Under the pieces are notes generated by a model. That model saw only the letters and a program-made list of their open reading frames with translations, was not told where the DNA came from and ran no database searches. Below, piece after piece: positions 1-64,000 of a DNA stretch of 64,000 bases. Each line of letters begins with the position of its first letter. Within the stretch, counting starts at the first letter, position 1. The stretch comes from Actinomadura atramentaria DSM 43919 (GTDB lineage Bacteria > Actinomycetota > Actinomycetes > Streptosporangiales > Streptosporangiaceae): positions 116,454-180,453 of the forward strand of contig NZ_KB907215.1 of assembly GCF_000381885.1 (NCBI RefSeq), given 5' to 3'. The position numbers were made by a program, and so were the translations under genes.

Positions 1-95
1 CACGGCACGGCACGGCACGGCACGGCACGGCACGGCACGGCACGGCACGGCACGGCACGGCACGGCACGGCACGGCACGGCACGGCACGGCACGG
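1..95. repeat. CACGG pentanucleotide tandem array
   Basis: Nineteen uninterrupted copies of the 5-bp unit CACGG run from the window edge to base 95, so the array may extend further left. It sits in an ORF-poor, extremely GC-rich spacer upstream of a kinase gene. A 5-bp unit would shift the reading frame with every copy, so it is unlikely to encode protein. Its function is unknown; slipped-strand expansion is the simplest origin. Confidence 0.95.
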
Positions 96-227
96 ACCGG
101 TCCAGCGCGGAGCGGCACGGCACGGCGCGGGGCGGCGCTGCCCAGGGCGGTCCAGGGCGGTCCAGGGCGGTCCGGAGGCAGCGCGCGGCGGGGCAGCGCG
201 GTTCGACCTGACCCGGTGCGCGCTACC

Positions 228-650
228 TGACCTGGCCCAGCTTGACCCGATTGGCACGACTCCCGCGCCCCGCACGGCCCTCTAAAGCGCGGCCCGGCGT
301 GGTCCGGCGCCGCACGACCCGGCACGGCACGGGGTAGCGCGCGGCGGAGCGGTGCGCTCGGGAACGCGCGGCCCGGTCCGGCACGGCCTGCGCGGTATGG
401 CGCGACCTGACCGACCGGGCAGAGCGCCATCTGATCTGGACCGAATCGGCGCAGTCCCCACGCCCCAACGCGGCCCCGCAGGGCCCGGCGTGGCGGTCCG
501 ACGCGGGGCCGCGCGGGGCAGCGCACGGCGGGCCGCGCGGCTCGGTATGAGCCGACCCGGCAGACCGCTACCTGACCGGGCCGAGCCTGCCCCGACTTGG
601 CGCGGACCTCGCGCCCCGACGCGGCCCGCACGGTTCGGGGCGGGATGGCA
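228..650. repeat. Three degenerate long direct repeats in non-coding spacer
   Basis: A diverged block recurs about every 150-200 bp, starting near 228, 427 and 569. It has the pattern CTACCTGACC-GGCC-AGC-TG-CCCGA followed by CGCCCC-ACGCGGCCC. The copies carry many substitutions and small indels and have no conserved reading frame. This stretch (96-912) contains no supportable gene. It looks like an old decaying tandem duplication. Confidence 0.55.
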
Positions 651-654
651 CGGC

Positions 655-730
655 GCGGAGCGGCACGGCACGGCACGGCGCGGAGCGGCACGGCACGGCG
701 CGGAGCGGCACGGCACGGCGCGGAGCGGCC
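655..730. repeat. 20-bp tandem repeat (CGGAGCGGCACGGCACGGCG)
   Basis: Three full copies and flanking partial copies of a 20-bp unit are present. The unit itself contains the CACGG pentamer found at the window edge. It ends about 180 bp before the kinase start. It is non-coding on both strands as far as I can see, and the role is unknown. Confidence 0.85.
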
Positions 731-912
731 GGGGTGGGGGATGGGTGGGTGGTTCTTCGGTCGTGGGTCGGGGCGCGCGGGCGTGTGTATGGCGGCGATC
801 GGGTGGGGGCGCTTAGAGTACGGCGTTGTCTGTTTGTCAGTGCGCGGTCGTCGTGCCTGTTCGCCGGGTGAGCGTCCTGGGCGGGCGGTGCGGTCCCCGG
901 GGTGGAGGCGCG

Positions 913-2616
913 GTGCGGGTGCTCGCTGGTCGGTACGAGCTGGAGCGGGAACTCGGATCGGGCGGCATGGGCGCCGTCTACCGCGCGGTGGACCGCGAGC
1001 TGGAACGGGCGGTGGCCGTCAAGGTCCTCTCCGAGCAACTGGCGCGGCAGCCCGGGTTCCTCGCCCGGTTCCAGCGCGAGGCGCGCGTGGCGGCGGGGCT
1101 GTCCCATCCGCATCTCGTCGTCGTGCATGACGTCGGGCAGGACGTCACCGGCGAACACCCCGTGCCCTACCTGGTGATGGAACTCGTGCAGGGACGCACC
1201 CTCGCCGAGATCCTGCGCGGCGGACCGCTCGCGCCGGACCGGGCGGCGGCCGTGGTGCTGGACGTCCTGGACGCTTTGGAGCACTGCCACGCCAAGGGCG
1301 TCGTCCACCGCGACATCAAACCCGCCAACATCATGCTGGACGAGTCCGGATCGCGCCCGGTCGTGAAGGTGATGGACTTCGGCATCGCCCGGCTGCTGTC
1401 CGAGGAGGCCACCCGGCTCACCGCCACCGGCATGCTGATCGGCACGCCCGCCTACCTCTCACCCGAGCAGGCCGACGGACGACCCGTCCTCCCGGCCTCC
1501 GACCTGTACTCGCTCGGCTGCGTCCTCTACGAACTGCTGACCGGGCGGCCGCCGTTCGCGGGCGGGAACCCCGCCGGGGTGCTGATGGGCCATCTCCTGC
1601 GGACGCCCCCGGCCCCGTCCACGCTCCGCGCCGAGCTGCCGCCCGTCTGGGACCAGGTGATCCTGTCGGCGCTGGCCAAGGACCCGCAGGAGCGCTACGC
1701 CACCGCCGCCGACATGCGCGCCGCGCTGCTGGACGCGCTCGGACCGGCCACGGAACCGACCACCGCGACCTGGGACCGGATTCCCCGGCGGTCCGCCGTC
1801 CCCGCGCAGCGCCTCCCACCGGACGACGAACCACCGCCGACGACGCCCGGAACGGGCCAACCCTCGGCGCACCCGTCGCAAACGGCCCCACCGGGCACCC
1901 CGCCCCCGGCCTATTCGCCCCAGGCGGGCCAGCCTCCCGTGTACCCTCCCCAGGCGGGCGGCCTTCCGGCGTCACCACGCCGGACGGCCCCGCCTGCGGC
2001 GGCGACGGTCGCGACCGGCCTGTCGGCGGCTCTGGAACGCCGGTCGGACGGCCTTGCGCGGGCCGCGGCCGTGCTGGCCGCCATCGGCTTCATCCTGTAT
2101 CTCCGCGCCCTCTCCTTCGAGCGGCTGTCGCCGATGGACGCGCCGCCCTTCACGCTCTTCTTCCCGCTGATGACCGCGTGCTCCGCGGCGATCCTCAACC
2201 GGCGCGCCCGCCTACCGGCCGCCGCGGCGGTCTTCGGCTCCACGCCCGGCTGGACGTACCTGCTGGTGATCTACGCGGACCGGATCGAGCGCGACCCCTG
2301 GTTCTTCGCGATGTCCGTGCTGGCCGTGGCCATGTGCGCGACGGCGGGCGCGGTCGCGATCGGCGACGGCCTGACCACGAGCCCCGCCCGGCTCGCCCTG
2401 GGCCTGGCGGCTCCGGCGGCCGTCCTCAGCATCCCCTTCATCCTCTGGGGCCTCCCGCCGGGCGACTACGCCGCCGCCGTGATCCTCGCCTGCGTCCTGG
2501 GCGTGCTCGTGCTGGGCCTCTCCGCGTGCTTCCGGACCCGCCCCGCCGTGACGGCCGCAGTGGCGGGCGCGCTGACGTTCATGGTGACGTTCGCGGTACT
2601 GCCGAGCATCAGCTGA
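913..2616 (+). CDS. Membrane Ser/Thr protein kinase (PknB-type kinase domain, polytopic C-terminus)
   Basis: Predicted Hanks-type kinase of 567 aa. The N-terminal ~270 residues hold every core motif: glycine loop GSGGMGAVY (15-23), catalytic Lys37, HRD with Asp134 as catalytic base, DFG with Asp155, and YLSPEQ in place of APE. A Pro-rich linker (about 285-375) leads to a C-terminal region with roughly six or seven hydrophobic helices. It has no PASTA or other extracellular sensor repeats, so sensing may occur within the membrane domain. The GTG at 913 was chosen because a good ribosome site (GGGTGGAGG) lies just upstream and the kinase fold begins immediately. An upstream in-frame start at 826 would add 29 unneeded residues. 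The gene is monocistronic and faces gpmA. Its substrates cannot be inferred. Confidence 0.93.
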   Translation: MRVLAGRYELERELGSGGMGAVYRAVDRELERAVAVKVLSEQLARQPGFLARFQREARVAAGLSHPHLVVVHDVGQDVTGEHPVPYLVMELVQGRTLAEILRGGPLAPDRAAAVVLDVLDALEHCHAKGVVHRDIKPANIMLDESGSRPVVKVMDFGIARLLSEEATRLTATGMLIGTPAYLSPEQADGRPVLPASDLYSLGCVLYELLTGRPPFAGGNPAGVLMGHLLRTPPAPSTLRAELPPVWDQVILSALAKDPQERYATAADMRAALLDALGPATEPTTATWDRIPRRSAVPAQRLPPDDEPPPTTPGTGQPSAHPSQTAPPGTPPPAYSPQAGQPPVYPPQAGGLPASPRRTAPPAAATVATGLSAALERRSDGLARAAAVLAAIGFILYLRALSFERLSPMDAPPFTLFFPLMTACSAAILNRRARLPAAAAVFGSTPGWTYLLVIYADRIERDPWFFAMSVLAVAMCATAGAVAIGDGLTTSPARLALGLAAPAAVLSIPFILWGLPPGDYAAAVILACVLGVLVLGLSACFRTRPAVTAAVAGALTFMVTFAVLPSIS

Positions 2617-2650
2617 GGCCTAGCCACCCCGACTGGACGACCACGAACGT

Positions 2651-2738
2651 CAAACAGCACGAGCGCACTGACCGCTGCGCAACGACGCCGAAGGCGAGCT
2701 TCCGACGAAAGATCGCAACACGACGCCGCACGCGCGCC
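2651..2738 (+). repeat. Dispersed repeat, copy A (diverged)
   Basis: This intergenic segment matches the central part of the repeats at 23081-23224 and 43279-43433. The matching core is GACGCCGAAGGCGAGCTTC (2684-2702), followed by AGATCGC-A-ACGA-GCCGC (2710-2729). The left hairpin arm has decayed here. Its loop (GACGCCGAAGGCGA) has the same orientation as in the 43-kb copy. It lies downstream of the leftward gpmA gene, as the other copies lie downstream of leftward genes. Confidence 0.6.
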
Positions 2739-2825
2739 AGCCCCCACCGGATGCGAGCGGCAGCATGAACGCACCGCACCGCACCGCACCACGCCGCCCC
2801 GTGCGGCCCTGCCCGTGTCACGCAA

Positions 2826-2875
2826 ACGCGCGGCCCACGCCGCGCGCCGTCGGGCTCGCGGCGTGGGCCGCGCGT
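2826..2875. terminator. Perfect 19-bp hairpin between convergent genes
   Basis: The arm ACGCGCGGCCCACGCCGCG (2826-2844) is exactly complementary to 2857-2875, with a 12-nt loop. It lies 14 bp past the gpmA stop on the minus strand and 210 bp past the kinase stop on the plus strand. There is no strong U-tract, as is common for actinobacterial terminators. It probably ends gpmA transcription and can act in both directions. Confidence 0.8.
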
Positions 2876-2889
2876 GAAGACCTCTACTC

Positions 2890-3699
2890 CTACTTCTTCT
2901 TGCGGCCCTTGCGGGCGTCGAGCTTGCTCTCCGCCTTCTTGACGCCGGCCTTCGCCGGGCCGCCCTGGTTCTTGACGGCCTCGATCGCGGCCTTCGCGGC
3001 CTGCGGGTCGAGGTACTCGCCACCGCGCTTGAGCGGCGCGAAGTCGTCGTCCAGCTCGTACACCAGCGGGATGCCCGTGGGGATGTTCAGCTCCGAGATC
3101 GCGTCGTCGGAGATGTCGTCCAGGTGCTTCACCAGCGCCCGCAGCGAGTTGCCGTGCGCGGTGACGAGCACGGTGCGCCCGGCGGCGAGGTCCGGGACGA
3201 TCGCGTCGTACCAGTAGGGCAGGAGCCGGTCCACGACGTCCGCCAGGCACTCGGTGCGCGGGATCAGCTCGGACGGCAGCGACGCGTACCGCAGGTCGTT
3301 GACCTGGGACAGCGGGTCGTCGTCCTTGATGGGCGGCGGCGGGGTGTCGTAGGACCGCCGCCACGTCATGAACTGGTCGTCGCCGTACTCCTCGCGCGTC
3401 TGGGCCTTGTTCTTGCCCTGCAGCGCGCCGTAGTGGCGCTCGTTGAGCCGCCAGGAGCGGCGGACGTCGATCCACGACAGGTCCGCGACGTCCAGCGCGA
3501 TCTCGGCCGTGCGGATGGCCCGCTTCAGCAGCGAGGTGTGGACGACGTCGGGCGTCAGGTCCGCGTCGAGCAGGAGGTCGCCGCCGCGCGTCGCCTCCCC
3601 CTCGCCCTTCGCGGACAGGTCGACGTCCACCCAGCCGGTGAACAGTCCCTCCGCGTTCCACACGCTTTCGCCATGCCGGAGCAATACCAGGGTCGCCAT
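2890..3699 (-). CDS. gpmA: 2,3-bisphosphoglycerate-dependent phosphoglycerate mutase
   Basis: This enzyme interconverts 3- and 2-phosphoglycerate in glycolysis. The 269-aa product opens with the RHGE motif, with the phospho-accepting His at residue 9. It continues with the family's [10 protein letters not shown] segment, WRLNERHYG and the second catalytic His in [16 protein letters not shown]. Length is normal for dPGM (about 250). The C-terminus carries a Lys-rich extension ending in RKGRKKK. It is the last gene of a leftward run mshA-YbjN-gpmA, 45 bp after the YbjN gene. The same neighbours occur in mycobacteria (mshA, YbjN protein, gpm1). A strong hairpin follows. Confidence 0.97.
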
Positions 3700-3744
3700 G
3701 CCGGTAAGCCTAGCGGTGCGCGCCGGAAGGCCCGCAGGGCCGGG

Positions 3745-4248
3745 TCAGCGGTTGGCGGGATCGGCGAAGGACGCGAAGGCGCGCAGGTTGGCGAGGCTTT
3801 CGCCGCGCTTGGCGCGCCAGTCCCACTCCTTCTGGATGGCGGTCTTGAAGCCGCGTTCGAGGGCCTTGTCGAAGTTCTCGTCGGAGTAGGTGAGGACGCA
3901 GCCGAGCAGCCGGTCGATCTCGTCGGCGCTGACGGACGCGAGCGGCACGCGCCCGACGATGTAGACGTCCCCGACCTCGTCCAGCGAGAACGCCATCCCG
4001 TACATGCGGCCGTTCTTCTCCAGCAGGAACCGGTAGAAGTCGGCGTGGTTCTCGTCGGGGCGGCGGCAGAAGAACGCCTCGACGTGCAGGCTGTGCTCGC
4101 CGACGATCAGCCACGTCATGGTGGCGAGCTTGTGCTGCCCGGGGAGCTTGACGAAGAACGCGTCGCTGCGCGGGCGCTCGTACTCCAGTTCGGCGGCGCG
4201 CAGGGCGTCCTCGATGGTGGCGACGATGTCCTCGGTGCTGCGGGTCAT
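3745..4248 (-). CDS. YbjN domain-containing protein
   Basis: A 167-aa soluble protein of the YbjN (Pfam YbjN) type. In actinobacteria this family is regularly encoded next to mshA, and it resembles type III secretion chaperone folds. No catalytic motif is visible. Its ATG overlaps the mshA stop by four bases (ATGA), so the two are translationally coupled. I infer a function linked to mycothiol-producing cells, but no reaction is known to me. The upstream part of the same reading frame on this strand overlaps mshA and is not coding. Confidence 0.85.
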
Positions 4249-5540
4249 GCCGTGGCCTCCGCGGGGATCGGGGTCGGGGACGGGGCGGCGACGCGGCCGA
4301 CCACCGCACCGGTATACACCTGGAGCAGCCGGTCCACGGTGGCGTCCCAGCCGAAGTCGCGGGCGTGCCGGACGGCGCCGCGCGCGAGCCGGACGCGCCG
4401 CGCCGGGTCGTCGTGCAGGCCGCGCAGGACGGCGGCGTACGCGGCCGGGTCGTGGCCGCGCACCAGGACGCCGGAGTCGCCGTCGCGGACGGCCGTCCGC
4501 AGCCCGCCGACGGACGCGGCGACGACGGGCGTCCCGCACGCCTGCGACTCGACGGCGACGAGCCCGAACGACTCGTTGTGCGACGGGACGACGGTGATGT
4601 CGGCGGCCCGGTACCAGTCGGCCAGCTCCGCCTGCGGGCACGGCGGCTCGAACCGGACGACGTCGTCGATGCCGAGGTGCGCCGCGAGGTTCTGCAGCTC
4701 GCGCGGGCGGCACCGGCCGCTCCCGGACGGCCCCCCGACGACGGCGACGACGAGCCGGGACCGCAGCGCCGGATCGTCGGCGAGCATCCGCGCGACGGCG
4801 CGCAGCAGCACATCCGGGGCTTTGAGCGGCTGGATGCGTCCGACGAACAGCAGCACGGTCGCGTCCGGCGGCAGCCCCAGCCGGGCGCGCACCGCGCCGG
4901 GCTCGGCCGCGGGCCGGAAGACGCCGAGGTCCACGCCGGGGCTGACCGTCGCGACGCGCGACGGGTCCGCGCCGTACAGGCCGATGAGGTCGCGCGCCTC
5001 CTCCGCGGTGTTGGCGACGAGCCGGTCCGCGGACTCCACGACCTGCTCCTCGCCCAGGACGCGCTCGGCGGGCTCGGGCTTGTCGCCCTCCGCGAGCGCG
5101 GCGTTCTTCACCTTCGCCATCGTGTGCATCGAGTGGACGAGCGGCACGCCCCACCGCGCCTTCGCCGCCCACCCGGCCTGCCCCGACAGCCAGTAGTGCG
5201 TGTGCAGGAGGTCGTAGTGCCCCGGCTCGTGGGACGCCTCGGCGCGCAGCACGGCCGAGGTGAACCCGCAGAGCTGGCGCGGCAGCTCGCCCTTGTCCAG
5301 TTCCTCGAACGGCCCGGCGACGACGTTGCGGACGAGCACGCCCGGCGCGAGTTCGGCGACGGGCGGCAGCGCGCGGGAGGTGGCGCGGGTGAACACGTCC
5401 ACCTCGATGCCGCGGGCGGCCAGCCGTTTGGCGACCTCGACGATGTAGACGTTCATCCCGCCCGCGTCGCCCGTTCCGGGCTGGTCCAGCGGCGATGTGT
5501 GGACGCTGATCGTCGCGATCCGGCTGATTCGACCCGACAC
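4245..5540 (-). CDS. mshA: D-inositol-3-phosphate glycosyltransferase (mycothiol biosynthesis)
   Basis: MshA transfers GlcNAc from UDP-GlcNAc to inositol 3-phosphate, the first step of mycothiol synthesis. The 431-aa product has the N-terminal [19 protein letters not shown] signature, the central [13 protein letters not shown] stretch of GT4 enzymes and the C-terminal [10 protein letters not shown] motif that carries the two acidic residues of GT-B retaining enzymes. The GTG start at 5540 is preceded by GGAGG at good spacing; homologues begin just before the [10 protein letters not shown] segment. It diverges from an SDR gene across 106 bp, which must hold both promoters. It is coupled to the YbjN gene by an ATGA overlap. 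Confidence 0.96.
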
Positions 5541-5646
5541 CGGGACACCACCTCCGGTAGTGCAACCTATCCGCCCGGCCCGTGTGTTCCCCGCCCAACC
5601 CGGGCCGGATGTGCCCGTCCGGCCCTTCCCTGGGAAACTGGGTTTC

Positions 5647-6405
5647 ATGCGCAGAACGGCGGTCATCACGGGTGCGAGCAGCGGGATCGGCGCGGCGACG
5701 GTGCGCCGGCTGGCGGCTGAGGGGTTCAACGTCGTGCTGGCGGCGCGCCGCCGCGACCGGCTGGACGCGCTCGCCGCCGAGATCAGCGGGGGCACGCCGG
5801 GCGTCGGGAAGGTCGCGGCCGTCACGCTGGACGTGACGGACCAGGCGTCGGTGGACGCGCTCGCCGCGGCCGTCGACTCCTGCCACGTCCTGGTCAACAA
5901 CGCGGGCGGGGCGGTCGGGCTGGAGCCCGTCGCGGACGCCGACCCCGAGGACTGGCGGACGATGTACGAGACGAACGTCCTCGGGCTCCTGCGCGTCACC
6001 AAGGCGCTGCTGCCGAAGATGATCGCGGCCGGTTCCGGGCACGTGGTGAACATCACGTCACTGGCCGGGCACGTCCCGTACGAGGGCGGCGCGGGGTACA
6101 ACGCGGCCAAGCACGCGGCGTACGCGGTGAACGAGGTCATGCGGCTGGAACTCGTCGCGGAGCCGGTGCGCGTCACGGAGATCGCGCCGGGGCTGGTGAA
6201 GACGGAGGAGTTCAGCCTCGTCCGGTTCAAGGGCGACGCGGAACGGGCCGAGGTGCCTTATCAGGGCGTTCCGGAACCGCTCGTCGCGGACGACGTCGCG
6301 GACTGCGTCGCGTGGGCCGTCACGCGGCCCGAGCACGTCAACATCGACCGGATCGACGTGCAGCCGCGCGTCCAGGCCGCCCCCTACAAGCTGCACCGGG
6401 TCTGA
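5647..6405 (+). CDS. SDR family NAD(P)-dependent oxidoreductase
   Basis: A classical short-chain dehydrogenase of 252 aa. It has the cofactor motif TGASSGIG (8-15), the NNAG motif, and the catalytic triad Ser138, Tyr151 and Lys155 (Y-N-A-A-K). It resembles YdfG-type 3-hydroxy acid/serine dehydrogenases in length and in the PGLVKTEEF region, but the substrate cannot be fixed from sequence. The ATG at 5647 directly begins the Rossmann strand. The gene diverges from mshA and is followed 78 bp later by the PEP-utilising enzyme in the same direction. Confidence 0.92.
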
Positions 6406-6483
6406 CCGGCCGCGACTCAATCCCGCGACGCCGGGTACGTCCCCCGCATGGCAGGCCGTTCGCAGGCCACAGGGGGGTTGGAC

Positions 6484-8985
6484 ATGGCTGAGACGTGGGA
6501 GCGGGACTGGGAGCGCGAGCTGGTGCTGCCGCTCGCCGACCCGGACGCGACCGACGCCGCGCGGGTCGGCGCGAAGGGCGCGTCGCTGGCGCGGATGGCC
6601 GAGGCGGGACTGCGCGTGCCCGCCGGGTTCCACGTGACGGCGAAGGCGTACCGGCGGTTCGTGGAGGAGTCCGGCATCGGGGACCAGATCCTCGCGGCGG
6701 TCGCCGAGTGCGGCCCGGACGAGGCCGAGGCGCGCATCTTCGAGCTGTTCGCCGCGCACGAGCCCGGCACGGAGCTGCGCGGCGCGGTCCGGTGGGCGTA
6801 CGCCGACCTCGGCGACCGGGAGCACGCCGTCGCGGTGCGCGCGTCCGCGACGGCCGACGACCTGGAGGGCCTGGCGTTCTCCGGACGGCACGTCACGCAG
6901 CTCGGCCTGCGCGGCGACCAGGCGCTGCTGGAGGCGGTCCGGCGCGTGTGGGCGTCGCTGTGGACGGCGCGGGCGATCAACTACCGGGAGCGCGCGGGGC
7001 TCCGGCACGACCAGGCCGCGATGGCGGTCGTCGTGCAGTCGATGCTGGAGCCGGAGTCGTCGGGGTCGCTGTTCTCGGTCGCGCCGATGACGGAGATCCC
7101 GGACCAGACGATGATCACGGCGGTGCGGGGGTCGGGCGGCGCGAAGGCGGAAGGGCTCGTCTTGGACCGCGGGACCGCGCGCCTCGAGGGACGCCGCTCG
7201 CCGGGCAAGCAGGTGCTCACGTCGTCGCAGGCGTCGGAGCTGGCGCGGCTCGGACTGCGCGTCGAGGAGATCTTCGGGCGGCCGGTCGCCGTCGCGTGGG
7301 CGCGGTACGAGGGCGTGCCGTGGCTGCTGCAGGCGCGGCCCATCGCCGGGCTCGGCGACACCGAGGTCTGGAACGACAGCATCGCCAGCGACGACGCGTG
7401 GAGCAACGCGGTGTTCGGCGAGGTCGTGCCGGACGTCATGACGCCCAGTACGTGGTCGCTCGGGCGGATCATCCTGAAGGCGGCGATGCCGATCGCCTCC
7501 GTCCCCGGATACCGCGCGTACGGCGTGATCGGCGGGCGGCTCTACCAGGACCTCAGCGTCACCGCCGCGATCCAGCACGCGTTCGGCCGCGCCGCCCCGC
7601 CCGGCGGGACGTTCGCGCGGCTGCCCGCCGACATGTCGATCGAGCCCGCCGCGCTGCCGCGCCGCAAGCTGCTGCGCACGCTCGGGCCGCTCGCCGCGCG
7701 GATGGCCGCGCGGTCGCGCGCGAACCGGCGGCGGCTGCCGCGGTTCCTGGACGAGGCGCGGGAGCGGTCGGAGGAGCTGCGCCGCCGGACCCGGGCCGCG
7801 GGGACGCCGGACGAGCTGATCCGGCTCTGGCACGACGACGTGCTGCCGCACGTCCTGACCTGCTCGTACATGCTGGAGGCGGCGGGCGGCGAACGCGCCG
7901 GGTCGCTGGCGGCCACGCACCGCGCCATCGCGCCCGTCGTCGGGGACGCGGACGCGGACCTGCTGCTCACCGGCGTCACCTCGCCGGACGGCGCGCCCGC
8001 CGCGACGCTCGGGCCCGTCGTCGGCCTCGCCCGCTACGCGCGGGGCGTCATCGGCCGCGACACCTACGCGCGGCGGTGGGGGCACCGCGGGCCGCACGAG
8101 TTCGAGCTGATGGCGGCTCGGCCCGCCGAGGACCCGGACTGGCCGGGATCGGTCACCGACTCGGCGCGCGCCGCGTCGTCCCTGCTGGACCAGCGCGCCG
8201 CCGCCCGGCGCGAGGCGTGGCGGCGGCTGCGCGAGCGGCATCCCGGGCAGGCGCCGCGCGTCTCCCGGCGGATCGGGCGGTTCGCGCGGGCGCAGTTCCA
8301 GCGGGAGGCGGCGCGGTCCGAACTCGTCCGGGCGATCTGGAACGTCCGGACGTGGCTGCTGCGCGCCGGGGAGCTGAGCGGCCACGGCGACGACCTGTTC
8401 TTCCTGCCGCTCGACGAGACCCTGGCCGTGCTCGCCGGGGACCGGCGGCCGCTCGACCGCGTCGAGACGCGGCGGCGCACCTACGACCGGTACCGGGCGC
8501 TGCCGCCGTACCCGACCGTCATCAAGGGGCGGTTCGACCCGTTCCTGTGGGCCGCCGACCCCGACCGCCGCACCGACGTCTACGACGGGCTGCGCGCCGC
8601 GCCGCCGGACGAGACCGGCGGGACGATCGCCGGGTTCGCCGGCTCCGCGGGCATCGCGGAGGGGCGCGTGCGGGTGCTGTCCGACCAGGAGCAGGGCGAC
8701 CAGCTCCGGGACGGGGAGATCATCGTGGCGACGGCCACGAACGTGGGCTGGTCGCCGCTGTTCGCGCGGGCGGCGGCGGTCGTCACCGACATCGGCGCGC
8801 CGCACGCCCACATGGTGATCGCCGCGCGCGAACTGGGCATCCCCGCGGTCGTCGGGACGGGGGACGCGACGATGCGGCTGCGCACGGGCGACGTGGTCCG
8901 CGTGGACGGCACGAACGGCCGCGTGGAGTTCCTGGCCCCGGGCGACGCCCGCCGCCGCGAGGAGGAACCGGTCGCCTCCGGCTGA
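6484..8985 (+). CDS. PEP synthase / rifampin phosphotransferase-like PEP-utilising enzyme
   Basis: An 833-aa protein with the architecture of pyruvate-phosphate dikinase relatives. Residues ~20-300 form the ATP-grasp (PPDK_N) domain. A long helical middle domain follows (~320-720). The C-terminal swivelling phosphohistidine domain has the motif GAPHAHMVIAARELGIPAVVG, with His776 at the phospho-accepting position. Such proteins either make PEP from pyruvate or phosphorylate a small molecule; the rifampin phosphotransferases have the same order and similar length. The PEP/pyruvate-binding barrel of true PEP synthase is absent, so I favour a small-molecule kinase of the latter kind. ATG 6484 was chosen over 6448 because AGGGGGG sits directly upstream of it. 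A strong terminator follows. Confidence 0.85.
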   Translation: MAETWERDWERELVLPLADPDATDAARVGAKGASLARMAEAGLRVPAGFHVTAKAYRRFVEESGIGDQILAAVAECGPDEAEARIFELFAAHEPGTELRGAVRWAYADLGDREHAVAVRASATADDLEGLAFSGRHVTQLGLRGDQALLEAVRRVWASLWTARAINYRERAGLRHDQAAMAVVVQSMLEPESSGSLFSVAPMTEIPDQTMITAVRGSGGAKAEGLVLDRGTARLEGRRSPGKQVLTSSQASELARLGLRVEEIFGRPVAVAWARYEGVPWLLQARPIAGLGDTEVWNDSIASDDAWSNAVFGEVVPDVMTPSTWSLGRIILKAAMPIASVPGYRAYGVIGGRLYQDLSVTAAIQHAFGRAAPPGGTFARLPADMSIEPAALPRRKLLRTLGPLAARMAARSRANRRRLPRFLDEARERSEELRRRTRAAGTPDELIRLWHDDVLPHVLTCSYMLEAAGGERAGSLAATHRAIAPVVGDADADLLLTGVTSPDGAPAATLGPVVGLARYARGVIGRDTYARRWGHRGPHEFELMAARPAEDPDWPGSVTDSARAASSLLDQRAAARREAWRRLRERHPGQAPRVSRRIGRFARAQFQREAARSELVRAIWNVRTWLLRAGELSGHGDDLFFLPLDETLAVLAGDRRPLDRVETRRRTYDRYRALPPYPTVIKGRFDPFLWAADPDRRTDVYDGLRAAPPDETGGTIAGFAGSAGIAEGRVRVLSDQEQGDQLRDGEIIVATATNVGWSPLFARAAAVVTDIGAPHAHMVIAARELGIPAVVGTGDATMRLRTGDVVRVDGTNGRVEFLAPGDARRREEEPVASG

Positions 8986-9104
8986 CCCCGGACACGCGCG
9001 GTGCGGCCCACCGCTCCACGACGGGCCACACCGCACTTGGGGCTCCCCAGATCAGCCCGCCACGCGCGCCCAGCCGCGCAGACCCGCGCGCACGCGGGCA
9101 CCAC

Positions 9105-9153
9105 ACGCGGGGCTGGTCGCCCGTCGCGGAGCGACGGGCGACCAGCCCCGCGT
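9105..9153. terminator. Perfect 23-bp hairpin, 3-nt loop, between convergent genes
   Basis: Bases 9105-9127 pair without mismatch to 9131-9153 around the loop GGA. The core is GGGCTGGTCGCCCGTCGC. It lies 120 bp past the PEP-enzyme stop and 16 bp past the stop of the leftward methyltransferase, so it can terminate both. It is an unusually long perfect stem. Confidence 0.88.
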
Positions 9154-9168
9154 TGGGATTGGCTTGGG

Positions 9169-9993
9169 TCAGTCGTTCGGGGACAAGGTCGTCCAGGGGA
9201 CCGTGACCTCGCCCAGGCGCCAGCGGGGGCGGCCGCCCAGGGGCGGGCGGGTGCGGACCGGGTGCAGGCGGGACAGCAGGGCGACGGCCTCGATCCAGCG
9301 GGCGCGCGGGCCGAACGCCGAGTGGGGCGCGGCGGCCGCCCAGCAGCGGTCGAAGTCGGCCAGGAACGCGTGGACGCGCTCGCCCGGCACGTTGCGGTGG
9401 ATGAGCGTCTTGGGGAGCCGTTCGGCGAAGCCGGACGGGCGGTCCAGCGAGCCGAGCCGCGCCGCGAACGTGACGGTGCGCGGCCCCTCCGGGCCGAGCG
9501 CGACCCACACCGCGCGGCGGCCGATCTCGTCGCACGTCCCCTCGACGAGGACGCCGGCCGGGTGCAACCGGGCGCGCAAGCCGTCCCAGGCGCGCCACGC
9601 GGCGGCCTCGTCGTACTGGCGCAGGACGTTGAACGCGCGCACCAGCACGGGCCGCCGCTCCACCGGCAGCTCGAACCCGCCCCGCCGGAACGAGAGCCCC
9701 GGATAGGCCCCCCGCGACGCGGCGAGGAACGCGGCCCCGCGCGCGACGCGCTCCGGCTCGATCTCCAGCCCCGCGACCTCCACGCCGGGCGCGACGACGC
9801 GCAGCCGCGCGTACAGCTCGACGGCCGTGGCGGGCGACGCCCCGTACCCGAGGTCCACCGCGAGCGGCCGCGCGTCGGCGCGCAGCGCGGCGGCCTGCGT
9901 GGCGGCGATCCAGCGGTCGACGCGGCGCAGGCGGTTGGGGGCGGTCGTCCCACGGGTCACTTCGCCCTGCGGACGGCGGGTTTGGGGGGCCAT
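9169..9993 (-). CDS. Class I SAM-dependent methyltransferase-like protein
   Basis: A 274-aa protein with a Rossmann-type methyltransferase core. It has the motif I-like strand LAVDLGYGASPAT (about 46-58), followed by an acidic strand end AGLEIEPERV typical of the SAM ribose contact. The C-terminal half (IHRNVPGERVHAFLADFDRCW) is not familiar from well-studied families. Substrate unknown. The ATG at 9993 was chosen because coding character begins there; the ORF stays open further but overlaps the promoter of the divergent ligase gene. The divergent gap to that ligase is about 97 bp. Confidence 0.75.
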   Translation of the reverse strand: MAPQTRRPQGEVTRGTTAPNRLRRVDRWIAATQAAALRADARPLAVDLGYGASPATAVELYARLRVVAPGVEVAGLEIEPERVARGAAFLAASRGAYPGLSFRRGGFELPVERRPVLVRAFNVLRQYDEAAAWRAWDGLRARLHPAGVLVEGTCDEIGRRAVWVALGPEGPRTVTFAARLGSLDRPSGFAERLPKTLIHRNVPGERVHAFLADFDRCWAAAAPHSAFGPRARWIEAVALLSRLHPVRTRPPLGGRPRWRLGEVTVPWTTLSPND

Positions 9994-10090
9994 CGCGGTA
10001 AGAGTAGGAGCTTGCCGGGATAGCTCTGGTATCTCCCGCGTGGATAAGTGTTCGGTTACGGTGGCCGGAGCCGTCCGCGCGGAGGAGTCC

Positions 10091-11698
10091 ATGCCCCAGC
10101 TCGACCTGGCGACCCTGTTCGACGGGATCGCCGCCGCCGTCCCGGACCGTCCGGCGCTGCTGTGGCGCGGCGCCGTCCGCACGTTCGCCGATACGGCCGA
10201 CCGGACGCGGCGGCTCGCCCGGGTCCTGCGCGCGCACGGGCTCGGCCGCGCCGACCGGGCCTGCGAGCCGTGGGAGTCCCCGCACGACCACCTCGCGCTG
10301 TACCTGCACAACGGCCCCGAGTATCTGGAAGGTCTCGTCGGGGCGCACAAGGCGCGGGTCGCGCCGTTCAACGTCAACTACCGGTACACCGGGCCGGAGC
10401 TGGCGGGCCTGTTCGGCGACGCGCGGCCCGCCGCGATCCTGTACCACGCGCGGTTCGGGCCGGCGCTGGCGAGCGTCCTGCCGGGGCTGGAGCGGGAGCC
10501 GCTGCTGCTGTGCGTCCACGACGAGTCCGGGACGCCGCCGCTGCCCGGCGCGCTCGACTACGAGACGGCCCTCGCCGGAGCGCCGGACGGCCCACTCGAC
10601 ACCGCGCCGGACCCCGACGACCTCCACATCCTCTACACCGGTGGCACGACCGGACTGCCCAAGGGCGTCCTGTGGCGGATCGGGGACCTGCTGTCCGGCC
10701 CGCTCGGCCTCGTCCGCCGCGACCAGACGCCGTTCTCCGGCACCGCCGAGGCCGTCGAACGCGCCGTGGAGAGCCGGACGCGGGTCCTCGTCGCGCCGCC
10801 GATGATGCACGGCACCGGCACCTGGTCGGCGCTCGGCGCCTGGTGCGGCGGCGCGGCCGTCGTCCTGCCCGACCGGACGGACGGCCTGGACCCCGCCGAC
10901 CTGCTGCGCACCGCCGAGCGGACCGGCGCGACGCGCGTCTCCCTCGTCGGCGACGCGTTCGCCCGCCCGATCCTCGCGGAGCTGGAACGGGGCGGCTACA
11001 CGCTGCCGCGCCTGCGGACGCTGCTGAACTCCGGCGCGTCCATCGGCCCGGACGTGAAGAAGCGCATCCTCGCGCTGCTCCCCCACGCGCGGATCGTGGA
11101 CGTCCTCGGCTCGTCCGAGTCCGGCTTCGCGGTCGTCCGGCGGCGTCCGGAGGACCGCTCGTTCACGCCCGCCCCCGGCGCGGGCGTCGTCAGCGCGGAC
11201 CGCACCCGCTTCCTGGAGCCCGGCGACGACGAGCTGGGCTGGGTCGCCAAGGCCGGCACGATCCCGCTCGGCTACCTGAACGACGCCGCGCGGACCGCCG
11301 CGACGTTCCCCGTCGTCGCGGGCCGCCGCGTCGTGGTCGCCGGGGACCGGGCGCGGTTCCTCGCGGACGGGACGGTCGCCGTCCACGGCCGCGACGCCAC
11401 GACGATCAACACCGGCGGGGAGAAGGTGTTCGCCGAGGAGGTCGAGGACGTGCTGCGCGGCCTGCCCGGCGTCGCGGACGCGCTGGTCGTCGGGCGGCCG
11501 AGCGAGCGGTGGGGGACGGAGATCGTCGCGGTCCTGCGGGTCGCGGCGGACGGGCCGTCCGACGACGCGCTGCGCGACGGCTGCGCGGCCCGCCTCGCCC
11601 GCTACAAGATCCCCAAGGCGTTCGTGCGGACGGACGCGGGCCTGCGCCTGCCGAACGGAAAGGCCGACTACGCGGCGGCCCGCGCCCTGGCCGGATAG
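10091..11698 (+). CDS. Acyl-CoA synthetase (AMP-binding, FadD-like)
   Basis: An ANL-superfamily ligase of 535 aa that should activate a carboxylic acid as acyl-AMP and then acyl-CoA. The P-loop motif [11 protein letters not shown] starts at Tyr182. The A5-like element GSSESG, the A8 hinge [15 protein letters not shown] and the A10 catalytic lysine in LPNGKADY (Lys524) are all present. FadD3/FadD19-type steroid or fatty acyl-CoA ligases of actinobacteria are the closest look-alikes, but the substrate is not readable. The ATG at 10091 has GGAGGAG ten bases upstream. It is divergent from the methyltransferase. Confidence 0.92.
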
Positions 11699-11760
11699 TT
11701 ACCGAATCCCGCTCGGTTCACGTCTTGTCCCGCCGGGCCGCCGCCCGCGATGATGAGGGA

Positions 11761-12552
11761 ATGCCCGACATCCCGAGCCTGCTCGCCGACCTCGACGCCG
11801 AGTCCGCCGTCCTGGACACCCTCGTCGCCCCGCTCACCGCGGACGGCTGGGCGACGCCGACCCCGGCCGAGGGCTGGACGGTCGCCCACCAGATCACGCA
11901 CCTGGCGTGGACCGACCGGCAGGCCCTGCTCGCCGCCACCGACCCGGCCGCGTTCACCGCCGCCGTCGAGGCCGCGTTCGCCGGGGGCGGGTTCGACATG
12001 GTCGACAAGGCCGCCGAGGAGGGCGCGGCGCGGCCCGCCGCCGAGGTGCTCGCCGACTGGCGCGCGGTGCGGGGCGCGCTGGCCGCGGCGCTCGCCGCCG
12101 CCCCGGCCGGGACGCGACTGCCGTGGTTCGGGCCGCCGATGGGCGTCGCGACGATGGCGACCGCGCGGCTCATGGAGACCTGGGCGCACGGGCAGGACGT
12201 CGCGGACGCGCTCGGCGTCGTCCGGGAGCCGACCGCGCGGCTGCGGCACGTCGCGCACATCGGCGTCCGCACGCGGGACTTCGCGTTCGTCTCGCGCGGC
12301 CTCACCCCGCCCGCCGAGGAGTTCCGGATCGCGCTGACCGCGCCGGACGGCGCCGAGTGGACCTGGGGCCCGGCGGACGCGGCGCAGTCGGTGACCGGCC
12401 CGGCGCTGGACTTCTGCCTGCTGGCGACCCGGCGGCGGCACCCGGACGACCTCGCCGTCGTCGCGGACGGACCGGACGCGCGGGCGTGGCTCGGCATCGC
12501 GCAGGCGTTCGCGGGCCCGGCGGGGACCGATCCCGCGCCGATGCGCGATTAA
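11761..12552 (+). CDS. TIGR03084-type metal-binding protein (DinB/mycothiol S-transferase fold)
   Basis: A 263-aa protein of the maleylpyruvate isomerase N-terminal/DinB superfamily. The N-terminal helix bundle has [19 protein letters not shown], with the His cluster that binds a divalent metal, and a third His in [15 protein letters not shown]. These are features of mycothiol-dependent S-transferases; the C-terminal half is the TIGR03084 extension. The reaction is unknown, but a mycothiol-dependent transfer fits the presence of mshA nearby. The ATG at 11761 follows a GAGG ribosome site. It is 62 bp after the acyl-CoA ligase and probably co-transcribed with it. Confidence 0.82.
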
Positions 12553-12606
12553 TCACCTTTTGCCCTGGTCAGGTTAGAACTAGACCTTCCTGGCAAGGCT
12601 TCAGGC

Positions 12607-13071
12607 ATGACCATTCTGATCGCGTACGACGGCTCGGACGACGCCCAGACCGCCATCGAGTACGCCGGAGAGCACCTCAAGGCCGAGGACGCGGTCGTCC
12701 TCACCGTCTGGGAACCGCTGCTGGCCCAGCTCTCCTGGGCTCCGATGGCGACGGCCGGGGCGCTGCCGCCCGAGCAGGACGACAGCGAGAAGTACGCCGA
12801 GGAGACCGAGGCCGAGCGGACCGCCGCGCAGGGCGTCGAAGTGGCGCGCAAGGCGGGCTTCGCGAACGTGACCGCCCGCTCGGAACGCTCCAACGGCCCC
12901 AACTGGGCGGCCATCGTGGACGTCGCCGAGGCGATCGACGCGAGCCTGATCGTCATGGGGTCGCGCGGCCTGTCGGGGGCGAAGTCGGTGCTGCTGGGCA
13001 GCGTCTCGAACCGCGTCCTGCACCACGCCCACCGCGCGGTCCTGATCGTCCCCCCGGTCCGCGAGGACTGA
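12607..13071 (+). CDS. Universal stress protein (UspA family)
   Basis: A single-domain Usp of 154 aa. It starts with the nucleotide-contacting IAYDGSDDA strand and ends with the ATP-binding signature GSRGLSGAKSVLLGSVSNRVL (G-2x-G-9x-G-S), so it is of the ATP-binding kind. Such proteins act in the cytosol under starvation or redox stress. The gene is monocistronic. The short upstream gap is AT-richer than its surroundings and holds TTGCCC and TAGAAC/TAGACC hexamers that could be its promoter. A weak hairpin follows at 13109-13137. Confidence 0.92.
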   Translation: MTILIAYDGSDDAQTAIEYAGEHLKAEDAVVLTVWEPLLAQLSWAPMATAGALPPEQDDSEKYAEETEAERTAAQGVEVARKAGFANVTARSERSNGPNWAAIVDVAEAIDASLIVMGSRGLSGAKSVLLGSVSNRVLHHAHRAVLIVPPVRED

Positions 13072-13108
13072 CCCACCCGAACCCATCCAAACCCACCCGA
13101 ACCCCGGC

Positions 13109-13137
13109 CGAGGCGCCCGGCCCGCGCCCGCGCCTCG
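13109..13137. terminator. Hairpin between convergent usp and macrodomain genes
   Basis: The 8-bp stem CGAGGCGC (13109-13116) pairs with GCGCCTCG (13130-13137) around a 13-nt loop. It lies in the 87-bp gap between convergent stops. There is no U-run. It is preceded by a short direct repeat, ACCCACCCGAACCC. Confidence 0.5.
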
Positions 13138-13158
13138 CCGGGCCGTCCGCGCGAGGCG

Positions 13159-13680
13159 TCAGGCCGGGGCGGACTCGGCGAGGGCCTGCTGGAAGGCCGC
13201 GTAGACGTCGGCGGTGAACAGGACGAAGCGGGCCTCGCGGACGCGCGCGGGCGTCGCGCGGACGGTGGTCACCGCGATGCGCGCGGCGTCGTCCACCGGC
13301 CAGCCGTAGATCCCCGCCGAGACCGCCGGGAAGGCCACCGTCTCCGCGCCGAGGTCGTCGGCCGTGCGCAGCGACTCGCGGTAGCACGACGCCAGCAGCT
13401 CCGACCGGTCCGCGCGCCGCGAGTACACCGGCCCGACCGTGTGGATCACCCAGCGCGCGGGCAGCCGCCCCGCCGTCGTCGCGACCGCCTGCCCCGTCGG
13501 CAGCCCGCCGCCGTACTGCGACGCGCGCAGCCTGCGGCAGTCCTCCAGCACCTCCGGGCCGCCGCGCCGGTGGATCGCGCCGTCCACGCCGCCCCCGCCG
13601 AGCAGCGAGGAGTTCGCCGCGTTGACCACGGCGTCCACGCGCTGCTCGGTGATGTCGCCCAGGACGAGCGTGATGTCCAT
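13159..13680 (-). CDS. Macrodomain protein (O-acetyl-ADP-ribose deacetylase-like)
   Basis: A 173-aa stand-alone macrodomain, close to YmdB/MacroD. It has the ribose-binding signature VNAANSSLLGGGGVDGAIHRRGG near residues 19-41 (listed here only by key residues N22, N24, G30-G33 and the catalytic Asp), the phosphate loop PAVSAGIYGWP, and the WVIHTVGP strand. Such enzymes remove ADP-ribose from proteins or hydrolyse O-acetyl-ADP-ribose in the cytosol. Length is typical. It is monocistronic, convergent with usp and 71 bp beyond the PepSY gene in the same direction. Confidence 0.93.
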   Translation of the reverse strand: MDITLVLGDITEQRVDAVVNAANSSLLGGGGVDGAIHRRGGPEVLEDCRRLRASQYGGGLPTGQAVATTAGRLPARWVIHTVGPVYSRRADRSELLASCYRESLRTADDLGAETVAFPAVSAGIYGWPVDDAARIAVTTVRATPARVREARFVLFTADVYAAFQQALAESAPA

Positions 13681-13751
13681 GTTGCCGCCTTCCGCGCGCC
13701 GTCGATTCCCGCGCCCGCGAGCCTAACGACCCCGCCCGTCCCGCTCGCGGG

Positions 13752-14534
13752 TCAGTCGTCGTCCTCGTCGGGGTGGTCGGCGAGGATCGCGCCGGTCGCG
13801 GAGACGCGCAGTTCGTGCTCGCGGCCGTTCTCCAGGGTGTCGACCTCCCAGGTGCCGCCCTCGAAGTCCACCGACGTGACCGTGCCGTGCGTCCCGGCGG
13901 CGGCGCGGGCGATCTCGGCGGCCGTGCGCGGGGCGGCGCGCAGCCGCGCGGCTTCGGCGGCCTTCTCCGCGCGGTCGTCGCCGTCCTCGCGGTCGGCGCG
14001 GTTCGCGAGCACCCGGCCGGTGGCCGCGTCCAGCACGAGATCGCGCCAGGTGCCGTCCGCCGCGAGCAGGTCGACCTCCCAGCGGCCGTCCTCCAGCTCG
14101 ACGCTCTCCACCGTCCCGCCCGCCGCGCGGACGGCGGCCTCCGCCGCACGATCCGCCGTCCACCCGCCGCCCGCTCCCGCCGCGCCGCCGCCCGGTCCCG
14201 TGCCCGTGCCCATGTCCGTGCCCGCGCTCGGCGCCGCGCCGCCCTCCCGGCCCGTGCCCGTGTCCGTGTCCGTGCCCGTGCCCGTGCCCGCGCTCGGCGG
14301 CGTACCCGCGCCCGCCCCGGCCGCGCCGGTTCCGCCGCCCGCGCCCGGCGCGCCGCCGCGCGGCCCCGCGCCCGTCCCGACGTCCGCGCCCGGCGCGCCG
14401 GCTGTGTCCGCCGCCGTGCGGGTAGCGGCCGTCGAGTGACCGCCGTCGTGTCCCGCGCCCGCCAGGGCCGCGCCGCCGCCCGCCGCGAGCAGGGCCGCCG
14501 CGCCCGCGCCGACCACCACGACCTTGCGTCTCAT
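13752..14534 (-). CDS. Secreted PepSY-domain protein with Gly-rich linker
   Basis: A 260-aa exported protein. It has a signal sequence (MRRKVVVVGAGAAALLAAGG), then a ~95-residue Gly/Ala/Thr linker with GTGTG-type repeats, then two PepSY repeats at about 120-185 and 190-260. Each PepSY repeat has the pattern ...VESVELEDGRWEVDLL...; the C-terminus is Asp-rich (DHPDEDDD). PepSY proteins often pair with two-component systems and inhibit or sense extracytoplasmic proteases. It is divergent from the response regulator/histidine kinase pair, with an array of CCTGAA elements between them, so it is a likely target of that system. Confidence 0.85.
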   Translation of the reverse strand: MRRKVVVVGAGAAALLAAGGGAALAGAGHDGGHSTAATRTAADTAGAPGADVGTGAGPRGGAPGAGGGTGAAGAGAGTPPSAGTGTGTDTDTGTGREGGAAPSAGTDMGTGTGPGGGAAGAGGGWTADRAAEAAVRAAGGTVESVELEDGRWEVDLLAADGTWRDLVLDAATGRVLANRADREDGDDRAEKAAEAARLRAAPRTAAEIARAAAGTHGTVTSVDFEGGTWEVDTLENGREHELRVSATGAILADHPDEDDD

Positions 14535-14584
14535 GTCCGCTCCTCACGCTCGATGAACCCGATGCACCGCAGCGTGCCCCGCGC

Positions 14585-14624
14585 CCCTGAGCCGTCCCTG
14601 AAGCTTCCTGAAAACCCCTTCAGG
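14585..14624. promoter_or_regulatory. CCTGAA repeat array, candidate response-regulator operator
   Basis: CCTGAG at 14585, CCTGAA at 14597 and CCTGAA at 14607 are direct repeats 12 and 10 bp apart. TTCAGG at 14619-14624 is the inverted copy, forming CCTGAA-AACCCC-TTCAGG with the third. OmpR/PhoB-type regulators bind direct repeats with about one helical turn of spacing. The array lies between the divergent PepSY and response-regulator starts, 24 bp before the latter. Confidence 0.5.
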
Positions 14625-14647
14625 CGCGCTCTGGCAGCCTGGACGGC

Positions 14648-15324
14648 ATGCGCCTGCTGATCGTGGAGGACGAGCGCCGCCTCGCCGCCGCCCTCGCGCG
14701 CGGCCTGGCCGCCGAGGGCTACGCCGTCGACGTCGCCCACGACGGCGACCGGGGCCTGGACCTCGCCCTCGGCGGCGAGCACGACCTGATCCTGCTCGAC
14801 GTGATGCTCCCCCGCCGCAACGGCTACCGCGTCTGCGCGGATCTGCGCGCGGCGGGCGTGGACACCCCCGTCCTGATGCTCACCGCGAAGGACGGCGAGT
14901 ACGACGAGGCCGAGGGCCTGGACACCGGCGCGGACGACTACCTCACCAAGCCGTTCTCCTACGTCGTGCTGCTGGCGCGCGTCCGGGCGCTGCTGCGCCG
15001 CCGGACGCGCGGCGGCCGGCCCGTCCTGACGGTCGGGGACCTGGAGGTCGATCCGGGCGCGCGGCGCGTCCGGCGCGGCGGCGCCGAGGTGGACCTGACC
15101 GCGAAGGAGTTCGCGGTGCTGAGTTCCTGGCCGTCAACGCGGGCGCGGTCGTGTCGAAGGCGCAGATCATCGAGGGCGTCTGGGACATGTCGTACGACGG
15201 CGATCCGAACATCGTGGAGGTGTACGTCAGCGCGCTGCGCCGCAAGCTGGACGCGCCGTTCGGGACGCGGTCGATCGTCACCGTGCGCGGCGCGGGGTAC
15301 CGGCTCGTCGCGGAGCGCGGATGA
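14648..15324 (+). pseudogene. OmpR-family response regulator with a -1 frameshift
   Basis: The receiver domain is intact, with phospho-acceptor Asp51, Thr79 and Lys101. The frame then fails near base 15121: the text reads GTGCTGAGTTCCTG where GTGCTGGAGTTCCTG would continue the winged helix. After adding one G the C-terminal domain is complete (EFLAVNAGAVVSKAQ, VEVYVSALRRKLD, VRGAGYRLVAE), ending at TGA 15322-15324 as a 225-aa protein. That stop overlaps the kinase ATG (ATGA), as in an intact operon. The unshifted frame instead runs on through the kinase in the wrong phase. The single missing G may be a sequencing error or a true recent mutation. Confidence 0.85.
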
Positions 15325-16700
15325 TGCGCGCGCCGGCGTCCGTCCGCGCCCGGACGACGCTGGCCGCGACCGCCGTCGTCGCGGTCGCGCTCGTCGCGAC
15401 AGGCGTCGCGGTGGTCGTGATGCTGCGCGGCGAGCTGCGCGGGCAGTCCGCGCTCGAAGCCCGGACGGCCGCGCGCGACGTCGCCGGACGCCTCGCCGGC
15501 GGCACTCCGGTGCGCGGCCTGGACCTGCCCGGCGACCGCCCCGTCCGCGTCCTGGACGACGACGACCGGGTCGTCGCCGCCAGCCGCGGCCTGACCGCCG
15601 TGGACGGCCGCCGCGTGCGGATCGTCGCCGAACGCCCCGGCGAGAACGACGAGGACGACGGCGAGGTCGGCCAGAAGACCGAGCTGACCACCGGTACCGC
15701 CACCGTGAACGGCACGACCGCCGAATACCGCTTCGCGTCCGTCGAGGCCGAGACGCCCGACGGCCGGGAGTTCACCGTCGTCGCGGGCGTCGCCCGGTCC
15801 GCCGAGCGGGCGGGCGCGGGCACCGCCGCGCGCGCCCTGCTCGCCGGGCTGCTCCCGCTGCTGGCCGTCGTCGCGGGCGTCACCTGGCTCGTCACGCGGC
15901 GGGCGCTGCGGCCCGTCGAGGGCATCCGCGCGGAGCTGGCGGCGATCACCGCGTCCGGGGACCTGGCGCGGCGGGTGCCCGTCCCGGCCGCGCGCGACGA
16001 GATCGCCGGGCTCGCGACGGCGACCAACGCGACGCTCGCCGCGCTGGCGGCGTCCGTGGCGCGGCAGCGCGCGTTCGTCGCGGACGCCTCGCACGAGCTG
16101 CGCAGCCCGATCGCGTCGCTGCGGACGCAGCTCGAGGTCGCCCAGGCGCATCCGGAGCTGCTCGACCTCGACGGGGCCGTCGCCGACGTCGTCCGCCTCC
16201 AGCACCTGGCCGCCGATCTGCTGTTCCTCGCCCGCATCGACGCCGGGGAGCGCCCCGCCGCGCGGGACGAGCCGGTCCCGCTCGCGCCGCTCGTCCGCGC
16301 GGAGGCGGCCCGGCCGCGCCCGGGCCCGCGCCCGGTCGTCGAGATCGCGGCCGAACCGTCCGTGCGCGGCGACCGCGACCGCCTCGCGCGCGCCCTCGGC
16401 AACCTGCTCGACAACGCGGCGCGGCACGCCCGGGCGAGCGTCCGGGTGCTGTTGCGCGTGGCCGGGGACCGGGCGATCATCGAGGTCGGCGACGACGGCC
16501 CCGGCATTCCCGCCGACGCGCGGGACCGCGTGTTCGAACGCTTCGTCCGGCTCGACGACGCGCGCGCCCGCGACGACGGCGGAGCGGGCCTCGGCCTGGC
16601 CATCGCCCGCGACGTCGTCGCCGCGCGTGGCGGTACGCTCACGGTGGGAGTCGCCCGCGAAGGCGGCGCCCTCCTGACGATCTCCCTTCCACGGTCCTGA
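15321..16700 (+). CDS. Sensor histidine kinase
   Basis: A 459-aa membrane kinase partnered with the preceding regulator. TM1 is about 11-35. The extracytoplasmic sensor of about 135 residues contains an acidic stretch (ENDEDDGE). TM2 is about 171-191, followed by a HAMP domain (~192-245) and an H-box DASHELRSPIASL with His258. The ATPase domain has the N-box LGNLLDNAARHA, G1 GDDGPGIP and G2 GAGLGLAIA. Divergence from a PepSY gene suggests an envelope signal. The start ATGATG overlaps the stop of the regulator. Confidence 0.94.
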   Translation: MMRAPASVRARTTLAATAVVAVALVATGVAVVVMLRGELRGQSALEARTAARDVAGRLAGGTPVRGLDLPGDRPVRVLDDDDRVVAASRGLTAVDGRRVRIVAERPGENDEDDGEVGQKTELTTGTATVNGTTAEYRFASVEAETPDGREFTVVAGVARSAERAGAGTAARALLAGLLPLLAVVAGVTWLVTRRALRPVEGIRAELAAITASGDLARRVPVPAARDEIAGLATATNATLAALAASVARQRAFVADASHELRSPIASLRTQLEVAQAHPELLDLDGAVADVVRLQHLAADLLFLARIDAGERPAARDEPVPLAPLVRAEAARPRPGPRPVVEIAAEPSVRGDRDRLARALGNLLDNAARHARASVRVLLRVAGDRAIIEVGDDGPGIPADARDRVFERFVRLDDARARDDGGAGLGLAIARDVVAARGGTLTVGVAREGGALLTISLPRS

Positions 16701-16840
16701 CATACCGGGCGGAACCGTCGTCATCGCCCGGCGATCGGCGGCCCGATTCACCCGGTCAGGGAGGGAAACGGGGGTTGATCCGGGGTTATGCTGCCGTCAG
16801 GACGACCAGATCGACGGGTACTCGTGTGGAGGTTCCCCCC

Positions 16841-17677
16841 TTGAAGATCTTCGTAGCCGGCGCCACCGGCGTCGTGGGCAGCCGGATGATCCCGGCGCTC
16901 GTGCAGGCGGGGCACGAGGTCGTCGGGACGACCCGCCGCGCCGAGCGCGCGGCGGCCGTCGAAGAGCAGAAGGCCGCCGCGGTCGTCCTCGACGTGCTCG
17001 ACGCCGACGCGACCCGCGCCGCCGTCGCCGAGGCCGCGCCGGACGTGGTCATCCACCAGCTCACCGACCTCGCCGACCGCGACTTCGCCGCGAACTCGCG
17101 GCTGCGCATCGACGGCACCCGCAACCTCGTGGACGCCGCGAAGGCGGCGGGCGTCCAGCGGATGATCGCGCAGAGCATCGCGTGGCTGTACGAGCCGGGC
17201 ACCGAGCCCGCCGTCGAGACCGACCCGCTCGACCCGGCGCCGCAGCCCTACGAGGGCATCGCGGCGCTCGAGGCGGCCGTCGCGGAGATGCCGCGCGGCA
17301 TCGTCCTGCGGTATGGAGCGTTGTACGGCCCCGGCACCTGGTACGAGCCGGGCGGCTTCTTCGCCGAGCAGGTCCGCGAGGGCGAGCAGAAGCTCGAACC
17401 GGTGTGGACGTCGTTCATCCACGTGGACGACGCCGCCGCTGCCGCGGTCGCCGCGCTCGACTGGCCCGCCGGGACCGTCAACGTCGTGGACGACGAGCCC
17501 GCCCTCGCGCAGGACTGGCTGCCGGTCTACGCCGCCGCGCTCGGCGCGCCCGCGCCCCGGCAGGCGGGCAGGCACGCCGCGGGCAAGGGCCGTCCGGTGT
17601 CCAACGCCAAGGCGCGGGACCTGGGCTGGAAGCCGTCCGTCCCGTCCTGGCGCGAGGGTTTCGCCGCGCTCGGCTGA
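16841..17677 (+). CDS. NAD-dependent epimerase/dehydratase family protein
   Basis: An atypical extended SDR of 278 aa. The dinucleotide motif GATGVVGSR is near the N-terminus, there is a TSFIHVDDAA strand, and a C-terminal KARDLGWKPSVPSWREGF that is typical of NAD-dependent epimerases. The canonical YxxxK is not obvious: the corresponding region reads YEGIAALEAAV, so catalysis may be altered. A TTG start at 16841 is chosen because GGAGG ends 8 bases before it and the Rossmann strand KIFVAGATG starts directly. An in-frame GTG lies at 16826. The stop codon abuts the stop of the convergent winged-helix gene with no gap. Confidence 0.82.
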   Translation: MKIFVAGATGVVGSRMIPALVQAGHEVVGTTRRAERAAAVEEQKAAAVVLDVLDADATRAAVAEAAPDVVIHQLTDLADRDFAANSRLRIDGTRNLVDAAKAAGVQRMIAQSIAWLYEPGTEPAVETDPLDPAPQPYEGIAALEAAVAEMPRGIVLRYGALYGPGTWYEPGGFFAEQVREGEQKLEPVWTSFIHVDDAAAAAVAALDWPAGTVNVVDDEPALAQDWLPVYAAALGAPAPRQAGRHAAGKGRPVSNAKARDLGWKPSVPSWREGFAALG

Positions 17678-18754
17678 TCAGTACTCGATCACGACGTCCC
17701 GCGCGGTCGCGGCGGGGTGGGCCGCGGCGAGCAGGCGGTCCGCCTCGGCGGCGACGGCGGCCTCGTCGGGCAGCGGCGCGAACGGCGTCACCCGGACGCG
17801 GGCCGTGCCGCGCGCCGACTCCATCGTCCACATGCCGTGGACGAACCCGTCGACCAGCAGCGTCGCGCGGATGATGCCGTTCACCGTGAAGATGCGCTTG
17901 CGGGACTCCTCGTCGATGACGCGGGTCCGGTCCTCGTGGGACAGCGTGAGGTTGTCGAACTCGGGGACGAGCCGGACGGGCGCGGGCGTGTCCGGTTCCG
18001 GCCGCGGCGCGTCGGGCAGGTCGTAGAGCGTGCGGCCGTGCTCGTCGCGGAACGTCCGCAGGCGGGGGGCGAGCCGTTCCACGACCTCGCCGAGGCCCGT
18101 CAGCCCGGACCATTTCTGCGCGTCGCGGACCGTCGCGGGGCCGAACGCGGCGAGGTAGCGCAGCACGAGCGCGTCCAGCCCGGCCACGTCGGACGCGACC
18201 GGGCCGAGCCAGGCGTCGAGCGTCGTGTGCCGCGCCGCGCCGCCCTTCCCCCAGACGCCGCGCGGCGGCACCTGCACCAGCGGCAGCGAGTAGTGGACGG
18301 CGCGGGCGAGCTCCGCCGCGTCGTGCTCGGGCCAGCGCGCGCCGAGCAGCGTCCGCAGCTCCTTCGCGCTGCGCGGCGCCTCGGCGCACAGGTCGCGGGC
18401 GTGCGCGACGGCGTCCGCGAGGACGTCGCCGAAACCCCGGACGTACCGGTCCAGCACGGCCTGGGTGAGCGGCCGCAGCGCCGCCGCGTCCCGCGCGCTG
18501 ACCAGGTGGATCGTGCCGCGCATCAGCAGGATGCGGACGGCCGCGCGCGTCTCGACCAGCGTCCCGAGGTCGGCGAACGAGAAGTCGGCCAGTCGGCTCC
18601 ACAGCCCGACGTACGGCGGGTTCGGGGCCTGCGCCTGCATCCCGACGAGGTGCTCGACGGCCTCGATCGGCGTCAGCGGCGCGCGTTCCAGCAGGTGCTG
18701 GCGGGCCAGCAGCGCCCGGTTGAGCGTGCGGCGGTCCAGGACGTCAGCGGTCAT
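17678..18754 (-). CDS. Winged-helix DNA-binding domain protein (HTH_42/YcaQ-like)
   Basis: A 358-aa protein of the HTH_42 (Pfam PF06224) family. N-terminal features are RRTLNRALLARQHLLER and GMQAQAPNPPYVGLWSRL; the middle has GTIHLVSARDAAALRPL; the C-terminal half has the family's LVDGFVHGMWTM strand. Relatives include AlkX/AlkZ-YcaQ DNA glycosylases that unhook crosslinks. The QxQ-like element (QAQAP) is present, but function in DNA repair is inference. It overlaps the upstream TetR gene by 11 bp and is probably co-transcribed with it. Confidence 0.82.
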   Translation of the reverse strand: MTADVLDRRTLNRALLARQHLLERAPLTPIEAVEHLVGMQAQAPNPPYVGLWSRLADFSFADLGTLVETRAAVRILLMRGTIHLVSARDAAALRPLTQAVLDRYVRGFGDVLADAVAHARDLCAEAPRSAKELRTLLGARWPEHDAAELARAVHYSLPLVQVPPRGVWGKGGAARHTTLDAWLGPVASDVAGLDALVLRYLAAFGPATVRDAQKWSGLTGLGEVVERLAPRLRTFRDEHGRTLYDLPDAPRPEPDTPAPVRLVPEFDNLTLSHEDRTRVIDEESRKRIFTVNGIIRATLLVDGFVHGMWTMESARGTARVRVTPFAPLPDEAAVAAEADRLLAAAHPAATARDVVIEY

Positions 18755-19376
18755 GGCGGTTCCTCAGCTCCGTCCAGTCGGGGGCGGCGCCTTCGAGCGG
18801 GGCTCCGGCGCGCAGGCCGTCCACGATCACGTCGAGGCAGCGGCGCTGGATCTCGGCGCGCCGCTCCGCGCCGCCGATCCGCACGCTGTGCAGGTACTCC
18901 AGCAGCACCGCGACGTCCCCGACCTCGACGCCGCCGCGCAGGACCCCGGCGGCGCGCGCCCGCGCCAGCAGTTCCTCGGTGGCGGCGTGGATCTCGCGGC
19001 CCTTGCGCGCCATGTCGTCGGTGACGGGGAACCGCCCGGCGAGCCGCCCGGTCAGCGACCCGGCGCCGGTCTCCAGGCAGCGGCCGAGGAAGGCGCGGAA
19101 CGCCGCCCAGACGTCGCCGTCGTCGTCCAGCGCGTCGCGGACGAGCGCGAGGTAGCGGTCCATGCCCTCGTCGGCGAGGCTTCTGAGCAGTTCCTCCTTG
19201 CTGCCGTAGCGCCGGTAGAGGGCGCTGATCCCGACTCCGGCGTGCTCCGCGACGGCCGCGATCGGCGCGTCCGGGTCGTCCACGAACACGGCGCGCGCGG
19301 CCTCGCGGATCAGCCGGTCGTTGCGCGCGGCCTGGGCCTTGCGGCCGCTCTGGGCGTCAGTCACGGAACGGAACAT
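18744..19376 (-). CDS. TetR family transcriptional regulator
   Basis: A 210-aa repressor. The N-terminal HTH is at about 17-63 (RLIREAARAVFVDD..., ALYRRYGSKEELL). The C-terminal ligand domain is of the type with GREIHAATEELLARARAAGVLR. The ATG at 19376 lies inside a candidate operator; a GTG at 19364 (MTDAQSG...) is an equally plausible start that would leave the operator in the leader. It overlaps the HTH_42 gene by 11 bp and follows trpS within 13 bp, though it reads the same way with its own control site. Confidence 0.9.
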   Translation of the reverse strand: MFRSVTDAQSGRKAQAARNDRLIREAARAVFVDDPDAPIAAVAEHAGVGISALYRRYGSKEELLRSLADEGMDRYLALVRDALDDDGDVWAAFRAFLGRCLETGAGSLTGRLAGRFPVTDDMARKGREIHAATEELLARARAAGVLRGGVEVGDVAVLLEYLHSVRIGGAERRAEIQRRCLDVIVDGLRAGAPLEGAAPDWTELRNRHDR

Positions 19377-19385
19377 ACCATTCCG
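19369..19385. promoter_or_regulatory. Candidate TetR operator CGGAA-N7-TTCCG
   Basis: A 17-bp interrupted palindrome, CGGAACATACCATTCCG, overlaps the first possible start codon of the TetR gene. A further half-site GGAAC lies directly beside it at 19365-19369. The position fits autoregulation. The arms are short. Confidence 0.4.
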
Positions 19386-19389
19386 CGAC

Positions 19390-20403
19390 TCAGTAGGGCA
19401 TGCCCATCGCCGTCCGGACCTCGTCCAACGTCTGCGCGGCGACCGTGTTCGCGTACGCGTTGCCCTCGGTGAGGATGCGGTGCAGCTCCTCCGGGTCGGC
19501 CGCGTAGGTCGCGCGGCGGGCGCGGACGGGCCGCAGGAACTCGTTCACCGACTCGATCACCGTCTTCTTCAGCGCCGCCGCGCCGCCCGAGCCGATGTCG
19601 GCGGCGACGGCGTGCGGGTCGCGCTCCTGGCAGAGCGCCGCCAGCAGGACGAGATTGGAGACCTCCGGCCGGTTCTCCGGGTCGTAGACGATCTCGCGGT
19701 CCGCGTCCGTCTTGGCGCGGGTGATGATCCGCGCCGTCTCGTCCTCCGTCGCGGCCAGCTCGATCGCGTTGCCGCGGCTCTTGCTCATCTTGCGGCCGTC
19801 CGTCCCGAGCAGGCTCGGGGCCTGCGACAGCAGCGCCTCGGGGACGGGGAACACCGGCGCGTACCGCTCGTTGAACCGCCGCGCGACCGTCCGCGTGATC
19901 TCCAGGTGCGGGAGCTGGTCGCGGCCGACCGGCACGAGGTTGGCCTTGCAGAACAGGATGTCCGCGGCCTGGTGGACGGGGTAGGTCAGCATGAGCCCGC
20001 TCACCGACGTCTGCCGGGACGCCTGGATCTCGTCCTTCACCGTCGGGTTGCGGCGCAGCTCGCCGTCGGTGACGAGCGACAGGAACGGCAGCATGAGCTG
20101 GTTGAGCGCGGGCACGGCGCTGTGCGTGAAGATCGTCGCGGTGGCCGGGTCGATGCCGACCGCGAGGTGGTCGGCGACCAGGCCGAGGACGTTCTCCTCC
20201 AGCCGGTCGGCGACGTCCCGGTCGGTGAGGACCTGGTAGTCCGCGACCAGCACGAACAGCTCCACCCCGGCGCGCTGGAGCCGGACGCGGTTGGCGAGCG
20301 TGCCGAAGTAGTGGCCGAGGTGCAGCCGCCCGGTGGGCCGGTCGCCGGTGAGGACGCGGAAGTCGGCCGGCCGGGCGGCGATCCGCGCGTCGAGGTCGTT
20401 CAT
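19390..20403 (-). CDS. trpS: Tryptophanyl-tRNA synthetase
   Basis: A class I aminoacyl-tRNA synthetase of 337 aa that charges tRNA-Trp in the cytosol. The HIGH-like motif is HLGH (28-31) and the KMSKS loop is RKMSKSRGN with Lys205. The Trp-pocket strand SGLMLTYPVHQAADILF and DQLPHLEITR are also present. Length is standard for bacterial TrpRS. A ribosome site GGGAG precedes the ATG. Upstream is a possible leader peptide with one Trp codon and competing hairpins (20447-20535), suggesting attenuation by Trp supply or by TrpRS inhibitors. Confidence 0.97.
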   Translation of the reverse strand: MNDLDARIAARPADFRVLTGDRPTGRLHLGHYFGTLANRVRLQRAGVELFVLVADYQVLTDRDVADRLEENVLGLVADHLAVGIDPATATIFTHSAVPALNQLMLPFLSLVTDGELRRNPTVKDEIQASRQTSVSGLMLTYPVHQAADILFCKANLVPVGRDQLPHLEITRTVARRFNERYAPVFPVPEALLSQAPSLLGTDGRKMSKSRGNAIELAATEDETARIITRAKTDADREIVYDPENRPEVSNLVLLAALCQERDPHAVAADIGSGGAAALKKTVIESVNEFLRPVRARRATYAADPEELHRILTEGNAYANTVAAQTLDEVRTAMGMPY

Positions 20404-20446
20404 GTCTGCTCCCTGGGGTGGGGGGCGGCCCGCCTGGAAGCAGAAT

Positions 20447-20468
20447 GGGCCGTCCCGGCGGACGGCCC
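20447..20468 (-). promoter_or_regulatory. Attenuator-like hairpin upstream of trpS
   Basis: On the minus strand, GGGCCGTCC pairs perfectly with GGACGGCCC (9 bp, loop GCCG), 43 nt before the trpS ATG. An upstream segment GACGGCC (20489-20495), immediately after the stop of the short leader ORF, can pair instead with the 5' arm GGCCGTC. The two pairings exclude each other, which is the logic of ribosome-mediated attenuation. There is no clear U-tract after the hairpin. Confidence 0.5.
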
Positions 20469-20496
20469 TGCGGTCATGCTGGGGGTGCGGCCGTCG

Positions 20497-20535
20497 CTAG
20501 GACGGGCGCCAACCGCAGCATGGGTGCCGATGCAT
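20497..20535 (-). CDS. Putative Trp-containing leader peptide (12 aa) of trpS
   Basis: A short ORF, MHRHPCCGWRPS, with a single TGG codon three codons before its TAG. GGGAGG lies upstream but is only one base from the ATG, closer than usual, which weakens the start. Streptomyces trpS genes are known to be controlled through such leaders. Its stop is followed within two bases by the antiterminator-like segment. Confidence 0.4.
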   Translation of the reverse strand: MHRHPCCGWRPS

Positions 20536-20590
20536 GCCTCCCAGGATAGCCCGTCGTTTCGCGGGCGGTCCGTCCGGTTAACCTGAAGGC

Positions 20591-21070
20591 ATGACCGCCT
20601 TGGCCCCCGCGCGCGCCGTCCCGGACCTCTCCTACCTGTTCAACCGGGCGGCCTACGTGCTGCGCACGCAGATGGCGGCGGCGCTGGCCGAGATCGGGCT
20701 GACGGCGCGGATGCACTGCGTCCTCGTCCACGCGCTGCAGGAGGAGCGGACGCAGATCCAGCTCGCGGAGATCGGCGACATGGACAAGACGACGATGGTC
20801 GCCACGGTGGACGCGCTGGAGCAGGCGGGTTACGCCGAGCGCCGCCCGTCCACGCGGGACCGGCGGGCGCGGATCATCTGGGTCACCCCGAAGGGCGCGG
20901 AGGTGGCCGAGCGGAGCCAGGAGATCGTGGACGGGGTCCACGCGGCGGTGCTGGCGGGGCTGCCGGAGGCGGAGCGGGCGGTGTTCGTCGCGGCGATGAA
21001 CGCGCTGGTCGAGGGGCAGTTGTCGACGCCGGTGGAGAAGGCGTCGGGCGTGCGGCGGGCGCGGGAGTAG
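20591..21070 (+). CDS. MarR family transcriptional regulator
   Basis: A 159-aa MarR regulator. The winged helix spans about 45-110 (TQIQLAEIGDMDKTTMVATVDALEQAGYAER is the recognition region, with wing residues DRRARIIWVTPKG). Flanking dimerisation helices are as expected. It is followed by an EmrB/QacA-type exporter and an F420-type oxidoreductase in the same direction, so it probably represses drug efflux. An 8-bp palindrome GGTTAACC sits 8 bp before the ATG. It is divergent from trpS. Confidence 0.92.
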   Translation: MTALAPARAVPDLSYLFNRAAYVLRTQMAAALAEIGLTARMHCVLVHALQEERTQIQLAEIGDMDKTTMVATVDALEQAGYAERRPSTRDRRARIIWVTPKGAEVAERSQEIVDGVHAAVLAGLPEAERAVFVAAMNALVEGQLSTPVEKASGVRRARE

Positions 21071-21143
21071 TCCGCCAATAAATCGTCTACAACCGAACTA
21101 TCTGCTACGGTCTCTCCTGTCGCACCCCGAACAGGAGAGGCTC

Positions 21144-22601
21144 ATGGACGCTCCCTCGCCGCGCTCACGCGGACTCGCGCTCGCCGTGCTCTGCGCCGGC
21201 ACGCTGATGATCATCTTGGACGGCAGCATCGTCGGCGTCGCGCTGCCCGCGATCCAGGACGGCCTCGGATTCAGCGCCGCCGGGCTGACCTGGACCGTCA
21301 ACGCCTACATGATCGCCTTCGGCGGGCTGCTGCTGCTCGCCGGACGCCTCGGCGACCTCGTCGGCCGCCGCACGGTGTTCGTCGCCGGACTCGGCGTCTT
21401 CACCGCCGCCTCGCTGCTGTGCGGCGTCGCCACGACCCCGGCGATGCTCGTCGCCGCCCGGTTCCTCCAGGGCGTCGGGGGCGCGCTGGCCTCGGCCGTC
21501 GCGCTCGGCATGATCGTGACGCTGTTCCCCGCGCCGCGCGAGCGCGGCCGGGCGCTCGGCGCGTTCGCGTTCACCGGCTCGACGGGCGCGTCGATCGGGC
21601 AGGTGCTCGGCGGCGTCCTCACCGACGGCCTCGGCTGGCACTGGATCTTCATCATCAACCTGCCGATCGGCGTCGCCGCGATCGTGCTGGCGCTGCTCGT
21701 CCTGCCCGCCGACCGGGGCCTCGGGCTGCGGGCGGGCGCGGACGCGACGGGCGCGGTCCTCGGCACCGCCGGGCTGATGCTCGCCGTGTACGCCATCGTG
21801 CAGACCGGCGCGCACGGCTGGACGTCCGCGCGGACGCTGCTGCTCGGCGGCGGCGCCGTCGTGCTGCTCGCCGCGTTCGTCGCCCGGCAGGCCGTCGCGG
21901 CGACCCCGCTGCTGCCGCTGCGGATGTTCCGGACGCGCAACGTGTGGGGCGCGAACGCCGTGCAGGTCCTGGTCCTCGGCGCGCTGTTCAGCTTCCAGTT
22001 CCTCATCGCGCTGTACCTCCAGCGGGTCCTCGGCTACGGCGCGAGCGAGACGGGCCTGGCGATGCTGCCCGCCGCGCTGGCGATCGGCGCGGTCTCGCTG
22101 GGACTGTCGGCGCGGCTCATCGCCCGGTTCGGCGAGCGGACGGTCCTGGTCACCGGGCTGGCGATGCTGCTGGCGGCGCGGTTCTTCCTGGCCCGGCTCC
22201 CGGTGGACGGCGAGTACGCCGCGCACGTCCTGCCGATCATGCTGCTGAGCGGCGGGTTCGGGCTGGTGATGCCCGCGCTCGCCGGACTCGGGATGTCGGC
22301 GGCGCGGCCGGAGGACGCCGGGATCGCCTCCGGCCTGTTCAACACCACGCAACAGGTCGGCGCGGCACTGGGCGTCGCCGCGCTGACGACGCTCGCCGGG
22401 TCCCGCGCCACCGTGCTCGCCCGCGACGGCCACGGCCCGCTCGACGCGCTGGCGGGCGGCTACCGCTGGGGCTTCGGCGCGGGCGCGGCCCTGCTCGCGG
22501 CGGCGGTCATACTGGCGCTGCTCGTCCTGCGGCGGCCCGCCCCCGCCGCGACCGAGAAGTTCGAAACCGAGAATGCAACCGAGAAGGAGACCGTCCGATG
22601 A
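21144..22601 (+). CDS. MFS drug transporter, DHA2 (14-TMS, EmrB/QacA-like)
   Basis: A 485-aa inner-membrane antiporter with about 14 hydrophobic helices. It has the DHA2 opening ILDGSIVGVALPAIQ, motif A at GRLGDLVGRRTVF, and motif C-like GPAVGPxLGG region seen here as GASIGQVLGGVL. It should expel toxic compounds in exchange for protons. ATG 21144 has GGAGAGG seven bases upstream. The 73-bp gap after marR is AT-rich for this DNA (ATAAATCG, CTATCTGCTACGG) and likely holds a promoter and MarR site. Its stop overlaps the next start (ATGA). Confidence 0.93.
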   Translation: MDAPSPRSRGLALAVLCAGTLMIILDGSIVGVALPAIQDGLGFSAAGLTWTVNAYMIAFGGLLLLAGRLGDLVGRRTVFVAGLGVFTAASLLCGVATTPAMLVAARFLQGVGGALASAVALGMIVTLFPAPRERGRALGAFAFTGSTGASIGQVLGGVLTDGLGWHWIFIINLPIGVAAIVLALLVLPADRGLGLRAGADATGAVLGTAGLMLAVYAIVQTGAHGWTSARTLLLGGGAVVLLAAFVARQAVAATPLLPLRMFRTRNVWGANAVQVLVLGALFSFQFLIALYLQRVLGYGASETGLAMLPAALAIGAVSLGLSARLIARFGERTVLVTGLAMLLAARFFLARLPVDGEYAAHVLPIMLLSGGFGLVMPALAGLGMSAARPEDAGIASGLFNTTQQVGAALGVAALTTLAGSRATVLARDGHGPLDALAGGYRWGFGAGAALLAAAVILALLVLRRPAPAATEKFETENATEKETVR

Positions 22602-23068
22602 CCGAGTACGGAGCCGGCCGCGGCCCGGCCGCCAAGCCCCTGGACGACGCGGCGATCGAACGCGTGCTGCGCGAGAACCCGTTCGGCGTCCTGGCGACGC
22701 TGCGCCGCGACGGGCGACCGTCGCTCTCGACGGTCGTCCAGAACTACGACCCGGCCGAGCGCGTGATCAGGATCAGCACGACCGAGGACCGCTGGAAGGT
22801 CGCGCACCTGCGCCGCGACCCGCGCACGACGCTGCACGTCACGGCGCCCGACGCGCTGACGTTCGTCGTCGTCGAGGCCGAGGCGGAGGTGTCGGCGGCG
22901 ACGGCCGAGCCGGGCGACGCGGTCGGCCGCGAGCTGCTGGCGCTCCAGGGCGGCCTCGACCCCGCCCAGGAGAAGGAGTTCCTGGCGAACATGGTCGAGG
23001 ACCGGCGCCTGGTGATCCGGCTGCACGTCAAGCGCGTACACGGCACCACGCTCGCCGGCGCGGACTAG
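22598..23068 (+). CDS. PPOX-class F420-dependent oxidoreductase (Rv1155-like)
   Basis: A 156-aa split beta-barrel flavin/deazaflavin-binding protein. The start of the fold FGVLATLRRDGRPSLSTV and the strand RIRISTTEDRWKVAHLRRDPRTTLHV match the TIGR03618 group of F420-binding proteins. Such enzymes reduce small molecules with F420H2 in actinobacteria. Translation is coupled to the MFS gene by an ATGA overlap, suggesting detoxification together with efflux under MarR control. The substrate is unknown. Confidence 0.88.
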   Translation: MTEYGAGRGPAAKPLDDAAIERVLRENPFGVLATLRRDGRPSLSTVVQNYDPAERVIRISTTEDRWKVAHLRRDPRTTLHVTAPDALTFVVVEAEAEVSAATAEPGDAVGRELLALQGGLDPAQEKEFLANMVEDRRLVIRLHVKRVHGTTLAGAD

Positions 23069-23080
23069 TGACCGTCGCGG

Positions 23081-23224
23081 AGTGCCTCAGCCACAGCGCG
23101 AGTGCGCTACCTGGCCGGTGAAGCTCGCCTTCGGCCCGCTTCACCGGCCGGCTCGCGAAGCGATGCCGCGCTCGCGCAGGCCCGGCCGCCAGGCGAGGGC
23201 CGCGGGCCGGAACTCGGAAACACC
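23081..23224 (+). repeat. Dispersed repeat, copy B (hairpin loop inverted)
   Basis: A 144-bp element sharing AGTGCCTCAGCC, AGCGCGAGTGCG, CGATGCCGCGCTCGC, CCAGGCGAGGGC and ACTCGGAAACAC with the element at 43279-43433, in the same order. Its centre is a perfect 12-bp hairpin, GGCCGGTGAAGC (23113-23124) with 23138-23149. The 13-nt loop TCGCCTTCGGCCC is the reverse complement of the loop seen in copies A and C, as if the hairpin had flipped. It fills the gap between the convergent F420-type oxidoreductase and M56 genes and could also serve as their terminator. Confidence 0.8.
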
Positions 23225-23226
23225 GA

Positions 23227-24135
23227 CTAGTGCGGCAGCGCGTACAGCAGGACGGGGAGGACGGCGATGGCCGGGATGGCGACGGCGGCGGCGAGCCGCG
23301 CGGACCGCCGGACGGGCTTCGGCTCCAGCAGCCGGTTCACCCGCGCCATGACCGGGATGTCGTCGGCCGTCGCGACGCCGAGCGCGCCGCGCGGCGCGGC
23401 GGCGGGCCGGGCGGCGGCGAACCGCAGCAGCGCCGTCGCCAGCTCGCGGGGCGAGCGGTGGCGGCGGGCGCGGTCGTCGGCGGCCATCTCGATGAGCAGT
23501 TCGACGGCGTCCAGGCAGCGCCCGACCAGCCGGATCTGCGGGAAGACCTGCCGCAGCGAGGTGAAGGGCAGCAGGACCAGGTCGTGCCGCTCGCGGGCGT
23601 GCGCGCGCTCGTGCGCGAGGACGGCGGCGAGCTCGTCGGCGTCCAGCAGCGCGAGCGTCCCGGCGCTGACGACGACCTTGGAGGACCGGACCCCCGGGAC
23701 GCAGTACGCCGCCGCGCCCGGGTGGTCGAGGACCAGCGTGCCGGGGACGGCGGAGTCGCGCCGCGAGACCAGCGCGAGGACGGCCCGGTGGCGGCGGCGC
23801 GCCCGCACGACCCGGACGACCGCCCCCATGAGCATGGCCAGCAGCACGACCGTCAGCCCGACGGCCGCGAGCAGCGCCACGACGTGCAGCGTGTCGAGCC
23901 GTCCGGCCTGGTCGGCGAACAGGCCCGGCAGCCCGCCCGCGACGCCCCGGCGGTAGGGCAGCAGGGCGAGCCCGAGCAGCGCGCCGATCGTCGCGGTGCC
24001 CCAGCTCAGCCCGAGCGCCTGCCACAGGGCGATGCCGATGCGCGGCGCGCGCCACGGCCACCGGGCTTTCGACAGCGCGTGCGCTCCCCCGATCGTCGCG
24101 AGCGAGAGCAGGGCGAGCAGCGCCGTTCCGGTCAT
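23227..24135 (-). CDS. M56 family metallopeptidase (BlaR1-like, no sensor domain)
   Basis: A 302-aa membrane zinc protease. It has four or five TM segments (about 3-20, 35-55, 85-110 and 278-300). The cytosolic catalytic site is HERAH (175-179), with a downstream EMAADDRARR region supplying the third ligand. In BlaR1/MecR1 this domain is activated by a C-terminal penicillin-binding sensor; here the protein ends right after the last TM, so the signal must be something else. Start overlaps the blaI-type stop by 4 bp (ATGA). Together they should form a repressor/anti-repressor pair. Confidence 0.92.
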   Translation of the reverse strand: MTGTALLALLSLATIGGAHALSKARWPWRAPRIGIALWQALGLSWGTATIGALLGLALLPYRRGVAGGLPGLFADQAGRLDTLHVVALLAAVGLTVVLLAMLMGAVVRVVRARRRHRAVLALVSRRDSAVPGTLVLDHPGAAAYCVPGVRSSKVVVSAGTLALLDADELAAVLAHERAHARERHDLVLLPFTSLRQVFPQIRLVGRCLDAVELLIEMAADDRARRHRSPRELATALLRFAAARPAAAPRGALGVATADDIPVMARVNRLLEPKPVRRSARLAAAVAIPAIAVLPVLLYALPH

Positions 24136-24518
24136 TCCGGTGGCTCCTTGGCTGAGATGAGGTCGGCGAGGGCCTGCCGAATCACGTCCATCTCATCACG
24201 GGAGACCGATCGGACGAAATGGGCGAGCGCGGCGTCGCGGTCGCCGGTCTCGTTGAGCGCGCCGAGCATCAGCTCGGTGACGTAGCCCTCGCGGCTGGCG
24301 GCGGGGCTGTAGCGCCAGGCCCGGCCGTCGCGGGAGCGGCGGAGGAAGCCCTTCTTGGCGAGGCGGTCGAGCACGGTCATGACGGTGGTGTGGGCGAGGT
24401 CGCGGTCGCCGGCGAGCGCGCGGCTCACGTCGCGCGCGGTGGCGGCTCCGCGGCCGGCGTCCTCCCGATCCCAGAGGACTTCCATGACCGTGCGTTCAAG
24501 CTCTCCTAGACCCTTCAC
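24132..24518 (-). CDS. BlaI/MecI/CopY family repressor
   Basis: A 128-aa winged-helix repressor. The DNA-binding half has GELERTVMEVLW, ATARDVSRAL, HTTVMTVLDRLAKKGFLRRSRDGRAWRY, which is the full family signature. The C-terminal helix (NETGDRDAALAHFVRSVS) is the dimerisation and protease-cleavage region. It is co-transcribed with the M56 protease. Three GTAGTACTAC-type boxes lie between it and the divergent cydA, so it likely represses both itself and cytochrome bd. Confidence 0.94.
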   Translation of the reverse strand: MKGLGELERTVMEVLWDREDAGRGAATARDVSRALAGDRDLAHTTVMTVLDRLAKKGFLRRSRDGRAWRYSPAASREGYVTELMLGALNETGDRDAALAHFVRSVSRDEMDVIRQALADLISAKEPPE

Positions 24519-24560
24519 GACCTCAAGGTTAACCGACTGAGAGGCAAGTCACCACGCCGG

Positions 24561-24600
24561 GTAGTACTACGGGGTTAAGTACTACGGCTCGTAGTACTAC
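24561..24600. promoter_or_regulatory. Three phased BlaI-type boxes (GTAGTACTAC) between blaI and cydA
   Basis: Perfect 10-bp palindromes GTAGTACTAC occur at 24561-24570 and 24591-24600. An 8/10 copy, TAAGTACTAC, lies exactly midway at 24576-24585. Start-to-start spacing is 15 bp both times. BlaI/MecI operators contain a TAC-TA dyad of this kind. The last box ends 10 bp before the cydA ATG, so it must overlap the cydA promoter. Confidence 0.85.
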
Positions 24601-24610
24601 ATTGCGTGGC

Positions 24611-26041
24611 ATGAGCACCGCAGTGCAGTTCCTCGCCGAGGGCGCCGCGACACCGGCCGACTTCGTGGCCGCGCGTCAGCAGATGGCGTTCACCTTGGGG
24701 TTCCACATCGTGCTGGCGTCCATCGGGATCGGACTTCCGGCGCTCACCCTGCTCGCCGAGTGGCGCTCGCTGCGCACCGGCGACCGCGTCTACGCCGAGC
24801 TCGCCCGGCGCTGGATGAAGGCGGCGGGCGTCCTGTTCGCGGTCGGCGCGGTGTCCGGGACCGTCCTGTCCTTCGAGATGGGCACCCTGTGGCCCGGCTT
24901 CATGGACAAGTACGGCCAGGTCTTCGGGGCCGCGTTCGCGATGGAGGGCATCGCCTTCTTCATCGAGGCGATCTTCATGGGGATCTACCTGTACGGCTGG
25001 GACCGGCTGTCCCCGCGCGCGCACTTCCTCACCGGGATTCCCGTCGCCGTCGCCGGGGTGATGTCCGCGACGTTCGTCGTGACCGTCAACTCCTGGATGA
25101 ACCAGCCGCGCGGATTCAGGCTGGTGAACGGGGAGGTCACGGACGTCGATCCGCTGGCCGCGATGTTCAACCCGGCGACGCCGACGCAGGCCGTCCACCT
25201 GATCCTCGCCTCGCTGATGGTCTGCGGGTTCCTCGTCGCGTCGGTGTACGCCGTCGCGCTGCTGCGGGACCGCCGCGCCGGGCGCGTTGACCGCTACCAC
25301 CGGCTCGGCTTCGCGATCCCGTTCACGCTCGGCGCGGTGTGCGCGCCGCTCCAGGTGATCGTCGGGGACTTCGCGTCGCGGTTCGTCGCCGACCACCAGC
25401 CCGCGAAGTTCGCCGCGATGGAGGGCATCGACCACACGCAGGCGGGCGTCCCGTTCAAGTTCGGGGTCATCGAGATCCCGAACATGCTGTCGCTGATGCT
25501 GAAGTTCGACGCGCACGCGACGCTGCGCGGCATGGACTCGATCCCGGCGGACGCCCGGCCGCCCGCCGAGGTCGTCAAGACGTCCTTCGAGATCATGATC
25601 ACGATCGGGATGTTCCTGCTCGCGCTCGCCGCCTGGTGGGGCTTCTCCTGGTTCGTCCGCCGCCGCGCCCTCGGCCGGGGCGGCCGCCTCGCCGCCCGCG
25701 TCGACCTGCCGTGGAAGCCCTGGTTCCTGCGCGCCGCCCTGACGGCCGGCGTCGCCGCGATCATCGCGATGGAGGCGGGCTGGACGACCACCGAGGTCGG
25801 CCGCCAGCCGTGGATCGTGTACGGGGTCATGCGGACGGAAGAGGCCGTCAACCCCAGCTCCGGCCTGCGGTACGGGCTGTACGCGGTGCTCGCCGTCTAC
25901 GCCGTCCTCGGCTTCGCGACCGTCAGCGTCCTCCGCCGGATGCGCCGCCGACCCGAGATCGGGAGCGATCCCGCCGAGCCCGGCGGGCCGTCGCCCGACT
26001 CCGGTTCCGAGCCCGAGATCCCCGTGGGGAGCGCCCGATGA
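24611..26041 (+). CDS. cydA: Cytochrome bd ubiquinol/menaquinol oxidase subunit I
   Basis: The haem-bearing subunit of the high-affinity quinol oxidase, 476 aa with about nine TM helices. His32 in GFHIVLASIG matches the b595 ligand, and His196 (QAVHLIL) and Met387 (AMEAGW) fit the b558 ligands. The GRQPW motif is at 397-401. The quinol-binding Q-loop is short, as in non-enteric enzymes. ATG 24611 is taken as the start; a TTG at 24602 is in frame. No ribosome site lies between the operator and the ATG, suggesting a leaderless transcript. It is coupled to cydB by ATGA. Confidence 0.95.
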   Translation: MSTAVQFLAEGAATPADFVAARQQMAFTLGFHIVLASIGIGLPALTLLAEWRSLRTGDRVYAELARRWMKAAGVLFAVGAVSGTVLSFEMGTLWPGFMDKYGQVFGAAFAMEGIAFFIEAIFMGIYLYGWDRLSPRAHFLTGIPVAVAGVMSATFVVTVNSWMNQPRGFRLVNGEVTDVDPLAAMFNPATPTQAVHLILASLMVCGFLVASVYAVALLRDRRAGRVDRYHRLGFAIPFTLGAVCAPLQVIVGDFASRFVADHQPAKFAAMEGIDHTQAGVPFKFGVIEIPNMLSLMLKFDAHATLRGMDSIPADARPPAEVVKTSFEIMITIGMFLLALAAWWGFSWFVRRRALGRGGRLAARVDLPWKPWFLRAALTAGVAAIIAMEAGWTTTEVGRQPWIVYGVMRTEEAVNPSSGLRYGLYAVLAVYAVLGFATVSVLRRMRRRPEIGSDPAEPGGPSPDSGSEPEIPVGSAR

Positions 26042-26973
26042 GCTACGCCGACGCCGCCCTGGCCCTGATCGTCACCGGACTGTCCGCCTACCTACTGTTC
26101 GGCGGCGCGGACTTCGGCGCGGGCCTCTGGCACATGTTCACCCGCAACCGCCGCACCGACCGCGAGGTCATCGAGCACGCGATGGGGCCGCTGTGGGAGG
26201 CCAACCACGTCTGGCTGATCTTCGTGATGGTCATGACGTGGACCGCGTTCCCGCCCGTCTTCGCCGACATCATGACCGCGCACTGGGTGCCGCTGTCGCT
26301 CGCGGCGCTCGGGATCGTCGCGCGCGGCAGCGCGTTCGTGTTCGCCAAGGCCGTGCCCGACCACGGCGGGCGGTACGGGTGGGTGTTCGGGATCTCGTCC
26401 GTCCTCACGCCGTTCTGCCTCGGCGCCGTCGCGACGGCCATCGCGACCGGCGCGGACGGGTGGCTCTCGCTGGAGGGCCTGTACGGCGGCGCGCTCACCA
26501 CGATGCTGTGCGCCTACCTCGCCGCCGTCTACCTGATCTGGGACGCGCGGCGGCTCGCGGACCAGGACGCGGCGCTGCGGTTCCGCGGGTACGCGCTGCT
26601 GTCGGGCATCGTCGTGGGCGTCCTCGCGCTGCCCGGGGCGGCGGTCTTCGGCGTCCACTCGCCGCTGATCATCGTGTCCGCGGTCGCGGGCGTCGCGTCG
26701 CTGGTCCTGGTCGCCCGGCACCACCTGCTCGCCGTCCGGGTGACGGGCGCGCTCGCCGTCGTGTCGGTGCTGTGGGGCGCGGTCGGCCGCGCCGGCCTCG
26801 ACCTGGACGCCGCCGCCGCGCAGGACGCCGTGCTCCAGGTCGTCTTCGCGGCACTGGGCGTCGGCGCGGTGATCCTCGTGCCGTCGATGCTGTGGATGTT
26901 CGTCCTCTTCCAGCGCTCCGCCCCCGCGACCGCCCCCAACCCCGAACCCGCCGCACCCGCGGAAACCCGATGA
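26038..26973 (+). CDS. cydB: Cytochrome bd oxidase subunit II
   Basis: Partner of CydA, 311 aa with about eight TM helices. The family opening YLLFGGADFGAGLW and the MGPLWEANHVWLIF segment are intact, as is the PSMLWMFVLFQ end. It supports proton-motive force under low oxygen. It starts in the ATGA overlap with cydA. No cydDC transporter genes follow in the window; a strong hairpin terminates the operon 54 bp downstream. Confidence 0.95.
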   Translation: MSYADAALALIVTGLSAYLLFGGADFGAGLWHMFTRNRRTDREVIEHAMGPLWEANHVWLIFVMVMTWTAFPPVFADIMTAHWVPLSLAALGIVARGSAFVFAKAVPDHGGRYGWVFGISSVLTPFCLGAVATAIATGADGWLSLEGLYGGALTTMLCAYLAAVYLIWDARRLADQDAALRFRGYALLSGIVVGVLALPGAAVFGVHSPLIIVSAVAGVASLVLVARHHLLAVRVTGALAVVSVLWGAVGRAGLDLDAAAAQDAVLQVVFAALGVGAVILVPSMLWMFVLFQRSAPATAPNPEPAAPAETR

Positions 26974-27026
26974 CCTGCGGGGGCCGCCTTCCACGGTCGG
27001 CAACCTGAAGATCGGCCCCCGCACAC

Positions 27027-27067
27027 GGCGGGGCACCGGAGCTATAGCCACAAACCGGTGCCCCGCC
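27027..27067 (+). terminator. Terminator of cydAB, perfect 13-bp stem
   Basis: GGCGGGGCACCGG (27027-27039) pairs exactly with 27055-27067 around a 15-nt loop rich in A and T. It begins 53 bp after the cydB stop. A pyrimidine-rich stretch follows. Confidence 0.85.
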
Positions 27068-27180
27068 CCTCCATCTCCCACCCCTCGCACGACGTGCGGC
27101 CCGCGACGGCGCGAGCCCACTCCAAGGCGCACCGCGCAAGGTCCAACAATGCAGGCATGCACTCCACGCGCGGCGGCACG

Positions 27181-27240
27181 GACAGCGCTGGACGGCGCTG
27201 GACGGCGCTGGACGGCGCTGGACGGCGCTGGACGGCGCTG
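27181..27240. repeat. 10-bp tandem repeat GACGGCGCTG in a 0.5-kb gene-free gap
   Basis: Five exact copies plus one single-base variant (GACAGCGCTG) are head-to-tail, one unit per helical turn. Degenerate GACGGCGCTGG elements recur at about 27348. The gap from 27068 to 27580 contains no convincing gene on either strand. The last 40 bases before the next gene should contain its promoter, but I see no clear consensus. Confidence 0.93.
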
Positions 27241-27580
27241 GACCGGGGCGCGCAGCGCACGGGCCGTTCTGAGCGGGGGCCCGCCGGACCGGGCGGCGCG
27301 GCGCACGAGTTGCGCCGGGCAGTGCGGCGGCGCGCGGGACGACGCGGACGGCGCTGGGCACTCCGGACCGGGGCGCGACGCGCACGGGCCGCGTGGGGTA
27401 CGCCGGACTGGGCGGCGGGGGTAAACGGGTTCCGCCGGACGGTGCGGGGGCTGGGCTGGGCGGTGCAGTCGGGAGCTGGGTGAGGTGGGTGGTGTTGGTG
27501 TTTTTCGCTCGGGTGGGCTGGGTTTGGAACACTGCCGGACGACCGCGGTCGTAGGGCCGCCGCAGGCTTGGGGGCGCTGA

Positions 27581-28726
27581 GTGATCGGTGAGCGGGTTCG
27601 GGAGCAGGCGGCGGGCGCGCTGCCCGCGTTCGTGTACGACCTGGCGGGGCTGCGCGCGCACGTCGCCGGGATCGCCGCCGCGCTGGACGGCGCGGCCGAG
27701 CTGTTCTACGCGGCCAAGGCCAATCCCGAACCGCCGGTGCTGCGGGCGCTCGCGCCGCACGTCGCGGGGATCGAGGTCGCGTCCGGCGGCGAGTTGGCGC
27801 ACGTCCGCGCGGTGCTGCCGGACGCGCGGATCGCGTTCGGCGGGCCCGGCAAGACCGACGAGGAGTTGCGCGCCGCGCTGGAGCACCGCGTCGAGCGCGT
27901 CCACGTCGAGAGCCCCTACGAGCTGCGCCGCCTCACCGCGATCGCCCGTGCCGCGGATCGCCGGGCGGACGTGCTGCTGCGCGTCAACCTGGCGGGCGGC
28001 CGGGCAGGCGCGGCGCTGGCCATGTCCGGGCCGTTCGGCATGGACCCCGAAGCGATCGAGGAATGCCGCCCGATCCTGGAAGCCGCGCCGCACGTCCGGC
28101 TGCGGGGCGTCCACGCGCACCTGGCGTCCGGGCTGGACGCCGACGCGATGCTGGCGCAGTCCGCGCGCGTCCTGGACTGGGCACGCGACTGGCTGAGCGG
28201 CCTCGGCGTCGACCGGCCCGAGTTCAACCTCGGCGGCGGCATGGCCGTCGACTACACCGACCCCGCGCGCCGCTTCGACTGGGCCGCCCACGCCACCGGC
28301 CTGCGCGCCCTCGCCCGCCCCGGCGAGACGCTGCGCATCGAACCCGGCCGCGCCGTGACCGTCTACGGCGGCTGGTACCTCACCGACGTTTTGGACATCA
28401 AGCGCGCGCACGGCGAGTGGTACGCCGTCCTACGCGGCGGCACCATGCACCTGCGCACACCCGTCACCAAGAACCACGACCACCCGTTCACCGTCCTGCA
28501 CCAAGGCGGCAGCGGGCCGCGCGCGGGCCAGCCAAACACGGGGGAACCCGTCACCCTCGTCGGACAGCTCTGCACCCCCAAGGACGTCTTCGCCCGCCGC
28601 GTCGACGCGGGACAGCTCGCCGTCGGCGATGTCGTCGCTTTCGCGATGGCCGGCGCGTACGCCTGGAACATCTCCCACCACGACTTCCTCATGCACCCCA
28701 AACCGCGCTTCACGTACCTCGACTGA
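27581..28726 (+). CDS. Type III PLP-dependent decarboxylase (Orn/DAP/Arg family)
   Basis: A 381-aa alanine-racemase-fold enzyme. The PLP lysine is in LFYAAKANPEP (about residue 47). The barrel has GVHAHLASGL, the FNLGGGMAVDY phosphate loop and the EPGRA motif. The C-terminal beta domain has LVGQLCTPKDVF, with the Cys contributed to the partner active site in DAP/ornithine decarboxylases. Close relatives are often found in siderophore loci. Here it stands alone, so whether it decarboxylates an amino acid or makes a racemase-like product is open. The start is GTG 27581, with a weak ribosome site. Confidence 0.85.
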   Translation: MIGERVREQAAGALPAFVYDLAGLRAHVAGIAAALDGAAELFYAAKANPEPPVLRALAPHVAGIEVASGGELAHVRAVLPDARIAFGGPGKTDEELRAALEHRVERVHVESPYELRRLTAIARAADRRADVLLRVNLAGGRAGAALAMSGPFGMDPEAIEECRPILEAAPHVRLRGVHAHLASGLDADAMLAQSARVLDWARDWLSGLGVDRPEFNLGGGMAVDYTDPARRFDWAAHATGLRALARPGETLRIEPGRAVTVYGGWYLTDVLDIKRAHGEWYAVLRGGTMHLRTPVTKNHDHPFTVLHQGGSGPRAGQPNTGEPVTLVGQLCTPKDVFARRVDAGQLAVGDVVAFAMAGAYAWNISHHDFLMHPKPRFTYLD

Positions 28727-28738
28727 ACTCTGCTCTGG

Positions 28739-28752
28739 CTGCAAAGTTGCAG
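28739..28752. promoter_or_regulatory. Candidate operator CTGCAA-AG-TTGCAG upstream of a TetR gene
   Basis: A perfect 6-2-6 inverted repeat lies 21 bp before the TetR start at 28773 and 12 bp past the PLP enzyme stop. The position fits autoregulation by that TetR protein. Confidence 0.55.
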
Positions 28753-28772
28753 TGATGGTAGATTCCGCGTCC

Positions 28773-29399
28773 ATGACGGACACGGCGACGGGCCTCCGGG
28801 AGCGCAAGAAGCAGCGCACCCGGCACGCGCTCGCGTCCGCCGCCCTGCGCCTGTTCGCCGAGCGCGGCTACGAGGAGACGACCATCGCGGACATCGCGGC
28901 GGCCGCCGACGTCTCGCCCCGCACGTTCTTCGGCTACTTCGCGAGCAAGGAGGACGTCCTCTTCGCCGAGATCGACGAGCGCCTCGCGCAGGTCGGGCGG
29001 CGGCTGGCCGAGCGCCCGCCGGGCGAGACGCCGCTGGAGACGATCCGGCACGCGACCGTCCTCGGCATGGAGGCGCTGGTCGAGCGGCCGGGCGGGCCCG
29101 GCGCGGCGTGCGCGCGGCTCATCCTCGACCGGCCCGCGCTGCGGGCCCGCGCGCTCCAGCGGCTCGTCGAGACGCAGCGGCAGATCGAGGAGCTGCTGCG
29201 CGCGCTGTGTCCGGAGATGGACGAGATCGACGTCGTCGCGGCGGCGGGCAGCGCGTTCGGCGGCCTGCGCTCGGTGGTGGACCACTGCCGCCGCGAGGGC
29301 TACGCGCCCGACGCGATGCGCGCCGCGCTGGACCGCGCGCTGACGATCGTCGAACGCGGCCTGGCCTCGGTGGACGCGCTGCGCGCGCCCGCCTCCTAG
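28773..29399 (+). CDS. TetR family transcriptional regulator
   Basis: A 208-aa regulator with an N-terminal HTH (residues ~12-58: RTRHALASAALRLFAERGYEETTIADIA and RTFFGYFASKEDVLF, quoted in parts). The C-terminal domain is all-helical and of unknown ligand (MtrR/AcrR-like length). ATG 28773 is chosen; ATG 28755 would add six residues and reach to within three bases of the palindrome. It follows the PLP decarboxylase by 46 bp with its own control site, so a direct link to it is not proven. Confidence 0.9.
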   Translation: MTDTATGLRERKKQRTRHALASAALRLFAERGYEETTIADIAAAADVSPRTFFGYFASKEDVLFAEIDERLAQVGRRLAERPPGETPLETIRHATVLGMEALVERPGGPGAACARLILDRPALRARALQRLVETQRQIEELLRALCPEMDEIDVVAAAGSAFGGLRSVVDHCRREGYAPDAMRAALDRALTIVERGLASVDALRAPAS

Positions 29400-29484
29400 A
29401 CCGCCGGGCGCGGGGAAGCGGTGGCGCCCGCGACCCCGCGCCCGGCGCCCCGACCCGCCCCGTCGCACCCGCGCGGCGGGCGCT

Positions 29485-29646
29485 GGATCACCAGGTCATC
29501 CAAGGCGCACCGACTCAGCGCGGCCCGACCTCGGGCGAAACCTCCCACGGGGATCACCAGGTCATCCGGCACAACGAGCCGCCGGATCACCTCCGCGCGG
29601 CACACCGACCGACCGAGCCGTGCCCGCGCACCCGACCTCGGGCGAA
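29485..29646. repeat. Paired short direct repeats in gene-free gap
   Basis: GGATCACCAGGTCATCC is present twice (29485-29501 and 29551-29567). CCCGACCTCGGGCGAA, itself a 5-2-5 palindrome, is also present twice (29524-29539 and 29631-29646). They interleave in the 267-bp gap between convergent TetR and DUF2516 genes. Purpose unknown; they may be remnants of a duplicated cassette. Confidence 0.75.
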
Positions 29647-29666
29647 GCGTCCGGGCGGACGCCGGC

Positions 29667-30014
29667 TTACCAGGAGCCGTACGACCCGCCGCCGCCCCGG
29701 CGCCGCTTGAACGGCTTCACCGCCGGGCGGACGTCCGCGAGGTACACGGCGGACGCGATGAACGCCGCCACCGGCAGGATGCCCAGCGTCAGGCTGATCG
29801 GCGACGCGCCCTGCGCGGGCAGCGCCACGCACGCGAGCCCGATGACGCTCGCGACCGAGAGCAGGATCGTCCACAGCTTCTTGCTCTGCTTGCTCGCGGC
29901 CGCGTACGCGCCGGCCGGGACGGTCAGCGAGTCCACCAGCGCGAACGCCTCCATGACGAAGGCGATGAGCAGGAGCAGCCAGAAGAAGTACTCCAGCACA
30001 TTGAGGCCGGTCAC
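29667..30014 (-). CDS. DUF2516 family membrane protein
   Basis: A 115-aa protein with three hydrophobic segments (about 6-30, 45-66 and 72-93) and a basic, Gly-rich C-terminus (FKRRRGGGGSYGSW). It matches the actinobacterial DUF2516 family in length and in the YFFWLLLLIAFVMEAFAL start. In mycobacteria the same family member lies next to hbhA. Here it is separated from the HBHA-like gene by a strong hairpin, so it must have its own promoter. Function unknown. Confidence 0.85.
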   Translation of the reverse strand: MTGLNVLEYFFWLLLLIAFVMEAFALVDSLTVPAGAYAAASKQSKKLWTILLSVASVIGLACVALPAQGASPISLTLGILPVAAFIASAVYLADVRPAVKPFKRRRGGGGSYGSW

Positions 30015-30140
30015 CGGGGTTGCACGCTCCCGCCTGTCTCGGGCGGCGCGGCGCGCCGCCGTCCCTGGGGTTCCGCCTGCACCCTACGCGCGCCGCGGCG
30101 GCGCGGCGAGCAGGGGCGCGTCCCCTGTGGAGAGGACGAA

Positions 30141-30172
30141 GGGGCCCGGCCGGTTGTTCCCGGCCGGGCCCC
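30141..30172 (-). terminator. Terminator of the XRE-HBHA operon, perfect 13-bp stem
   Basis: GGGGCCCGGCCGG (30141-30153) pairs exactly with 30160-30172, loop TTGTTC. It lies 12 bp past the stop of the HBHA-like gene. Confidence 0.88.
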
Positions 30173-30184
30173 TGCCCGTCCCGC

Positions 30185-30727
30185 TCAGGAGCGGGTCTTG
30201 CGCGTGCTGGCGGCCGAGCGCGTCTGCGCGCGGGCCGTCTTCTTGGCCTCGGCGGCCTTCTCCTTGGCGGCGGGCTGGTCGGCGTCGTCGGCGGCGACCT
30301 CCGCGACCGCCTCGGCCGTCACGACGACCTCGGTCGCGGTGCGGTGGACGACCTTCTTGCCGCGCTCGGCGAGTCCGTCGATGAACTCGACGGTGCGGCT
30401 GCCGATCTGGGTGACGTAGGAGGACGCGGCGTTCGGGAGGTCCTTCAGCTCGACGCGCTCCTGGAGGCGGCCGACGTTGCCCTCGGCCTCCTCGCGGTAC
30501 CGGACGACGTTCTTGCGAACCTCGGCGCGGTACTTCTCGACGTTCTTGCGGGCCTCGGCCCGGTACTTCTCGACGTTCCTGCGGACTTCCGTGCGGTACT
30601 TCTCCGCGTTCTCGCGGGCCTTGTCGAACTGCTCGGGCACTTCGCGGAGCTTCTCGACCGCGAAGTCGCCCGCGCCCGCGACCGTGTAGAAGACCTTGTT
30701 GTCACGGAGGTTGCTGGCGAGGGTCAT
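30185..30727 (-). CDS. HBHA-like coiled-coil protein
   Basis: A 180-aa homologue of mycobacterial heparin-binding haemagglutinin. The N-terminus has the family's LRDNKVFYTVAGAGDFAVEKLREVPEQ segment. Residues ~40-85 are an 11-residue repeat of the type NVEKYRAEARK, giving an amphipathic coiled coil. The C-terminus is an Ala/Lys-rich tail (KEKAAEAKKTARAQTR, RKTRS) like the lysine-rich heparin-binding tail. In mycobacteria the protein is surface-exposed and tied to lipid inclusions; the role in this organism is not known. It is translationally coupled to the preceding XRE gene. Confidence 0.88.
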   Translation of the reverse strand: MTLASNLRDNKVFYTVAGAGDFAVEKLREVPEQFDKARENAEKYRTEVRRNVEKYRAEARKNVEKYRAEVRKNVVRYREEAEGNVGRLQERVELKDLPNAASSYVTQIGSRTVEFIDGLAERGKKVVHRTATEVVVTAEAVAEVAADDADQPAAKEKAAEAKKTARAQTRSAASTRKTRS

Positions 30728-31119
30728 CCGACCTCATCCTCTCTCAGGGCTTGCGGCTGCCCGACCGGGACGCCGTTGGCGTCGTTCTCCCTGCGGAAGG
30801 AGTCGTAGATGTCGAGCAGCACCTGCTTCTGCCGCTCCGTGAGGAGCAGGTCGGCCCGGACCGCGGCCTGCACGTCGGTGTCGGCGGTGCGGTCCTCCAG
30901 AATCCCGGCCTGCACGTAGAGCGCCTCGGCGGAGATGCGCAGACCCTTGGCGATCTGCGCGAGGATCTCCGCGCTCGGCTTGCGCAGGCCGCGCTCGATC
31001 TGGCTCAGGTAGGGATTGGAGATCCCCGAGACGTCCGCGAGCTGGCGCAGCGAGATCTTCGCCCGCGTGCGCTGCTCCCGGATGTACTCCCCGATCGAGC
31101 CGACCTTGGTACTTGCCAT
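30724..31119 (-). CDS. XRE family transcriptional regulator
   Basis: A 131-aa protein with an N-terminal HTH_3 domain (residues ~13-66; key helices LRQLADVSGISNPYLSQIERG and PSAEILAQIAKGL). A C-terminal helical part contains LTERQKQVLLDIYDSFRREN. Its counterpart precedes hbhA in mycobacteria, so the gene order XRE-HBHA-DUF2516 is conserved. ATG 31119 was chosen because GGTGGAG lies just upstream; ATG 31137 is in frame. Stop overlaps the HBHA start by 4 bp. A 7-2-7 palindrome lies 21 bp upstream. Confidence 0.9.
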   Translation of the reverse strand: MASTKVGSIGEYIREQRTRAKISLRQLADVSGISNPYLSQIERGLRKPSAEILAQIAKGLRISAEALYVQAGILEDRTADTDVQAAVRADLLLTERQKQVLLDIYDSFRRENDANGVPVGQPQALREDEVG

Positions 31120-31140
31120 GTCTCCACCCTGCGTCATGGT

Positions 31141-31156
31141 GCTTGCAGTTGCAAGC
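31141..31156. promoter_or_regulatory. Palindrome GCTTGCA-GT-TGCAAGC upstream of XRE gene
   Basis: A perfect 16-bp inverted repeat 22 bp before the XRE start codon. XRE regulators bind such short dyads, so it is a good candidate autoregulatory operator for the XRE-HBHA operon. Confidence 0.6.
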
Positions 31157-31181
31157 GCGCCAGCTAGCACTTCGCGGTGAG

Positions 31182-31234
31182 TCCCGTCACAGGCCGCCCC
31201 TCCATCATCGGACGGAGTGACCTGTGTCGCGGGA
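31182..31234 (-). terminator. Imperfect hairpin downstream of the YpfJ-type gene
   Basis: TCCCGTCACAGG (31182-31193) pairs with CCTGTGTCGCGGGA (31221-31234) with a small bulge, around an inner CC-CC/GG-GG stem. It lies 17 bp past the metalloprotease stop and before the XRE promoter. Confidence 0.5.
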
Positions 31235-31251
31235 TCAGGGGGCTCGGTCCG

Positions 31252-32205
31252 TCAGGAGACGTCGTCGCCGGGGGCGGTCCAGGTGTTGCAGACGTCCGGG
31301 CCGTCGCCCTTGAAGCCGCGCGCGAGCCAGCCCGCGTAGTGCTTGCCGGAGCCGTGGTCGCGCTGGTCGGCGGGCTGCCGCTCGTCGCCCCGGTTGCGGA
31401 CGTCGTTCAGCATCGCCTCGTACTGCAGCCGCGTCATCGGCAGCGTCCGCCGCTCCGCGCCGAGGAACGCCCCGGCCAGGCACTGCGCCTGCAGCTCGAT
31501 GCGGCGGCTCGCCTCGGTGCGGGCCAGGTCGTCGCCCTGCTCCATCTCCTGCTGGCCGTACGCGAGGATGCCCGCGCGGTCCTGGACGTGGTGGCCGTAC
31601 TCGTGCGCGATGACCCGCGCGAACACCGCGTAGTGCGACAGCGGCTCCCCGCCGGACGTCTCCACGACGTGCTCCAGCCCCACGTACATCGTGTTGTTCG
31701 CCGGGCAGTAGAACGCCGACGACCCCGGACTCGGGTACGACCCGCACGGGCTGCGGCCCGGCTGCACCCAGAACACACGGTGCGGCGCGTCGTAGCCGAG
31801 CCCGCTGCGGCGGAACTGGCCCTTCCACGACGCGTCCAGGCAGTCGCTCAACGTCTCCATGAAACGGCGCATCGACGCGCCCTCGTCGGTCAGCTTCGGC
31901 AGCGCGCAGCGGATCGGCACGAGCTTGCCGGACGCGTACAGCCGGTTCTCCGTCGCGACCTTGCGCGCCACCGGCCGGCCCGCCGCCACGCCGTGCGCCG
32001 AGCCCTGCGTCAGCGCGTCGTACCCGGCGAACCCGAGCGCGCCGAGGACGAGCACGGCCGAGAGCCCGCCGATCAGCCCGGCGATCGTCCCGCCCGCCGA
32101 GCGGCGCGGCGGGCGGCGGCGCGGCACGTGCGCGTACGTCCGGACCTGGCCGTCGGGGCGCTCAGGCAGGCGGTACGGGGGCGGAGGGGAGCGATGACCT
32201 GCCAT
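31252..32205 (-). CDS. Neutral zinc metallopeptidase (YpfJ family)
   Basis: A 317-aa membrane-anchored putative protease. It has a Pro/Arg-rich cytosolic start and one TM (about 38-64), then an extracytoplasmic domain with the zinc motif HEYGHH (201-206). The segments AFYCPANNTMYVG and LQAQCLAGAFLG are diagnostic of the YpfJ (DUF2342-adjacent, Pfam zinc-peptidase-like) family. Substrate unknown. It diverges from the DUF2207 gene across only 42 bp. Confidence 0.9.
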   Translation of the reverse strand: MAGHRSPPPPYRLPERPDGQVRTYAHVPRRRPPRRSAGGTIAGLIGGLSAVLVLGALGFAGYDALTQGSAHGVAAGRPVARKVATENRLYASGKLVPIRCALPKLTDEGASMRRFMETLSDCLDASWKGQFRRSGLGYDAPHRVFWVQPGRSPCGSYPSPGSSAFYCPANNTMYVGLEHVVETSGGEPLSHYAVFARVIAHEYGHHVQDRAGILAYGQQEMEQGDDLARTEASRRIELQAQCLAGAFLGAERRTLPMTRLQYEAMLNDVRNRGDERQPADQRDHGSGKHYAGWLARGFKGDGPDVCNTWTAPGDDVS

Positions 32206-32247
32206 AGCGGGAAATCATCGCACGTCTTCCCGCTACGATTTGCGGCC

Positions 32248-34041
32248 ATGCCGGCTCACGCGACCACGGGTCGCCCGCGCGGGGCGCTCGCCGTCCTGTT
32301 CTCCGCCCTGTCCGCCGTCGCCCTGTCGCTCGCCGTCCCCGCCCCGGCCGCCTCCGCCGCACCGCACGCCGCCGGGGCCGACGAGCGCGTCGTCAAGGAC
32401 GACGTGGCGCTGACGGTCGGCGAGCACGGCGTCGCGAAGGTCCGCGAGACGATCACGTACCGGTTCGACGGGCAGGACCGCGTGGAGCGCCGGTTCGCGA
32501 CGCGCCAGCACCGCAGCGTCACCGAGGACCGCGTGTACCGCGTCTCCGGCGTGCGCGCGGACGGCGGGCTGCGCGTCGCCGGGACGCGGCACGACGGCAC
32601 CGACACCGTCGTCACGCTCGCCGCACCGCAGCGCCTCACCGGGACGCGCACGTTCACGCTCACCTACGAGGTGCGCGGGATCGTCGCGCCGTCCGGCGGC
32701 CTGGAGGAACTGCGCTGGCCCGCCGTCGGCGGCTGGCGGGTGCCGCTGGACGAGGCGCACGTCACCGTGGACGCCGACGCGATGATCCGCAACGTCAACT
32801 GCTTCGCCGGGCCGCTCGACAGCGTCATCGGCTGCACGCAGTACTACACGAACCACACGCACACGCAGGGCATCTACGACCAGCAGACGATGCTGCCCGG
32901 CGAGTACCTGACCGTCGTCGCGGGCCTCCCGCCGGGCACCACCGGCGGCGCGGCGATCTTCGAGCGGCGGCACACGGCCGCGACCGCGTTCTCCGTCAAC
33001 CTCGTCACCGGCGGGGCGCTGCTCGGCCTGCTGGTGCTGCTCGCGGGCGGATTCGTGCTGCTCTACCTGCTGCGCGGACGGGACGCGCGCGTCGTCGGGC
33101 GCAAGGCCGCCGAGGGCGACCGCGCCCACCTCGTCCCGGACGCCGCCGGGGCCGACGACGACCCGCCGCACCTCGCCGCCGCGCGCGGCTTCGAACCGCC
33201 GGACGGGGTCCGGCCCGGGCAGATCGGCACGCTCATCGACGAGCAGGCCGACGTCATCGACGTCACCGCCACCATCGTCGACCTCGCCGTCCGCGGCTTC
33301 CTGCTCATCGAGGAGGAGGACCGCGCCGTCACCGGGCGGCTCGACTGGACGCTGCGGCGGCTCGACCGGCCCGGCGACGAACTGCTGAACTACGAGCGCG
33401 TCCTGTTCGACGCCCTGTTCACCGACGCGGACGGCGCGCCGCGCGACGCGGTGAAGCTCTCGGAGCTGGGCGGCGCGTTCGCGACGAGCCTCGCCCGCGT
33501 CCGGTCGGCGATGTACCAGGACGTCGTGGACCAGGGGTGGTTCGCACGGCGGCCCGACACCGTCCGGTCGCGGTGGACGGTCGCGGGGCTCGTCCTGACC
33601 GTCCTCGGCATCGCCGCGACGACCGCGCTCGCGTTCACCACCGACTTCGCGCTCGCCGGACTCGCCGCGATCATCGCGGGCGCCGCGATGGCCTACGGCG
33701 GCCAGTACATGCCCGCCAAGACCGCCCAGGGCTCGACGGTCCTCGCCCACATGATCGGTTTCCGGGCGTTCCTGGAGCGCGGCGAGATCCCCGAGTCCGC
33801 GGCCGAGGCGTCGCCGCAGCGGATCGCGCTGTTCTCGCGTTTCCTGCCGTACGCGGTGGTGTTCGGCGTCGTCCCGCGCTGGGCCGAGACCGTCAAGGAC
33901 GCCGGCGAACGCGCCACGGGCGCCGACAACCTGTACTGGTACGAGGGCCCGGCCGAATGGGACCTCTCCGGCTTCGCCGAGTCGATGCGGACCTTCACGT
34001 TGACGACTTCGGGGGCGATCTCCCAGTCCCGCGGCCTCTGA
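32248..34041 (+). CDS. DUF2207 domain-containing membrane protein
   Basis: A 597-aa exported and membrane-embedded protein. A signal peptide spans about 1-38. The DUF2207 beta-rich extracellular domain is ~45-230 (VGEHGVAKVRETITYRF at its start). One TM lies around 250-272. A cytosolic winged-helix-like region follows (~310-430, IGTLIDEQADVIDVTATIVDLAVRGF in part), then two TMs near 447-490 and a C-terminal domain with RFLPYAVVFGVVPRWAE. This is the standard architecture and length of the family; function unknown. ATG 32248 precedes the signal peptide. A long repeat-filled gap follows. Confidence 0.9.
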   Translation: MPAHATTGRPRGALAVLFSALSAVALSLAVPAPAASAAPHAAGADERVVKDDVALTVGEHGVAKVRETITYRFDGQDRVERRFATRQHRSVTEDRVYRVSGVRADGGLRVAGTRHDGTDTVVTLAAPQRLTGTRTFTLTYEVRGIVAPSGGLEELRWPAVGGWRVPLDEAHVTVDADAMIRNVNCFAGPLDSVIGCTQYYTNHTHTQGIYDQQTMLPGEYLTVVAGLPPGTTGGAAIFERRHTAATAFSVNLVTGGALLGLLVLLAGGFVLLYLLRGRDARVVGRKAAEGDRAHLVPDAAGADDDPPHLAAARGFEPPDGVRPGQIGTLIDEQADVIDVTATIVDLAVRGFLLIEEEDRAVTGRLDWTLRRLDRPGDELLNYERVLFDALFTDADGAPRDAVKLSELGGAFATSLARVRSAMYQDVVDQGWFARRPDTVRSRWTVAGLVLTVLGIAATTALAFTTDFALAGLAAIIAGAAMAYGGQYMPAKTAQGSTVLAHMIGFRAFLERGEIPESAAEASPQRIALFSRFLPYAVVFGVVPRWAETVKDAGERATGADNLYWYEGPAEWDLSGFAESMRTFTLTTSGAISQSRGL

Positions 34042-34090
34042 ACGGCGGCTTCCGCACGCGATCCGCCCGGCCCGTCGGCGTCGCGTCGAC

Positions 34091-34194
34091 AGCCCATCCA
34101 CGCAGCCCATCCACGCAGCCCATCCACGCAGCCCATCCACGCAGCCCATCCACGCAGCCCATCCACGCAGCCCATCCACGCAGCCCATCCACGC
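34091..34194. repeat. 13-bp tandem array, eight perfect copies
   Basis: The unit AGCCCATCCACGC is repeated eight times without a mismatch, starting 50 bp after the DUF2207 stop. Thirteen is not a multiple of three, so all frames cycle and no conserved protein repeat results. Perfect identity of all copies indicates recent expansion. It could not be recognised as any known element. Confidence 0.96.
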
Positions 34195-35140
34195 GGCGCG
34201 TCCGGGCAGCACGTACGGGCAGCACGTACGGGCAGCGCGTCCGTGCCGCGCGCCCGTGCCGCGCGGATCGGCTACGCCTCCGTGCAGCGCGTCCGTGCCG
34301 CGTGCCCGTGCAGCACGCCCGTGCGACGCGCCCGGACGACGTCCGCGCAGCGTCTGACGCGCTGAACGCGACGCCCGCAGCTCCGCCACGTGGGCATCCG
34401 CGTACCGCGCCGGGCCCCCGCGCGACGTGCCGTGCAGCGTCCGCGCGGCGATGCCCGGCGCGCTGAATCCGACATCCGTGGCTCTGACACCCGGGCGCAT
34501 CTGCGCACGGCGGCGGGTGTCCGCGCACGCCGTGCGCGACATCCGCACGGCGACCCATGCAGCGGCCCGTACGGCATCCGCGCTGTGGCCGGCGCCAGCG
34601 CCGGCACCCGTGTGCTCTCCCAGAGGCCCAGGTGGGTCGCGCCCGTACGGCGTCCCACGCGGCGTTCACGCCGTGGCCGGCGCGCTGAGCGCGATAACGC
34701 GCGAGCATCCGCAACCGCGGCCTGACGTCCACGCGCAGGCGCGGCGGCCCGCACGGCGGTCGGCGTGCTGAACAGGGTGTCCACAGCTCTGCCGCGCGGT
34801 ATCGCATGCTGCGTCGGATCTCCGCGGGCGGCGTGCCCGCGAGGCGTCCGGGCGGCGCTCACGCGCGGTGCCCGGCGCGCTGAACGCGGTGCGCGAGCAT
34901 CGGCGTGCAGTGCGGCGTCCACGTGGCTTTCACACGGCGTCCGTGCGGCATCCGGCGAACTGAATGCAACATCTGCGGCTCGGCCGCGCCGGTGGCTACG
35001 CGATGTCCGCGCGCGGCGTCCGAACAACGTACGGCGATCGTGCGGCGTACGGCGATCGTGCGGCGTACAGCGGTCGTGCGGCGGTCGTGCGGCGTGCGGC
35101 GGTCATGCGGCGCGCGGCGGTCATGCGGCGCGCGTGCAGC
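34195..35140. repeat. Degenerate repeat field in a 1.36-kb gene-free gap
   Basis: A motif G(C/A)-GCTGAA-(C/T)-C followed by G(A/T)C(A/G)(T/C)C-G-GGCTC-G recurs at about 34359, 34457, 34679, 34765, 34877 and 34957. From about 35029 to 35140 units of the type GGCGATCGTGCGGCGTAC follow. Six-frame translation gives only Arg/Ala/His-rich text without recognisable domains or stable length. I see no gene between 34042 and 35405. Confidence 0.6.
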
Positions 35141-35280
35141 GTCCGAACACCGGGCGGCGTCCGGCGTCCGGCGTCCGAGCGGCGCCCGGCGGTTGTGCGG
35201 CGGGCGTGCAATCTCCGAGCGGCGCGCAGCGTGCAGTGTCCGAGCGGCGAGCGGCGAGCGGCGGGCGGCGCGCGGCGGGC

Positions 35281-35315
35281 GACAGGCGACAGGCGACAGG
35301 CGACAGGCGACAGGC
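35281..35315. repeat. 7-bp tandem repeat GACAGGC, five copies
   Basis: Five exact head-to-tail copies lie at the right end of the repeat-filled gap, about 90 bp before a small membrane-protein gene. Confidence 0.93.
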
Positions 35316-35405
35316 GGCGAGCGTGTATGCGTTGGGTGGAGGGGTGGGGCCTGGGGTTCGGGGGCGGTGTTCGTGCCGTTCGTTGGGTCGTTGCGGGGTA
35401 GGGCG

Positions 35406-35753
35406 ATGGGCATGACGTACCTTTTGTCCCTGGCCGGGCCGCTCGCGGCGTCGCCCGACGGGCCGCCGTCGTACGCGGCCTTCATGCCGTTCCTGCTGGT
35501 CGCGGCGCTGGCCTTCTGGCTCGGGCTGACCGTCCGGGGCTGGCGCGAGCGCCGCTATCCCGAGCCGTCGTCGCGGCTGATCCCGCACCGGGGGCCGGTC
35601 GCGGGCGCGCTGACCCGCGGCGGGCGGAGCTGGGCCGAGGCGGAGGCCGCCGGCGAACCCGTCACCCGTCGAGAAACCCAGGAACGGCGCGTCTCCGTCG
35701 CCCGCGAGGAGAACGCTCCCTGGCCGCCGCCCCGCCGCTCGCGATCGGGCTGA
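35406..35753 (+). CDS. Small single-TM hypothetical protein
   Basis: A 115-aa protein. It has a hydrophobic N-terminal half (about 24-44, FMPFLLVAALAFWLGLTVRG) and then a basic, Arg/Glu-rich cytosolic tail ending in PWPPPRRSRSG. No domain recognised. Two start codons (35406 and 35412) are possible, with only a weak ribosome site (GGGGTAGGG). Base composition and third-position GC fit a real gene. It precedes an FCD regulator by 90 bp. Confidence 0.6.
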   Translation: MGMTYLLSLAGPLAASPDGPPSYAAFMPFLLVAALAFWLGLTVRGWRERRYPEPSSRLIPHRGPVAGALTRGGRSWAEAEAAGEPVTRRETQERRVSVAREENAPWPPPRRSRSG

Positions 35754-35805
35754 CGCGGCGAGCGGGTGATGCATCGCACAGCGGCCATCTTCGTGGCGAG
35801 ACGTA

Positions 35806-35820
35806 AGATGTCTGACATCT
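35806..35820. promoter_or_regulatory. FadR/GntR-type operator AGATGT-CTG-ACATCT
   Basis: A perfect 6-3-6 inverted repeat containing the TGT-N3-ACA core typical of FCD-subfamily operators lies 23 bp before the regulator start. Autoregulation of the regulator-MFS operon is the likely role. Confidence 0.8.
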
Positions 35821-35843
35821 GGCAACTCGTACGAGGAGGCGCA

Positions 35844-36968
35844 ATGGTGATCCGCCCGGCCGGCGGGTCGGCGGTGGGAGCGGTGCTCGACCAGATGCAC
35901 CGGGCCCTCGCGGACGGGACCTGGGGCGTCGGAGACCGCGTTCCCGGCGAGTACGAGCTGGCGGAGCGGTTCGGTGTGTCGCGGCCCGCGATCCGCGAGG
36001 CCGTCCGGGCGCTCGCGCACATCGGCGTCCTGGAAGTCCGGCACGGGAGCGGCACGTACGTGCTGAGCACCACCGATCCGCGTCCGCTGCTGCGCCGCGT
36101 CGAGCACGCCACGCTGCGGGACGTGTTCGAGGTGCAGCTCGCCTACGACGTCCAGGCCGCGCGGCTCGCGGCGCGCCGCCGCACCGACGACGACGTCGCC
36201 CGGCTGCACGCGCTCCTGGCCGACCGCGCCCGCGCGGGAAGCGCCGCCGAGTTCGGCGCGGCCGACGCGCGCTTCCACTCCGGGGTCGTCGAATGCGCCG
36301 GGAACCCGATGCTGCTGGAGGTCTACCGCTTCTTCGAGCGGCGGCTGAGCGACTCGATGAGCGTCCTGCGGCTGGACCAGGACATCCCCGAGGCCGGGCA
36401 GGACGAGCACCGCGCCGTCGTCGAGGCCATCGCCGACCGCGACGGCGAGGCCGCAGCCCGCGCGGCGACCGCGATCGTCGCCCCGACCCTCGACGTCATC
36501 GACCGCCTCCTGACCCGCACCGACCCCACCGCCGGCCAACCCGCCAGACGCGCCGCCGCCAAACCCACCGCGCAACAGCCCGGAGAACGCGCCTCCGCCG
36601 AGGCCCCCGCCGAGCAGCCCGGCGGGCACGCGTCCGCCGAGCCCACCCCTGGACTGGCCGGACGACGCGTCGGCACCGAGCCCATCGCGGAACAGCCCAG
36701 ACGACGCGACACCGATGAGCAGCCCGAACAACGCCGCGCCGACGAGCCCACCGCGGAGCAGCCCGGGCGACGCGACGCGGGCGAGCCCACCGCCCAACAG
36801 CCCCGGCGACGCGACGCGGGCGAGCCCACCGCGGAGCAGCCCGAACGACGCAAGGCTGCCGCGCCCACCGCCCGGCAGCCCAGCGGACACGGCGCCACCG
36901 AGCCCGCCGCCCAACAGCCCGGGCGACGCGACGCGGGCGAGCCCACCGTCCCGGAGGGCCGGACATGA
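35844..36968 (+). CDS. FCD-family (FadR/GntR) regulator with long 13-residue-repeat tail
   Basis: A 374-aa regulator; the usual length is 220-250. The GntR winged helix is at ~10-75 (VPGEYELAERFGVSRPAIREAVRAL in part). The FCD ligand domain is at ~85-220, with metal-binding Asp/His residues (ARFHSGVVECAGNP, QDEHRAVVEAIADRD). From ~226 to the end there are about eleven imperfect copies of a unit like GEPTAEQPGRRDA, hydrophilic and surely disordered. ATG 35844 has GAGGAGG at good spacing. It is coupled to the MFS gene by ATGA and preceded by an FCD-type operator. Confidence 0.9.
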   Translation: MVIRPAGGSAVGAVLDQMHRALADGTWGVGDRVPGEYELAERFGVSRPAIREAVRALAHIGVLEVRHGSGTYVLSTTDPRPLLRRVEHATLRDVFEVQLAYDVQAARLAARRRTDDDVARLHALLADRARAGSAAEFGAADARFHSGVVECAGNPMLLEVYRFFERRLSDSMSVLRLDQDIPEAGQDEHRAVVEAIADRDGEAAARAATAIVAPTLDVIDRLLTRTDPTAGQPARRAAAKPTAQQPGERASAEAPAEQPGGHASAEPTPGLAGRRVGTEPIAEQPRRRDTDEQPEQRRADEPTAEQPGRRDAGEPTAQQPRRRDAGEPTAEQPERRKAAAPTARQPSGHGATEPAAQQPGRRDAGEPTVPEGRT

Positions 36969-38197
36969 CCGCGCGGCGTGCCGGCACCCTCGCGGGGGTG
37001 CTACTCATCGTCCTGGCCGCCGTCAACCTGCGGCCCGCGATCACGATGGTCGGCCCGCTGCTCACCGACATCCGCGACGACTTCGGCCTGTCCGGGACGG
37101 CGGCGGGCGCGCTGACCACGCTCCCGCTGGCGTTCTTCGGCGGTTACGGGTTGCTCGCGCCGTTCCTGCGCCGCGCGCCGCGCGGCGAGACGCTGCTGGT
37201 GTCCGCGATGACGCTGCTCGCGGCGGGTCTGGCGCTGCGGCTGCTGGACGCGCCCGTCGCGCTGTTCGCCGGCTCGCTCGTCGCGGGGATGGCGATCAGC
37301 ATCGGCAACATCGCGATCCCGGCGATCATCAAGCGCGACCATCCGGGCTCGATCACGACGATCACGGCGGTCTACTCGGTCGCGATCACGGTCGGCGCGG
37401 CGGTGTCGTCGGCGGTCGCCGTTCCGGCGGCGGACGCGCTCGGGGGCTGGCGGCCGCCGCTGGCGCTGCTGCTCGTCCCGGCGCTCCTGGCGGCCGCGTG
37501 CTGGCTGCCGCGCGCCGTCCGGAACGCGCGGGCGGCGCGGGCGGTGAACGCCGCGCAGGCGCCCCCGCCCGGCGCGCGCGTCTGGCGTTCGCGGCTGGCG
37601 TGGCAGGTCACCGGCTTCATGGGGTTGCAGTCCCTGCTCGCCTACATCGTCATCTCGTGGCTGCCGACGCTCTGCCAGGACCGGGGCATGGACGCCGCAC
37701 CCGCCGGATACGTCCTGGCGCTGTCGTCCCTGATGCAGGCGGTCGGTTCGCTGGCCGTCCCGCTCGTGGAGCGGCGGACGCGGGACCAGCGGCCGCTCGT
37801 CCTGGCCACCGCGGTCCTCAGCGTCGCCGGGTTCGCCGGGGCGGCGTGGGCGCCGATCGGCTCGGTGTGGGTCTGGACGGTGCTGCTCGGCCTCGGCCAG
37901 GGAGTCGGGTTCGCGACGGCGCTGTCGTTCATCGGCCTGCGGGCGGGGGACGCGCGTGTCGCGGCGCAGCTCTCCGGCATGGCGCAGGGCACCGGCTACG
38001 TGATCGCGGCGGTCGGCCCGCTGGGAATCGGCGCACTGCACGACGCGACCGACTCCTGGACCGTTCCAGCCATCGTGGTGCTGGCCTTCTGCGCCCTGCT
38101 GCTCGCCCCCGGCCTGGCAGCGGCCCGAAATCGCACGATCGGCGCCCCCACCCTCGCACCGCACTCGGACACCGAACCCGACGAAGCCCGCGTCTAG
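36965..38197 (+). CDS. MFS transporter, CynX/NimT family
   Basis: A 410-aa inner-membrane permease with 12 hydrophobic helices. It opens with the family's NLRPAITMVGPLLTDIRDDFGLS segment and has the GNIAIPAIIKRDHP loop typical of CynX/YycB-type cyanate/nitroimidazole-like transporters. The transported solute is unknown and could be the effector sensed by the co-encoded FCD regulator. Translational overlap (ATGA) with that regulator. A short hairpin follows the stop. Confidence 0.92.
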   Translation: MTARRAGTLAGVLLIVLAAVNLRPAITMVGPLLTDIRDDFGLSGTAAGALTTLPLAFFGGYGLLAPFLRRAPRGETLLVSAMTLLAAGLALRLLDAPVALFAGSLVAGMAISIGNIAIPAIIKRDHPGSITTITAVYSVAITVGAAVSSAVAVPAADALGGWRPPLALLLVPALLAAACWLPRAVRNARAARAVNAAQAPPPGARVWRSRLAWQVTGFMGLQSLLAYIVISWLPTLCQDRGMDAAPAGYVLALSSLMQAVGSLAVPLVERRTRDQRPLVLATAVLSVAGFAGAAWAPIGSVWVWTVLLGLGQGVGFATALSFIGLRAGDARVAAQLSGMAQGTGYVIAAVGPLGIGALHDATDSWTVPAIVVLAFCALLLAPGLAAARNRTIGAPTLAPHSDTEPDEARV

Positions 38198-38202
38198 CCC
38201 GC

Positions 38203-38222
38203 GCACCGGACGGAGCCGGTGC
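38203..38222 (+). terminator. Hairpin after the CynX-type gene
   Basis: GCACCGG (38203-38209) pairs with CCGGTGC (38216-38222), six-base loop. It starts 5 bp past the MFS stop. The stem is short but well placed. Confidence 0.55.
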
Positions 38223-38319
38223 TCAAGCCCGCGTTTCGGCCTGAGCAGCGGCCCCCATTTGGGTCCGCGTTTAAGGGCTCCCCCTCCGGCTAGGAAGCCC
38301 GGACGAGGAGGTGGAACGC

Positions 38320-38658
38320 ATGGACGCAACCATCACGGCCGCGATCACGCACGCGCAGGGATGGCGGATCGGAACCGGGACCATCCTCTACGTGGGTCCG
38401 ATCCTGCTGTTCCTCGCCCTCGCGGCCTGGCTCGCGCTGACCTGGTTCGGCGCGTGGCGCACGCGGCACATCACGCCCGAGGCCGAGCCCGCGCCGGAGC
38501 GCGGTCCCGTCAAGGGCGGCTTCCAGAAGAAGTCGCACGGGATGTTCTCGCACAGCTACGCCCCGGACCAGATCCCGGTGTCACCGCAGGAGCGCACCCG
38601 GAGCGATCCGGACCGCTCCGGCCGGCGCGGCACCGCCGTGAAGCAGCGGCGCGGCTAG
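38320..38658 (+). CDS. Small single-TM hypothetical protein
   Basis: A 112-aa protein with one TM at about 22-46 (ILYVGPILLFLALAAWLALTWFGAW). The cytosolic tail is basic, with KGGFQKKSHGMFSHSYAPDQ. No domain recognised. ATG 38320 has GGAGGTGG at ideal spacing. The last 78 bp overlap the 3' end of the convergent asparaginase gene, which is unusual; the overlap is real only if both reading frames are intact, and both read cleanly here. Confidence 0.7.
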   Translation: MDATITAAITHAQGWRIGTGTILYVGPILLFLALAAWLALTWFGAWRTRHITPEAEPAPERGPVKGGFQKKSHGMFSHSYAPDQIPVSPQERTRSDPDRSGRRGTAVKQRRG

Positions 38659-39546
38659 CGCGTCGAGGACGGCGGCGTCGCCGTCGAGCCCGACGGCGCG
38701 CAGCAGCGCGACGGTCACCGGCGTCCGGGCGCGCATGGCGCCGTCGTCGATCTTGACGGCGCCCGCCCGGCCGTCGGCGGCCGCGAACGCGTCCACACCC
38801 TCCGCCCCGCACTTGACGATGAGGCCGGGGACGGCCTCCATCAGCCGCAGTTCCTCCCGGCGCGTGCCGGACGTCCACTGCGGGTGCGCGCGCATCGCGT
38901 CGGCGACGCGCCGCTCCGGAGTACCGGGTCCGGCGAGGACGAGGCGCCGGAACGCGCGCGCGATCCCTGTCACGGAAACCGCGAAGAGCGGCGCGCCGCA
39001 GCCGTCCACGCCCGTCGCGGCGGGCTTCTCCCCCGTCAGCTCCGCGACGACCGCGGCCGTCGAGACCTGCAGCGGATGCTGGGGATCGAGGTAGTCGTCG
39101 GTGCTCCACCCGGCCGCGACACACGCGGCGAGCATCCCGGCGTGCTTGCCCGAGCAGTTCATCCGCAGCGCCGACCGCCCGCCGCCGTCCCGGACGACCT
39201 GTCGCTCCGCCTCGGGGTCCAGCGGCCACGCCTCCGGGCACCGCAGGTCGCCCGCGCCCAGGCCGACCGACGCCAGCAGCCGCTCGACGCCCGCGACGTG
39301 GAAGTCCTCCCCCGAATGGCTCCCGGCGGCGAGCGCGAGCAGTTCGCCGTCCAGGTCGAGGCCCGCGCGGAGCATCGCGACGGCCTGCATCGGCTTGTTC
39401 GCCGAGCGCGGGAACACCGGGTGGTCGGGCTCCCCGGCGGACACGGCGACGGACCCGTCCGCGGCGAGCCCCACGGCGCTCCCCCGATGCCGCGACTCCA
39501 CGAAACCGGACCGTTCCACTTCCACGAGCACCGGATTGACCCGCAC
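38581..39546 (-). CDS. L-asparaginase II family protein (PF06089)
   Basis: A 321-aa protein of the Rhizobium-type thermolabile asparaginase family. Family marks are VESRHRGSAVGLAADG, the nucleophile region FPRSANKPMQAVAM, HSGEDFHV, MNCSGKHAGML and DGCGAPLFAVS. It should hydrolyse asparagine to aspartate and ammonia in the cytosol. A GTG start at 39546 has GGGGGCGGA upstream. It diverges from dtd across 83 bp. Confidence 0.9.
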   Translation of the reverse strand: MRVNPVLVEVERSGFVESRHRGSAVGLAADGSVAVSAGEPDHPVFPRSANKPMQAVAMLRAGLDLDGELLALAAGSHSGEDFHVAGVERLLASVGLGAGDLRCPEAWPLDPEAERQVVRDGGGRSALRMNCSGKHAGMLAACVAAGWSTDDYLDPQHPLQVSTAAVVAELTGEKPAATGVDGCGAPLFAVSVTGIARAFRRLVLAGPGTPERRVADAMRAHPQWTSGTRREELRLMEAVPGLIVKCGAEGVDAFAAADGRAGAVKIDDGAMRARTPVTVALLRAVGLDGDAAVLDALAAPLLHGGAAPAGAVRIAPGALLR

Positions 39547-39629
39547 TCCGCCCCCTTCGTCATGTCCCCGCCATCATCGTCCCCGCACCCGGTCGCCGCG
39601 ACGTTCAAGAGTGCGCTAACACTTGAACC

Positions 39630-40055
39630 ATGCGAGCGGTGGTGCAGCGGGTGACGCGGGCGGACGTGACGGTGGACGGGACGGTCGTCGGGGCGATCGA
39701 CGGGCCGGGCCTGCTCGTCCTCGTCGGCGTCACCCACGACGACGCCCCCGAGCAGGCCCGCAAACTCGCCGCGAAACTCTGGGGCCTGCGCGTCCTCGAC
39801 GGCGAGAAGTCCTGCTCGGACGTCGGCGCGCCGCTGCTCGTCGTCAGCCAGTTCACCCTCTACGGCGACGCGCGCAAGGGCCGCCGCCCGTCGTGGACGG
39901 CCGCCGCGCCCGGCCCGGTCGCCGAACCGCTGGTCGACGCGGTCGTCGCGGAGCTGCGCGCGCTCGGCGCGACCGTCGCGACCGGGCGGTTCGGCGCGGA
40001 CATGAAGGTGGCGCTCGTCAACGACGGCCCGGTGACGCTGGTCCTGGACGTCTAG
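39630..40055 (+). CDS. dtd: D-aminoacyl-tRNA deacylase
   Basis: Removes D-amino acids (and glycine from tRNA-Ala) from mischarged tRNAs. The 141-aa product is of standard length and has the SQFTLYGD motif, [10 protein letters not shown] in place of the Gly-cisPro loop, and the C-terminal [11 protein letters not shown]. The start ATG 39630 directly begins MRAVVQRV as in the family. Its TAG is interlocked with the TAG of the convergent gene in the sequence CTAG at 40052-40055. Confidence 0.96.
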
Positions 40056-41332
40056 CGGACGAAGACGCCGAGGCCGTTGGCGACGGCGCGCTCCCGCCCG
40101 TCGGACGGGACGTTGCGGACCGTCGCCCGCTTCGCGCCGCGCCGCCGCGCGACCAGCGTGGACGAGCCGCCGCCGTCCAGGTCCACGGCGTCGTCCGCGC
40201 CCGCGCGGGCCAGCAGCGACGCCAGCTCGGCCATCGTCAGCCCGCCGCTGCGCCGCGACCGCCCGTCCACGACGACGAGCTGGACGCGGCGGCCGTCGCG
40301 GCTCACCCCGGCGGCGGTGCGCGGCGCGGGCCCGGTGTCGGCGAGGCCCGGCAGCGGCGACCCGTCGCGCAGGATCGCGAACCCGCCGACCGCGACGCGC
40401 AGCCGCCCGGGGCCGGTCAGGCGGTAGCGGACGGACACCCGCTGGCCCCGGCGCAGCCCGCGCAGCGCGGCGGCGGCCCCGTCGCGGCCGACGAGGACGG
40501 TCGTGCCGCGCGGGATCGACCCCTTGCCGACCTTGCGCGCGACCTTGACGACCGTCCCGCCGCGCACCGTCACCTCGGCGGTGTCGGCGCTGCACGCGGC
40601 GGCGCGCGACGCGTCGCTCCCGCAGACCGCGCGCCGCCGCGACGCGCTCCCCCACGCGGCGGTGAACACGCCCGCGCCGCCGACCGGCAGCGCGTACTGG
40701 TTGAGGCCGCGCAGCGCGACGACCGCACGTCTCCCGACACGGACGGAGCCGGTGAGCCGCAGCCGGGCGACGCGGGCGCGGCCGTCCTTGCCGACGCCGA
40801 CGACGTCCTCGGCGGACGCGGCGCGCGGCGACGCCGGGCCGAACCGCTGCCCGGCGGGCACCGCGCCCTTCACCGGGCGGCCCGCGTCGAGTTCGGGTCC
40901 GGACGACGAGCCGGTCGCGGCGTTCGGACCGCCGCCCACGTCGAAGAAGTCGCCGTTGACGCCCGCGACGGCGTGCCGCGCATCGGCCATCGCCGAGACC
41001 GTCCGGCGGGCGGCGACCACCGGCGGACGCAGCAGGCCGAGGCCGATCCGGCGGTTCCGCAGGTCGACGTCCACGAGCACGCCCCGGACCGGGCCGCCCG
41101 CGCCGGACGCCGCGAACCGCCGCAGCACCGCGCCCGGCGCGAGCCGCGTCGCCTTCCCGAACCTGACGCCGCGCGCCACCGCGCCGTGGACGGGCCGGCC
41201 GGCCGCCGTCGCGACGCGCTCGCCCGAACCCGCGCCGTCCGGCCCGGCGGGCGGCGGCGCGGCCGCCGCCGGGACGGCCGTCACGAACACCGCGGCCGCC
41301 GCGACGGCCCCTCGCAGTCCCCCCGCGCCCAT
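40052..41332 (-). CDS. Secreted phosphodiester glycosidase family protein (NAGPA domain)
   Basis: A 426-aa exported protein: signal peptide ~1-25, a Gly/Ala-rich N-terminal part, then the NAGPA/DUF2233 fold. Marks of that fold are [15 protein letters not shown] (about 118-132), [17 protein letters not shown] near the end and [14 protein letters not shown]. The family cleaves GlcNAc-1-phosphodiesters or acts on wall polymers; the exact substrate here is unknown. It is in one leftward run with the small secreted protein upstream, 3 bp apart. It shares CTAG with the dtd stop. Confidence 0.85.
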
Positions 41333-41335
41333 CCG

Positions 41336-41704
41336 CTACTCCCCGAACCGGATCGCGGCGACCTGGATCGGCCGGTCGAACCGGGCGACCTTCTGGCGGC
41401 TGCCCACCACGCCCGCCGGAGCGCCGCCGCAGTCCTCCCGCTCGAACAGGTACACGGCGCGGACGTGCGACTTGTTCACCGCCGACAGCGTCTCGAACGG
41501 CGCGGACAGCGGGACGCAGCCGTCCTGCTCGGGGATCAGCAGCTCCTCGCCGCCGAGGTCGGCGGCCGAGTGCAGGAACAGGTAGTCGGTGTTGCGGGGG
41601 GCGGCGAGCGCCGGGACGGCGGCGACGAGGCCGACCAGTCCGAGCAGGGCGAGCGTCCCCGCCCCCGCAGCGCCGCGCGTCCGGACGTCGCCGGGCAGGC
41701 CCAT
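41336..41704 (-). CDS. Small secreted protein, function unknown
   Basis: A 122-aa protein with a signal peptide (hydrophobic core about 14-33, cleavage after ALAAP-like residues). The mature part of about 85 residues has two Cys (EQDGC, EREDCGG) likely forming a disulphide, and an aromatic pattern YLFEREDCGGAP that loosely resembles crystallin-like or inhibitor folds. No family assigned. ATG 41704 has GAGGA upstream. It is the first gene of a two-gene operon with the phosphodiester glycosidase. Confidence 0.7.
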   Translation of the reverse strand: MGLPGDVRTRGAAGAGTLALLGLVGLVAAVPALAAPRNTDYLFLHSAADLGGEELLIPEQDGCVPLSAPFETLSAVNKSHVRAVYLFEREDCGGAPAGVVGSRQKVARFDRPIQVAAIRFGE

Positions 41705-42032
41705 GTTGCTCCTCGGAATCGAAGTGGAACGCGTCGGCGCGTGCAGGTTCGTCGCTGTTACTGCGCCGATGTCGGTGCGTCGCACGCGCCGACGGACGAT
41801 GACGGAAAGTGATCGGCCGTCGCGGAACGTCATAGTAGGGTCGCCGAACCCGCCACGTCCCGCGAAACCCGACACGCCGCATCACACGCACCCGATGCCC
41901 ACGAACGATCACGACAAGCCCTCCGCCCGGTCCGACCGTGAACGACCCGGCGGCGAACTCGCGCCCATGCCGCAGCACGGGCAGCGACGCTCGACGGCGG
42001 GGCCCGCGCGTCGCCCGAAGCGACTCGTACCG

Positions 42033-42176
42033 CGACGCCCGAACGCCGGGACGGGGCATCCGCGTCACTCAAACAGCGACGCCCGAACACCAAGACGAGG
42101 CACCCGCGTCACTCGAACAGCGACGCCCGAACGCCGAGACAGGGCATCGCGTGGCTCGAACGGCGACGCTCGAACG
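42033..42176. repeat. 44-bp tandem repeats (about 3.3 copies) in gene-free gap
   Basis: Units beginning CGACGCCCGAAC start at 42033, 42077, 42121 and (partial) 42164; each contains CC-(G/A)GAC-(G/A)GGCA(T/C)C and CGTCACTC-AACAG. The copies are 80-90% alike and have no unique spacers, so this is not a CRISPR array. The gap 41705-42231 holds no supportable gene. Confidence 0.85.
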
Positions 42177-42231
42177 GCACGGTGGGCGTACTTGAGCGCT
42201 CGGTCCTGGCCAGGCCGTGGGCCGGCGGGGG

Positions 42232-42993
42232 TCAGGCGGTGAGGCCGAGCAGACTGCCGATGAGCGCGACGACCGTTCCGGCGGCGGCCGTCGCCAGGAC
42301 GAGCAGGTCGGCTTGGGCGAGCCGCGTCCGCGCCGCGCGCGAGTGGACGACCGCGCCGCGCTCCCGCACCGCCGGGCCGGACGACGCGCGGACGACCGGG
42401 CGCAGGCCGACGAGCCGCCGGATCGCTTCGACCTTCAACTCCTGGTGCTCGCGTCCGCAGGCGAACAGCCGCCCGCGCACCGGTTCGCGGCACGAGAAGC
42501 CCTGCCGCGTCATCATCCGGCACACCGTGGGCACGCCGATGAACTCGTACACGCACCACAACAGGACGGCGAGCAGCGCCAACCGCCACGACCACACCCA
42601 CACGGCCAACGCCCCGACCGCCGCGAACAGCCCCCACCACAACGCGACCGGCTCGCGCGGCCGCCGACGCCGCCGCCCACCCGACCGCCGTCCACCCACG
42701 ACAACACCACCCGACCCACCGGCACGCGTCCCGGCGCCGCCCGCACCGACCTCACCGGCACCGGACCCGCTCGTTCCACGCGCTCCCGCGCCGGACCCGC
42801 TCGCGCCGCTCGCACCCGACCCACTCGTTCCGTTCGCGCCGGACCCACGCGCGCCCGACCCGCTCGCGCCGCTCGCACCGGACCCGCTCGCGCGCGACCC
42901 ACTCGCGTCCGCGCCGGACCCGACCCCAGGCTCGCCGTACTCGTCTCCTTCAGGAGCGGCCACATCGGCTCCCCTCCCTCGACGGCGCACCAT
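42232..42993 (-). CDS. Membrane protein with SGASG low-complexity N-terminus
   Basis: A 253-aa hypothetical protein. Residues ~25-100 are a Gly/Ser/Ala tract built of GSGASGASGSGA-type repeats. A basic patch (RRSGGRRRRRPRE) then precedes two hydrophobic segments (~118-135 and 137-155) and a cytosolic part with FSCREPVRGRLFACGREHQELKVEAI. A final TM lies near the C-terminus (LLVLATAAAGTVVALIGSLLG). No known domain. ATG 42993 begins MVRRRGRG. The low-complexity DNA is itself repetitive (TCGCGCCGCTCGCACC-type units). Confidence 0.6.
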   Translation of the reverse strand: MVRRRGRGADVAAPEGDEYGEPGVGSGADASGSRASGSGASGASGSGARGSGANGTSGSGASGASGSGAGARGTSGSGAGEVGAGGAGTRAGGSGGVVVGGRRSGGRRRRRPREPVALWWGLFAAVGALAVWVWSWRLALLAVLLWCVYEFIGVPTVCRMMTRQGFSCREPVRGRLFACGREHQELKVEAIRRLVGLRPVVRASSGPAVRERGAVVHSRAARTRLAQADLLVLATAAAGTVVALIGSLLGLTA

Positions 42994-43143
42994 CCCGAGG
43001 AATTTGCCCGGAGACCGCCGGTTTTACGCCCCCATCACGCGCGACCATCCCACGCGACCAGCCCGCACCGCCAGCCACCGCTTCGAACCGCGCCCTATCG
43101 CGCACGACCCGGCAGGACGCTCCGGACTGCGCCAACCCGGCGA

Positions 43144-43199
43144 CGTCGGTCGCCGGGCGTCGGTCGCCGGGCAGTGGGCGTCGGGCAGTGGGCGTCGGG
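43144..43199. repeat. 14-bp tandem repeats, two subtypes
   Basis: CGTCGGTCGCCGGG occurs twice in tandem (43144-43171), followed by CAGTGGGCGTCGGG twice (43172-43199). They lie in the gene-free gap 42994-43473, which otherwise holds only the dispersed repeat at 43279-43433. Confidence 0.88.
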
Positions 43200-43278
43200 C
43201 TGGACGGGAAGGACGGGCAGCGGGTGGGGCGGACTGCGGGCAGGACGGGCGGCGTTCGGGGACGAGGGTCTGCCTCAA

Positions 43279-43433
43279 AGTGCCTCAGCCCGAGCGCGAG
43301 TGCGTTAACTGGCCGGTGAAGCGACGCCGGAGGCGAGCTTCATCGGGCAGATCGCGAAACGATGCCGCGCTCGCACAGACCCGGTGAGGTCCGAGCCACC
43401 AGGCGAGGGCGTGGGCCGGGACTCGGAAACACT
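43279..43433 (+). repeat. Dispersed repeat, copy C
   Basis: A 155-bp element homologous along its whole length to 23081-23224. The central hairpin is GGCCGGTGAAGC (43311-43322) with GCTTCATCGGGC (43337-43348). One C-to-T change keeps a G-U pair, and one mismatch lies near the end. The loop GACGCCGGAGGCGA matches copy A directly and copy B only as reverse complement. It lies 40 bp beyond the leftward YgfZ gene. Confidence 0.8.
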
Positions 43434-43473
43434 GGCAGCGAACAGCGAAGGCAAACGCCCGCAGCCGTCGTCG

Positions 43474-44475
43474 TCAAGCGCGCCTGGTCGGCTGGCGGCG
43501 GAGGGCTATCTGGGCGTTCGCGCCGGTGTCCGGGGAGACGATGACCTCTTGCGCCGCCGCGACCCCGCCCGCGAGCAGTTCCGCGTCCACCGGGACGTTC
43601 CGCTTGACGAGGGCCAGCGCGACCGGCCCCAGTTCGTGGTGGCGCGCGGCGGAGCCGACGAACCCGACCGTCCGCCCGCCCGGGATCTCGACGGGATCGC
43701 CGTGGGCGGGCAGCCGGTCCACGCTGCCGTCCAGGTGCAGGAACACCAGGCGGCGCGGCGGGCGGCCGAGGTTGTGGACGCGCGCGACCGTCTCCTGCCC
43801 CCGGTAGCAGCCCTTGTTCAGGTGGACGGCGTCCTCGATCCAGCCCATCTCGTGCGGGATCGCGCGCTCGTCGGAGTCGAGGCCGAACCGGGGCGTGTGC
43901 GCGGCGATCCGCAGCGCCTCGTACGCCCACAGCCCGGCGGGCCGCAGCCCGGACGCGGCGGTGAGCGCGGCCAGTTCGGCGCGCGGGACGAGCGTCGTCG
44001 TCAGCCCGGCGACGTCGGGGAACGCGGGACCGGGGAAGGAAGCCGGCCCCGTCACGGCCGCGTACTCGCCGGTGACGTCCGCCACCTCGACGCGCAGCAT
44101 GAACCGCATCCGGTCGAGGAACGCGGTGAGCGCGGGCGCGGCCCCCGGCTCGACGTGCGCGAGCACCGCCTCCCCGTCGTCCACGAGGTGCAGGTGGTGC
44201 TCGACGCGGCCGTTGGCGTCCAGCAGCAGCGCCTGCGTCGGCTCGTGCGGCGGGAGGACGTCGAGGCGCTGGCTCAGCAGGCTGTGCAGCCAGGACAGCC
44301 GGTCCGGCCCGGTGACGCGGACGACGCCCCGGTTGCTCCGGTCCACGAACCCGGTCCCGGATTCCAGCGCCCGCTGCTCCTGCGCGGGCTCCCCGTAGTG
44401 GGCCGCGATGTCGTCGTCGGGCGCGTCGGCGGCGACGGCCCCGTGCAGTTCCAGCAGCGGACTCCTCATGCCCAC
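43474..44475 (-). CDS. YgfZ/GcvT-type folate-binding protein
   Basis: A 333-aa homologue of YgfZ, a tetrahydrofolate-binding protein needed for repair or assembly of certain Fe-S enzymes. The signature KGCYRGQETVARVHNLG carries the essential Cys223 (K221-E228). The N-terminal half has the GcvT-like VDRSNRGVVRVTGPDRLSWLHSL. Length is typical. It is 19 bp downstream of a Fur-type gene and co-directional, so the two are probably co-transcribed, linking metal sensing to Fe-S upkeep. Confidence 0.93.
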   Translation of the reverse strand: MGMRSPLLELHGAVAADAPDDDIAAHYGEPAQEQRALESGTGFVDRSNRGVVRVTGPDRLSWLHSLLSQRLDVLPPHEPTQALLLDANGRVEHHLHLVDDGEAVLAHVEPGAAPALTAFLDRMRFMLRVEVADVTGEYAAVTGPASFPGPAFPDVAGLTTTLVPRAELAALTAASGLRPAGLWAYEALRIAAHTPRFGLDSDERAIPHEMGWIEDAVHLNKGCYRGQETVARVHNLGRPPRRLVFLHLDGSVDRLPAHGDPVEIPGGRTVGFVGSAARHHELGPVALALVKRNVPVDAELLAGGVAAAQEVIVSPDTGANAQIALRRQPTRRA

Positions 44476-44494
44476 CAGCGTATGCGGCGGCGCG

Positions 44495-44908
44495 TCACGC
44501 GCGGCAGTCGCGGCACTCCCCGTACACCGTGAGGTGATGCACGTCGGTGACGAAGCCGAACCGCTCGGCGAGGCTCTCGGCGAGCCCGGACGCGGCGGCC
44601 GGGTCGGCGTCCTCGGCGCGCCCGCAGCCGCGGCAGACCAGGTGGATGTGGTCGGCCTCGGTCGCCAGATGGTAGTTCGGCGGGCCGTGCCCGAGATGGG
44701 CGTGCTTGACGAGACCCAGCTCCTCCAGCAGCTCCAGCGTCCGGTACACGGTCGAGATGTTCACGCCCTTCGCGGTGCGCTGCACCTCGGCGCAGATCTC
44801 TTCCGGGGTCGCGTGCTCAAGGTTCGTGACCGCCTCCAGGACGAGCTGCCGCTGGGGCGTGACCCGGTATCCCTTGGCCCGCAGCTCCTCCTGCCACGTG
44901 TCCGCCAT
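44495..44908 (-). CDS. Fur family transcriptional regulator
   Basis: A 137-aa metalloregulator. The winged helix (RVTPQRQLVLEAV, ISTVYRTLELLEELGLV) is followed by the metal/dimer domain with HIHLVCRGCG (His87, His89, Cys92, Cys95) and C-terminal Cys132 and Cys135 for the structural zinc. Whether it senses Fe, Zn or peroxide cannot be told. It is divergent from the small-ORF/structured RNA locus, with 29 bp from its start codon to that promoter. Confidence 0.93.
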   Translation of the reverse strand: MADTWQEELRAKGYRVTPQRQLVLEAVTNLEHATPEEICAEVQRTAKGVNISTVYRTLELLEELGLVKHAHLGHGPPNYHLATEADHIHLVCRGCGRAEDADPAAASGLAESLAERFGFVTDVHHLTVYGECRDCRA

Positions 44909-44937
44909 GAGCAGAGTCTATGTCCGCGAAAAGCCGC

Positions 44938-44967
44938 TTGCCTCGCGCGGCGGCGGTCGCATAACGT
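44938..44967 (+). promoter_or_regulatory. Candidate sigma-70 promoter of the small-ORF transcript
   Basis: TTGCCT (44938-44943) and TAACGT (44962-44967) are separated by 18 bp, predicting a start near 44974 and a ~26-nt leader before the 12-codon ORF. Confidence 0.5.
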
Positions 44968-44999
44968 GCAGCCACGCAGGAAAGGAGGTGGTCCTAGGT

Positions 45000-45038
45000 A
45001 TGAGTGACAGTAGGGCTTGCGAGGTGGCTGTCCGCTAG
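45000..45038 (+). CDS. 12-codon ORF with near-complete anti-SD match
   Basis: ATG 45000 to TAG 45038 encodes MSDSRACEVAVR. The ribosome site AAAGGAGGTGGTC (44981-44993) matches the complement of the 16S 3' end at 12 of 13 positions, far stronger than at any other gene here, with 6 bases to the ATG. The last codons and stop are in a hairpin (TGTCCG 45029-45034 with CGGACA 45053-45058). It is not followed by a co-directional gene; downstream lies only structured sequence and a terminator-like fold. One Cys codon is present. Known actinobacterial regulatory small ORFs are often Cys-rich, but this one is not clearly of those families. Confidence 0.5.
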   Translation: MSDSRACEVAVR

Positions 45039-45204
45039 TCGCCGTCACGCCTCGGACACGCCGCTCCTGCAGGCGAGCTAGCCGCCTGACGGGGCACGTG
45101 TACCGGTCGTGGACGCGACCGGCGAATTCCAGGCAGGCACCGGGCCCCCGAACCGATGGGCAGTCCTCCCATCGCCCCGCACCCGCGGGAAGGTTCGGGG
45201 GTTT
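45029..45204 (+). ncRNA. Candidate structured RNA: hairpin series ending in a three-way junction
   Basis: Consecutive stems are: TGTCCG/CGGACA (45029-45058), AGGCG/CGCCT (45071-45087) and CCGGTCG/CGACCGG (45103-45122). A 10-bp closing stem follows, CCCCCGAACC (45145-45154) with GGTTCGGGGG (45192-45201), enclosing two hairpins, GATGGG/CCCATC (45155-45173) and CCCGC/GCGGG (45176-45189). TTTCCCTATTC follows, so the last fold could be a terminator. The segment has no ORF of its own beyond the 12-codon one. No match to tmRNA, SRP RNA, RNase P or 6S RNA core motifs was seen. Confidence 0.45.
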
Positions 45205-45217
45205 CCCTATTCTCTGA

Positions 45218-45763
45218 TCACGCCTTCTTGAGCTGCGCGGAGAGATGGACCTGCAGCGGCTGACCCATCGCCGCCATCTCGTAGACCCAGCCGAGGTCCC
45301 GCGCGCCGTTCTTCTCGGGCAGCAGCCCGTACATCCGGGCCCCGGCGGTGACCTCCTTCGCCGACGCGGTCCGCGCGACGACGTCCGTCCGCAGCTCGAC
45401 GCGGTTGAACGCGACGTTCCCCACGTAGATCTCCACGATCCCGGTCGGATGCGCGAGCGTCACCTCGACCTCGTTGCCCGGCCGGGGCCGCCAGTAGCCC
45501 GTCTCGGTGCCGAGCGGCCGCCCGATCGTGCCGTCCTCCTCGATCAGCCAGGTCCGGCTCTCGTAGATCAGGAACGGCTTGCCGTTGTGGGTGAACGTCA
45601 CCTCCTGGCCGAACCGGAACTCCTCGATCGTCGGATAGTCGCCGACGCCCGCGCCCTTCCAGGTGCCGAGCAGGAACTCCAGCGGCTTCAGATCAGGGTG
45701 CGGGTCGAACTCCGGCTCGGTGCCCGCGGCGGCGTGCGTGGGATCGGACTGCTCTGACTGCAT
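45218..45763 (-). CDS. Nitrobindin/FABP-like haem-binding protein (DUF1794)
   Basis: A 181-aa ten-stranded beta-barrel protein. The family motif GTWKGAGVGDYPTI lies at about residues 33-46. The C-terminal helix-strand has VHLSAQLKKA, whose His fits the proximal haem ligand of nitrobindins. Such proteins handle peroxynitrite/NO. Related genes are found near YgfZ and Fur genes in other actinobacteria. It is leftward and convergent with the small-ORF transcript, whose terminator-like fold ends 14 bp from its stop. Confidence 0.9.
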   Translation of the reverse strand: MQSEQSDPTHAAAGTEPEFDPHPDLKPLEFLLGTWKGAGVGDYPTIEEFRFGQEVTFTHNGKPFLIYESRTWLIEEDGTIGRPLGTETGYWRPRPGNEVEVTLAHPTGIVEIYVGNVAFNRVELRTDVVARTASAKEVTAGARMYGLLPEKNGARDLGWVYEMAAMGQPLQVHLSAQLKKA

Positions 45764-45806
45764 GGCATCTCAGCCTAAAGTGTCGCGGCCGCGCCCCGGA
45801 ACGCCG

Positions 45807-45896
45807 CTACCGCAGCCGCGACAGCCGCACGACCAGCAGCACCGCGCCCACCGCGACGGCTCCGCACGCCAGGACCAGGATGATCGCGTTCGCCAT
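45807..45896 (-). CDS. 29-residue single-TM peptide
   Basis: A short ORF, MANAIILVLACGAVAVGAVL followed by LVVRLSRLR, gives one TM helix with a basic tail, a common design of real small membrane proteins. It lies 44 bp upstream of the nitrobindin-like gene on the same strand. The ribosome site is weak (GGGTGG at a long distance), so the call rests on composition and position. Confidence 0.45.
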   Translation of the reverse strand: MANAIILVLACGAVAVGAVLLVVRLSRLR

Positions 45897-45967
45897 GCCC
45901 ACGGGCCGCCACCCTACGCGCGACGGCCCCGTGCCGTCGCGCGCGGCGCGGGGTTAGAGTGCCGGGC

Positions 45968-46330
45968 ATGGCGAGATCTCTGGTGATCAAGGCGACGGCC
46001 GGCGCGGACGGCCCGGAGCGCTGCAACCAGGCGTTCACGGTCGCCGCCGCGGCCGTCGCGAGCGGCGTGCCGGTGTCGCTGTGGCTGACCGGCGAGTCCG
46101 CCTGGTACGCGCTGCCCGGCCGCGCCGAGGAGTTCGAGCTGCCGCACAGCGCGCCGCTGGCGGAGCTGCTGTCGGTCGTCCTCGCGGGCGGGACCGTGAC
46201 GGTCTGCACGCAGTGCGCGGCCCGCCGCGAGATCGGCCAGGACGACGTCATCGACGGCATCCGCATCGCGGGCGCGCCGACGTTCGTCGCCGAGGCCACG
46301 GCGGACGGCGCCCAGGCCCTCGTCTACTGA
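45968..46330 (+). CDS. DsrE family protein
   Basis: A 120-aa DsrE/DsrF/DrsH-like protein. It opens with SLVIKATAGADGPERCNQAF, has WLTGESAWYALPG and two Cys in VCTQCAARREIG at the position of the sulphur-carrying Cys of DsrE. It likely takes part in sulphur relay or redox, but that is inference. ATG 45968 is preferred to GTG 45959 (adds three residues). It is monocistronic. The 140 bp that follow are GCGGCGCG-rich and empty. Confidence 0.85.
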   Translation: MARSLVIKATAGADGPERCNQAFTVAAAAVASGVPVSLWLTGESAWYALPGRAEEFELPHSAPLAELLSVVLAGGTVTVCTQCAARREIGQDDVIDGIRIAGAPTFVAEATADGAQALVY

Positions 46331-46470
46331 CCCGCCCGCGACCCGGCCGAGCGGCACGGCCGAGCGGCGCGCGCCAGCCGCTCGTTCGGGCGGCGCGTGT
46401 CGACCGCTTGTCGCGCGCGGCGCGTCCGGCCGTTCATCCGCGCGGCGCGTTCTGATCCGCCCGCGCGGGG

Positions 46471-47253
46471 CTAGGCGGGGTCGCGGAGTGCTGCGACCGC
46501 GTCGCGGACGTCCGGGTCGGGGTCGGCGGCGAGGGTGTCGAGCAGGGCGGGGACGCCGGGCGTCGTCCAGTGGCCGACCGCCCAGACCAGGTCCTCGCGG
46601 ACGCCCGCGTCCGGGTGGGCGGCGAGGCGGGCGAGTTCGGGGAGCGGGCCGCGCCGCCGCAGGCCGAACCAGTGCAGCGCCGCGCGCAGTTCAGCCGGGT
46701 CGCCCGGGTCTCCGGCCGCCGCGATGCGCGCGAGCAGGACGCGCGGCGGCGGCGCCGGGCCGTCCACCGGATGCGGCAGGCGCTCGCGGAGCCGCCGCGC
46801 CCCGTACCCGCCGCGCTCCCGGCAGCCGAAGCACGTGCAGGGCCGCCGCCCGTGCGCGTCCGGCCGGTACCGCCAGCCGACGCCCTGCGGGACGGCGCGG
46901 ACGGCGCGCACCTCGCGGGCCGCGACCGCGCGCGGCACGAAGACCTCCCAGCCGCGCGGATCGGCGAGGGCGGCGATCCGCCGCACCGCCCCGGCGGCGG
47001 TGTCCGCGCGCGGCCGGTCCCCGTAATGCCCGACGAGGACCGGCTCGGCGTCGTCGAGCCGCAGATGGACGGCCGTCATCGGCCCCCGGTGCCCGAACCG
47101 GGCGAGTTCGCGAAGCCACTGGTGCGTCAGCGTGTACGACGGCAGCACCGGGAAGCAGTACACCCCGCGCGCCCCGGAACGCGCCGCGCGTATCCCGGAC
47201 CGCCGGATGCCCGGCGCGTTCGCCGCGGGCGTGAGATGCACGAACGTCGCCAT
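46471..47253 (-). CDS. HEAT-repeat protein with N-terminal ART/DarT-like start
   Basis: A 260-aa cytosolic protein. The N-terminal ~100 residues begin FVHLTPAANAPGIRRSGIRA, a pattern seen in ADP-ribosyltransferase-like and KptA/DarT-like folds, with the order His-Leu-Thr then RRSGI. A C-x-C-x2-C motif (CTCFGC) follows at about 150. The C-terminus has two HEAT-like repeats (ELARLAAHPDAGVREDLVWA; DTLAADPDPDVRDAVAALRD). No enzymatic role can be shown. ATG 47253 is the natural start; the frame upstream overlaps the next gene. Confidence 0.7.
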   Translation of the reverse strand: MATFVHLTPAANAPGIRRSGIRAARSGARGVYCFPVLPSYTLTHQWLRELARFGHRGPMTAVHLRLDDAEPVLVGHYGDRPRADTAAGAVRRIAALADPRGWEVFVPRAVAAREVRAVRAVPQGVGWRYRPDAHGRRPCTCFGCRERGGYGARRLRERLPHPVDGPAPPPRVLLARIAAAGDPGDPAELRAALHWFGLRRRGPLPELARLAAHPDAGVREDLVWAVGHWTTPGVPALLDTLAADPDPDVRDAVAALRDPA

Positions 47254-47294
47254 GCGCGGCATCGTAGGCACGCGCGCGACGCGACGGCGACGGC

Positions 47295-47801
47295 TTATTC
47301 GCTCCGGCGGCCGTACACCGCCACGCACCCCGCGTCGTCCTCCCCCGCGGGGATGATCCGCGCGTCGAACCCGGCGAGGTCGAGCAGGGCGGCGAGCGCG
47401 GGCCGCATGACGGACTCGATCCGGTCGTCGAACTCCTCCGGCGCCATCGTCATCGCCCCGCGCCGCGACCACGAGACGACGATCGCGTCCGCGCGTATCC
47501 ACGTGACGACGTGGAAGCCGCCGCTGCCGCCGCCGCGCTCGTCGGCCGCGTGCAGCCCGGCGGCCGTCAGCGCCTCGTCGATCTCGGCGGCGAGCGGCGC
47601 GTGCATCTCGGTGAGCGTCACGTACTCCTCGACGAACGCCCGGTCGAACAGCGCGTACGTCGCGCGGGACACGCCCAGGCGGCACCGCAGGTCCTCGTCG
47701 GTGGCCTCGCTGACGGACGGGGGGCTTTCCACCGACGACGTGAAGAACGGCGGCGCGTCCGGCTCGGCGCCGTCCGGGGAGAGCAGGAAGGGATCGGTCA
47801 T
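47295..47801 (-). CDS. Hypothetical protein
   Basis: A 168-aa acidic soluble protein without recognised domain. It has a Ser/Pro-rich start, a predicted helix with RLGVSRATYALFDRAFVEEYVTL, and a beta-rich half with GGFHVVTWIRADAIVVSWSRRG. Coding strength is good and it ends with TAA, rare in this GC-rich DNA. It is 41 bp upstream of the HEAT gene on the same strand and may be co-transcribed. Confidence 0.65.
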   Translation of the reverse strand: MTDPFLLSPDGAEPDAPPFFTSSVESPPSVSEATDEDLRCRLGVSRATYALFDRAFVEEYVTLTEMHAPLAAEIDEALTAAGLHAADERGGGSGGFHVVTWIRADAIVVSWSRRGAMTMAPEEFDDRIESVMRPALAALLDLAGFDARIIPAGEDDAGCVAVYGRRSE

Positions 47802-47866
47802 ACACCGGAAGTTACGCCCAGCGACGCGTCGTCACCCGGTGAATGCGCGGATGCGTCCGTCCCCGC

Positions 47867-48589
47867 TCAGCGCGGGGCGAGCGCCGCGTTCAGCCGTTCC
47901 TCGCGGAGCCGCTCCGACCACGACGGCGGGAGCTGCGGCAGTTCCATCCCGACCGCCCACGTCAGCAGCAGGTCGGCCAGCCCCGGATTGCGGACGAGCG
48001 CCGGCCCGTGCATGTACGTGCCGAGCGTGTGCCCCGCGTACGCGCCCTCGAAGCCCTGCCCGTCGCCGTTCCCGACGCCCGCGACGACCTTGGCGAGCGG
48101 CCGCGCGTTCGGCCCGATCGTCGTGACGCCCTGGTGGTTCTCGAACCCGGTGATGCGCGGGACGTTCAGCTCCGCCGCGACGTCGCCGACGACCTCGCCG
48201 ACCGCGCGCTGCTGCCCGCGCCCGCTGCGGATGTCGAGGAGCCCGAGGCCGGGCAGCGGCTGCCCCTCCTCACCGCCGAACTCGTGCCCGAGGATCTGGT
48301 AGCCCGCGCACACCGCGAAGATCACCGCGTTGCGGCGCGCGGCCTCGGCCAGCCCGCCGTCCGCGCGCAGCCGCTGCGCGGCGAGGATCTGCGGGCGGTC
48401 CTCGCCGCCGCCGAGCAGGTACAGGTCGCCGTCGGGCGGGACGGGCTCGTCCGAGCGCAGGTGGACGGTCTCGGTCGGGACGCCGCGCAGCGCCGCCCGC
48501 CGCTCCAGGACGATCGTGTTCCCCTGGTCGCCGTAGGTGCTGAGCAGGTCCGGGTAGATCCAGACGATCTTGAGTCGGTCAGAGGGCAC
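47867..48589 (-). CDS. gatD: Lipid II isoglutaminyl synthase, glutamine amidotransferase subunit
   Basis: GatD supplies ammonia from glutamine so that MurT can amidate the D-Glu of lipid II. The 240-aa class I amidotransferase has its nucleophile in AVCAGYQ (Cys94) and catalytic His in GTYMHGP (His194). The early segment YPDLLSTYGDQGN and FENHQG are family marks. It overlaps murT by 11 bp; the pair is encoded together in mycobacteria, corynebacteria and firmicutes. Confidence 0.95.
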   Translation of the reverse strand: MPSDRLKIVWIYPDLLSTYGDQGNTIVLERRAALRGVPTETVHLRSDEPVPPDGDLYLLGGGEDRPQILAAQRLRADGGLAEAARRNAVIFAVCAGYQILGHEFGGEEGQPLPGLGLLDIRSGRGQQRAVGEVVGDVAAELNVPRITGFENHQGVTTIGPNARPLAKVVAGVGNGDGQGFEGAYAGHTLGTYMHGPALVRNPGLADLLLTWAVGMELPQLPPSWSERLREERLNAALAPR

Positions 48590-49829
48590 GGCCGTACCTC
48601 GTTCGGATGTCCTGGAAGGCGGTGTAGTTGGCGATCACGTCGAGGCGGCCGGGCGGGACGGCGGTGACCGCCTGCTCGATGTCGTCCACCAGCGTGAACG
48701 CCACGTCGGCGGCCTCCAGCCGGGCGGCGAGGTCGACGCGGCGCTCGCCCGTCGCCCAGACGGGGCGGCCGCGCAGGATGCGGTAGTCGACGTCCCACAG
48801 CCAGGACGTGTCGCGGCCGTCCGGGCCCTGCGCGTTGATCGACAGCGCGACCGGGCCGGGCGCGGGCGCGAGGACGTCGAACGCCTCCAGCCAGCCCGCC
48901 GGGTTCTTCGACAGCAGCAGCCGCAGCTCGCGGCCCTGCGCCTCGACGGTGGTGTACCGGCCCGCGACCGACTTCACCTGCGCGAGCGCGGGCAGCGCCT
49001 GCTCGGGCGGCACGCCGAACTGCGCGACGACGGCGAGCGCCATCGCCGCGTTCGACCGGTTCGCCCGGCCGGGGAGCTGGAGCTGCGCCAGCGGGACGGC
49101 GCGCCCGTCCGGCGCGACGACCGTGTCGCCGCGCAGCACCCAGTCGGGGCGGGGCCGCGCGAAGTGGCACTGGCGGCAGCGCCAGTCGCTGTCCTCCTCG
49201 CCGCCCTGGCGGTCGAGCGGGCCGCCGCACTCGGGGCAGCACCAGGAGTCCTCGCGCCAGTGCTGGCCCGCCGCGACCCAGGTGACGCTCTTGGCGGTCG
49301 CCGCGCCCCAGGTGACGAGCGGGTCGTCGCAGTTGGCGATGACGTGGCTCTGCGGGGACGCCTCCAGGGCGCGCCGCCACTTCCCGGCGAGCAGCCAGAT
49401 CTCGGCGGCGCGGTCCATCTGGTCGCGGCTGAGGTTCATCAGCGCGACGACGTTCGCGCCGGTCTCCTTCAGCACCATCGGGACGTACTTCTCGTCGCAC
49501 TCCAGCACGCCGTAGCGGGCGCCGGGCGCGGACGCGAGCGCCGACACGTGCCCGGTCGGCATGTTCGCCCCGAACGCGTTGGTGGCGATCTCGCCGAGCG
49601 GCGCCATCGCCGACGTGATGAGGCGCGTGGTCGTCGTCTTGCCGTTGGTGGCGCTGACGAGGACGAGCTTGCGGTCCTTGGCGAGCCTGGTCAGCAGCTC
49701 CGGGTCGAGGCGGAGACCGATCCGCCCCCCGATCACCGAGCCGTCGCCCTTGCCCGCGAGCCGGGACATCCTGGCCGCGGTCCGGCCGAGCGCGACGGCC
49801 AGCTGCGAACGCAGTGGAAGATCGCTCAT
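48579..49829 (-). CDS. murT: Lipid II isoglutaminyl synthase, Mur ligase-like subunit
   Basis: MurT is the ATP-dependent half of the GatD-MurT complex at the cytoplasmic membrane. The 416-aa product has the P-loop SATNGKTTTT (Lys64), the Mur ligase central domain with NLSRDQMDR, and a four-Cys zinc ribbon (CPECGG and CRQCH, about 197-225). The C-terminal DUF1727 domain (VDYRILRGRPVWATGER, ANYTAFQDIRTRYG) is also present. Amidation is needed for L,D- and D,D-crosslinking in many actinobacteria. Confidence 0.95.
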   Translation of the reverse strand: MSDLPLRSQLAVALGRTAARMSRLAGKGDGSVIGGRIGLRLDPELLTRLAKDRKLVLVSATNGKTTTTRLITSAMAPLGEIATNAFGANMPTGHVSALASAPGARYGVLECDEKYVPMVLKETGANVVALMNLSRDQMDRAAEIWLLAGKWRRALEASPQSHVIANCDDPLVTWGAATAKSVTWVAAGQHWREDSWCCPECGGPLDRQGGEEDSDWRCRQCHFARPRPDWVLRGDTVVAPDGRAVPLAQLQLPGRANRSNAAMALAVVAQFGVPPEQALPALAQVKSVAGRYTTVEAQGRELRLLLSKNPAGWLEAFDVLAPAPGPVALSINAQGPDGRDTSWLWDVDYRILRGRPVWATGERRVDLAARLEAADVAFTLVDDIEQAVTAVPPGRLDVIANYTAFQDIRTRYGRAL

Positions 49830-50299
49830 GAACTCCGTCTTCTCCGGTGCAGTGCGTCTCGGGCGCTCTTCTCGTACTTCGGCCCGCAGATGACCGCAGC
49901 CTAGCCGCCATCGGACGCCGTCGCCGCCCGCACCGCGCGGACCGCACCCGGTGGATACAAGTCACATCCGATCGGACGGACGGGACGTCACCCCTGTGTT
50001 CCCCCGATTCACGGACACCGTTCCCCTTACTGCGGCAAAATGCGATCAGTGTCACAGACATCCGAGTAAACCGGCGCGCGCGTCCTTGACCTCCGACGGC
50101 GGATCGTGATTCGGTGCGAGCCCCGGGAGGGGCCGACCGCAGCGGCGCGATTCCCGGCGAAGCGCCCGAGATGGCGTCCGAGATGGGGCGCCGCCCAGTA
50201 CTTTGTCGTGGTCCCCCTCTTCGGTGGAGCGGCGAGCCCGGCCCGCGGGCGGGGATGCGCGACACGGGCGTACCGGCGACCAAGCGAGGTTCTGAGCTG
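49830..50299. other. Gene-free divergent spacer between murT and the zinc-ribbon gene
   Basis: This 470-bp gap must hold promoters for leftward murT-gatD and the rightward zinc-ribbon gene. I see no convincing ORF, repeat or hairpin. The stretch 50030-50080 is the most AT-rich (TGCGGCAAAATGCGATCAGTG). Confidence 0.5.
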
Positions 50300-51997
50300 A
50301 TGCACTGTCCGACGTGCGGGACGAGCACGCCCGGGACGCTCGGAGCGTGCCCGCGCTGCAACACGCCGCTCGCGGGGCCGCCGCTCGGCGCGCCCGTCGG
50401 GGACGGCGTCGGCTCGGCGGACGCCGCGGCGGGCGGGGGGCTCGGCGAGGGCACCGTCCTGATCCCGCCGCCGCCGTCCTGGGGGGCCGCTCCTTCTCCT
50501 TCCTCTCCGCTGCCGCCGCAGGACCCGGAGTCCACGGCGGCCTGGGTGTTCGACCCGGCGGCCGATGACGAGGACGACGACGCCGAGGTGACGCGGCGCG
50601 CGTTTCCCGCGCCGGGGGCCAATGGCGCGGGGGTGAACGGTGCCGGGGCGAACGGCGGGTTCAGCAACCCGGGGATCAACGGTCCTGGCACGAATGGTGG
50701 GCTGAACAGCCCGGGGATGAACGGCCCCGGCACGAACGGCGGGTTCGACGGCGGCGGGCTGAACGGCTCGGGGATGAGCGGTGCGCCGTCCGGCGGGCTC
50801 GCGTCCGCCCCGCCGCCGCCGTCGTGGGCCGACCCGGAGCCGGAGCCGGGCGACTCGATCGTCCCCGACGACTGGTACGCCGAGCCGCGCCGTCCGTCGC
50901 CCGCCGACGAGGACGCCGGGGCGACGCGCGCGCTGCCGCCCGCCCCGCCCGGCGGCCTCGCGGCCACGCCGCCGCCCGGCCCCGCGCCGTGGTCGGCCGA
51001 CGCCGACGCGACGCAGCTCGCGGGCGGGCCGCCGAACGCGCCGCTCGGGCAGATGCCGATGGGTCCGGGCGGTCCCGGCGTCGGACCCGGTCCGATGGGG
51101 CCGGGCCAGCCGGGCTTCGGCCCGATGGACGGGATGGGACCGGGCCAGCCCGGTTTCGGCCCGATGGACGGGATGGGGCCGGGCCAGCCTGGTCTCGGCC
51201 CGATGGGCGGCGGGATGGGGCCCGGTCAGCCCGGGTTCGGGCCGATGAACGGTCCTGGGCCGATGAACGGGCCCGGTCCGATGGGTCCGGGGCCGATGGG
51301 CGGACAGCACGGCGGGCCGAACGACCCGTTCGCCGGGTTCGGCGCCCCGCCGCCGCGCAAGTCCGGGGGCGCGCCGAAGCCGCTGCTCGTCGGCGTCGCC
51401 GCGCTGGTGGCGGTCGCCGTCGTCGCCGTCGCGTTCGTGGTGTGGCCGAGCGGCGGCGGGAAGAAGGACCCGTCCGGGCCGCAGGCCAAGCCCGCCGCGT
51501 CCACGTCCAACACGCCCGTCGCGGAGAAGAAGCCGACGGTCTCGGCCGCCACGCGCAAGCAGGCCGAGGCGATGAACGCGCTGCTGGACACCAGCGGCGA
51601 CGCGCGCCGCAACCTGTCGGCGGCGCTCGCCGCCAGCGGGAAGTGCAAGACGCTGCCCGCCGCGATCGGCGCGTACCAGCGCGTCGCGCAGCGGCGTCAG
51701 GCGCAGCTCCAGCGGACCTCGCAGCTCAAGGTGGACCGCCTGCCCAACGGCGAGAAGATGCGCGCCTACCTGCGGCAGTCGTTCCAAGCGTCGCTGGAGG
51801 TCGACCAGGCGCTCCAGCGGTGGGCGCAGAAGAGCCGCGCCAAGTGCAAGGGCAAGCCGAAGACCAGCGCCGCGCACGCGCCTGGGCGGGCGGGCGCCGA
51901 GCAGCGCGCCACGGCGTCCAAGCAGCGGTTCGTCGCGCTGTGGAACCCGGTGGCCCGCAAGACCGGCAACCCGGCGCGGAGCTGGAACACGGTCTGA
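50300..51997 (+). CDS. Zinc-ribbon, low-complexity, single-TM protein (paralogue 1)
   Basis: A 565-aa protein. A zinc ribbon (MHCPTCG and CPRCN, residues 3-24) is followed by ~340 residues of Gly/Pro/Asn/Met-rich sequence, including NGPGTNGG-type and GPGQPGFGPMDGM-type repeats. One TM lies near 376-398 (LLVGVAALVAVAVVAVAFVV). The C-terminal extracytoplasmic domain of ~165 residues has MNALLDTSGDARRNLSAAL, two Cys-free helices, and WNPVARK at the end. ATG 50300 begins the zinc ribbon. The same layout recurs in the next gene. Function unknown; a cytosol-facing zinc ribbon and outside helical domain suggest a scaffold. Confidence 0.8.
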   Translation: MHCPTCGTSTPGTLGACPRCNTPLAGPPLGAPVGDGVGSADAAAGGGLGEGTVLIPPPPSWGAAPSPSSPLPPQDPESTAAWVFDPAADDEDDDAEVTRRAFPAPGANGAGVNGAGANGGFSNPGINGPGTNGGLNSPGMNGPGTNGGFDGGGLNGSGMSGAPSGGLASAPPPPSWADPEPEPGDSIVPDDWYAEPRRPSPADEDAGATRALPPAPPGGLAATPPPGPAPWSADADATQLAGGPPNAPLGQMPMGPGGPGVGPGPMGPGQPGFGPMDGMGPGQPGFGPMDGMGPGQPGLGPMGGGMGPGQPGFGPMNGPGPMNGPGPMGPGPMGGQHGGPNDPFAGFGAPPPRKSGGAPKPLLVGVAALVAVAVVAVAFVVWPSGGGKKDPSGPQAKPAASTSNTPVAEKKPTVSAATRKQAEAMNALLDTSGDARRNLSAALAASGKCKTLPAAIGAYQRVAQRRQAQLQRTSQLKVDRLPNGEKMRAYLRQSFQASLEVDQALQRWAQKSRAKCKGKPKTSAAHAPGRAGAEQRATASKQRFVALWNPVARKTGNPARSWNTV

Positions 51998-52105
51998 CAC
52001 CCCGGTCACGACCGGGTTGCGACCGCGTCGCGGGGCGTTCGCGGACGCCTCCGGCGGGTTATCTTGTGGCGGAAAACTCCAATGTGGGCGTCCGGGGGCT
52101 GAATC

Positions 52106-53257
52106 ATGCGGTGTCCGTACTGCGGCGGTGATACGACCCCGGCGCTTCCGCGCTGCACGCTGTGCGGCGCGCCGCTGAGCAGCGCGGCCGAGTCCGAGTC
52201 GGCGGCGACGTCGCCGGACGACGGGCCGGACGAGGGCGGCACGCTGCCCTGGACGGCCGAGTACGGAGTGTCCTCCGATCCTGGCGCGACCGCCGGGTCG
52301 GGATCGCGGGGGTCGGCGGGACCGTTCGGGTTGTCGGGATCGCCCGGGCCGGGTGGGTCGTCGGGATCGTCCGGGCCGCCAGGCTCGCACGGGCCGTCCG
52401 ATCCGTACGACCCATACGGACCACCCGGATCTTCCGGGCCGCGCGGCCTGTCGGGGCCGCCCGGGGCGGCCGGATCACCCGGACCGTGGGGACCGCCCAG
52501 CCCGCAGGAGTCGCTGCCGCTGTCGCCCGAGCCGTGGAACGACCCGATCCCCGTCCCGCCGCCGCCCGCCGAGCAGACGACGCGGCTGTCGGCGGAGCCG
52601 TGGGAGCAGAACGCCTGGGGCGGCGAGCCGCCGGTGTGGCAGCCCCCGCCGCCGCGCCGCCGCAGCAGCCCGCTGCCGTACGTCCTGCTCGGCGTCGGCC
52701 TCGTCGTGCTGCTGGCCGTCGCGGCGGCGATCGTGCTGTGGCCGTCCGGCGGGACGTCCGGGAACGGCGGGACGGTCGCGCAGAACTCGCCCGCCGTGCC
52801 GGGGAGCAGCCCCGCGTCCGACACGCCGTCCGACGACCCGTCCCCGACCGGCGCGGGCGACGGCGCGGCGCAGGCCCGTGCGGTGGACTCACTGCTGTCG
52901 GAGATGGCGTCGACCCGCCGCTCGCTCGGCGCGGCCGTGGAGGGCGGCTGCGAGACGTCCAGCCTCCAGAGCGTCCGCGACGCGCGGCGCGCGCAGCTCT
53001 CCGAGGCGCAGGGCCTGACCGTGGACGGGCTCGCCAACGGGACCGCGCTGCGGGACGCGCTCGTCCGCGCGCTCCAGGCGTCGGTGACGTCGAACGAGCG
53101 GTACCTGGAGCAGTCCCCGGGCTGCCCCGCCGACTCCGACCCGGTGATTAGCCAGGCGAACGACGAGGCGAGCGCCGCCAAGCGCGAGTTCCTCGGCTAC
53201 TGGAACACGATCGCCGAGGAGCAGGGCCTGACGAGCCGGTCCGAGGGCGACATCTAG
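52106..53257 (+). CDS. Zinc-ribbon, collagen-like, single-TM protein (paralogue 2)
   Basis: A 383-aa paralogue of the preceding protein. The zinc ribbon is MRCPYCGG and CTLCG (3-21). It continues with a collagen-like Gly-X-Y region (about 65-150: SGPPGSHGPSDP, SGPPGAAGSPGP), a Pro-rich stretch, a TM near 195-217 and an outside helical domain. Shared points with paralogue 1 are VDSLL/MNALL, TRRSLGAAV/ARRNLSAAL, RRAQLSEAQGLTVDGLANG/RQAQLQRTSQLKVDRLPNG, and WNTIAEE/WNPVARK. It contains two Cys outside (GGCETS, PGCPAD). It ends only 3 bp from the stop of the convergent HerA-like gene. Confidence 0.82.
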   Translation: MRCPYCGGDTTPALPRCTLCGAPLSSAAESESAATSPDDGPDEGGTLPWTAEYGVSSDPGATAGSGSRGSAGPFGLSGSPGPGGSSGSSGPPGSHGPSDPYDPYGPPGSSGPRGLSGPPGAAGSPGPWGPPSPQESLPLSPEPWNDPIPVPPPPAEQTTRLSAEPWEQNAWGGEPPVWQPPPPRRRSSPLPYVLLGVGLVVLLAVAAAIVLWPSGGTSGNGGTVAQNSPAVPGSSPASDTPSDDPSPTGAGDGAAQARAVDSLLSEMASTRRSLGAAVEGGCETSSLQSVRDARRAQLSEAQGLTVDGLANGTALRDALVRALQASVTSNERYLEQSPGCPADSDPVISQANDEASAAKREFLGYWNTIAEEQGLTSRSEGDI

Positions 53258-53260
53258 CGG

Positions 53261-56224
53261 TCAGCCCAGCGTGAACGGCAGGCCGCCGGCCGGGTCGGCG
53301 AACGGCTTGACCAGGCCCTCCGGCCAGCTCAGGACGGGTTCCAGCCAGTCGTCCACGCGCATCGTCGCGGCGACGTCGGCGATCTGCTCGTCCTCGGCGA
53401 GGCCGATCGTGACGACGGCGAGGTCGGCGAAGAACGCGGCGTTCTCGTCGTCCCCGGCCAGGGCCGCGACGGCGAGCGGCCGGTTGCGGGCCAGCTCCAT
53501 CGACAGCGGGTGGCGGCGCAGCGCGCGCAGCCGGTGGCCGAGCAGCCCGTCCGGCGGCTGCCGCAGTCCGGGGAGCTGGTAGTCCAGCGGCGGCGCGGGC
53601 GCGTGCGGGTCCGGCTCGGGGCCGCCGTAGGGGAACAGCCGGTCCAGTTCGTGGACCCAGCGGACCTGCGGGATCACCCAGTGGGGGCCGGGCGGCGTCC
53701 CGGCGGGTCCGGTGTCGCCGCCGAGCAGCCGCCGAGCGACGTCCGCGACCGCGCAGGTGAGGTCGGCGGGCGGGTACTGGGTGCGCAGCGCCCGCGACCG
53801 GCGCGTGACGGCGCGCTCCACGACCGTCGCCAGCGCGCACTCGCGGAGCCGCGCGGGCAGCCGCGACCACGCGCGGAACAGCTCCGGCGGGACGGCGGGC
53901 AGCGGCCGGTTCGCGGTGTGCGCGAGCACCAGCGTCTCCGTCCACACGCGCAGCCACGCCCAGTCGGTGTGCGCGGCGGTCAGGTCGGCCTCGCGCAGCT
54001 CGTACAGCGTGCAGGCGCGGCCCGCCTGGCACTCGCGGCCGCACGCCGCCGAGCGGCGGCCGTCCACCGGGGGCGGCGGGCCGGGCAGCTCCCGCTCGCG
54101 GCCCTCACCGAGCGGGATGCGGACGCGCAGCGGCCGATCCATCCCGTCGGCGAACACCGCCGCGACGCCGGGGCGCAGCGACACGACCTCGCGGGACTGG
54201 TCCTCGTCGAGGTTCATCGCCGCGCCGACCTGGTGCCGGTCGTCGTGCGCGGGCAGCCGGTGGACGACCTTCAGCGCCGTGTTCTTGATGACGTCCGGGA
54301 CGAGCTTCGTCGGGATCTGCTCCGCGACGATGATGCCCTCGCCGTACGCGCGGATCTCCGCGAGCATCCCCGCGAACAGCTCCACGGCGTGCGAGCTGGT
54401 CCGCTCGGGGCGGTTGCGCAGCAGCCGGTGCGCCTCCTCGATGACGATGACGTGCCGCAGCGCGGGCGCGCCGTCGCGGGCCGCGCCGCGCGACCGCATC
54501 CGCAGGTGCTCCACGATGCGGATGATGAGGGTGCCCATGAGGAACGCCTTGTCCTCGTCGTTGGCGACGTCCTCGATGGCGAGCACGATGTTGTCGCGGA
54601 GCATGCCGCCGATGTCGGCGGGGTGGCCGCCCTCGAAGAAGCGCCCGGCGGAGCCGATGCGCAGGCTGCGGAGCCGGACGTCCACGAAGCCCTGGACGTC
54701 GGCCATCATCTCCCGGCCGTAGCCGACGTCGGTGATGACCTGCAGCGCGGCGTCCTGCAACTGCTCCAGCGTCGGGACGGTCGGCTCGATGAGGGAGCCG
54801 GGGACGCCGCCGCCGGTGACGACGTCCCAGCCGTTGTTCTCGTACACGCGCTGGAGGGCCTGCGCCATGATCTGCGGGAACGGCTCCTCCGCGTCGAACG
54901 CGGCCTGGAACAGCGCCCGCACCATGTCGATGTGGGCCTGGACGGGGTAGCCGGGCTCGGGCGCGAGCGGGTTCACCGACAGCGGCACCGACGCCGGGTC
55001 GGACGGGTTCACCACCGTCACCGGCCCGCCGAGGTCGGCGATGCGGCCCGCCATCGCCGCGTACTCCGACTTCGCCGGCTCGATCGCCAGCCACGGCACG
55101 CCCGCGCGGGTGAGCTGCTCCAGCAGGTGCCGGACGGTCTGGCTCTTGCCCGCGCCGGTCGCGCCGGTGACGAACACGTGCCGGTTGATCGTGGAGCGCG
55201 GGACGGCGAACGCGCCGACGCGGCGGTCCTGCGCGTCGAGGATCGCGCCGAGCTCGATGCGCGGCTCGGCGGCGGTCGCGGCGTCCTCGGTCTCGGAGGT
55301 GACGTCGAAGTAGCCCGCGTCGAGCACGCGCAGGCCGGGGACCTCGCGGCCGGGAAGCCCGGCGAGGGCGGCGAGCGCGCCCGCCGTCGCGGTGAACGGG
55401 TGGCGCAGTTCGTCGGACGCGGGCGCGCGCGGCGCGGGGTCGGCGGGCGGGGCGAGCGCCTCGGCGAACGACACCGCGCCGTGCCCGGACCGCAGCCGGT
55501 ACGGGTGGCGGCCGAGGTCCATCGACCCGACGAGGACGGGCGCGATCTGGCCCAGCTCGCGTTCCGTCGCCGCGCCCGCCAGGACCCGCACGCGCCACAG
55601 GCCCGCCTCGCGGAACGCGTCGAGTTCGGCGAGGCGCTCGTCGGCGCGGGCGACGGCGAGGCGGGACTGCTCGTCCTCGCCGCGCCGCAGCATGCGGAGT
55701 TCGTGGTGGAGGGCGCGCATCTCGTCGTCGAGGAGGCGTTCGGCGCACGGCTCGGCGACGACGAACCAGCCGAAGGGCCGCTCCATCAGCGTGACGAGCG
55801 TCGACTCGAACAGCCCGGCCGCGTCGCGGGGCGCGGCCGCGGCGGGCGCGAGGCGGCCGAGGCAGCGCGTCCACACCATGCGGCGGGCCTGGCGCAGCCA
55901 CTCGTCGCCAACGCGGACGCCGCGCGCGCCGCTCGGGAACAGCAGCGCCTGGCGCGCCTCCCCGACCGGGCCCGCGTTGGTGATCAGCTCCAGCGGCGCG
56001 CCGCCGCCCGCCGACAGCCAGCCGACGACGAACGGCTCGCCGCGCCGCGCCGCCGACAGCGCGGCGGGCAGGACGCTGACGAAGTCGCCCTCCGCCGACG
56101 GGGCGTGCCGGGGCGCGGGGATCGCCTGGATGCGGTACCACGGGCCGCACAAACCGACATCCGTGCGGTTCCCCGTCATAGCGGGAGGCGGGTACTCATG
56201 GGGAACTCCAGGGGGACGGGGCAT
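53261..56224 (-). CDS. HerA-like ATP-binding protein (DUF87)
   Basis: A 987-aa P-loop ATPase of the HerA/FtsK superfamily. An N-terminal ~330-residue region is unique. The DUF87 ATPase follows with Walker A GATGAGKSQ (Lys360), the barrel-like ELGAILDAQDRRVGAFAVPRS before it, Walker B HVIVIEEAHRLL, and a sensor-like IVAEQIPTKLVPDVIKNT. A Cys cluster C-x3-C-x5-C (CGRECQAGRAC) may bind metal. The C-terminal ~220 residues are helical and unassigned. HerA normally works with the NurA nuclease; none is nearby. ATG 56224 was chosen; ATG 56179 is in frame. It is leftward and convergent with the zinc-ribbon pair. Confidence 0.85.
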   Translation of the reverse strand: MPRPPGVPHEYPPPAMTGNRTDVGLCGPWYRIQAIPAPRHAPSAEGDFVSVLPAALSAARRGEPFVVGWLSAGGGAPLELITNAGPVGEARQALLFPSGARGVRVGDEWLRQARRMVWTRCLGRLAPAAAAPRDAAGLFESTLVTLMERPFGWFVVAEPCAERLLDDEMRALHHELRMLRRGEDEQSRLAVARADERLAELDAFREAGLWRVRVLAGAATERELGQIAPVLVGSMDLGRHPYRLRSGHGAVSFAEALAPPADPAPRAPASDELRHPFTATAGALAALAGLPGREVPGLRVLDAGYFDVTSETEDAATAAEPRIELGAILDAQDRRVGAFAVPRSTINRHVFVTGATGAGKSQTVRHLLEQLTRAGVPWLAIEPAKSEYAAMAGRIADLGGPVTVVNPSDPASVPLSVNPLAPEPGYPVQAHIDMVRALFQAAFDAEEPFPQIMAQALQRVYENNGWDVVTGGGVPGSLIEPTVPTLEQLQDAALQVITDVGYGREMMADVQGFVDVRLRSLRIGSAGRFFEGGHPADIGGMLRDNIVLAIEDVANDEDKAFLMGTLIIRIVEHLRMRSRGAARDGAPALRHVIVIEEAHRLLRNRPERTSSHAVELFAGMLAEIRAYGEGIIVAEQIPTKLVPDVIKNTALKVVHRLPAHDDRHQVGAAMNLDEDQSREVVSLRPGVAAVFADGMDRPLRVRIPLGEGRERELPGPPPPVDGRRSAACGRECQAGRACTLYELREADLTAAHTDWAWLRVWTETLVLAHTANRPLPAVPPELFRAWSRLPARLRECALATVVERAVTRRSRALRTQYPPADLTCAVADVARRLLGGDTGPAGTPPGPHWVIPQVRWVHELDRLFPYGGPEPDPHAPAPPLDYQLPGLRQPPDGLLGHRLRALRRHPLSMELARNRPLAVAALAGDDENAAFFADLAVVTIGLAEDEQIADVAATMRVDDWLEPVLSWPEGLVKPFADPAGGLPFTLG

Positions 56225-56372
56225 CACGGGAGCATCCTTACCGGGCGGCGGCGCGGCGCGCCAGCGGGGCGGGCCAGACTCGCCGGGACCGGACAGCGGG
56301 CGCGCCGCGCGCCACACGTCCACTTTGCGCCGGTTGTCTGTTGGCTGGAGAGTGGGGGCGGAGGTGAGGCGC

Positions 56373-57032
56373 GTGGTCTTCGGACGGAAGGACCGCCGCG
56401 GGGAGCCGCCGGTCGAGCCGATCGAGTGGCGCGGCGTCCGCGAGTTCGGGGTCGGGAAGGTCGAGCGGCCCGCGACGCCTCGCCGGAACCGGATCGGGTG
56501 GGGGCCGAACGCGGTGCGGGTTCCGCGGGGGGATCTGCTCGTGCCCTGTGCCTTCATCGGACCTTCGTCCGGCGCGAGTGTTGCGTTGTTCGAGGACGCC
56601 TTGTTCACGCGGGCGGTGTGCGTCGTCTCGGAGCCGCGCGAGGTCGATGGGGCGCGGTGTTACGACGTGCTTGATGCGGCCGGTTCGCTCGTCGGGACGC
56701 TTTGGCGCGTCCCGCCCGCCCGTCGCCTCCGGCGGCACACGTGGCGGATCGACCAGCCGGACCGCCCCGAGATCACGGGGCGCGGCGAGTGGTCGGGGAT
56801 CGGCGCGAAGGGCATCGCGGGGCGGCTCGCGGGCAAGGCATTCGAGGGCGTGGTGCAGTCGGTGCTGGATTTGGGTGCGGAGGGCGGCGATCAGCCGACA
56901 AAACCTCGCACGCTCGAATGGCTCGCTGCGGACGAGCTGGTGATGGTGAGCAGAGGCACGGACGTCCGCATTCACGCGGACTGGCTCGACCGCCGTTTGG
57001 CATTCGCGTTCGCCGTCGTCGCTGACAACTGA
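56373..57032 (+). CDS. Hypothetical protein, possible LURP-one/tubby-like fold
   Basis: A 219-aa protein divergent from the HerA-like gene. The core contains LFTRAVCVVSEPREVDGARC, YDVLDAAGSLVGTLWRV and HTWRIDQPDRPEITGRG, an alternating strand pattern that recalls LURP-one-related barrels; this is only a resemblance. The basic N-terminus (MVFGRKDRRGE) is cytosolic. GTG 56373 has GGAGG 8 bases upstream; GTG 56364 is an alternative. Function unknown. The divergent gap to the HerA-like gene (148 bp) suggests shared control. Confidence 0.65.
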   Translation: MVFGRKDRRGEPPVEPIEWRGVREFGVGKVERPATPRRNRIGWGPNAVRVPRGDLLVPCAFIGPSSGASVALFEDALFTRAVCVVSEPREVDGARCYDVLDAAGSLVGTLWRVPPARRLRRHTWRIDQPDRPEITGRGEWSGIGAKGIAGRLAGKAFEGVVQSVLDLGAEGGDQPTKPRTLEWLAADELVMVSRGTDVRIHADWLDRRLAFAFAVVADN

Positions 57033-57087
57033 CCCGCCGCTGCCGCGCCGCGCTCGGGCGGGGTGCCCGGGCGCGGCGCGGGCGCGG

Positions 57088-58914
57088 TCACTTCACGTGG
57101 CCGCGCGGCAGGACGCCGGTCCACGTGGTGCAGAGCAGGCCGCACAGCGGACGGCCGCCCTCCAGGGTGTTCCGCAGGGTCGTTCCCGGGCGGACGCCCT
57201 TCTTGACGACCACCGTGAAGTGGATCGTCGCGGACTGGCCCGGACGCAGCGCGCCGCGCCAGACGAGCCGTCCGTGCCGGTACACGACCGTCCCCCGCGA
57301 CGCGTGCGCGTCACCGGCGTAGCGGACGCGGCCCAGCATCGGCCGCAGGTCGTCCGCGAACGACGCGGGGCGGCCCGTCGTGAACGGGGCGTCGCCGGTG
57401 TTCCGGACGGTGATCGTGTAGTGGATGCGCCCGCCGGCGCGGACCCAGCGCGTCGCGCGCTTCGCGGCCGACAGGTGCGGCCGCCGGTGCGGCGGCGCGA
57501 CGCCCGCGGGCGGTTCGCCGGTCGGCGGCTCACCGTTGGGCGGCGCGGTCGTCGGCGGGACGCCCGTCGGCGGACCCGTGGTCGGCGGCCCGGACGTCGG
57601 CGGCTCGTTGCCGGGCGGCTCGGTCGTCGGCGGAAGGACGCCCGTGGGCGGAACCGTGGTAGGCGGAACTATGGTGGGCGGAACCGTGGTGGGCGGAACC
57701 GTGCTCGGCGGGCCGGTCGTGGGCGGGGCCGTGATCGGCGGAACGAGGTCCGTGGGCGGGCCCGTCGTCGGTGGAACCGTCGTGGGCGGGCCTGTGGTCG
57801 GCGGAACCGTGGTCGGCGGAACCGTGGTCGGCGGAACCGTGGTGGGCGGTTCGGACGTCGGCGGCTCAGCGGTCGGCGGCTCGTTGCCCGGCGGCTCGGG
57901 CTCGTCGAAGGGCGGCCCGACGATCGGCGGCTCGATGATGGGCGGTTCCATGATCGGCGGCTCGTCGGCGAGCGGCTCGCCCGGCTCCTCCCCCGGCGGC
58001 TCGGCCGCGGGCGGCTCTTCGGCAGGCGGCTCCTCGGCCGGCGGCTCGGCCGCAGGCGGCTCCTCGGTCGGCGGCTCAGCGGTCGGCTCGTCATTCGGCG
58101 CGATCAGCGGCGTCTCGGACGGGTTCGGCGTCTCCGCCACCGGCGGCGCCGACATCCCGGTGGTGTCCACCGTGCAGTAGGCGCGCTCGTCGCCGAGCAC
58201 CAGGTGGGCCAGCGGCCCGCTGTAGTGCTCGCCGTCGACCGTCGTCAGGTCGCCGCGCAGGTCGAACTCGGCGCGCGCCTCGGCGTAGGACGGGTCGGCG
58301 TGGTCCTCGACGACGGTCAGCGTCGCGGTGATCGTCCCGCTCGCGACGCGCGGCGCGCCGAGCTGCGCGCCGGTCACCTCCAACGTCAGCGGCACGCCGG
58401 GCCGGAGCGGCGTCCCGAGCAGCGCCGCCGCCGTGATGGCGACGGACGCCTGGGACTGCGCGGGCGGCGCGCACCGTGCGTAGCTGTGCAGGTTCGCGAC
58501 GGTGAAAAGGTCCTGCGCGTTGAACGCCGCGCCCGTCAGCGGCCCGCTCTCGACGGCGACGAGGTTGGTGCGGGCGTCATAGGCGAGCGGCGCGTTGATC
58601 CCGCTGGTCTGGGACTGCCGGGGGCCGAAGAACGTCAGGTAACGGTTGAGCGCGGCAGCATCTCCGAAACTGGACTGGTCGAAGCCGCCGGATGATCCGG
58701 TGTGCGCGCTTCCCCCGGTTCCCGAAAAGCCCGTCAGGCCGATCTGGGGCACGTTGGCGACGGTCAGCCGGACGGCGACGCTGTCGGACGACGGCACCTC
58801 TGCGGGCGCGGCGGCCGACCGCCCGGACGCGAACGTCCCGGTGCCGACTGCCGCCGCGGCGACCGCGAGGGAGACCAGTCCCCCGCTGAGGCCGGTGATG
58901 GCGAAGTGTCTCAT
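57088..58914 (-). CDS. Secreted protein with Pro/Thr/Glu spacer and DUF11-like domain
   Basis: A 608-aa exported protein: signal peptide ~1-34; an N-terminal globular region (~45-255) with AALNRYLTFFGPRQSQTSGINAPL in part; then ~200 residues of Pro-rich repeats, first EEPPAAEPP-type and then TTVPPTTGPP-type. A C-terminal DUF11-like beta domain follows (about 485-608; IHYTITVRNTGDAPFT). No LPXTG motif, C-terminal TM or other anchor is seen, so it should be released or held by non-covalent contact. Two Cys pairs may form disulphides (CGLLC near the end). The spacer DNA is itself an imperfect tandem array with GGCGGAACCGTGGT units. Confidence 0.78.
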   Translation of the reverse strand: MRHFAITGLSGGLVSLAVAAAAVGTGTFASGRSAAAPAEVPSSDSVAVRLTVANVPQIGLTGFSGTGGSAHTGSSGGFDQSSFGDAAALNRYLTFFGPRQSQTSGINAPLAYDARTNLVAVESGPLTGAAFNAQDLFTVANLHSYARCAPPAQSQASVAITAAALLGTPLRPGVPLTLEVTGAQLGAPRVASGTITATLTVVEDHADPSYAEARAEFDLRGDLTTVDGEHYSGPLAHLVLGDERAYCTVDTTGMSAPPVAETPNPSETPLIAPNDEPTAEPPTEEPPAAEPPAEEPPAEEPPAAEPPGEEPGEPLADEPPIMEPPIIEPPIVGPPFDEPEPPGNEPPTAEPPTSEPPTTVPPTTVPPTTVPPTTGPPTTVPPTTGPPTDLVPPITAPPTTGPPSTVPPTTVPPTIVPPTTVPPTGVLPPTTEPPGNEPPTSGPPTTGPPTGVPPTTAPPNGEPPTGEPPAGVAPPHRRPHLSAAKRATRWVRAGGRIHYTITVRNTGDAPFTTGRPASFADDLRPMLGRVRYAGDAHASRGTVVYRHGRLVWRGALRPGQSATIHFTVVVKKGVRPGTTLRNTLEGGRPLCGLLCTTWTGVLPRGHVK

Positions 58915-59007
58915 ACCGGGATGGTGGGCAATCCGGGAGCGGGGGCACCCGACCGACGCACCAAGATCATCAAGCTTTTGCTGAACGGCGACGTCGCCGC
59001 GAGCGCG

Positions 59008-59967
59008 TCAGCGGCGCCGGAAACGGTCGGTCGCCTCGACGAGGCGGTGCAGCGTGCCGGGTTCGGCCCCGCCGTGCCCGGCGTCCTCCACGAGGTGGAA
59101 CTCCGCCTCCGGCCACGCGCGGTGCAGTTCCCACGCCTGGTCCGGCGGCGTCTTGACGTCGTACCGCCCGTTGACGACGACGGCGGGGACGTCGCGCACC
59201 GCGTCGATCCCGGCGAGCAGCCCGCCGTCCGGCAGGAACCCGCCGTGGACGGTGTAGTGGTGGATGATTCGCGCCATCGCCACGCACGCCGCGTCGTCCA
59301 GATCAGGCGGCGCGGTCGGCAGCAGCGCGCCCGCCGCAAGCTCCCAGTCCGCCCACGCGCGGGCGGCGGGGACGCGGACGGCCGGATCGGGATCGCCGAG
59401 GCGACGGCCGTAGGCGGCAAGAAGGTCCCCGCGCTCGGCGGCGGGAACCGCGTCGCGGAACGCGGCCCACTCGGCGGGGAACAGCTTGGCCGCACCGCCG
59501 GGCTCGTACGTCCAGGCGACGTCCTCCGGCCGCACGAGCCAGATGCCGCGCAGCACCAGTTCGGTGACGCGGTCGCGGTGCGCCTGCGCGTAGGCGAGCG
59601 CGAGCGTGCTCCCCCAACTGCCGCCGAACACCAGCCACCGGTCGATCGCCAGGTGCTCGCGCAGCGCTTCGAGGTCGCCGATGAGGGCGGCGGTGTTGTT
59701 GCGTTCCAACGAGACGTCGGGGTCGCCCGCGTGCGGCAGGCTGCGCCCGCAGCCCCGCTGGTCGAGCAGGACGATCCGGTACGCGGCCGGGTCGAAGAAG
59801 CGCCGGTTCAGGGGGAGCGTCCCGCCGCCGGGCCCGCCGTGCAGGAAGACGGCGGGCTTGCCGTGCGGGTTGCCGCAGAGTTCGTAGTGGACGCGGTCGC
59901 CGCCGACGTCGAGCAGCCCGGAGTCGTACGGCTCGATCGGCGGATAGAACGTTCGCATACTGCCCAT
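59008..59967 (-). CDS. pip: Prolyl aminopeptidase (S33, alpha/beta hydrolase)
   Basis: Releases N-terminal proline from peptides in the cytosol. The 319-aa enzyme has the family opening FYPPIEPYDSGLLDVGG, oxyanion HGGPGGG (43-49), DQRGCGRS, the nucleophile elbow GGSWGS (Ser117), and the late acid and base residues (VNGRYDVKTP and EDAGHGG). ATG 59967 or 59958 may be the start; the latter gives MRTF as in homologues. It diverges from the secreted lipase across 93 bp. Confidence 0.94.
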   Translation of the reverse strand: MGSMRTFYPPIEPYDSGLLDVGGDRVHYELCGNPHGKPAVFLHGGPGGGTLPLNRRFFDPAAYRIVLLDQRGCGRSLPHAGDPDVSLERNNTAALIGDLEALREHLAIDRWLVFGGSWGSTLALAYAQAHRDRVTELVLRGIWLVRPEDVAWTYEPGGAAKLFPAEWAAFRDAVPAAERGDLLAAYGRRLGDPDPAVRVPAARAWADWELAAGALLPTAPPDLDDAACVAMARIIHHYTVHGGFLPDGGLLAGIDAVRDVPAVVVNGRYDVKTPPDQAWELHRAWPEAEFHLVEDAGHGGAEPGTLHRLVEATDRFRRR

Positions 59968-60060
59968 TCCTACCCGGACCCCAGGGTGTCCCCAAGTACA
60001 CCCCCGAACCGGTACGCAGGGCCATTAGCGGAGCCGCGCCCGCTCCCTAGCGTCGAGGAC

Positions 60061-61287
60061 ATGAGATTTCGGACTGCGCGTTCCCTCCCCGGCGGCCTGC
60101 TCGCCGCCGCGCTCACCGCGAGCGTCACCCTCGGCCTCACCGCCCCGCCGCGACCCGCCGACGCCGCCCCGCAGCCGGCCCGGCGCGGGACGGTCGTCTC
60201 CGCCGAACGGGTGCAGAACCTTTCGGCGGGGAAAGTCCGGACGGCGCTCGCCGATGACGGGATCGACGCCTCCCGCGTCCGCTACGGCGTCACCGCCTAC
60301 CGGATCGTGTACCGGACGATCGACGTGGCCGGACGGCCGACGACGGCGAGCGGGCTCCTGGTCCTGCCGCGCGACGGCGAGCGGAACCGGCTGCGCGTCG
60401 TCGCGTACACGCACGGCACGATGGCGACGCGGAGCGCGGCCCCGTCCGTGGACGACGGCGGACGGTCCGACGAGGGCCTGCTGTTCGCGTCCGCCGGGTA
60501 CGCGGCCGTCGAACCGGACTACCTCGGCCTCGGCGTCGGCCCCGGCCGCCATCCGTACATGCACGCCGCGTCGGAGACGACCGCGACGCTCGACATGCTG
60601 CGCGCGTCGTTCGCGTTCGCGCGCCGTCCGCTGGACCCGCGCGTCCTGATGACGGGCTTCTCGCAGGGCGGCCAGGCGGCGATGGCGGTCGGCAAGGCGC
60701 TGCGCGCGGGCGCGGACCCCCGCTTCCGGCTCGCGGCCGCCGCACCCGTCAGCGGCCCGTACGCCCTGCGCGACGCGGAAATCCCGGCGATCTTCGACGG
60801 GACGCTCGACCCGCGCACATCGGCCTTCTACCTCGCCTACTTCTTCGTCGCGTGGAACCGCCTGTACCACCTGTACGACAGGCCGACGGAGATCTTCCAG
60901 GCCCCGTACGCGCGCACCGTCGAGTCGCTGTTCGACGGCAGCCACGGCGAAGAGGACATCGTCATGGGTCTCCCCGGCTCGCCGGAAGAACTCCTGACCC
61001 CGCACGGCCTCGACATGCTCCGGCACCCGACCGGCAGGCTCGCCGCCGCGCTGGCCGTCAACGACGCGACGTGCGCGGGCTGGACGCGCGGCGCGCGCGT
61101 CCGGATCTTCGCGGCGCGCGGCGACGAGCAGGTGGCGTTCACCAATGCCGAGCGGTGCCGCGCCGACCTCGCCGCCGCGGGCGTGCGCGCCCCGCTGATC
61201 GACCTCGGGGACCTGCAGCACAACGATTCGGGCCGCCGCGGTCTCGTCGCCGCGCTGGCCTGGTTCCAGCGGATCGCCCGGCCCTGA
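60061..61287 (+). CDS. Secreted lipase/esterase (alpha/beta hydrolase)
   Basis: A 408-aa exported hydrolase. It has a signal peptide (~1-36, ending ADAAP) and then a lipase-like core with VVAYTHGTMATR (oxyanion), DYLGLG, and the nucleophile elbow GFSQGG (Ser201). A likely acid lies in FAARGDEQVAF and the base is in DLQHNDSG. It resembles actinobacterial secretory lipases of the LIP family (PF03583), including the central lid-like region. The substrate is probably an acyl ester or triglyceride. ATG 60061 is preceded by GAGGAC. It ends 9 bp from the stop of the convergent ATPase-like gene. Confidence 0.88.
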   Translation: MRFRTARSLPGGLLAAALTASVTLGLTAPPRPADAAPQPARRGTVVSAERVQNLSAGKVRTALADDGIDASRVRYGVTAYRIVYRTIDVAGRPTTASGLLVLPRDGERNRLRVVAYTHGTMATRSAAPSVDDGGRSDEGLLFASAGYAAVEPDYLGLGVGPGRHPYMHAASETTATLDMLRASFAFARRPLDPRVLMTGFSQGGQAAMAVGKALRAGADPRFRLAAAAPVSGPYALRDAEIPAIFDGTLDPRTSAFYLAYFFVAWNRLYHLYDRPTEIFQAPYARTVESLFDGSHGEEDIVMGLPGSPEELLTPHGLDMLRHPTGRLAAALAVNDATCAGWTRGARVRIFAARGDEQVAFTNAERCRADLAAAGVRAPLIDLGDLQHNDSGRRGLVAALAWFQRIARP

Positions 61288-61296
61288 GCCGGCGTG

Positions 61297-63348
61297 TCAG
61301 CCCTGCTCGCGCCGCGCCGCGTGGCGGCCGGGGCGGCGGGGCTGGCCGAGGCGCGGCGCGGTCAGCCGGGGGCGGCCGTGCCGCGCGCGTTCGGCGGCCG
61401 GTTGCGGCGTCGGCGCGGCGAGCGGCGGCTCGTGCTCGCCCGGCCCGTCCTGCCGCTCGGGTTCCTCGGCGGCCTGCTCGACCCGCTGCTGCTCGCGCAG
61501 GTACTCCTCGAACTCGATGGAGTGCGCGGTCGGCAGCGTGATGATGCCGGGATTGGCGTCCACCATCAGGACGCGGCGGCCCGCCGAGCCCGCGTGGGTG
61601 AACACCATCGCGGTCGGCGGCAGCTCCTGGAGCTGCGGCGGCTCGACGACCAGTTCGCGGAAGCGCTGCCGGGCGGCCGTGGGCGGCATCGTCCGGCCCC
61701 AGGCGGTGGCCGAGCTGATCCCCTGGACGAGCGCCGAGTCGTCGGCGGGCGCGGGCAGCGGCGACCAGGCCGGGTCGGTGAGCGGGTCGCCGGGCCCGCC
61801 GCCGCGCGTCCGCGCGTACGCGACGGTCGAGGCGTAGGTCTCCCCGGCGACGTCGAACGGCGTCTCGCCCGCCGTGTCGGTGATCTCCGCGACGAGCAGG
61901 CGGCGGTCCGAGCCGATGTGCTCGGCGGCGATCCGCGCGTCCTCGGGGTTGCCGAGCCGCATGAAGCCGACCGCGGCGTGCCCGCGCCGCCCCAGCCGCT
62001 CGCGGACGTGCGCGGGCAGCGACCGGTACATGAGCACGAGTCCGTTGCCGGTGGCCTCGCACGCGTCGATGAGCCGGTCCAGGACGTCGCCGCGCAGCTT
62101 CTCCGCCCCGCACAGGAACAGCGTGTGCTGCCATCGCCCACCGGGCGGCGACTCGCGGATGCGGTGGGTGAGCGCGGTCGTGACGTACGTGCCGAGGACG
62201 CGGTTGGTGAGGACGCCCGCCCGCCGGTCCATCGACACCACGTGCAGCCGCGACGGCGGCAGCACGACGGGTTCCGCGCCGATCCCCTCCAGCTTGCGGA
62301 GCTGCGCCTCCAGCGCCCACGCGTGCCGGACGACGATCCGCCCGATGGCGTCCCGGCCGAACAGCGTCTCGACGCGCGCCAACTGCTCCTCGGTGAGCAG
62401 GCCCCGGCGCAGGTCGTCGCGCGGGTCCCCGACCTGGGCGAGGACGCGGAGCGCGGCGGTGATGCGCGGCAGCGTCGCGTCCGCGCCGAGGACCTCGATG
62501 ACGCGTTCCAGGATCGAGTTGTCGAACGACAGGTCGCGGGTGCTCGACTGCTCCTCGCCCGCGCCGACGACGAGCGACAGCACGTCCGCGAGCGCCTCCG
62601 GCCCGAGGCCGCGCGTCACGTCGAGGCGGGGCAGGTCGGCGGGCAGCACCCAGACGAGCGGGTCGTCGCCCCGGTCGGCGGCGAGCCGCAGCAGGTCGTG
62701 GGCGACGGCTCCCTCCGACAGGTCGATGACGGTGACGCGCGCGCCGACGGCGAGCCGCGCCGCGCCCATCGTCGTGACGAACGCCGACCAGCCCGCGAGC
62801 GTGCCGCCGACGACGTCCACCCGGTCCACGCCGGGCGGGACGGCGACCGGGTACCACTCGCGCTGCTCCTCGTAGGCGAGGCGGCGGCGCTCCCAGGCGC
62901 GGCGGGCGTCGGCGTGGGCGCGGTCGGCCTCGCGTCCGGCGCGCTCGTGCTCGCGGCGCAGCTCCTCCTGCGCGGCGCGCTCGGCGGCGATCCGGGCGCG
63001 GACGAGCTGCTCGTCACGCCACAGCGCCGACCCGGTGATGCCGAGGACGACGACGCACGCGAGCAGCCCGACGAGCGCGAACGCCCACGGCAGCACCCCG
63101 GCGACGGCGCAGACGAGGAACAGCAGGACGAACCCGCACGCCCCGGCGGCGGCGGTGCGCAGCGGCCGGCCCGCGAACTGCGCGCCCGCCGGGCGCGCGG
63201 GCGGCGGCGCGGCGGCCGGGGCGGCGCGCCGGGGCGCGGCGGGCGGCGGCCCGGGGTCGGGGTGGACCTGCGCGTAGCGCCAGCCCACGTAGACGCGGTC
63301 GGGCTGGACGAAACGCGACCCCGCCGACCCGCCTGCCATGTCCGTCAC
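61297..63348 (-). CDS. ATPase-like membrane protein lacking a Walker lysine
   Basis: A 683-aa protein. The N-terminal part is Pro/Ala-rich (VYVGWRYAQVHPDPGPPP). Two TMs are around 73-115, followed by a coiled coil of ~60 residues rich in Arg/Glu (RIAAERAAQEELRREHERAG). The soluble core has the look of a HerA/FtsK-like P-loop domain (VIDLSEGAVAHDLLRLAADRGDDP, TLFLCGAEKLRGDVLDRLIDA, GNGLVLMYRSLP). At the expected Walker A position it reads VVGGTLAGWSAFVTTMGA, with no GK(S/T). The C-terminal ~60 residues are disordered. GTG 63348 has AGGGG at good spacing; ATG 63339 is an alternative. Function unknown. Confidence 0.68.
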   Translation of the reverse strand: MTDMAGGSAGSRFVQPDRVYVGWRYAQVHPDPGPPPAAPRRAAPAAAPPPARPAGAQFAGRPLRTAAAGACGFVLLFLVCAVAGVLPWAFALVGLLACVVVLGITGSALWRDEQLVRARIAAERAAQEELRREHERAGREADRAHADARRAWERRRLAYEEQREWYPVAVPPGVDRVDVVGGTLAGWSAFVTTMGAARLAVGARVTVIDLSEGAVAHDLLRLAADRGDDPLVWVLPADLPRLDVTRGLGPEALADVLSLVVGAGEEQSSTRDLSFDNSILERVIEVLGADATLPRITAALRVLAQVGDPRDDLRRGLLTEEQLARVETLFGRDAIGRIVVRHAWALEAQLRKLEGIGAEPVVLPPSRLHVVSMDRRAGVLTNRVLGTYVTTALTHRIRESPPGGRWQHTLFLCGAEKLRGDVLDRLIDACEATGNGLVLMYRSLPAHVRERLGRRGHAAVGFMRLGNPEDARIAAEHIGSDRRLLVAEITDTAGETPFDVAGETYASTVAYARTRGGGPGDPLTDPAWSPLPAPADDSALVQGISSATAWGRTMPPTAARQRFRELVVEPPQLQELPPTAMVFTHAGSAGRRVLMVDANPGIITLPTAHSIEFEEYLREQQRVEQAAEEPERQDGPGEHEPPLAAPTPQPAAERARHGRPRLTAPRLGQPRRPGRHAARREQG

Positions 63349-63552
63349 GTCGTGAGACCCCTGGGTGGTGCGGGATGCTGAGGGAACGGATACCGGTGTC
63401 CTATACCGCACAGGGTAAGGACGTCCACGGGGTGCCGTGCGCGGTTCGCCGGAATGCGTCCGCATGCGCCGGGTCTCGTCCGTCAATTCGGTCACCGAGT
63501 TCACCTGCGGCAAAGATCGGACACGCCCGGTTTCAAGGTTGGCCGGATGCGG

Positions 63553-64000
63553 TCACGCGCCGCGCACGAGTTCCTCCCACGCGGCGCACACCTCGGGCAG
63601 CCCGCGCGCGTCGCGGGCCTGCGCCGCGCCGATGCGCCGCTCCTGCTCCCACCGGCCGCCGTTGACGATGACCTCGATCGCGTCGGCCATCTCGCCCGCG
63701 TCGCGGTGGATCCAGCGCCGGTCGTAGACGGTGTCGGCGCCCGGCCGGTCCCGCACGACGGCCACCGCGCCGGACGCCATGCCGGCGAGGGGCGCGGCGC
63801 GGACGTCCTCGGCGTCGGCGGTGGACAGCACGAACCCGACGCGGCGCAGCCAGACGGCGGTGTCGCGGCCGGGCTCGTCGAACACGACGCCGTCCGCGAG
63901 CGACGGCGACGCGGCCAGGCGGCGGAACAGCAGCTCGTAGTGCGCGCGCTCGTCCGGCCGCGCCCAGACGCGCGGGTCCTCCCAGGGCAGCCGCGTCCGC
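63553..64000 (-). CDS. Glycosyltransferase-like protein, C-terminal part (cut by window edge)
   Basis: The frame is open to base 64000, so the start lies outside. The visible ~149 residues begin RTRLPWEDPRVWARPDERAH. They include SPSLADGVVFDEPGRDTAVWL and RVGFVLSTADAEDVRAAPLAGMASGAVAVVRDRPGADTVY, the last resembling the acceptor of GT4-type enzymes where an acidic residue and a Gly/Ala-rich helix contact the nucleotide sugar. The end ...CAAWEELVRGA closes the protein. Product and pathway cannot be named from this fragment. Confidence 0.6.
   Translation of the reverse strand, partial: RTRLPWEDPRVWARPDERAHYELLFRRLAASPSLADGVVFDEPGRDTAVWLRRVGFVLSTADAEDVRAAPLAGMASGAVAVVRDRPGADTVYDRRWIHRDAGEMADAIEVIVNGGRWEQERRIGAAQARDARGLPEVCAAWEELVRGA

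Follow-up and report, generated by a model that had tools for sequence, protein, structure and literature searches.

We analysed a window of 64,000 nucleotides of Actinomadura atramentaria DSM 43919 (NZ_KB907215.1, positions 116,454 to 180,453), in which a gene for a BlaI/MecI-type repressor, of a family best known for switching on penicillin resistance, and a gene for a membrane metalloprotease diverge from the cytochrome bd genes cydA and cydB, which lie in one operon. The gap between blaI and cydA is occupied by a phased cluster of short palindromes (Table 1).

Table 1. Features of the blaI-cydA locus, with positions counted from the first letter of the window.
Feature	Position	Strand	Description	Basis
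Metalloprotease gene	23227..24135	-	Membrane metalloprotease of the M48/M56 type, 302 aa, overlapping the end of blaI; no sensor domain	Peptidase_M48 4e-11; M56 below cut-off; HERAH 175-179 and hydrophobic segments; invariant H175 E176 H179 E216 D220 in 31 sequences
blaI	24132..24518	-	BlaI/MecI-type repressor, 128 aa, GTG start	Penicillinase_R 1.1e-25; best solved relative M. tuberculosis BlaI 2g9w, 3e-26
blaI -10-like	24526..24531	-	TAACCT, 7 nt before GTG	Inference
Dyad 1	24550..24566	.	CACCACGCCGGGTAGTA, 2 mismatches, overlapping the blaI -35-like element	Dyad search; flank conservation in family blaI promoters
Box 1	24561..24570	.	GTAGTACTAC, perfect	Box search
Dyad 2	24565..24581	.	TACTACGGGGTTAAGTA, 2 mismatches	Dyad search
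cydA -35-like	24575..24580	+	TTAAGT, 17-bp spacer, weak	Promoter comparison; inference
Box 2	24576..24585	.	TAAGTACTAC, 8/10	Box search
Dyad 3	24580..24596	.	TACTACGGCTCGTAGTA, perfect	Dyad searches of window and genome
Box 3	24591..24600	.	GTAGTACTAC, perfect	Box search
Dyad 4	24595..24611	.	TACTACATTGCGTGGCA, 2 mismatches, over the cydA -10 and into the start codon	Dyad search; promoter comparison
cydA -10	24598..24603	+	TACATT, 7 nt before ATG (leaderless start inferred)	TACNNT at this place in 25 of 25 promoters
cydA	24611..26041	+	Cytochrome bd subunit I	Cyt_bd_oxida_I 2.9e-129
cydB	26038..26973	+	Cytochrome bd subunit II	Cyt_bd_oxida_II 1.1e-45

The Penicillinase_R winged-helix domain covered most of the repressor (90.6 bits, residues 4-118). 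Copper control by a CopY protein was rejected, as the match to the CopY/TcrY repressors, which belong to the same superfamily, was weak (NCBIfam, 42.7 bits against a cut-off of 121.95) and the translation contains no cysteine, so that there is no CopY-type metal site. The protease, described as M56 in the initial annotation, passed the Pfam cut-off only for Peptidase_M48, its M56 score being 21.7 against a cut-off of 31. Its HExxH motif lies within membrane helices, as in BlaR1/MecR1 receptors, but the C-terminal extracellular penicillin-binding sensor domain of those receptors is absent, since the protein ends 3 residues after its last hydrophobic segment (281-299). Structural comparison on a model of pLDDT 68 gave Z 5.8 to BlaR1 (8ext) and Z 6.8 to Ste24p (4il3), both within the range of chance matches, and neither a solved-structure search nor Foldseek returned any match at 0.001.

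The initial annotation had reported two perfect palindromes and a third 8/10 copy 15 bp apart, the last ending 10 bp before the cydA ATG, and our searches confirmed every element of this description. With up to 2 mismatches, GTAGTACTAC had 9 hits in the window against 2.59 expected, and 1 of 100 shuffles reached 9, so single boxes are only mildly unusual and the phased cluster is the striking part. The 6.71 Mb genome holds 7 perfect boxes, of which two are at this locus and two more are 15 bp apart at a second locus. The boxes are better read as junctions of overlapping 17-bp dyads, TACTAC-N5-GTAGTA. With up to 3 mismatches this dyad had 8 hits in the window against 0.99 expected, with 0 of 100 shuffles reaching 8, and four of the hits step by 15 bp across the gap. 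Genome-wide, however, the looser dyad pattern was no commoner than its reversed control (6 against 6) and too loose for a list of the regulon, and the strict pattern was only moderately commoner in 46 genomes (40 against 27).

To better understand how this site is distributed, we compared blaI and cydA upstream regions across genomes. In the family of this genome, the dyad flanks were conserved in 28 of 30 blaI promoters, and the other two (loci L065 and L066) kept one dyad without the box. All 30 close loci with a divergent cydA had phased boxes, against 9 of 39 without, although these are related species and the 9 exceptions keep several boxes. Outside the family, blaI and cydA diverged within 400 bp in 26 of 49 genomes, and 20 of 20 blaI|cydA gaps from five other families held an exact dyad, with 0.12 expected. 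The site was also found at cydA genes unlinked to blaI, in 10 of 10 mycobacterial cydA promoters and, as boxes, in 38 of 40 upstream regions of a distant cydA class (class III, judged from the window CydA and from corrected proteins) located elsewhere in family genomes. In contrast, it was present in 0 of 24 upstream regions of another class (class II) and in 0 of 10 cydA promoters of family f18, where only weak BlaI matches exist. A TACNNT -10 was located 7 nt before the cydA start in 25 of 25 promoters, inside the last dyad. The association was not complete, as 11 of 80 BlaI loci (L148-L158) had neither box nor dyad upstream of blaI and 7 of 20 blaI promoters of other families lacked a dyad by the strict pattern, and related species inflate the counts.

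These results strongly support that the BlaI/protease pair is tied to cytochrome bd, and we consider the following model likely, though not certain. BlaI dimers would bind the array of four overlapping dyads, which covers the promoter and start codon of a probably leaderless cydA and the -35 of blaI, so that BlaI would repress both the cytochrome bd operon and its own operon by blocking RNA polymerase. The membrane metalloprotease, which lacks the beta-lactam sensor of BlaR1, would remove BlaI when its membrane part senses a membrane or respiratory change, and cydAB would be switched on. The identities of the genes, the array, and the conservation of the site at blaI and cydA across families rest on direct sequence evidence, whereas binding by BlaI as a dimer, repression, the leaderless start and inactivation of BlaI by proteolysis are inferred. 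The reading given in the initial annotation, of a BlaI/M56 pair controlling a terminal oxidase, was partly upheld: its central idea, that the pair is tied to cytochrome bd, is strongly supported by comparative genomics, but by the flank comparison the 10-bp palindrome is not the operator unit, there are four dyads, one reaching the blaI -35 and one the cydA start codon, and the inferred control is not special to this locus, since the same site marks unlinked cydA genes, mycobacterial cydA and other redox genes. The membrane or respiratory stress that it proposed as the signal remains a guess.

Among the alternatives, a cell-wall or beta-lactam response that happens to include cytochrome bd, rather than a respiratory sensor, is unlikely but survives best. 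In M. tuberculosis, amoxicillin plus clavulanate raised both blaI-blaR and cydAB expression (PMC5473688), but the protease studied here has no penicillin-binding domain, and two of the three strict dyads in this genome other than chance candidates are located at cydA and at a ResA/CcdA-type operon, the third being at a WhiB-type gene. Two further alternatives appear less likely still, and about equally so. In the first, implied by the initial annotation, the 10-bp palindrome is itself the operator, with one dimer per box. The box is indeed the most conserved stretch, and single boxes remain upstream of blaI where cydA is absent, but such single boxes have conserved half-sites exactly 5 bp away on both sides, L065 and L066 keep a dyad without the box, and other families show isolated dyads. 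In the second, another regulator binds these sites and controls both blaI and cydA. The assignment to this BlaI rests on sequence alone, the genome holds three BlaI-family proteins, so another paralogue could be the binder, and a WhiB-type gene also carries the sites; against this, the site is located at blaI itself across families, resembles the dyad geometry of BlaI/MecI operators, and is missing at cydA in f18. That blaI and cydA are neighbours by descent only, the sites serving blaI autoregulation, is very unlikely. A single box at blaI suffices where cydA is absent, but unlinked cydA genes carry the same sites and extra boxes accompany cydA.

Among the closest known systems is BlaI/BlaR of M. 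tuberculosis (Rv1846c/Rv1845c), in which BlaR also lacks the beta-lactam sensor and BlaI acts on ATP synthase genes, and mycobacterial cydA promoters carry the dyad. There, blaI is not next to cydA (0 of 10 genomes of family f4), and the blaI promoter has isolated dyads, not the overlapping array. Staphylococcal BlaI/BlaR1 and MecI/MecR1 share the repressor fold family (MecI, 7.4e-05) and the adjacent metalloprotease, and their operator, TACTAC-N4-GTAGTA, is similar. They differ from the system described here in that the latter has no penicillin-binding sensor domain, no beta-lactamase neighbour at this locus, cytochrome bd as its inferred target, a 5-bp spacer and overlapping dyads. BlaI control of mycobacterial ATP synthase has been published (PMC12565901), and PMC5473688 states, citing Sala 2009, that BlaI binds cytochrome bd promoters, but we found no account of the class-wide operator or of the array. 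PMC7735108, PMC10581053 and PMC8765290 proved irrelevant, as their 'BlaI' hits were names or other words, and in-word matching of TACTAC and GTAGTA in papers gave only noise.

Cytochrome bd is the back-up oxidase that lets actinobacteria, including mycobacteria, live when the main oxidase is blocked. A BlaI-type site conserved at cydA in nine family groups (f1, f3, f4, f17, f19, f26, f28, f36 and f42), with a sensor-less protease as partner, gives a concrete candidate regulator and makes the old puzzle of what a BlaR without a beta-lactam sensor detects directly testable, and the overlapping-dyad array is an unusual operator design. More tentatively, and somewhat less likely than not, BlaI with a sensor-less membrane protease may be an ancestral actinobacterial sensor of respiratory-chain state whose core target is cytochrome bd, with cytochrome c maturation, a Rieske-type protein and a WhiB-type protein as co-targets in this family, and beta-lactamase control may be a later use of the same module.

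Locus L239, the only tandem-box hit outside the family, had no cyd, WhiB-type or BlaI match. The box at C5:310278 (locus L002) lies beside an unidentified gene.

The three boxes described in the initial annotation were confirmed, the first and third being perfect and the second matching at 8 of 10 positions, with starts 15 bp apart and the last box ending 10 bp before the cydA ATG. The identities of BlaI, the metalloprotease, CydA and CydB were confirmed by profile searches, although the protease, which had been named as an M56 protein, passed only the M48 cut-off and not that of M56. The 6.71 Mb genome encodes three BlaI-family proteins, and the nearest named relatives of the BlaI at this locus are mostly from Actinomadura.

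Positions of the genes, the putative operator elements and other sequence features (positions in the window unless a genome and contig are given; G000 is the genome studied here)
Feature	Position	Strand	Remarks
blaI	24132-24518	minus	
Metalloprotease gene	23227-24135	minus	
cydA	24611-26041		ATG at 24611
cydB	26038-26973		
Box 1	24561-24570		perfect
Box 2	24576-24585		8 of 10 matches
Box 3	24591-24600		perfect
Dyad 1	start 24550		2 mismatches
Dyad 2	start 24565		2 mismatches
Dyad 3	start 24580		0 mismatches
Dyad 4	start 24595		2 mismatches
Head-to-tail repeats	27190-27239		five copies of GGACGGCGCT, downstream of cydB
Two boxes, locus L003	G000:C6:185323-185347		15 bp apart, between a divergent WhiB-type gene and a GNAT acetyltransferase gene
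Perfect dyad, locus L379	G000:C6:369144-369160		near position 1501 of L379, just upstream of a ResA-type and CcdA-type gene pair
Short CydA-like gene near blaI, genome G266 of family f37	L310 and G266:C1:3504010		about 1.1 kb downstream of blaI, on the same strand

To better define the putative operator, we compared blaI promoters of the same family. In 28 of 30 promoters, GTAGTACTAC (up to 1 mismatch) was flanked exactly 5 bp away on both sides by conserved half-sites (C 28/28, A 25/28 and C 23/28 upstream; G 24/28, T 27/28 and G 26/28 downstream), whereas the spacers were not conserved. The other two promoters (loci L065 and L066) kept one dyad, TACTAC-GGGGC-GTAGTG, and no box. Isolated dyads were also found upstream of blaI in other families (numbered here with the prefix f), in which a strict pattern was met in 13 of the 20 promoters fetched, namely in f4 (5 of 6), f19 (3 of 3), f26 (2 of 2), f42 and f28 (1 of 1 each) and f17 (1 of 3), but not in f37 (0 of 2), f33 (0 of 1) or f18 (0 of 1). 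So the unit of the putative operator is a 17-bp dyad, and the box is the junction where neighbouring dyads share two bases. Four such dyads lie in the array, and the window as a whole contains 8 hits with up to 3 mismatches against 0.99 expected, with 0 of 100 shuffles reaching 8.

Comparison of the cydA promoters showed that, in the window and 24 relatives (25 of 25), a TACNNT hexamer is located exactly 7 nt before the cydA start codon, inside the last dyad, with a weak -35-like element at the middle box and a 17-bp spacer. The T in the otherwise unconserved dyad spacer fits a -10 element. On the blaI side, a -10-like TAACCT lies 7 nt before the GTG start codon, and the -35-like element falls in the first dyad. 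Leaderless starts are inferred for these transcripts, and BlaI bound to the array would block both promoters.

Gene-context analysis further shows that the sites follow cytochrome bd within the family. Of 80 named BlaI loci, all 69 closer ones (L079-L147) carry a box upstream of blaI, while the 11 more distant ones (L148-L158), whose BlaI proteins are 62-68% identical and accompanied by the protease partner, carry neither box nor dyad. Among the 69, all 30 with divergent cydA have several phased boxes, whereas of the 39 without it, 30 have one box and 9 keep several (Fisher p of 8e-12, a value inflated by relatedness among the genomes). In two of those nine (L103 and L121), the boxes are kept but cydA is gone, and cydB follows the boxes directly. 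We then searched 27 whole genomes, chosen from the 80 mostly because cydA was not beside blaI, and found that a very different cydA located elsewhere (about 30% identical, class III) carries a dyad in 19 of the 21 class-III loci fetched. In a separate set of 40 class-III upstream regions, taken in order of E-value, 38 have a perfect box and 32 have two or more, each of the 32 with a 15-bp pair, whereas 0.45% of shuffles have any box. A further class of cydA (about 57% identical, class II) has none, 0 of 24.

Outside the family, the tandem form TAGTACTAC-N5-GTAGTACTA (up to 1 mismatch) is nearly absent, as it was found in 35 of 394 class genomes, 34 of them in the family. The dyad and the gene order are not so confined. 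In the genomes outside the family that appeared in both of our incomplete lists of BlaI and CydA matches, blaI and cydA diverge within 400 bp in 26 of 49, including f19 (11/11), f26 (6/6), f36 (4/4), f28 (1/1), f3 (1/1) and f17 (3/10, with 3 more at 627-867 bp), but not f4 (0/10) or six other families (0/6). Twenty gaps between blaI and cydA, from f19, f26, f36, f3 and f17, were fetched, and 20 of 20 hold an exact TWCKAC-N5-GTMGWA, with 0.12 regions expected at up to 1 mismatch. In f4, taken as mycobacterial because the BlaI proteins of two members match M. tuberculosis BlaI 2g9w at 6.5e-62 and 5.9e-65, 10 of 10 cydA promoters hold an exact dyad although blaI is elsewhere. In f18, which has only weak BlaI matches, 0 of 10 do.

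The protease is 302 aa long, with HERAH at residues 175-179 and no room for a sensor, and its catalytic residues are invariant in 31 relatives. The AlphaFold model is mediocre (pLDDT 68), and a second-look alignment placed Ste24p (Z 6.8) and BlaR1 residues 2-276 (Z 5.8) near the top, within the range where chance matches occur.

In M. tuberculosis, BlaI represses Rv1303 of the ATP synthase operon (PMC12565901; PMC5874750). Mycobacterial BlaR lacks the sensor, and BlaI is said to bind cytochrome bd and ATP synthase promoters, citing Sala 2009 (PMC5473688); the abstract of Sala 2009 reportedly lists five loci without cyd. The blaR gene scored as essential for growth on heme (PMC7058343) and is described as essential in wild type (PMC5148154). 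The BlaI-type regulator is of a known kind. Our literature searches gave no account of a class-wide BlaI operator at cydA or of the overlapping array. The interpretation in the initial annotation, that the BlaI and protease pair seems built to control a terminal oxidase, is partly supported: the link between BlaI and cytochrome bd is well supported by conservation, while the molecular steps, including binding of BlaI to the array, are inferred. This arrangement likely has a wider meaning for actinobacterial respiration.

Other candidate targets were sought with the strict dyad TACTAC-N5-GTAGTA, which occurs three times in this genome: in the array studied here, between a divergent WhiB-type gene and a GNAT gene, and just upstream of a thioredoxin-fold (ResA-type) gene followed by a CcdA-type gene, a pair associated with cytochrome c maturation. 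Of 46 family genomes, 22 have the strict dyad, with 40 sites in sum against 27 for the reversed pattern, so the count alone is weak evidence. Beside the 34 strict-dyad loci examined (L378, L379 and L381-L412) lie cydA (5), WhiB-type genes (3), ResA plus CcdA types (3, L379, L398 and L411), Rieske-type proteins (6), two kinds of small membrane protein (8 and 5), FAD-dependent enzymes (2, one assigned by eye) and others (2). These extra targets are leads rather than results. The secreted Rieske-type proteins, whose genes lie downstream of strict dyads in several genera (L385, L389, L397, L399, L400 and L405), were recognized by N-terminal resemblance, and the one tested matched Rieske at 3.4e-15. 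The small membrane proteins, of about 111 and 121 aa, whose genes also lie downstream of strict dyads (L387, L388, L391, L403 and L406-L409; L390, L392, L394, L395 and L404), gave no Pfam match when one of each kind was tested. Tandem boxes in the gap between the WhiB-type and GNAT genes recur in many genera (L219-L236), and boxes or dyads are also located upstream of a FAD-dependent monooxygenase-like gene in several genomes (L226, L256, L258, L410 and L001).

What the first reader, a model, noticed from the sequence alone, without database searches (positions are those of the whole stretch)
44938..45204. Small ORF with near-full anti-SD match followed by a densely folded segment
A promoter-like pair precedes AAAGGAGGTGGTC (12 of 13 bases match the 16S 3' end complement) and a 12-codon ORF. 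The ORF's end is buried in a hairpin. Three further hairpins and a three-way junction follow, with TTTCCCTATTC at the end. There is no co-directional gene behind it, and it diverges from a Fur gene. This looks like an autonomous ~230-nt regulatory RNA with a ribosome-loading site, perhaps a sensor of translation or a Fur-controlled sRNA.
Basis: partly seen in the sequence, partly recalled or inferred. Interest (0 to 1): 0.78.

Follow-up and report, generated by a model that had tools for sequence, protein, structure and literature searches.

The report
Structured RNA built around tiny ORF
This is one copy of a small RNA (Rfam Ms_IGR-5) found across much of the Actinomycetota, and hundreds of relatives show that it keeps a near-perfect ribosome-loading site and a tiny reading frame whose translation, but apparently not whose peptide, is preserved, which suggests an RNA worked by the ribosome itself.

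Summary
44974-45210(+) is Rfam RF02471 Ms_IGR-5 (91 bits, cut-off 45), an actinobacterial sRNA of unknown function. The new result is its anatomy, from 270 homologs plus 20 found later with a new model. (1) The 13-nt anti-SD complement AAAGGAGGUGGUC occurs once in the 6.7-Mb genome. (2) 201 of 240 distinct sequences have AUG/GUG/UUG 4-9 nt after the SD, in frame with a stop at a nearly fixed place (shuffled loops: mean 22). Of the other 39, 36 have CUG/AUC/AUU/ACG/AUA there; three re-frame. All 20 later members keep an ORF, some in another frame with an unrelated peptide. So the start-to-stop frame is selected, not the peptide. (3) Covariation supports P1, P3 and a pseudoknot joining the ORF to the 3' hairpin loop; Rfam's first stem has none. 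(4) The stop sits at the P3/P4 junction, so a translating ribosome would open P1, P3 and the pseudoknot. Neighbouring genes differ between lineages, which argues against a cis target or Fur control. Best reading: a stand-alone RNA remodelled by its own translation, perhaps a ribosome-load sensor. Transcription and ribosome reads come from papers on other species; the output is unknown.

The parts
44938..44943 (+). -35-like TTGCCT
   Evidence: Sequence; TTG 22-26 nt upstream of the -10 element in 145 of 239 homologs against 2 in shuffles
44962..44967 (+). -10-like TAACGT
   Evidence: TAnnnT conserved in 205 of 239 homologs against 13 in shuffles
44974..45210 (+). RF02471 Ms_IGR-5 RNA, probable 5' end A44974
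   Evidence: cmscan 91 bits, cut-off 45, full length 1-184; single copy in the genome
44975..44978 (+). P1 5' strand CGCA, pairs with 45018-45021
   Evidence: 4 bp, 95.8% of cells paired, 3 of 4 pairs with changes on both sides; two-sided changes reached by 0/500 shuffles; 133/133 paired at two positions
44981..44993 (+). AAAGGAGGTGGTC, 13-nt complement of the 16S 3' end (one G.U)
   Evidence: Near-invariant in 133 aligned homologs; only such 13-mer in the genome; 16S end GGATCACCTCCTTTC in genus relatives
44991..44996 (+). P2 5' strand GUCCUA, pairs with 45011-45016; alternative to the pseudoknot
   Evidence: MFE fold; core 94% paired but with no two-sided changes
45000..45038 (+). 12-codon ORF MSDSRACEVAVR*
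   Evidence: Start-to-stop frame kept in 237 of 240 distinct homologs (canonical or near-cognate start) and re-framed in the other three; kept in 20 of 20 later members
45013..45017 (+). Pseudoknot 5' strand GGGCU (inside the ORF, codons 5-6), pairs with 45162-45166
   Evidence: Core 96% paired with compensatory changes; flanking pair 90 of 143 Watson-Crick against 35 in shuffles, all four pair types; further types
45018..45021 (+). P1 3' strand UGCG
45021..45026 (+). GAGGTG, complementary to CACCUC of the anti-SD, 9 nt before the stop
   Evidence: Identical in 240 of 240 distinct 5' domains, wobble positions included (the 120 pattern-scan loci were selected for it, and the parser required G[AG]GGTG in the rest)
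45023..45032 (+). P3 5' strand GGUGGCUGUC, pairs with 45132-45141 (one G.G mismatch in this copy)
   Evidence: 93% paired, 103 two-sided changes against 24 in shuffles; in the MFE fold
45036..45038 (+). Stop codon UAG at the P3/P4 junction
   Evidence: Stop at this place in 236 of 240 homologs: UAG 199, UGA 27, UAA 10
45040..45124 (+). P4 hairpin, arms 45040-45044 and 45120-45124, variable middle
   Evidence: Fold and alignment
45124..45130 (+). Conserved GAATTCC-type linker
   Evidence: Alignment of the 3' part
45132..45141 (+). P3 3' strand GGCAGGCACC
45145..45201 (+). P5, terminator-like three-way junction, outer arms 45145-45154 and 45192-45201
   Evidence: Fold; conserved position
45162..45166 (+). 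Pseudoknot 3' strand AGUCC in the apical loop of P5
45202..45212 (+). TTTCCCTATTC tail, probable 3' end
   Evidence: Sequence; the Rfam match ends at 45210

Best explanation
It is a member of the actinobacterial sRNA family Ms_IGR-5: a stand-alone, pseudoknotted RNA that is also translated. The near-perfect SD, held in the loop closed by P1, captures a 30S subunit. The ribosome reads 12 codons (10-18 elsewhere) and stops at the P3/P4 junction, opening P1, the pseudoknot and P3 on the way. The peptide carries no function; ribosome passage, and perhaps a pause at the stop where GAGGUG is suitably placed to pair with the anti-SD, switches the RNA between a closed and an open form. The RNA would thus report how readily SD-dependent initiation and termination proceed, acting in trans through the freed 3' half. 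Shown by sequence comparison: family, promoter, SD, ORF and its re-framing, P1, P3, pseudoknot, lack of a common downstream gene. Taken from papers on other species: transcription and ribosome reads. Inferred: the switch, the pause, the trans output.
For: ORF: 201/240 canonical in-frame starts against 22 in shuffled loops (maximum 37) and 2 in each other frame; 36 of the remaining 39 have one-mismatch relatives of AUG at 4-5 nt; three re-framed. Later members found with the 5'-domain model, most from families not used to build it: 20/20 keep an ORF ending at the element's end, with peptides as different as LHSTSGGGSS, LLKTSGGDCR and MHSDTAVTVEVTRR. GAGGUG never uses synonymous codons, so the constraint is on the RNA. 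P1, P3 and pseudoknot covary. Neighbours differ between lineages. Ribosome reads over MS_IGR-5 in M. abscessus and M. smegmatis (PMC4974804).
Against: No transcript or ribosome data for this organism. The cited Ribo-seq paper warns that footprints on non-coding RNAs can come from co-sedimenting RNPs. One homolog (L163) has lost the stop at the usual place. The pseudoknot is missing in some divergent families that keep the ORF (L150, L153, L326-L331), so it is not universal. No target, phenotype or binding partner is known, and some actinobacterial families seem to lack the RNA. Sequences are related, so shuffle counts overstate significance.
Confidence: 0.55

Rival explanations
1. A conventional base-pairing or protein-binding sRNA for which translation only protects or matures the transcript; the regulatory part is the 3' half.
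For: Autonomous transcription unit in other species; conserved GAATTCC-type linker and P3 3' strand.
Against: Does not by itself explain why the stop is fixed at the P3/P4 junction and the ORF re-frames when the element shifts.
Confidence: 0.2
2. A 30S/anti-SD decoy: the RNA masks the 16S 3' end and shifts translation towards leaderless mRNAs, which are common in Actinomycetota (established knowledge).
For: Unique 13-nt complement in the genome, near-invariant across the family, plus a second invariant GAGGUG.
Against: A decoy needs no reading frame, start codon or stop, yet these are kept across the sampled families.
Confidence: 0.12
3. A small mRNA (or dual-function sRNA) whose peptide is the product.
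For: Conserved ORF and start region; ribosome reads.
Against: The peptide changes completely when the element is re-framed; conserved residues lie in codons fixed by RNA pairing, without synonymous change.
Confidence: 0.06
4. A transcription attenuator or leader for a downstream gene.
For: Short ORF plus alternative pairings plus a terminator-like hairpin is the layout of an attenuator.
Against: The next gene is convergent here; elsewhere neighbours include citrate synthase, pdxH, gyrA, ligA, MFS and others in either orientation; no run of one regulatory codon.
Confidence: 0.04
5. A Fur-regulated iron sRNA divergent from its regulator.
For: It diverges from a Fur-family gene, about 66 nt apart, in this lineage.
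Against: Other lineages keep the RNA and promoter without Fur next to it; no palindrome in the intergenic region.
Confidence: 0.03

Closest known systems
Rfam RF02471 Ms_IGR-5 (M. smegmatis IGR-5 / ncMSMEG15794c; S. lividans SLIV_16488; an S. avermitilis sRNA unit)
   Same: Same family: full-length match at twice the cut-off, single copy, autonomous sRNA
   Different: Rfam treats it as a non-coding sRNA. No ORF was described in the open papers searched. Rfam's first stem (SD with GGCUGCC) shows no covariation, whereas P1 and the pseudoknot, absent from its structure, do
Dual-function sRNAs (e.g. SgrS/SgrT, SR1, RNAIII; from memory)
   Same: A structured sRNA that also carries an ORF
   Different: Those make a conserved, functional peptide; here the peptide and even its frame change
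Ribosome-controlled attenuators and uORF sensors (trp and erm leaders, from memory; the topAI uORF, PMC12121999, abstract seen)
   Same: Translation of a short ORF decides between alternative RNA structures
   Different: No downstream gene and no common neighbour; no repeated regulatory codon
Internal-SD element at the prfB (RF2) frameshift site (from memory)
   Same: An SD-like sequence a few nt upstream of a stop codon
   Different: No frameshift site seen; pausing here is only inferred from spacing
Actinobacterial 6C RNA and Ms1 (from memory)
   Same: Widespread actinobacterial small RNAs
   Different: Different families: no other Rfam match above its cut-off at the locus

Membership tests
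RF02471 Ms_IGR-5 | Covariance-model score above the curated cut-off of 45 bits | tested here: met
   91 bits, positions 1-184 of 184
RF02471 Ms_IGR-5 | Expressed as an independent small RNA | not testable with these tools
   Shown for relatives by RNA-seq or transcript mapping (PMC8079986, PMC8780764), not for this organism; promoter conserved
RF02471 Ms_IGR-5 | Rfam stem 1 (SD GGUGGU with GGCUGCC) as a conserved helix | tested here: inconclusive
   The pairs can form in 88% of cells, but there are no two-sided changes and the figure equals shuffles, so the stem is unsupported rather than disproved. Membership rests on the model score
Dual-function (peptide-encoding) sRNA | Start-to-stop reading frame conserved | tested here: met
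   20/20 later members
Dual-function (peptide-encoding) sRNA | Peptide sequence conserved as protein | tested here: not met
   Re-framed, unrelated peptides; no synonymous variation in GAG GUG
Transcription attenuator / uORF leader | Co-directional regulated gene downstream | tested here: not met
   Convergent gene here; mixed orientation and function elsewhere
Fur-regulated sRNA | Fur operator at the promoter, linkage kept across the family | tested here: not met
   No inverted repeat of 7 bp or more in 44905-44980; Fur linkage lineage-limited. Binding itself was not tested

The most novel reading that the evidence does not exclude
A phylum-wide RNA whose input is the translating ribosome: loaded by a near-perfect SD, with a reading frame preserved regardless of peptide, the ribosome held at a fixed stop by a second anti-SD contact, and a pseudoknot and two helices that open each time it is read, so that a free-standing RNA measures initiation or termination capacity and acts in trans.
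Probability: 0.3. Interest if true: 0.9.

Novelty: new variant of a known kind. Interest (0 to 1): 0.7.

Why it matters
Ms_IGR-5 sits in Rfam as a non-coding sRNA without a known function. The comparison here shows that it reaches other classes of the phylum, that its translation is under strong selection while its peptide is not, and that a pseudoknot ties the reading frame to the 3' hairpin. That turns an orphan RNA of mycobacteria and streptomycetes into directly testable questions: does the ribosome switch it, and what does the open form do? A ribosome-operated RNA without a gene of its own to control in cis would be an unusual kind of regulator, in organisms where many mRNAs lack an SD.

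Tried and rejected
Fur control: rejected as a family feature. Amino-acid attenuator: no repeated codon, no downstream gene. Rfam stem 1: no covariation. Functional peptide: rejected. Mobile element or phage origin: no match in viral contigs or phage records; the one plasmid-collection hit is an 11.85-Mb Nonomuraea replicon. 16S 3' end in the own genome: absent from the assembly, so relatives were used. Laying the whole genome in the script box was not available. Literature: searches for Ms_IGR-5, RF02471 and possible M. tuberculosis names found no function; the likely original paper is not held. scr4389 as the S. coelicolor homolog is only a lead from memory and position. A first promoter count used a wrong -35 window and was redone.

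Full report
What is there. The stretch 44974-45210(+) matches Rfam RF02471, Ms_IGR-5, over the full model (91 bits, cut-off 45) and is the only copy in the genome. The 13-mer pairs over its whole length with GAUCACCUCCUUU of the 16S 3' end, with one G.U. The 16S end is absent from the own assembly and was read from genus relatives. AAAGGAGGTGRTC occurs nowhere else in the 6.7 Mb.

Distribution. With the Rfam model, 52 of 59 relatives, 250 of 395 genomes of the class and 57 of 296 of the phylum sample have a match, many of the last below Rfam's cut-off. A model of the 5' domain alone found 166 of 396 phylum genomes at E <= 0.01, the weakest of which may be chance, and 251 of 395 class genomes. 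It was not found in phage or viral collections.

The ORF. Among 240 distinct 5' domains, 201 have AUG, GUG or UUG 4-9 nt after GGAGGUGGU, in frame and open to a stop; the stop lies exactly 15 nt after the first G of GAGGUG in 200 of these. Shuffling the loop gives a mean of 22 and a maximum of 37; the two other frames give 2 each. Of the remaining 39, 36 have CUG, AUC, ACG, AUU or AUA at 4-5 nt, all one mismatch from AUG; about one in five is expected by chance. The last three (L150, L153, L225) have a shifted element and an ORF in the new frame. As a further test, 20 members were taken from the phylum-wide model search, most from families absent from the model's alignment. All 20 have an ORF that starts 4-9 nt after the SD (AUG, UUG, GUG, AUU or AUA) and ends at the element's last base, with peptides as unlike as LHSTSGGGSS, LLKTSGGDCR, MHSDTAVTVEVTRR and IDNLPSWRCDRTGGGVSR. 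The model ends in CUAG, so the presence of UAG there is partly built in; the start and its frame are not. GAGGUG is identical in 240 of 240 with no synonymous change, although the pattern-scan loci were selected for it. Translation from start to stop is therefore kept, and the peptide is not.

The structure. P1 (5' end with codons 6-8) is paired in 96% of cells with two-sided changes at three of four pairs (133 of 133 at two positions). P3, between the last ORF codons and a strand far downstream, is 93% paired with 103 two-sided changes against 24 in shuffles. The GGAC strand in the ORF pairs with GUCC in the apical loop of the 3' hairpin. The core is nearly invariant but shows GGAU/AUCC and CGAC/GUCG, and the flanking pair is Watson-Crick in 90 of 143 sequences, all four types, against 35 in shuffles. 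Later members add GUGACC/GGUCAC, GUGACG/CGUCAC and CGCGACC/GGUCGCG, read by eye. The alternative P2 pairing (GGUCC with GGAC) shows no two-sided change and is broken at one pair by CGAC. Rfam's stem 1 shows none. The fold of this copy gives P1-P5 independently; this copy has one G.G mismatch in P3. Divergent families with a simple terminator (L150, L153, L326-L331) lack the pseudoknot loop but keep P1, P3 and the ORF. Related sequences inflate shuffle tests; the variety of pair types matters more than the counts.

Surroundings. Here the order is YgfZ(-) Fur(-) RNA(+) nitrobindin-like(-) DsrE-like(+). The same order recurs in relatives, but other lineages have different neighbours, among them a PAS protein and citrate synthase, pdxH, gyrA, ligA, MazG, an MFS transporter and an aminotransferase, in either orientation (the ORF calls are heuristic). 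The promoter motif stays with the RNA. That argues against a cis target and against Fur control.

How it probably works. The stop codon lies where the 5' strand of P3 ends, so a ribosome that reads the ORF must open P1, the pseudoknot and P3 and leave most of P4 and P5. With the stop in the A site, GAGGUG is 6 nt from the P-site codon, a usual SD spacing, so a pause there is plausible; this is inference. The simplest account is an RNA remodelled by ribosome passage, reporting initiation or termination capacity, with an unknown trans output. Papers report ribosome reads over MS_IGR-5 in M. abscessus and M. smegmatis, with the caution that RNPs can mimic them (PMC4974804); expression in S. lividans (PMC8079986) and S. 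avermitilis (PMC8780764); and the name ncMSMEG15794c in M. smegmatis (PMC10454040). No function was found in the open literature; subscription papers and preprints were not searchable.

Verdict. The locus is a member of a known family, so it is not new as a gene. The peptide-independent, translation-coupled, pseudoknotted anatomy appears undescribed in what could be searched and makes the family's function testable.

Noticed in passing
window 40908-41004 (-): ARAGORN calls a tRNA with undetermined anticodon; probably spurious, since the gathering-threshold Rfam scan found no tRNA there.
   Followed up: no
L078, L083, L113, L115, L116, L119, L121, L122, L178, L183, L187, L190, L193, L201, L330, L333, L336 and others: In many members outside the Actinomycetes (Acidimicrobiia and Thermoleophilia among the named ones) the start codon is CUG, AUC, AUU, ACG or AUA, codons that IF3 normally discriminates against; a possible link to initiation fidelity.
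   Followed up: partly
L163:2001-2065: The only homolog seen whose stop at the usual place is lost without re-framing (UAG to UGG); the frame runs 5 codons further to UGA.
   Followed up: no
L186, L190, L225 (and L280, similar to L186): Copies in MAGs labelled Bryobacterales, Acidobacteriota and Truepera; transfer or mis-binning was not resolved.
   Followed up: no
class sample, for example family f38 (G133, G145, G156, G177, G187), f26, f27 and f7: Some families of the class lack the RNA by both models, several with near-complete genomes; apparent lineage-wide loss.
   Followed up: partly
Rfam RF02471: The cut-off excludes many members outside the Actinomycetes, and the structure lacks P1 and the pseudoknot; the family would profit from a rebuild.
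   Followed up: yes
window 43474-46330: Recurrent neighbourhood YgfZ-Fur-[RNA]-nitrobindin-DsrE in this lineage, partly kept in mycobacteria-like genomes (an extra + strand gene in front of the RNA there).
   Followed up: partly
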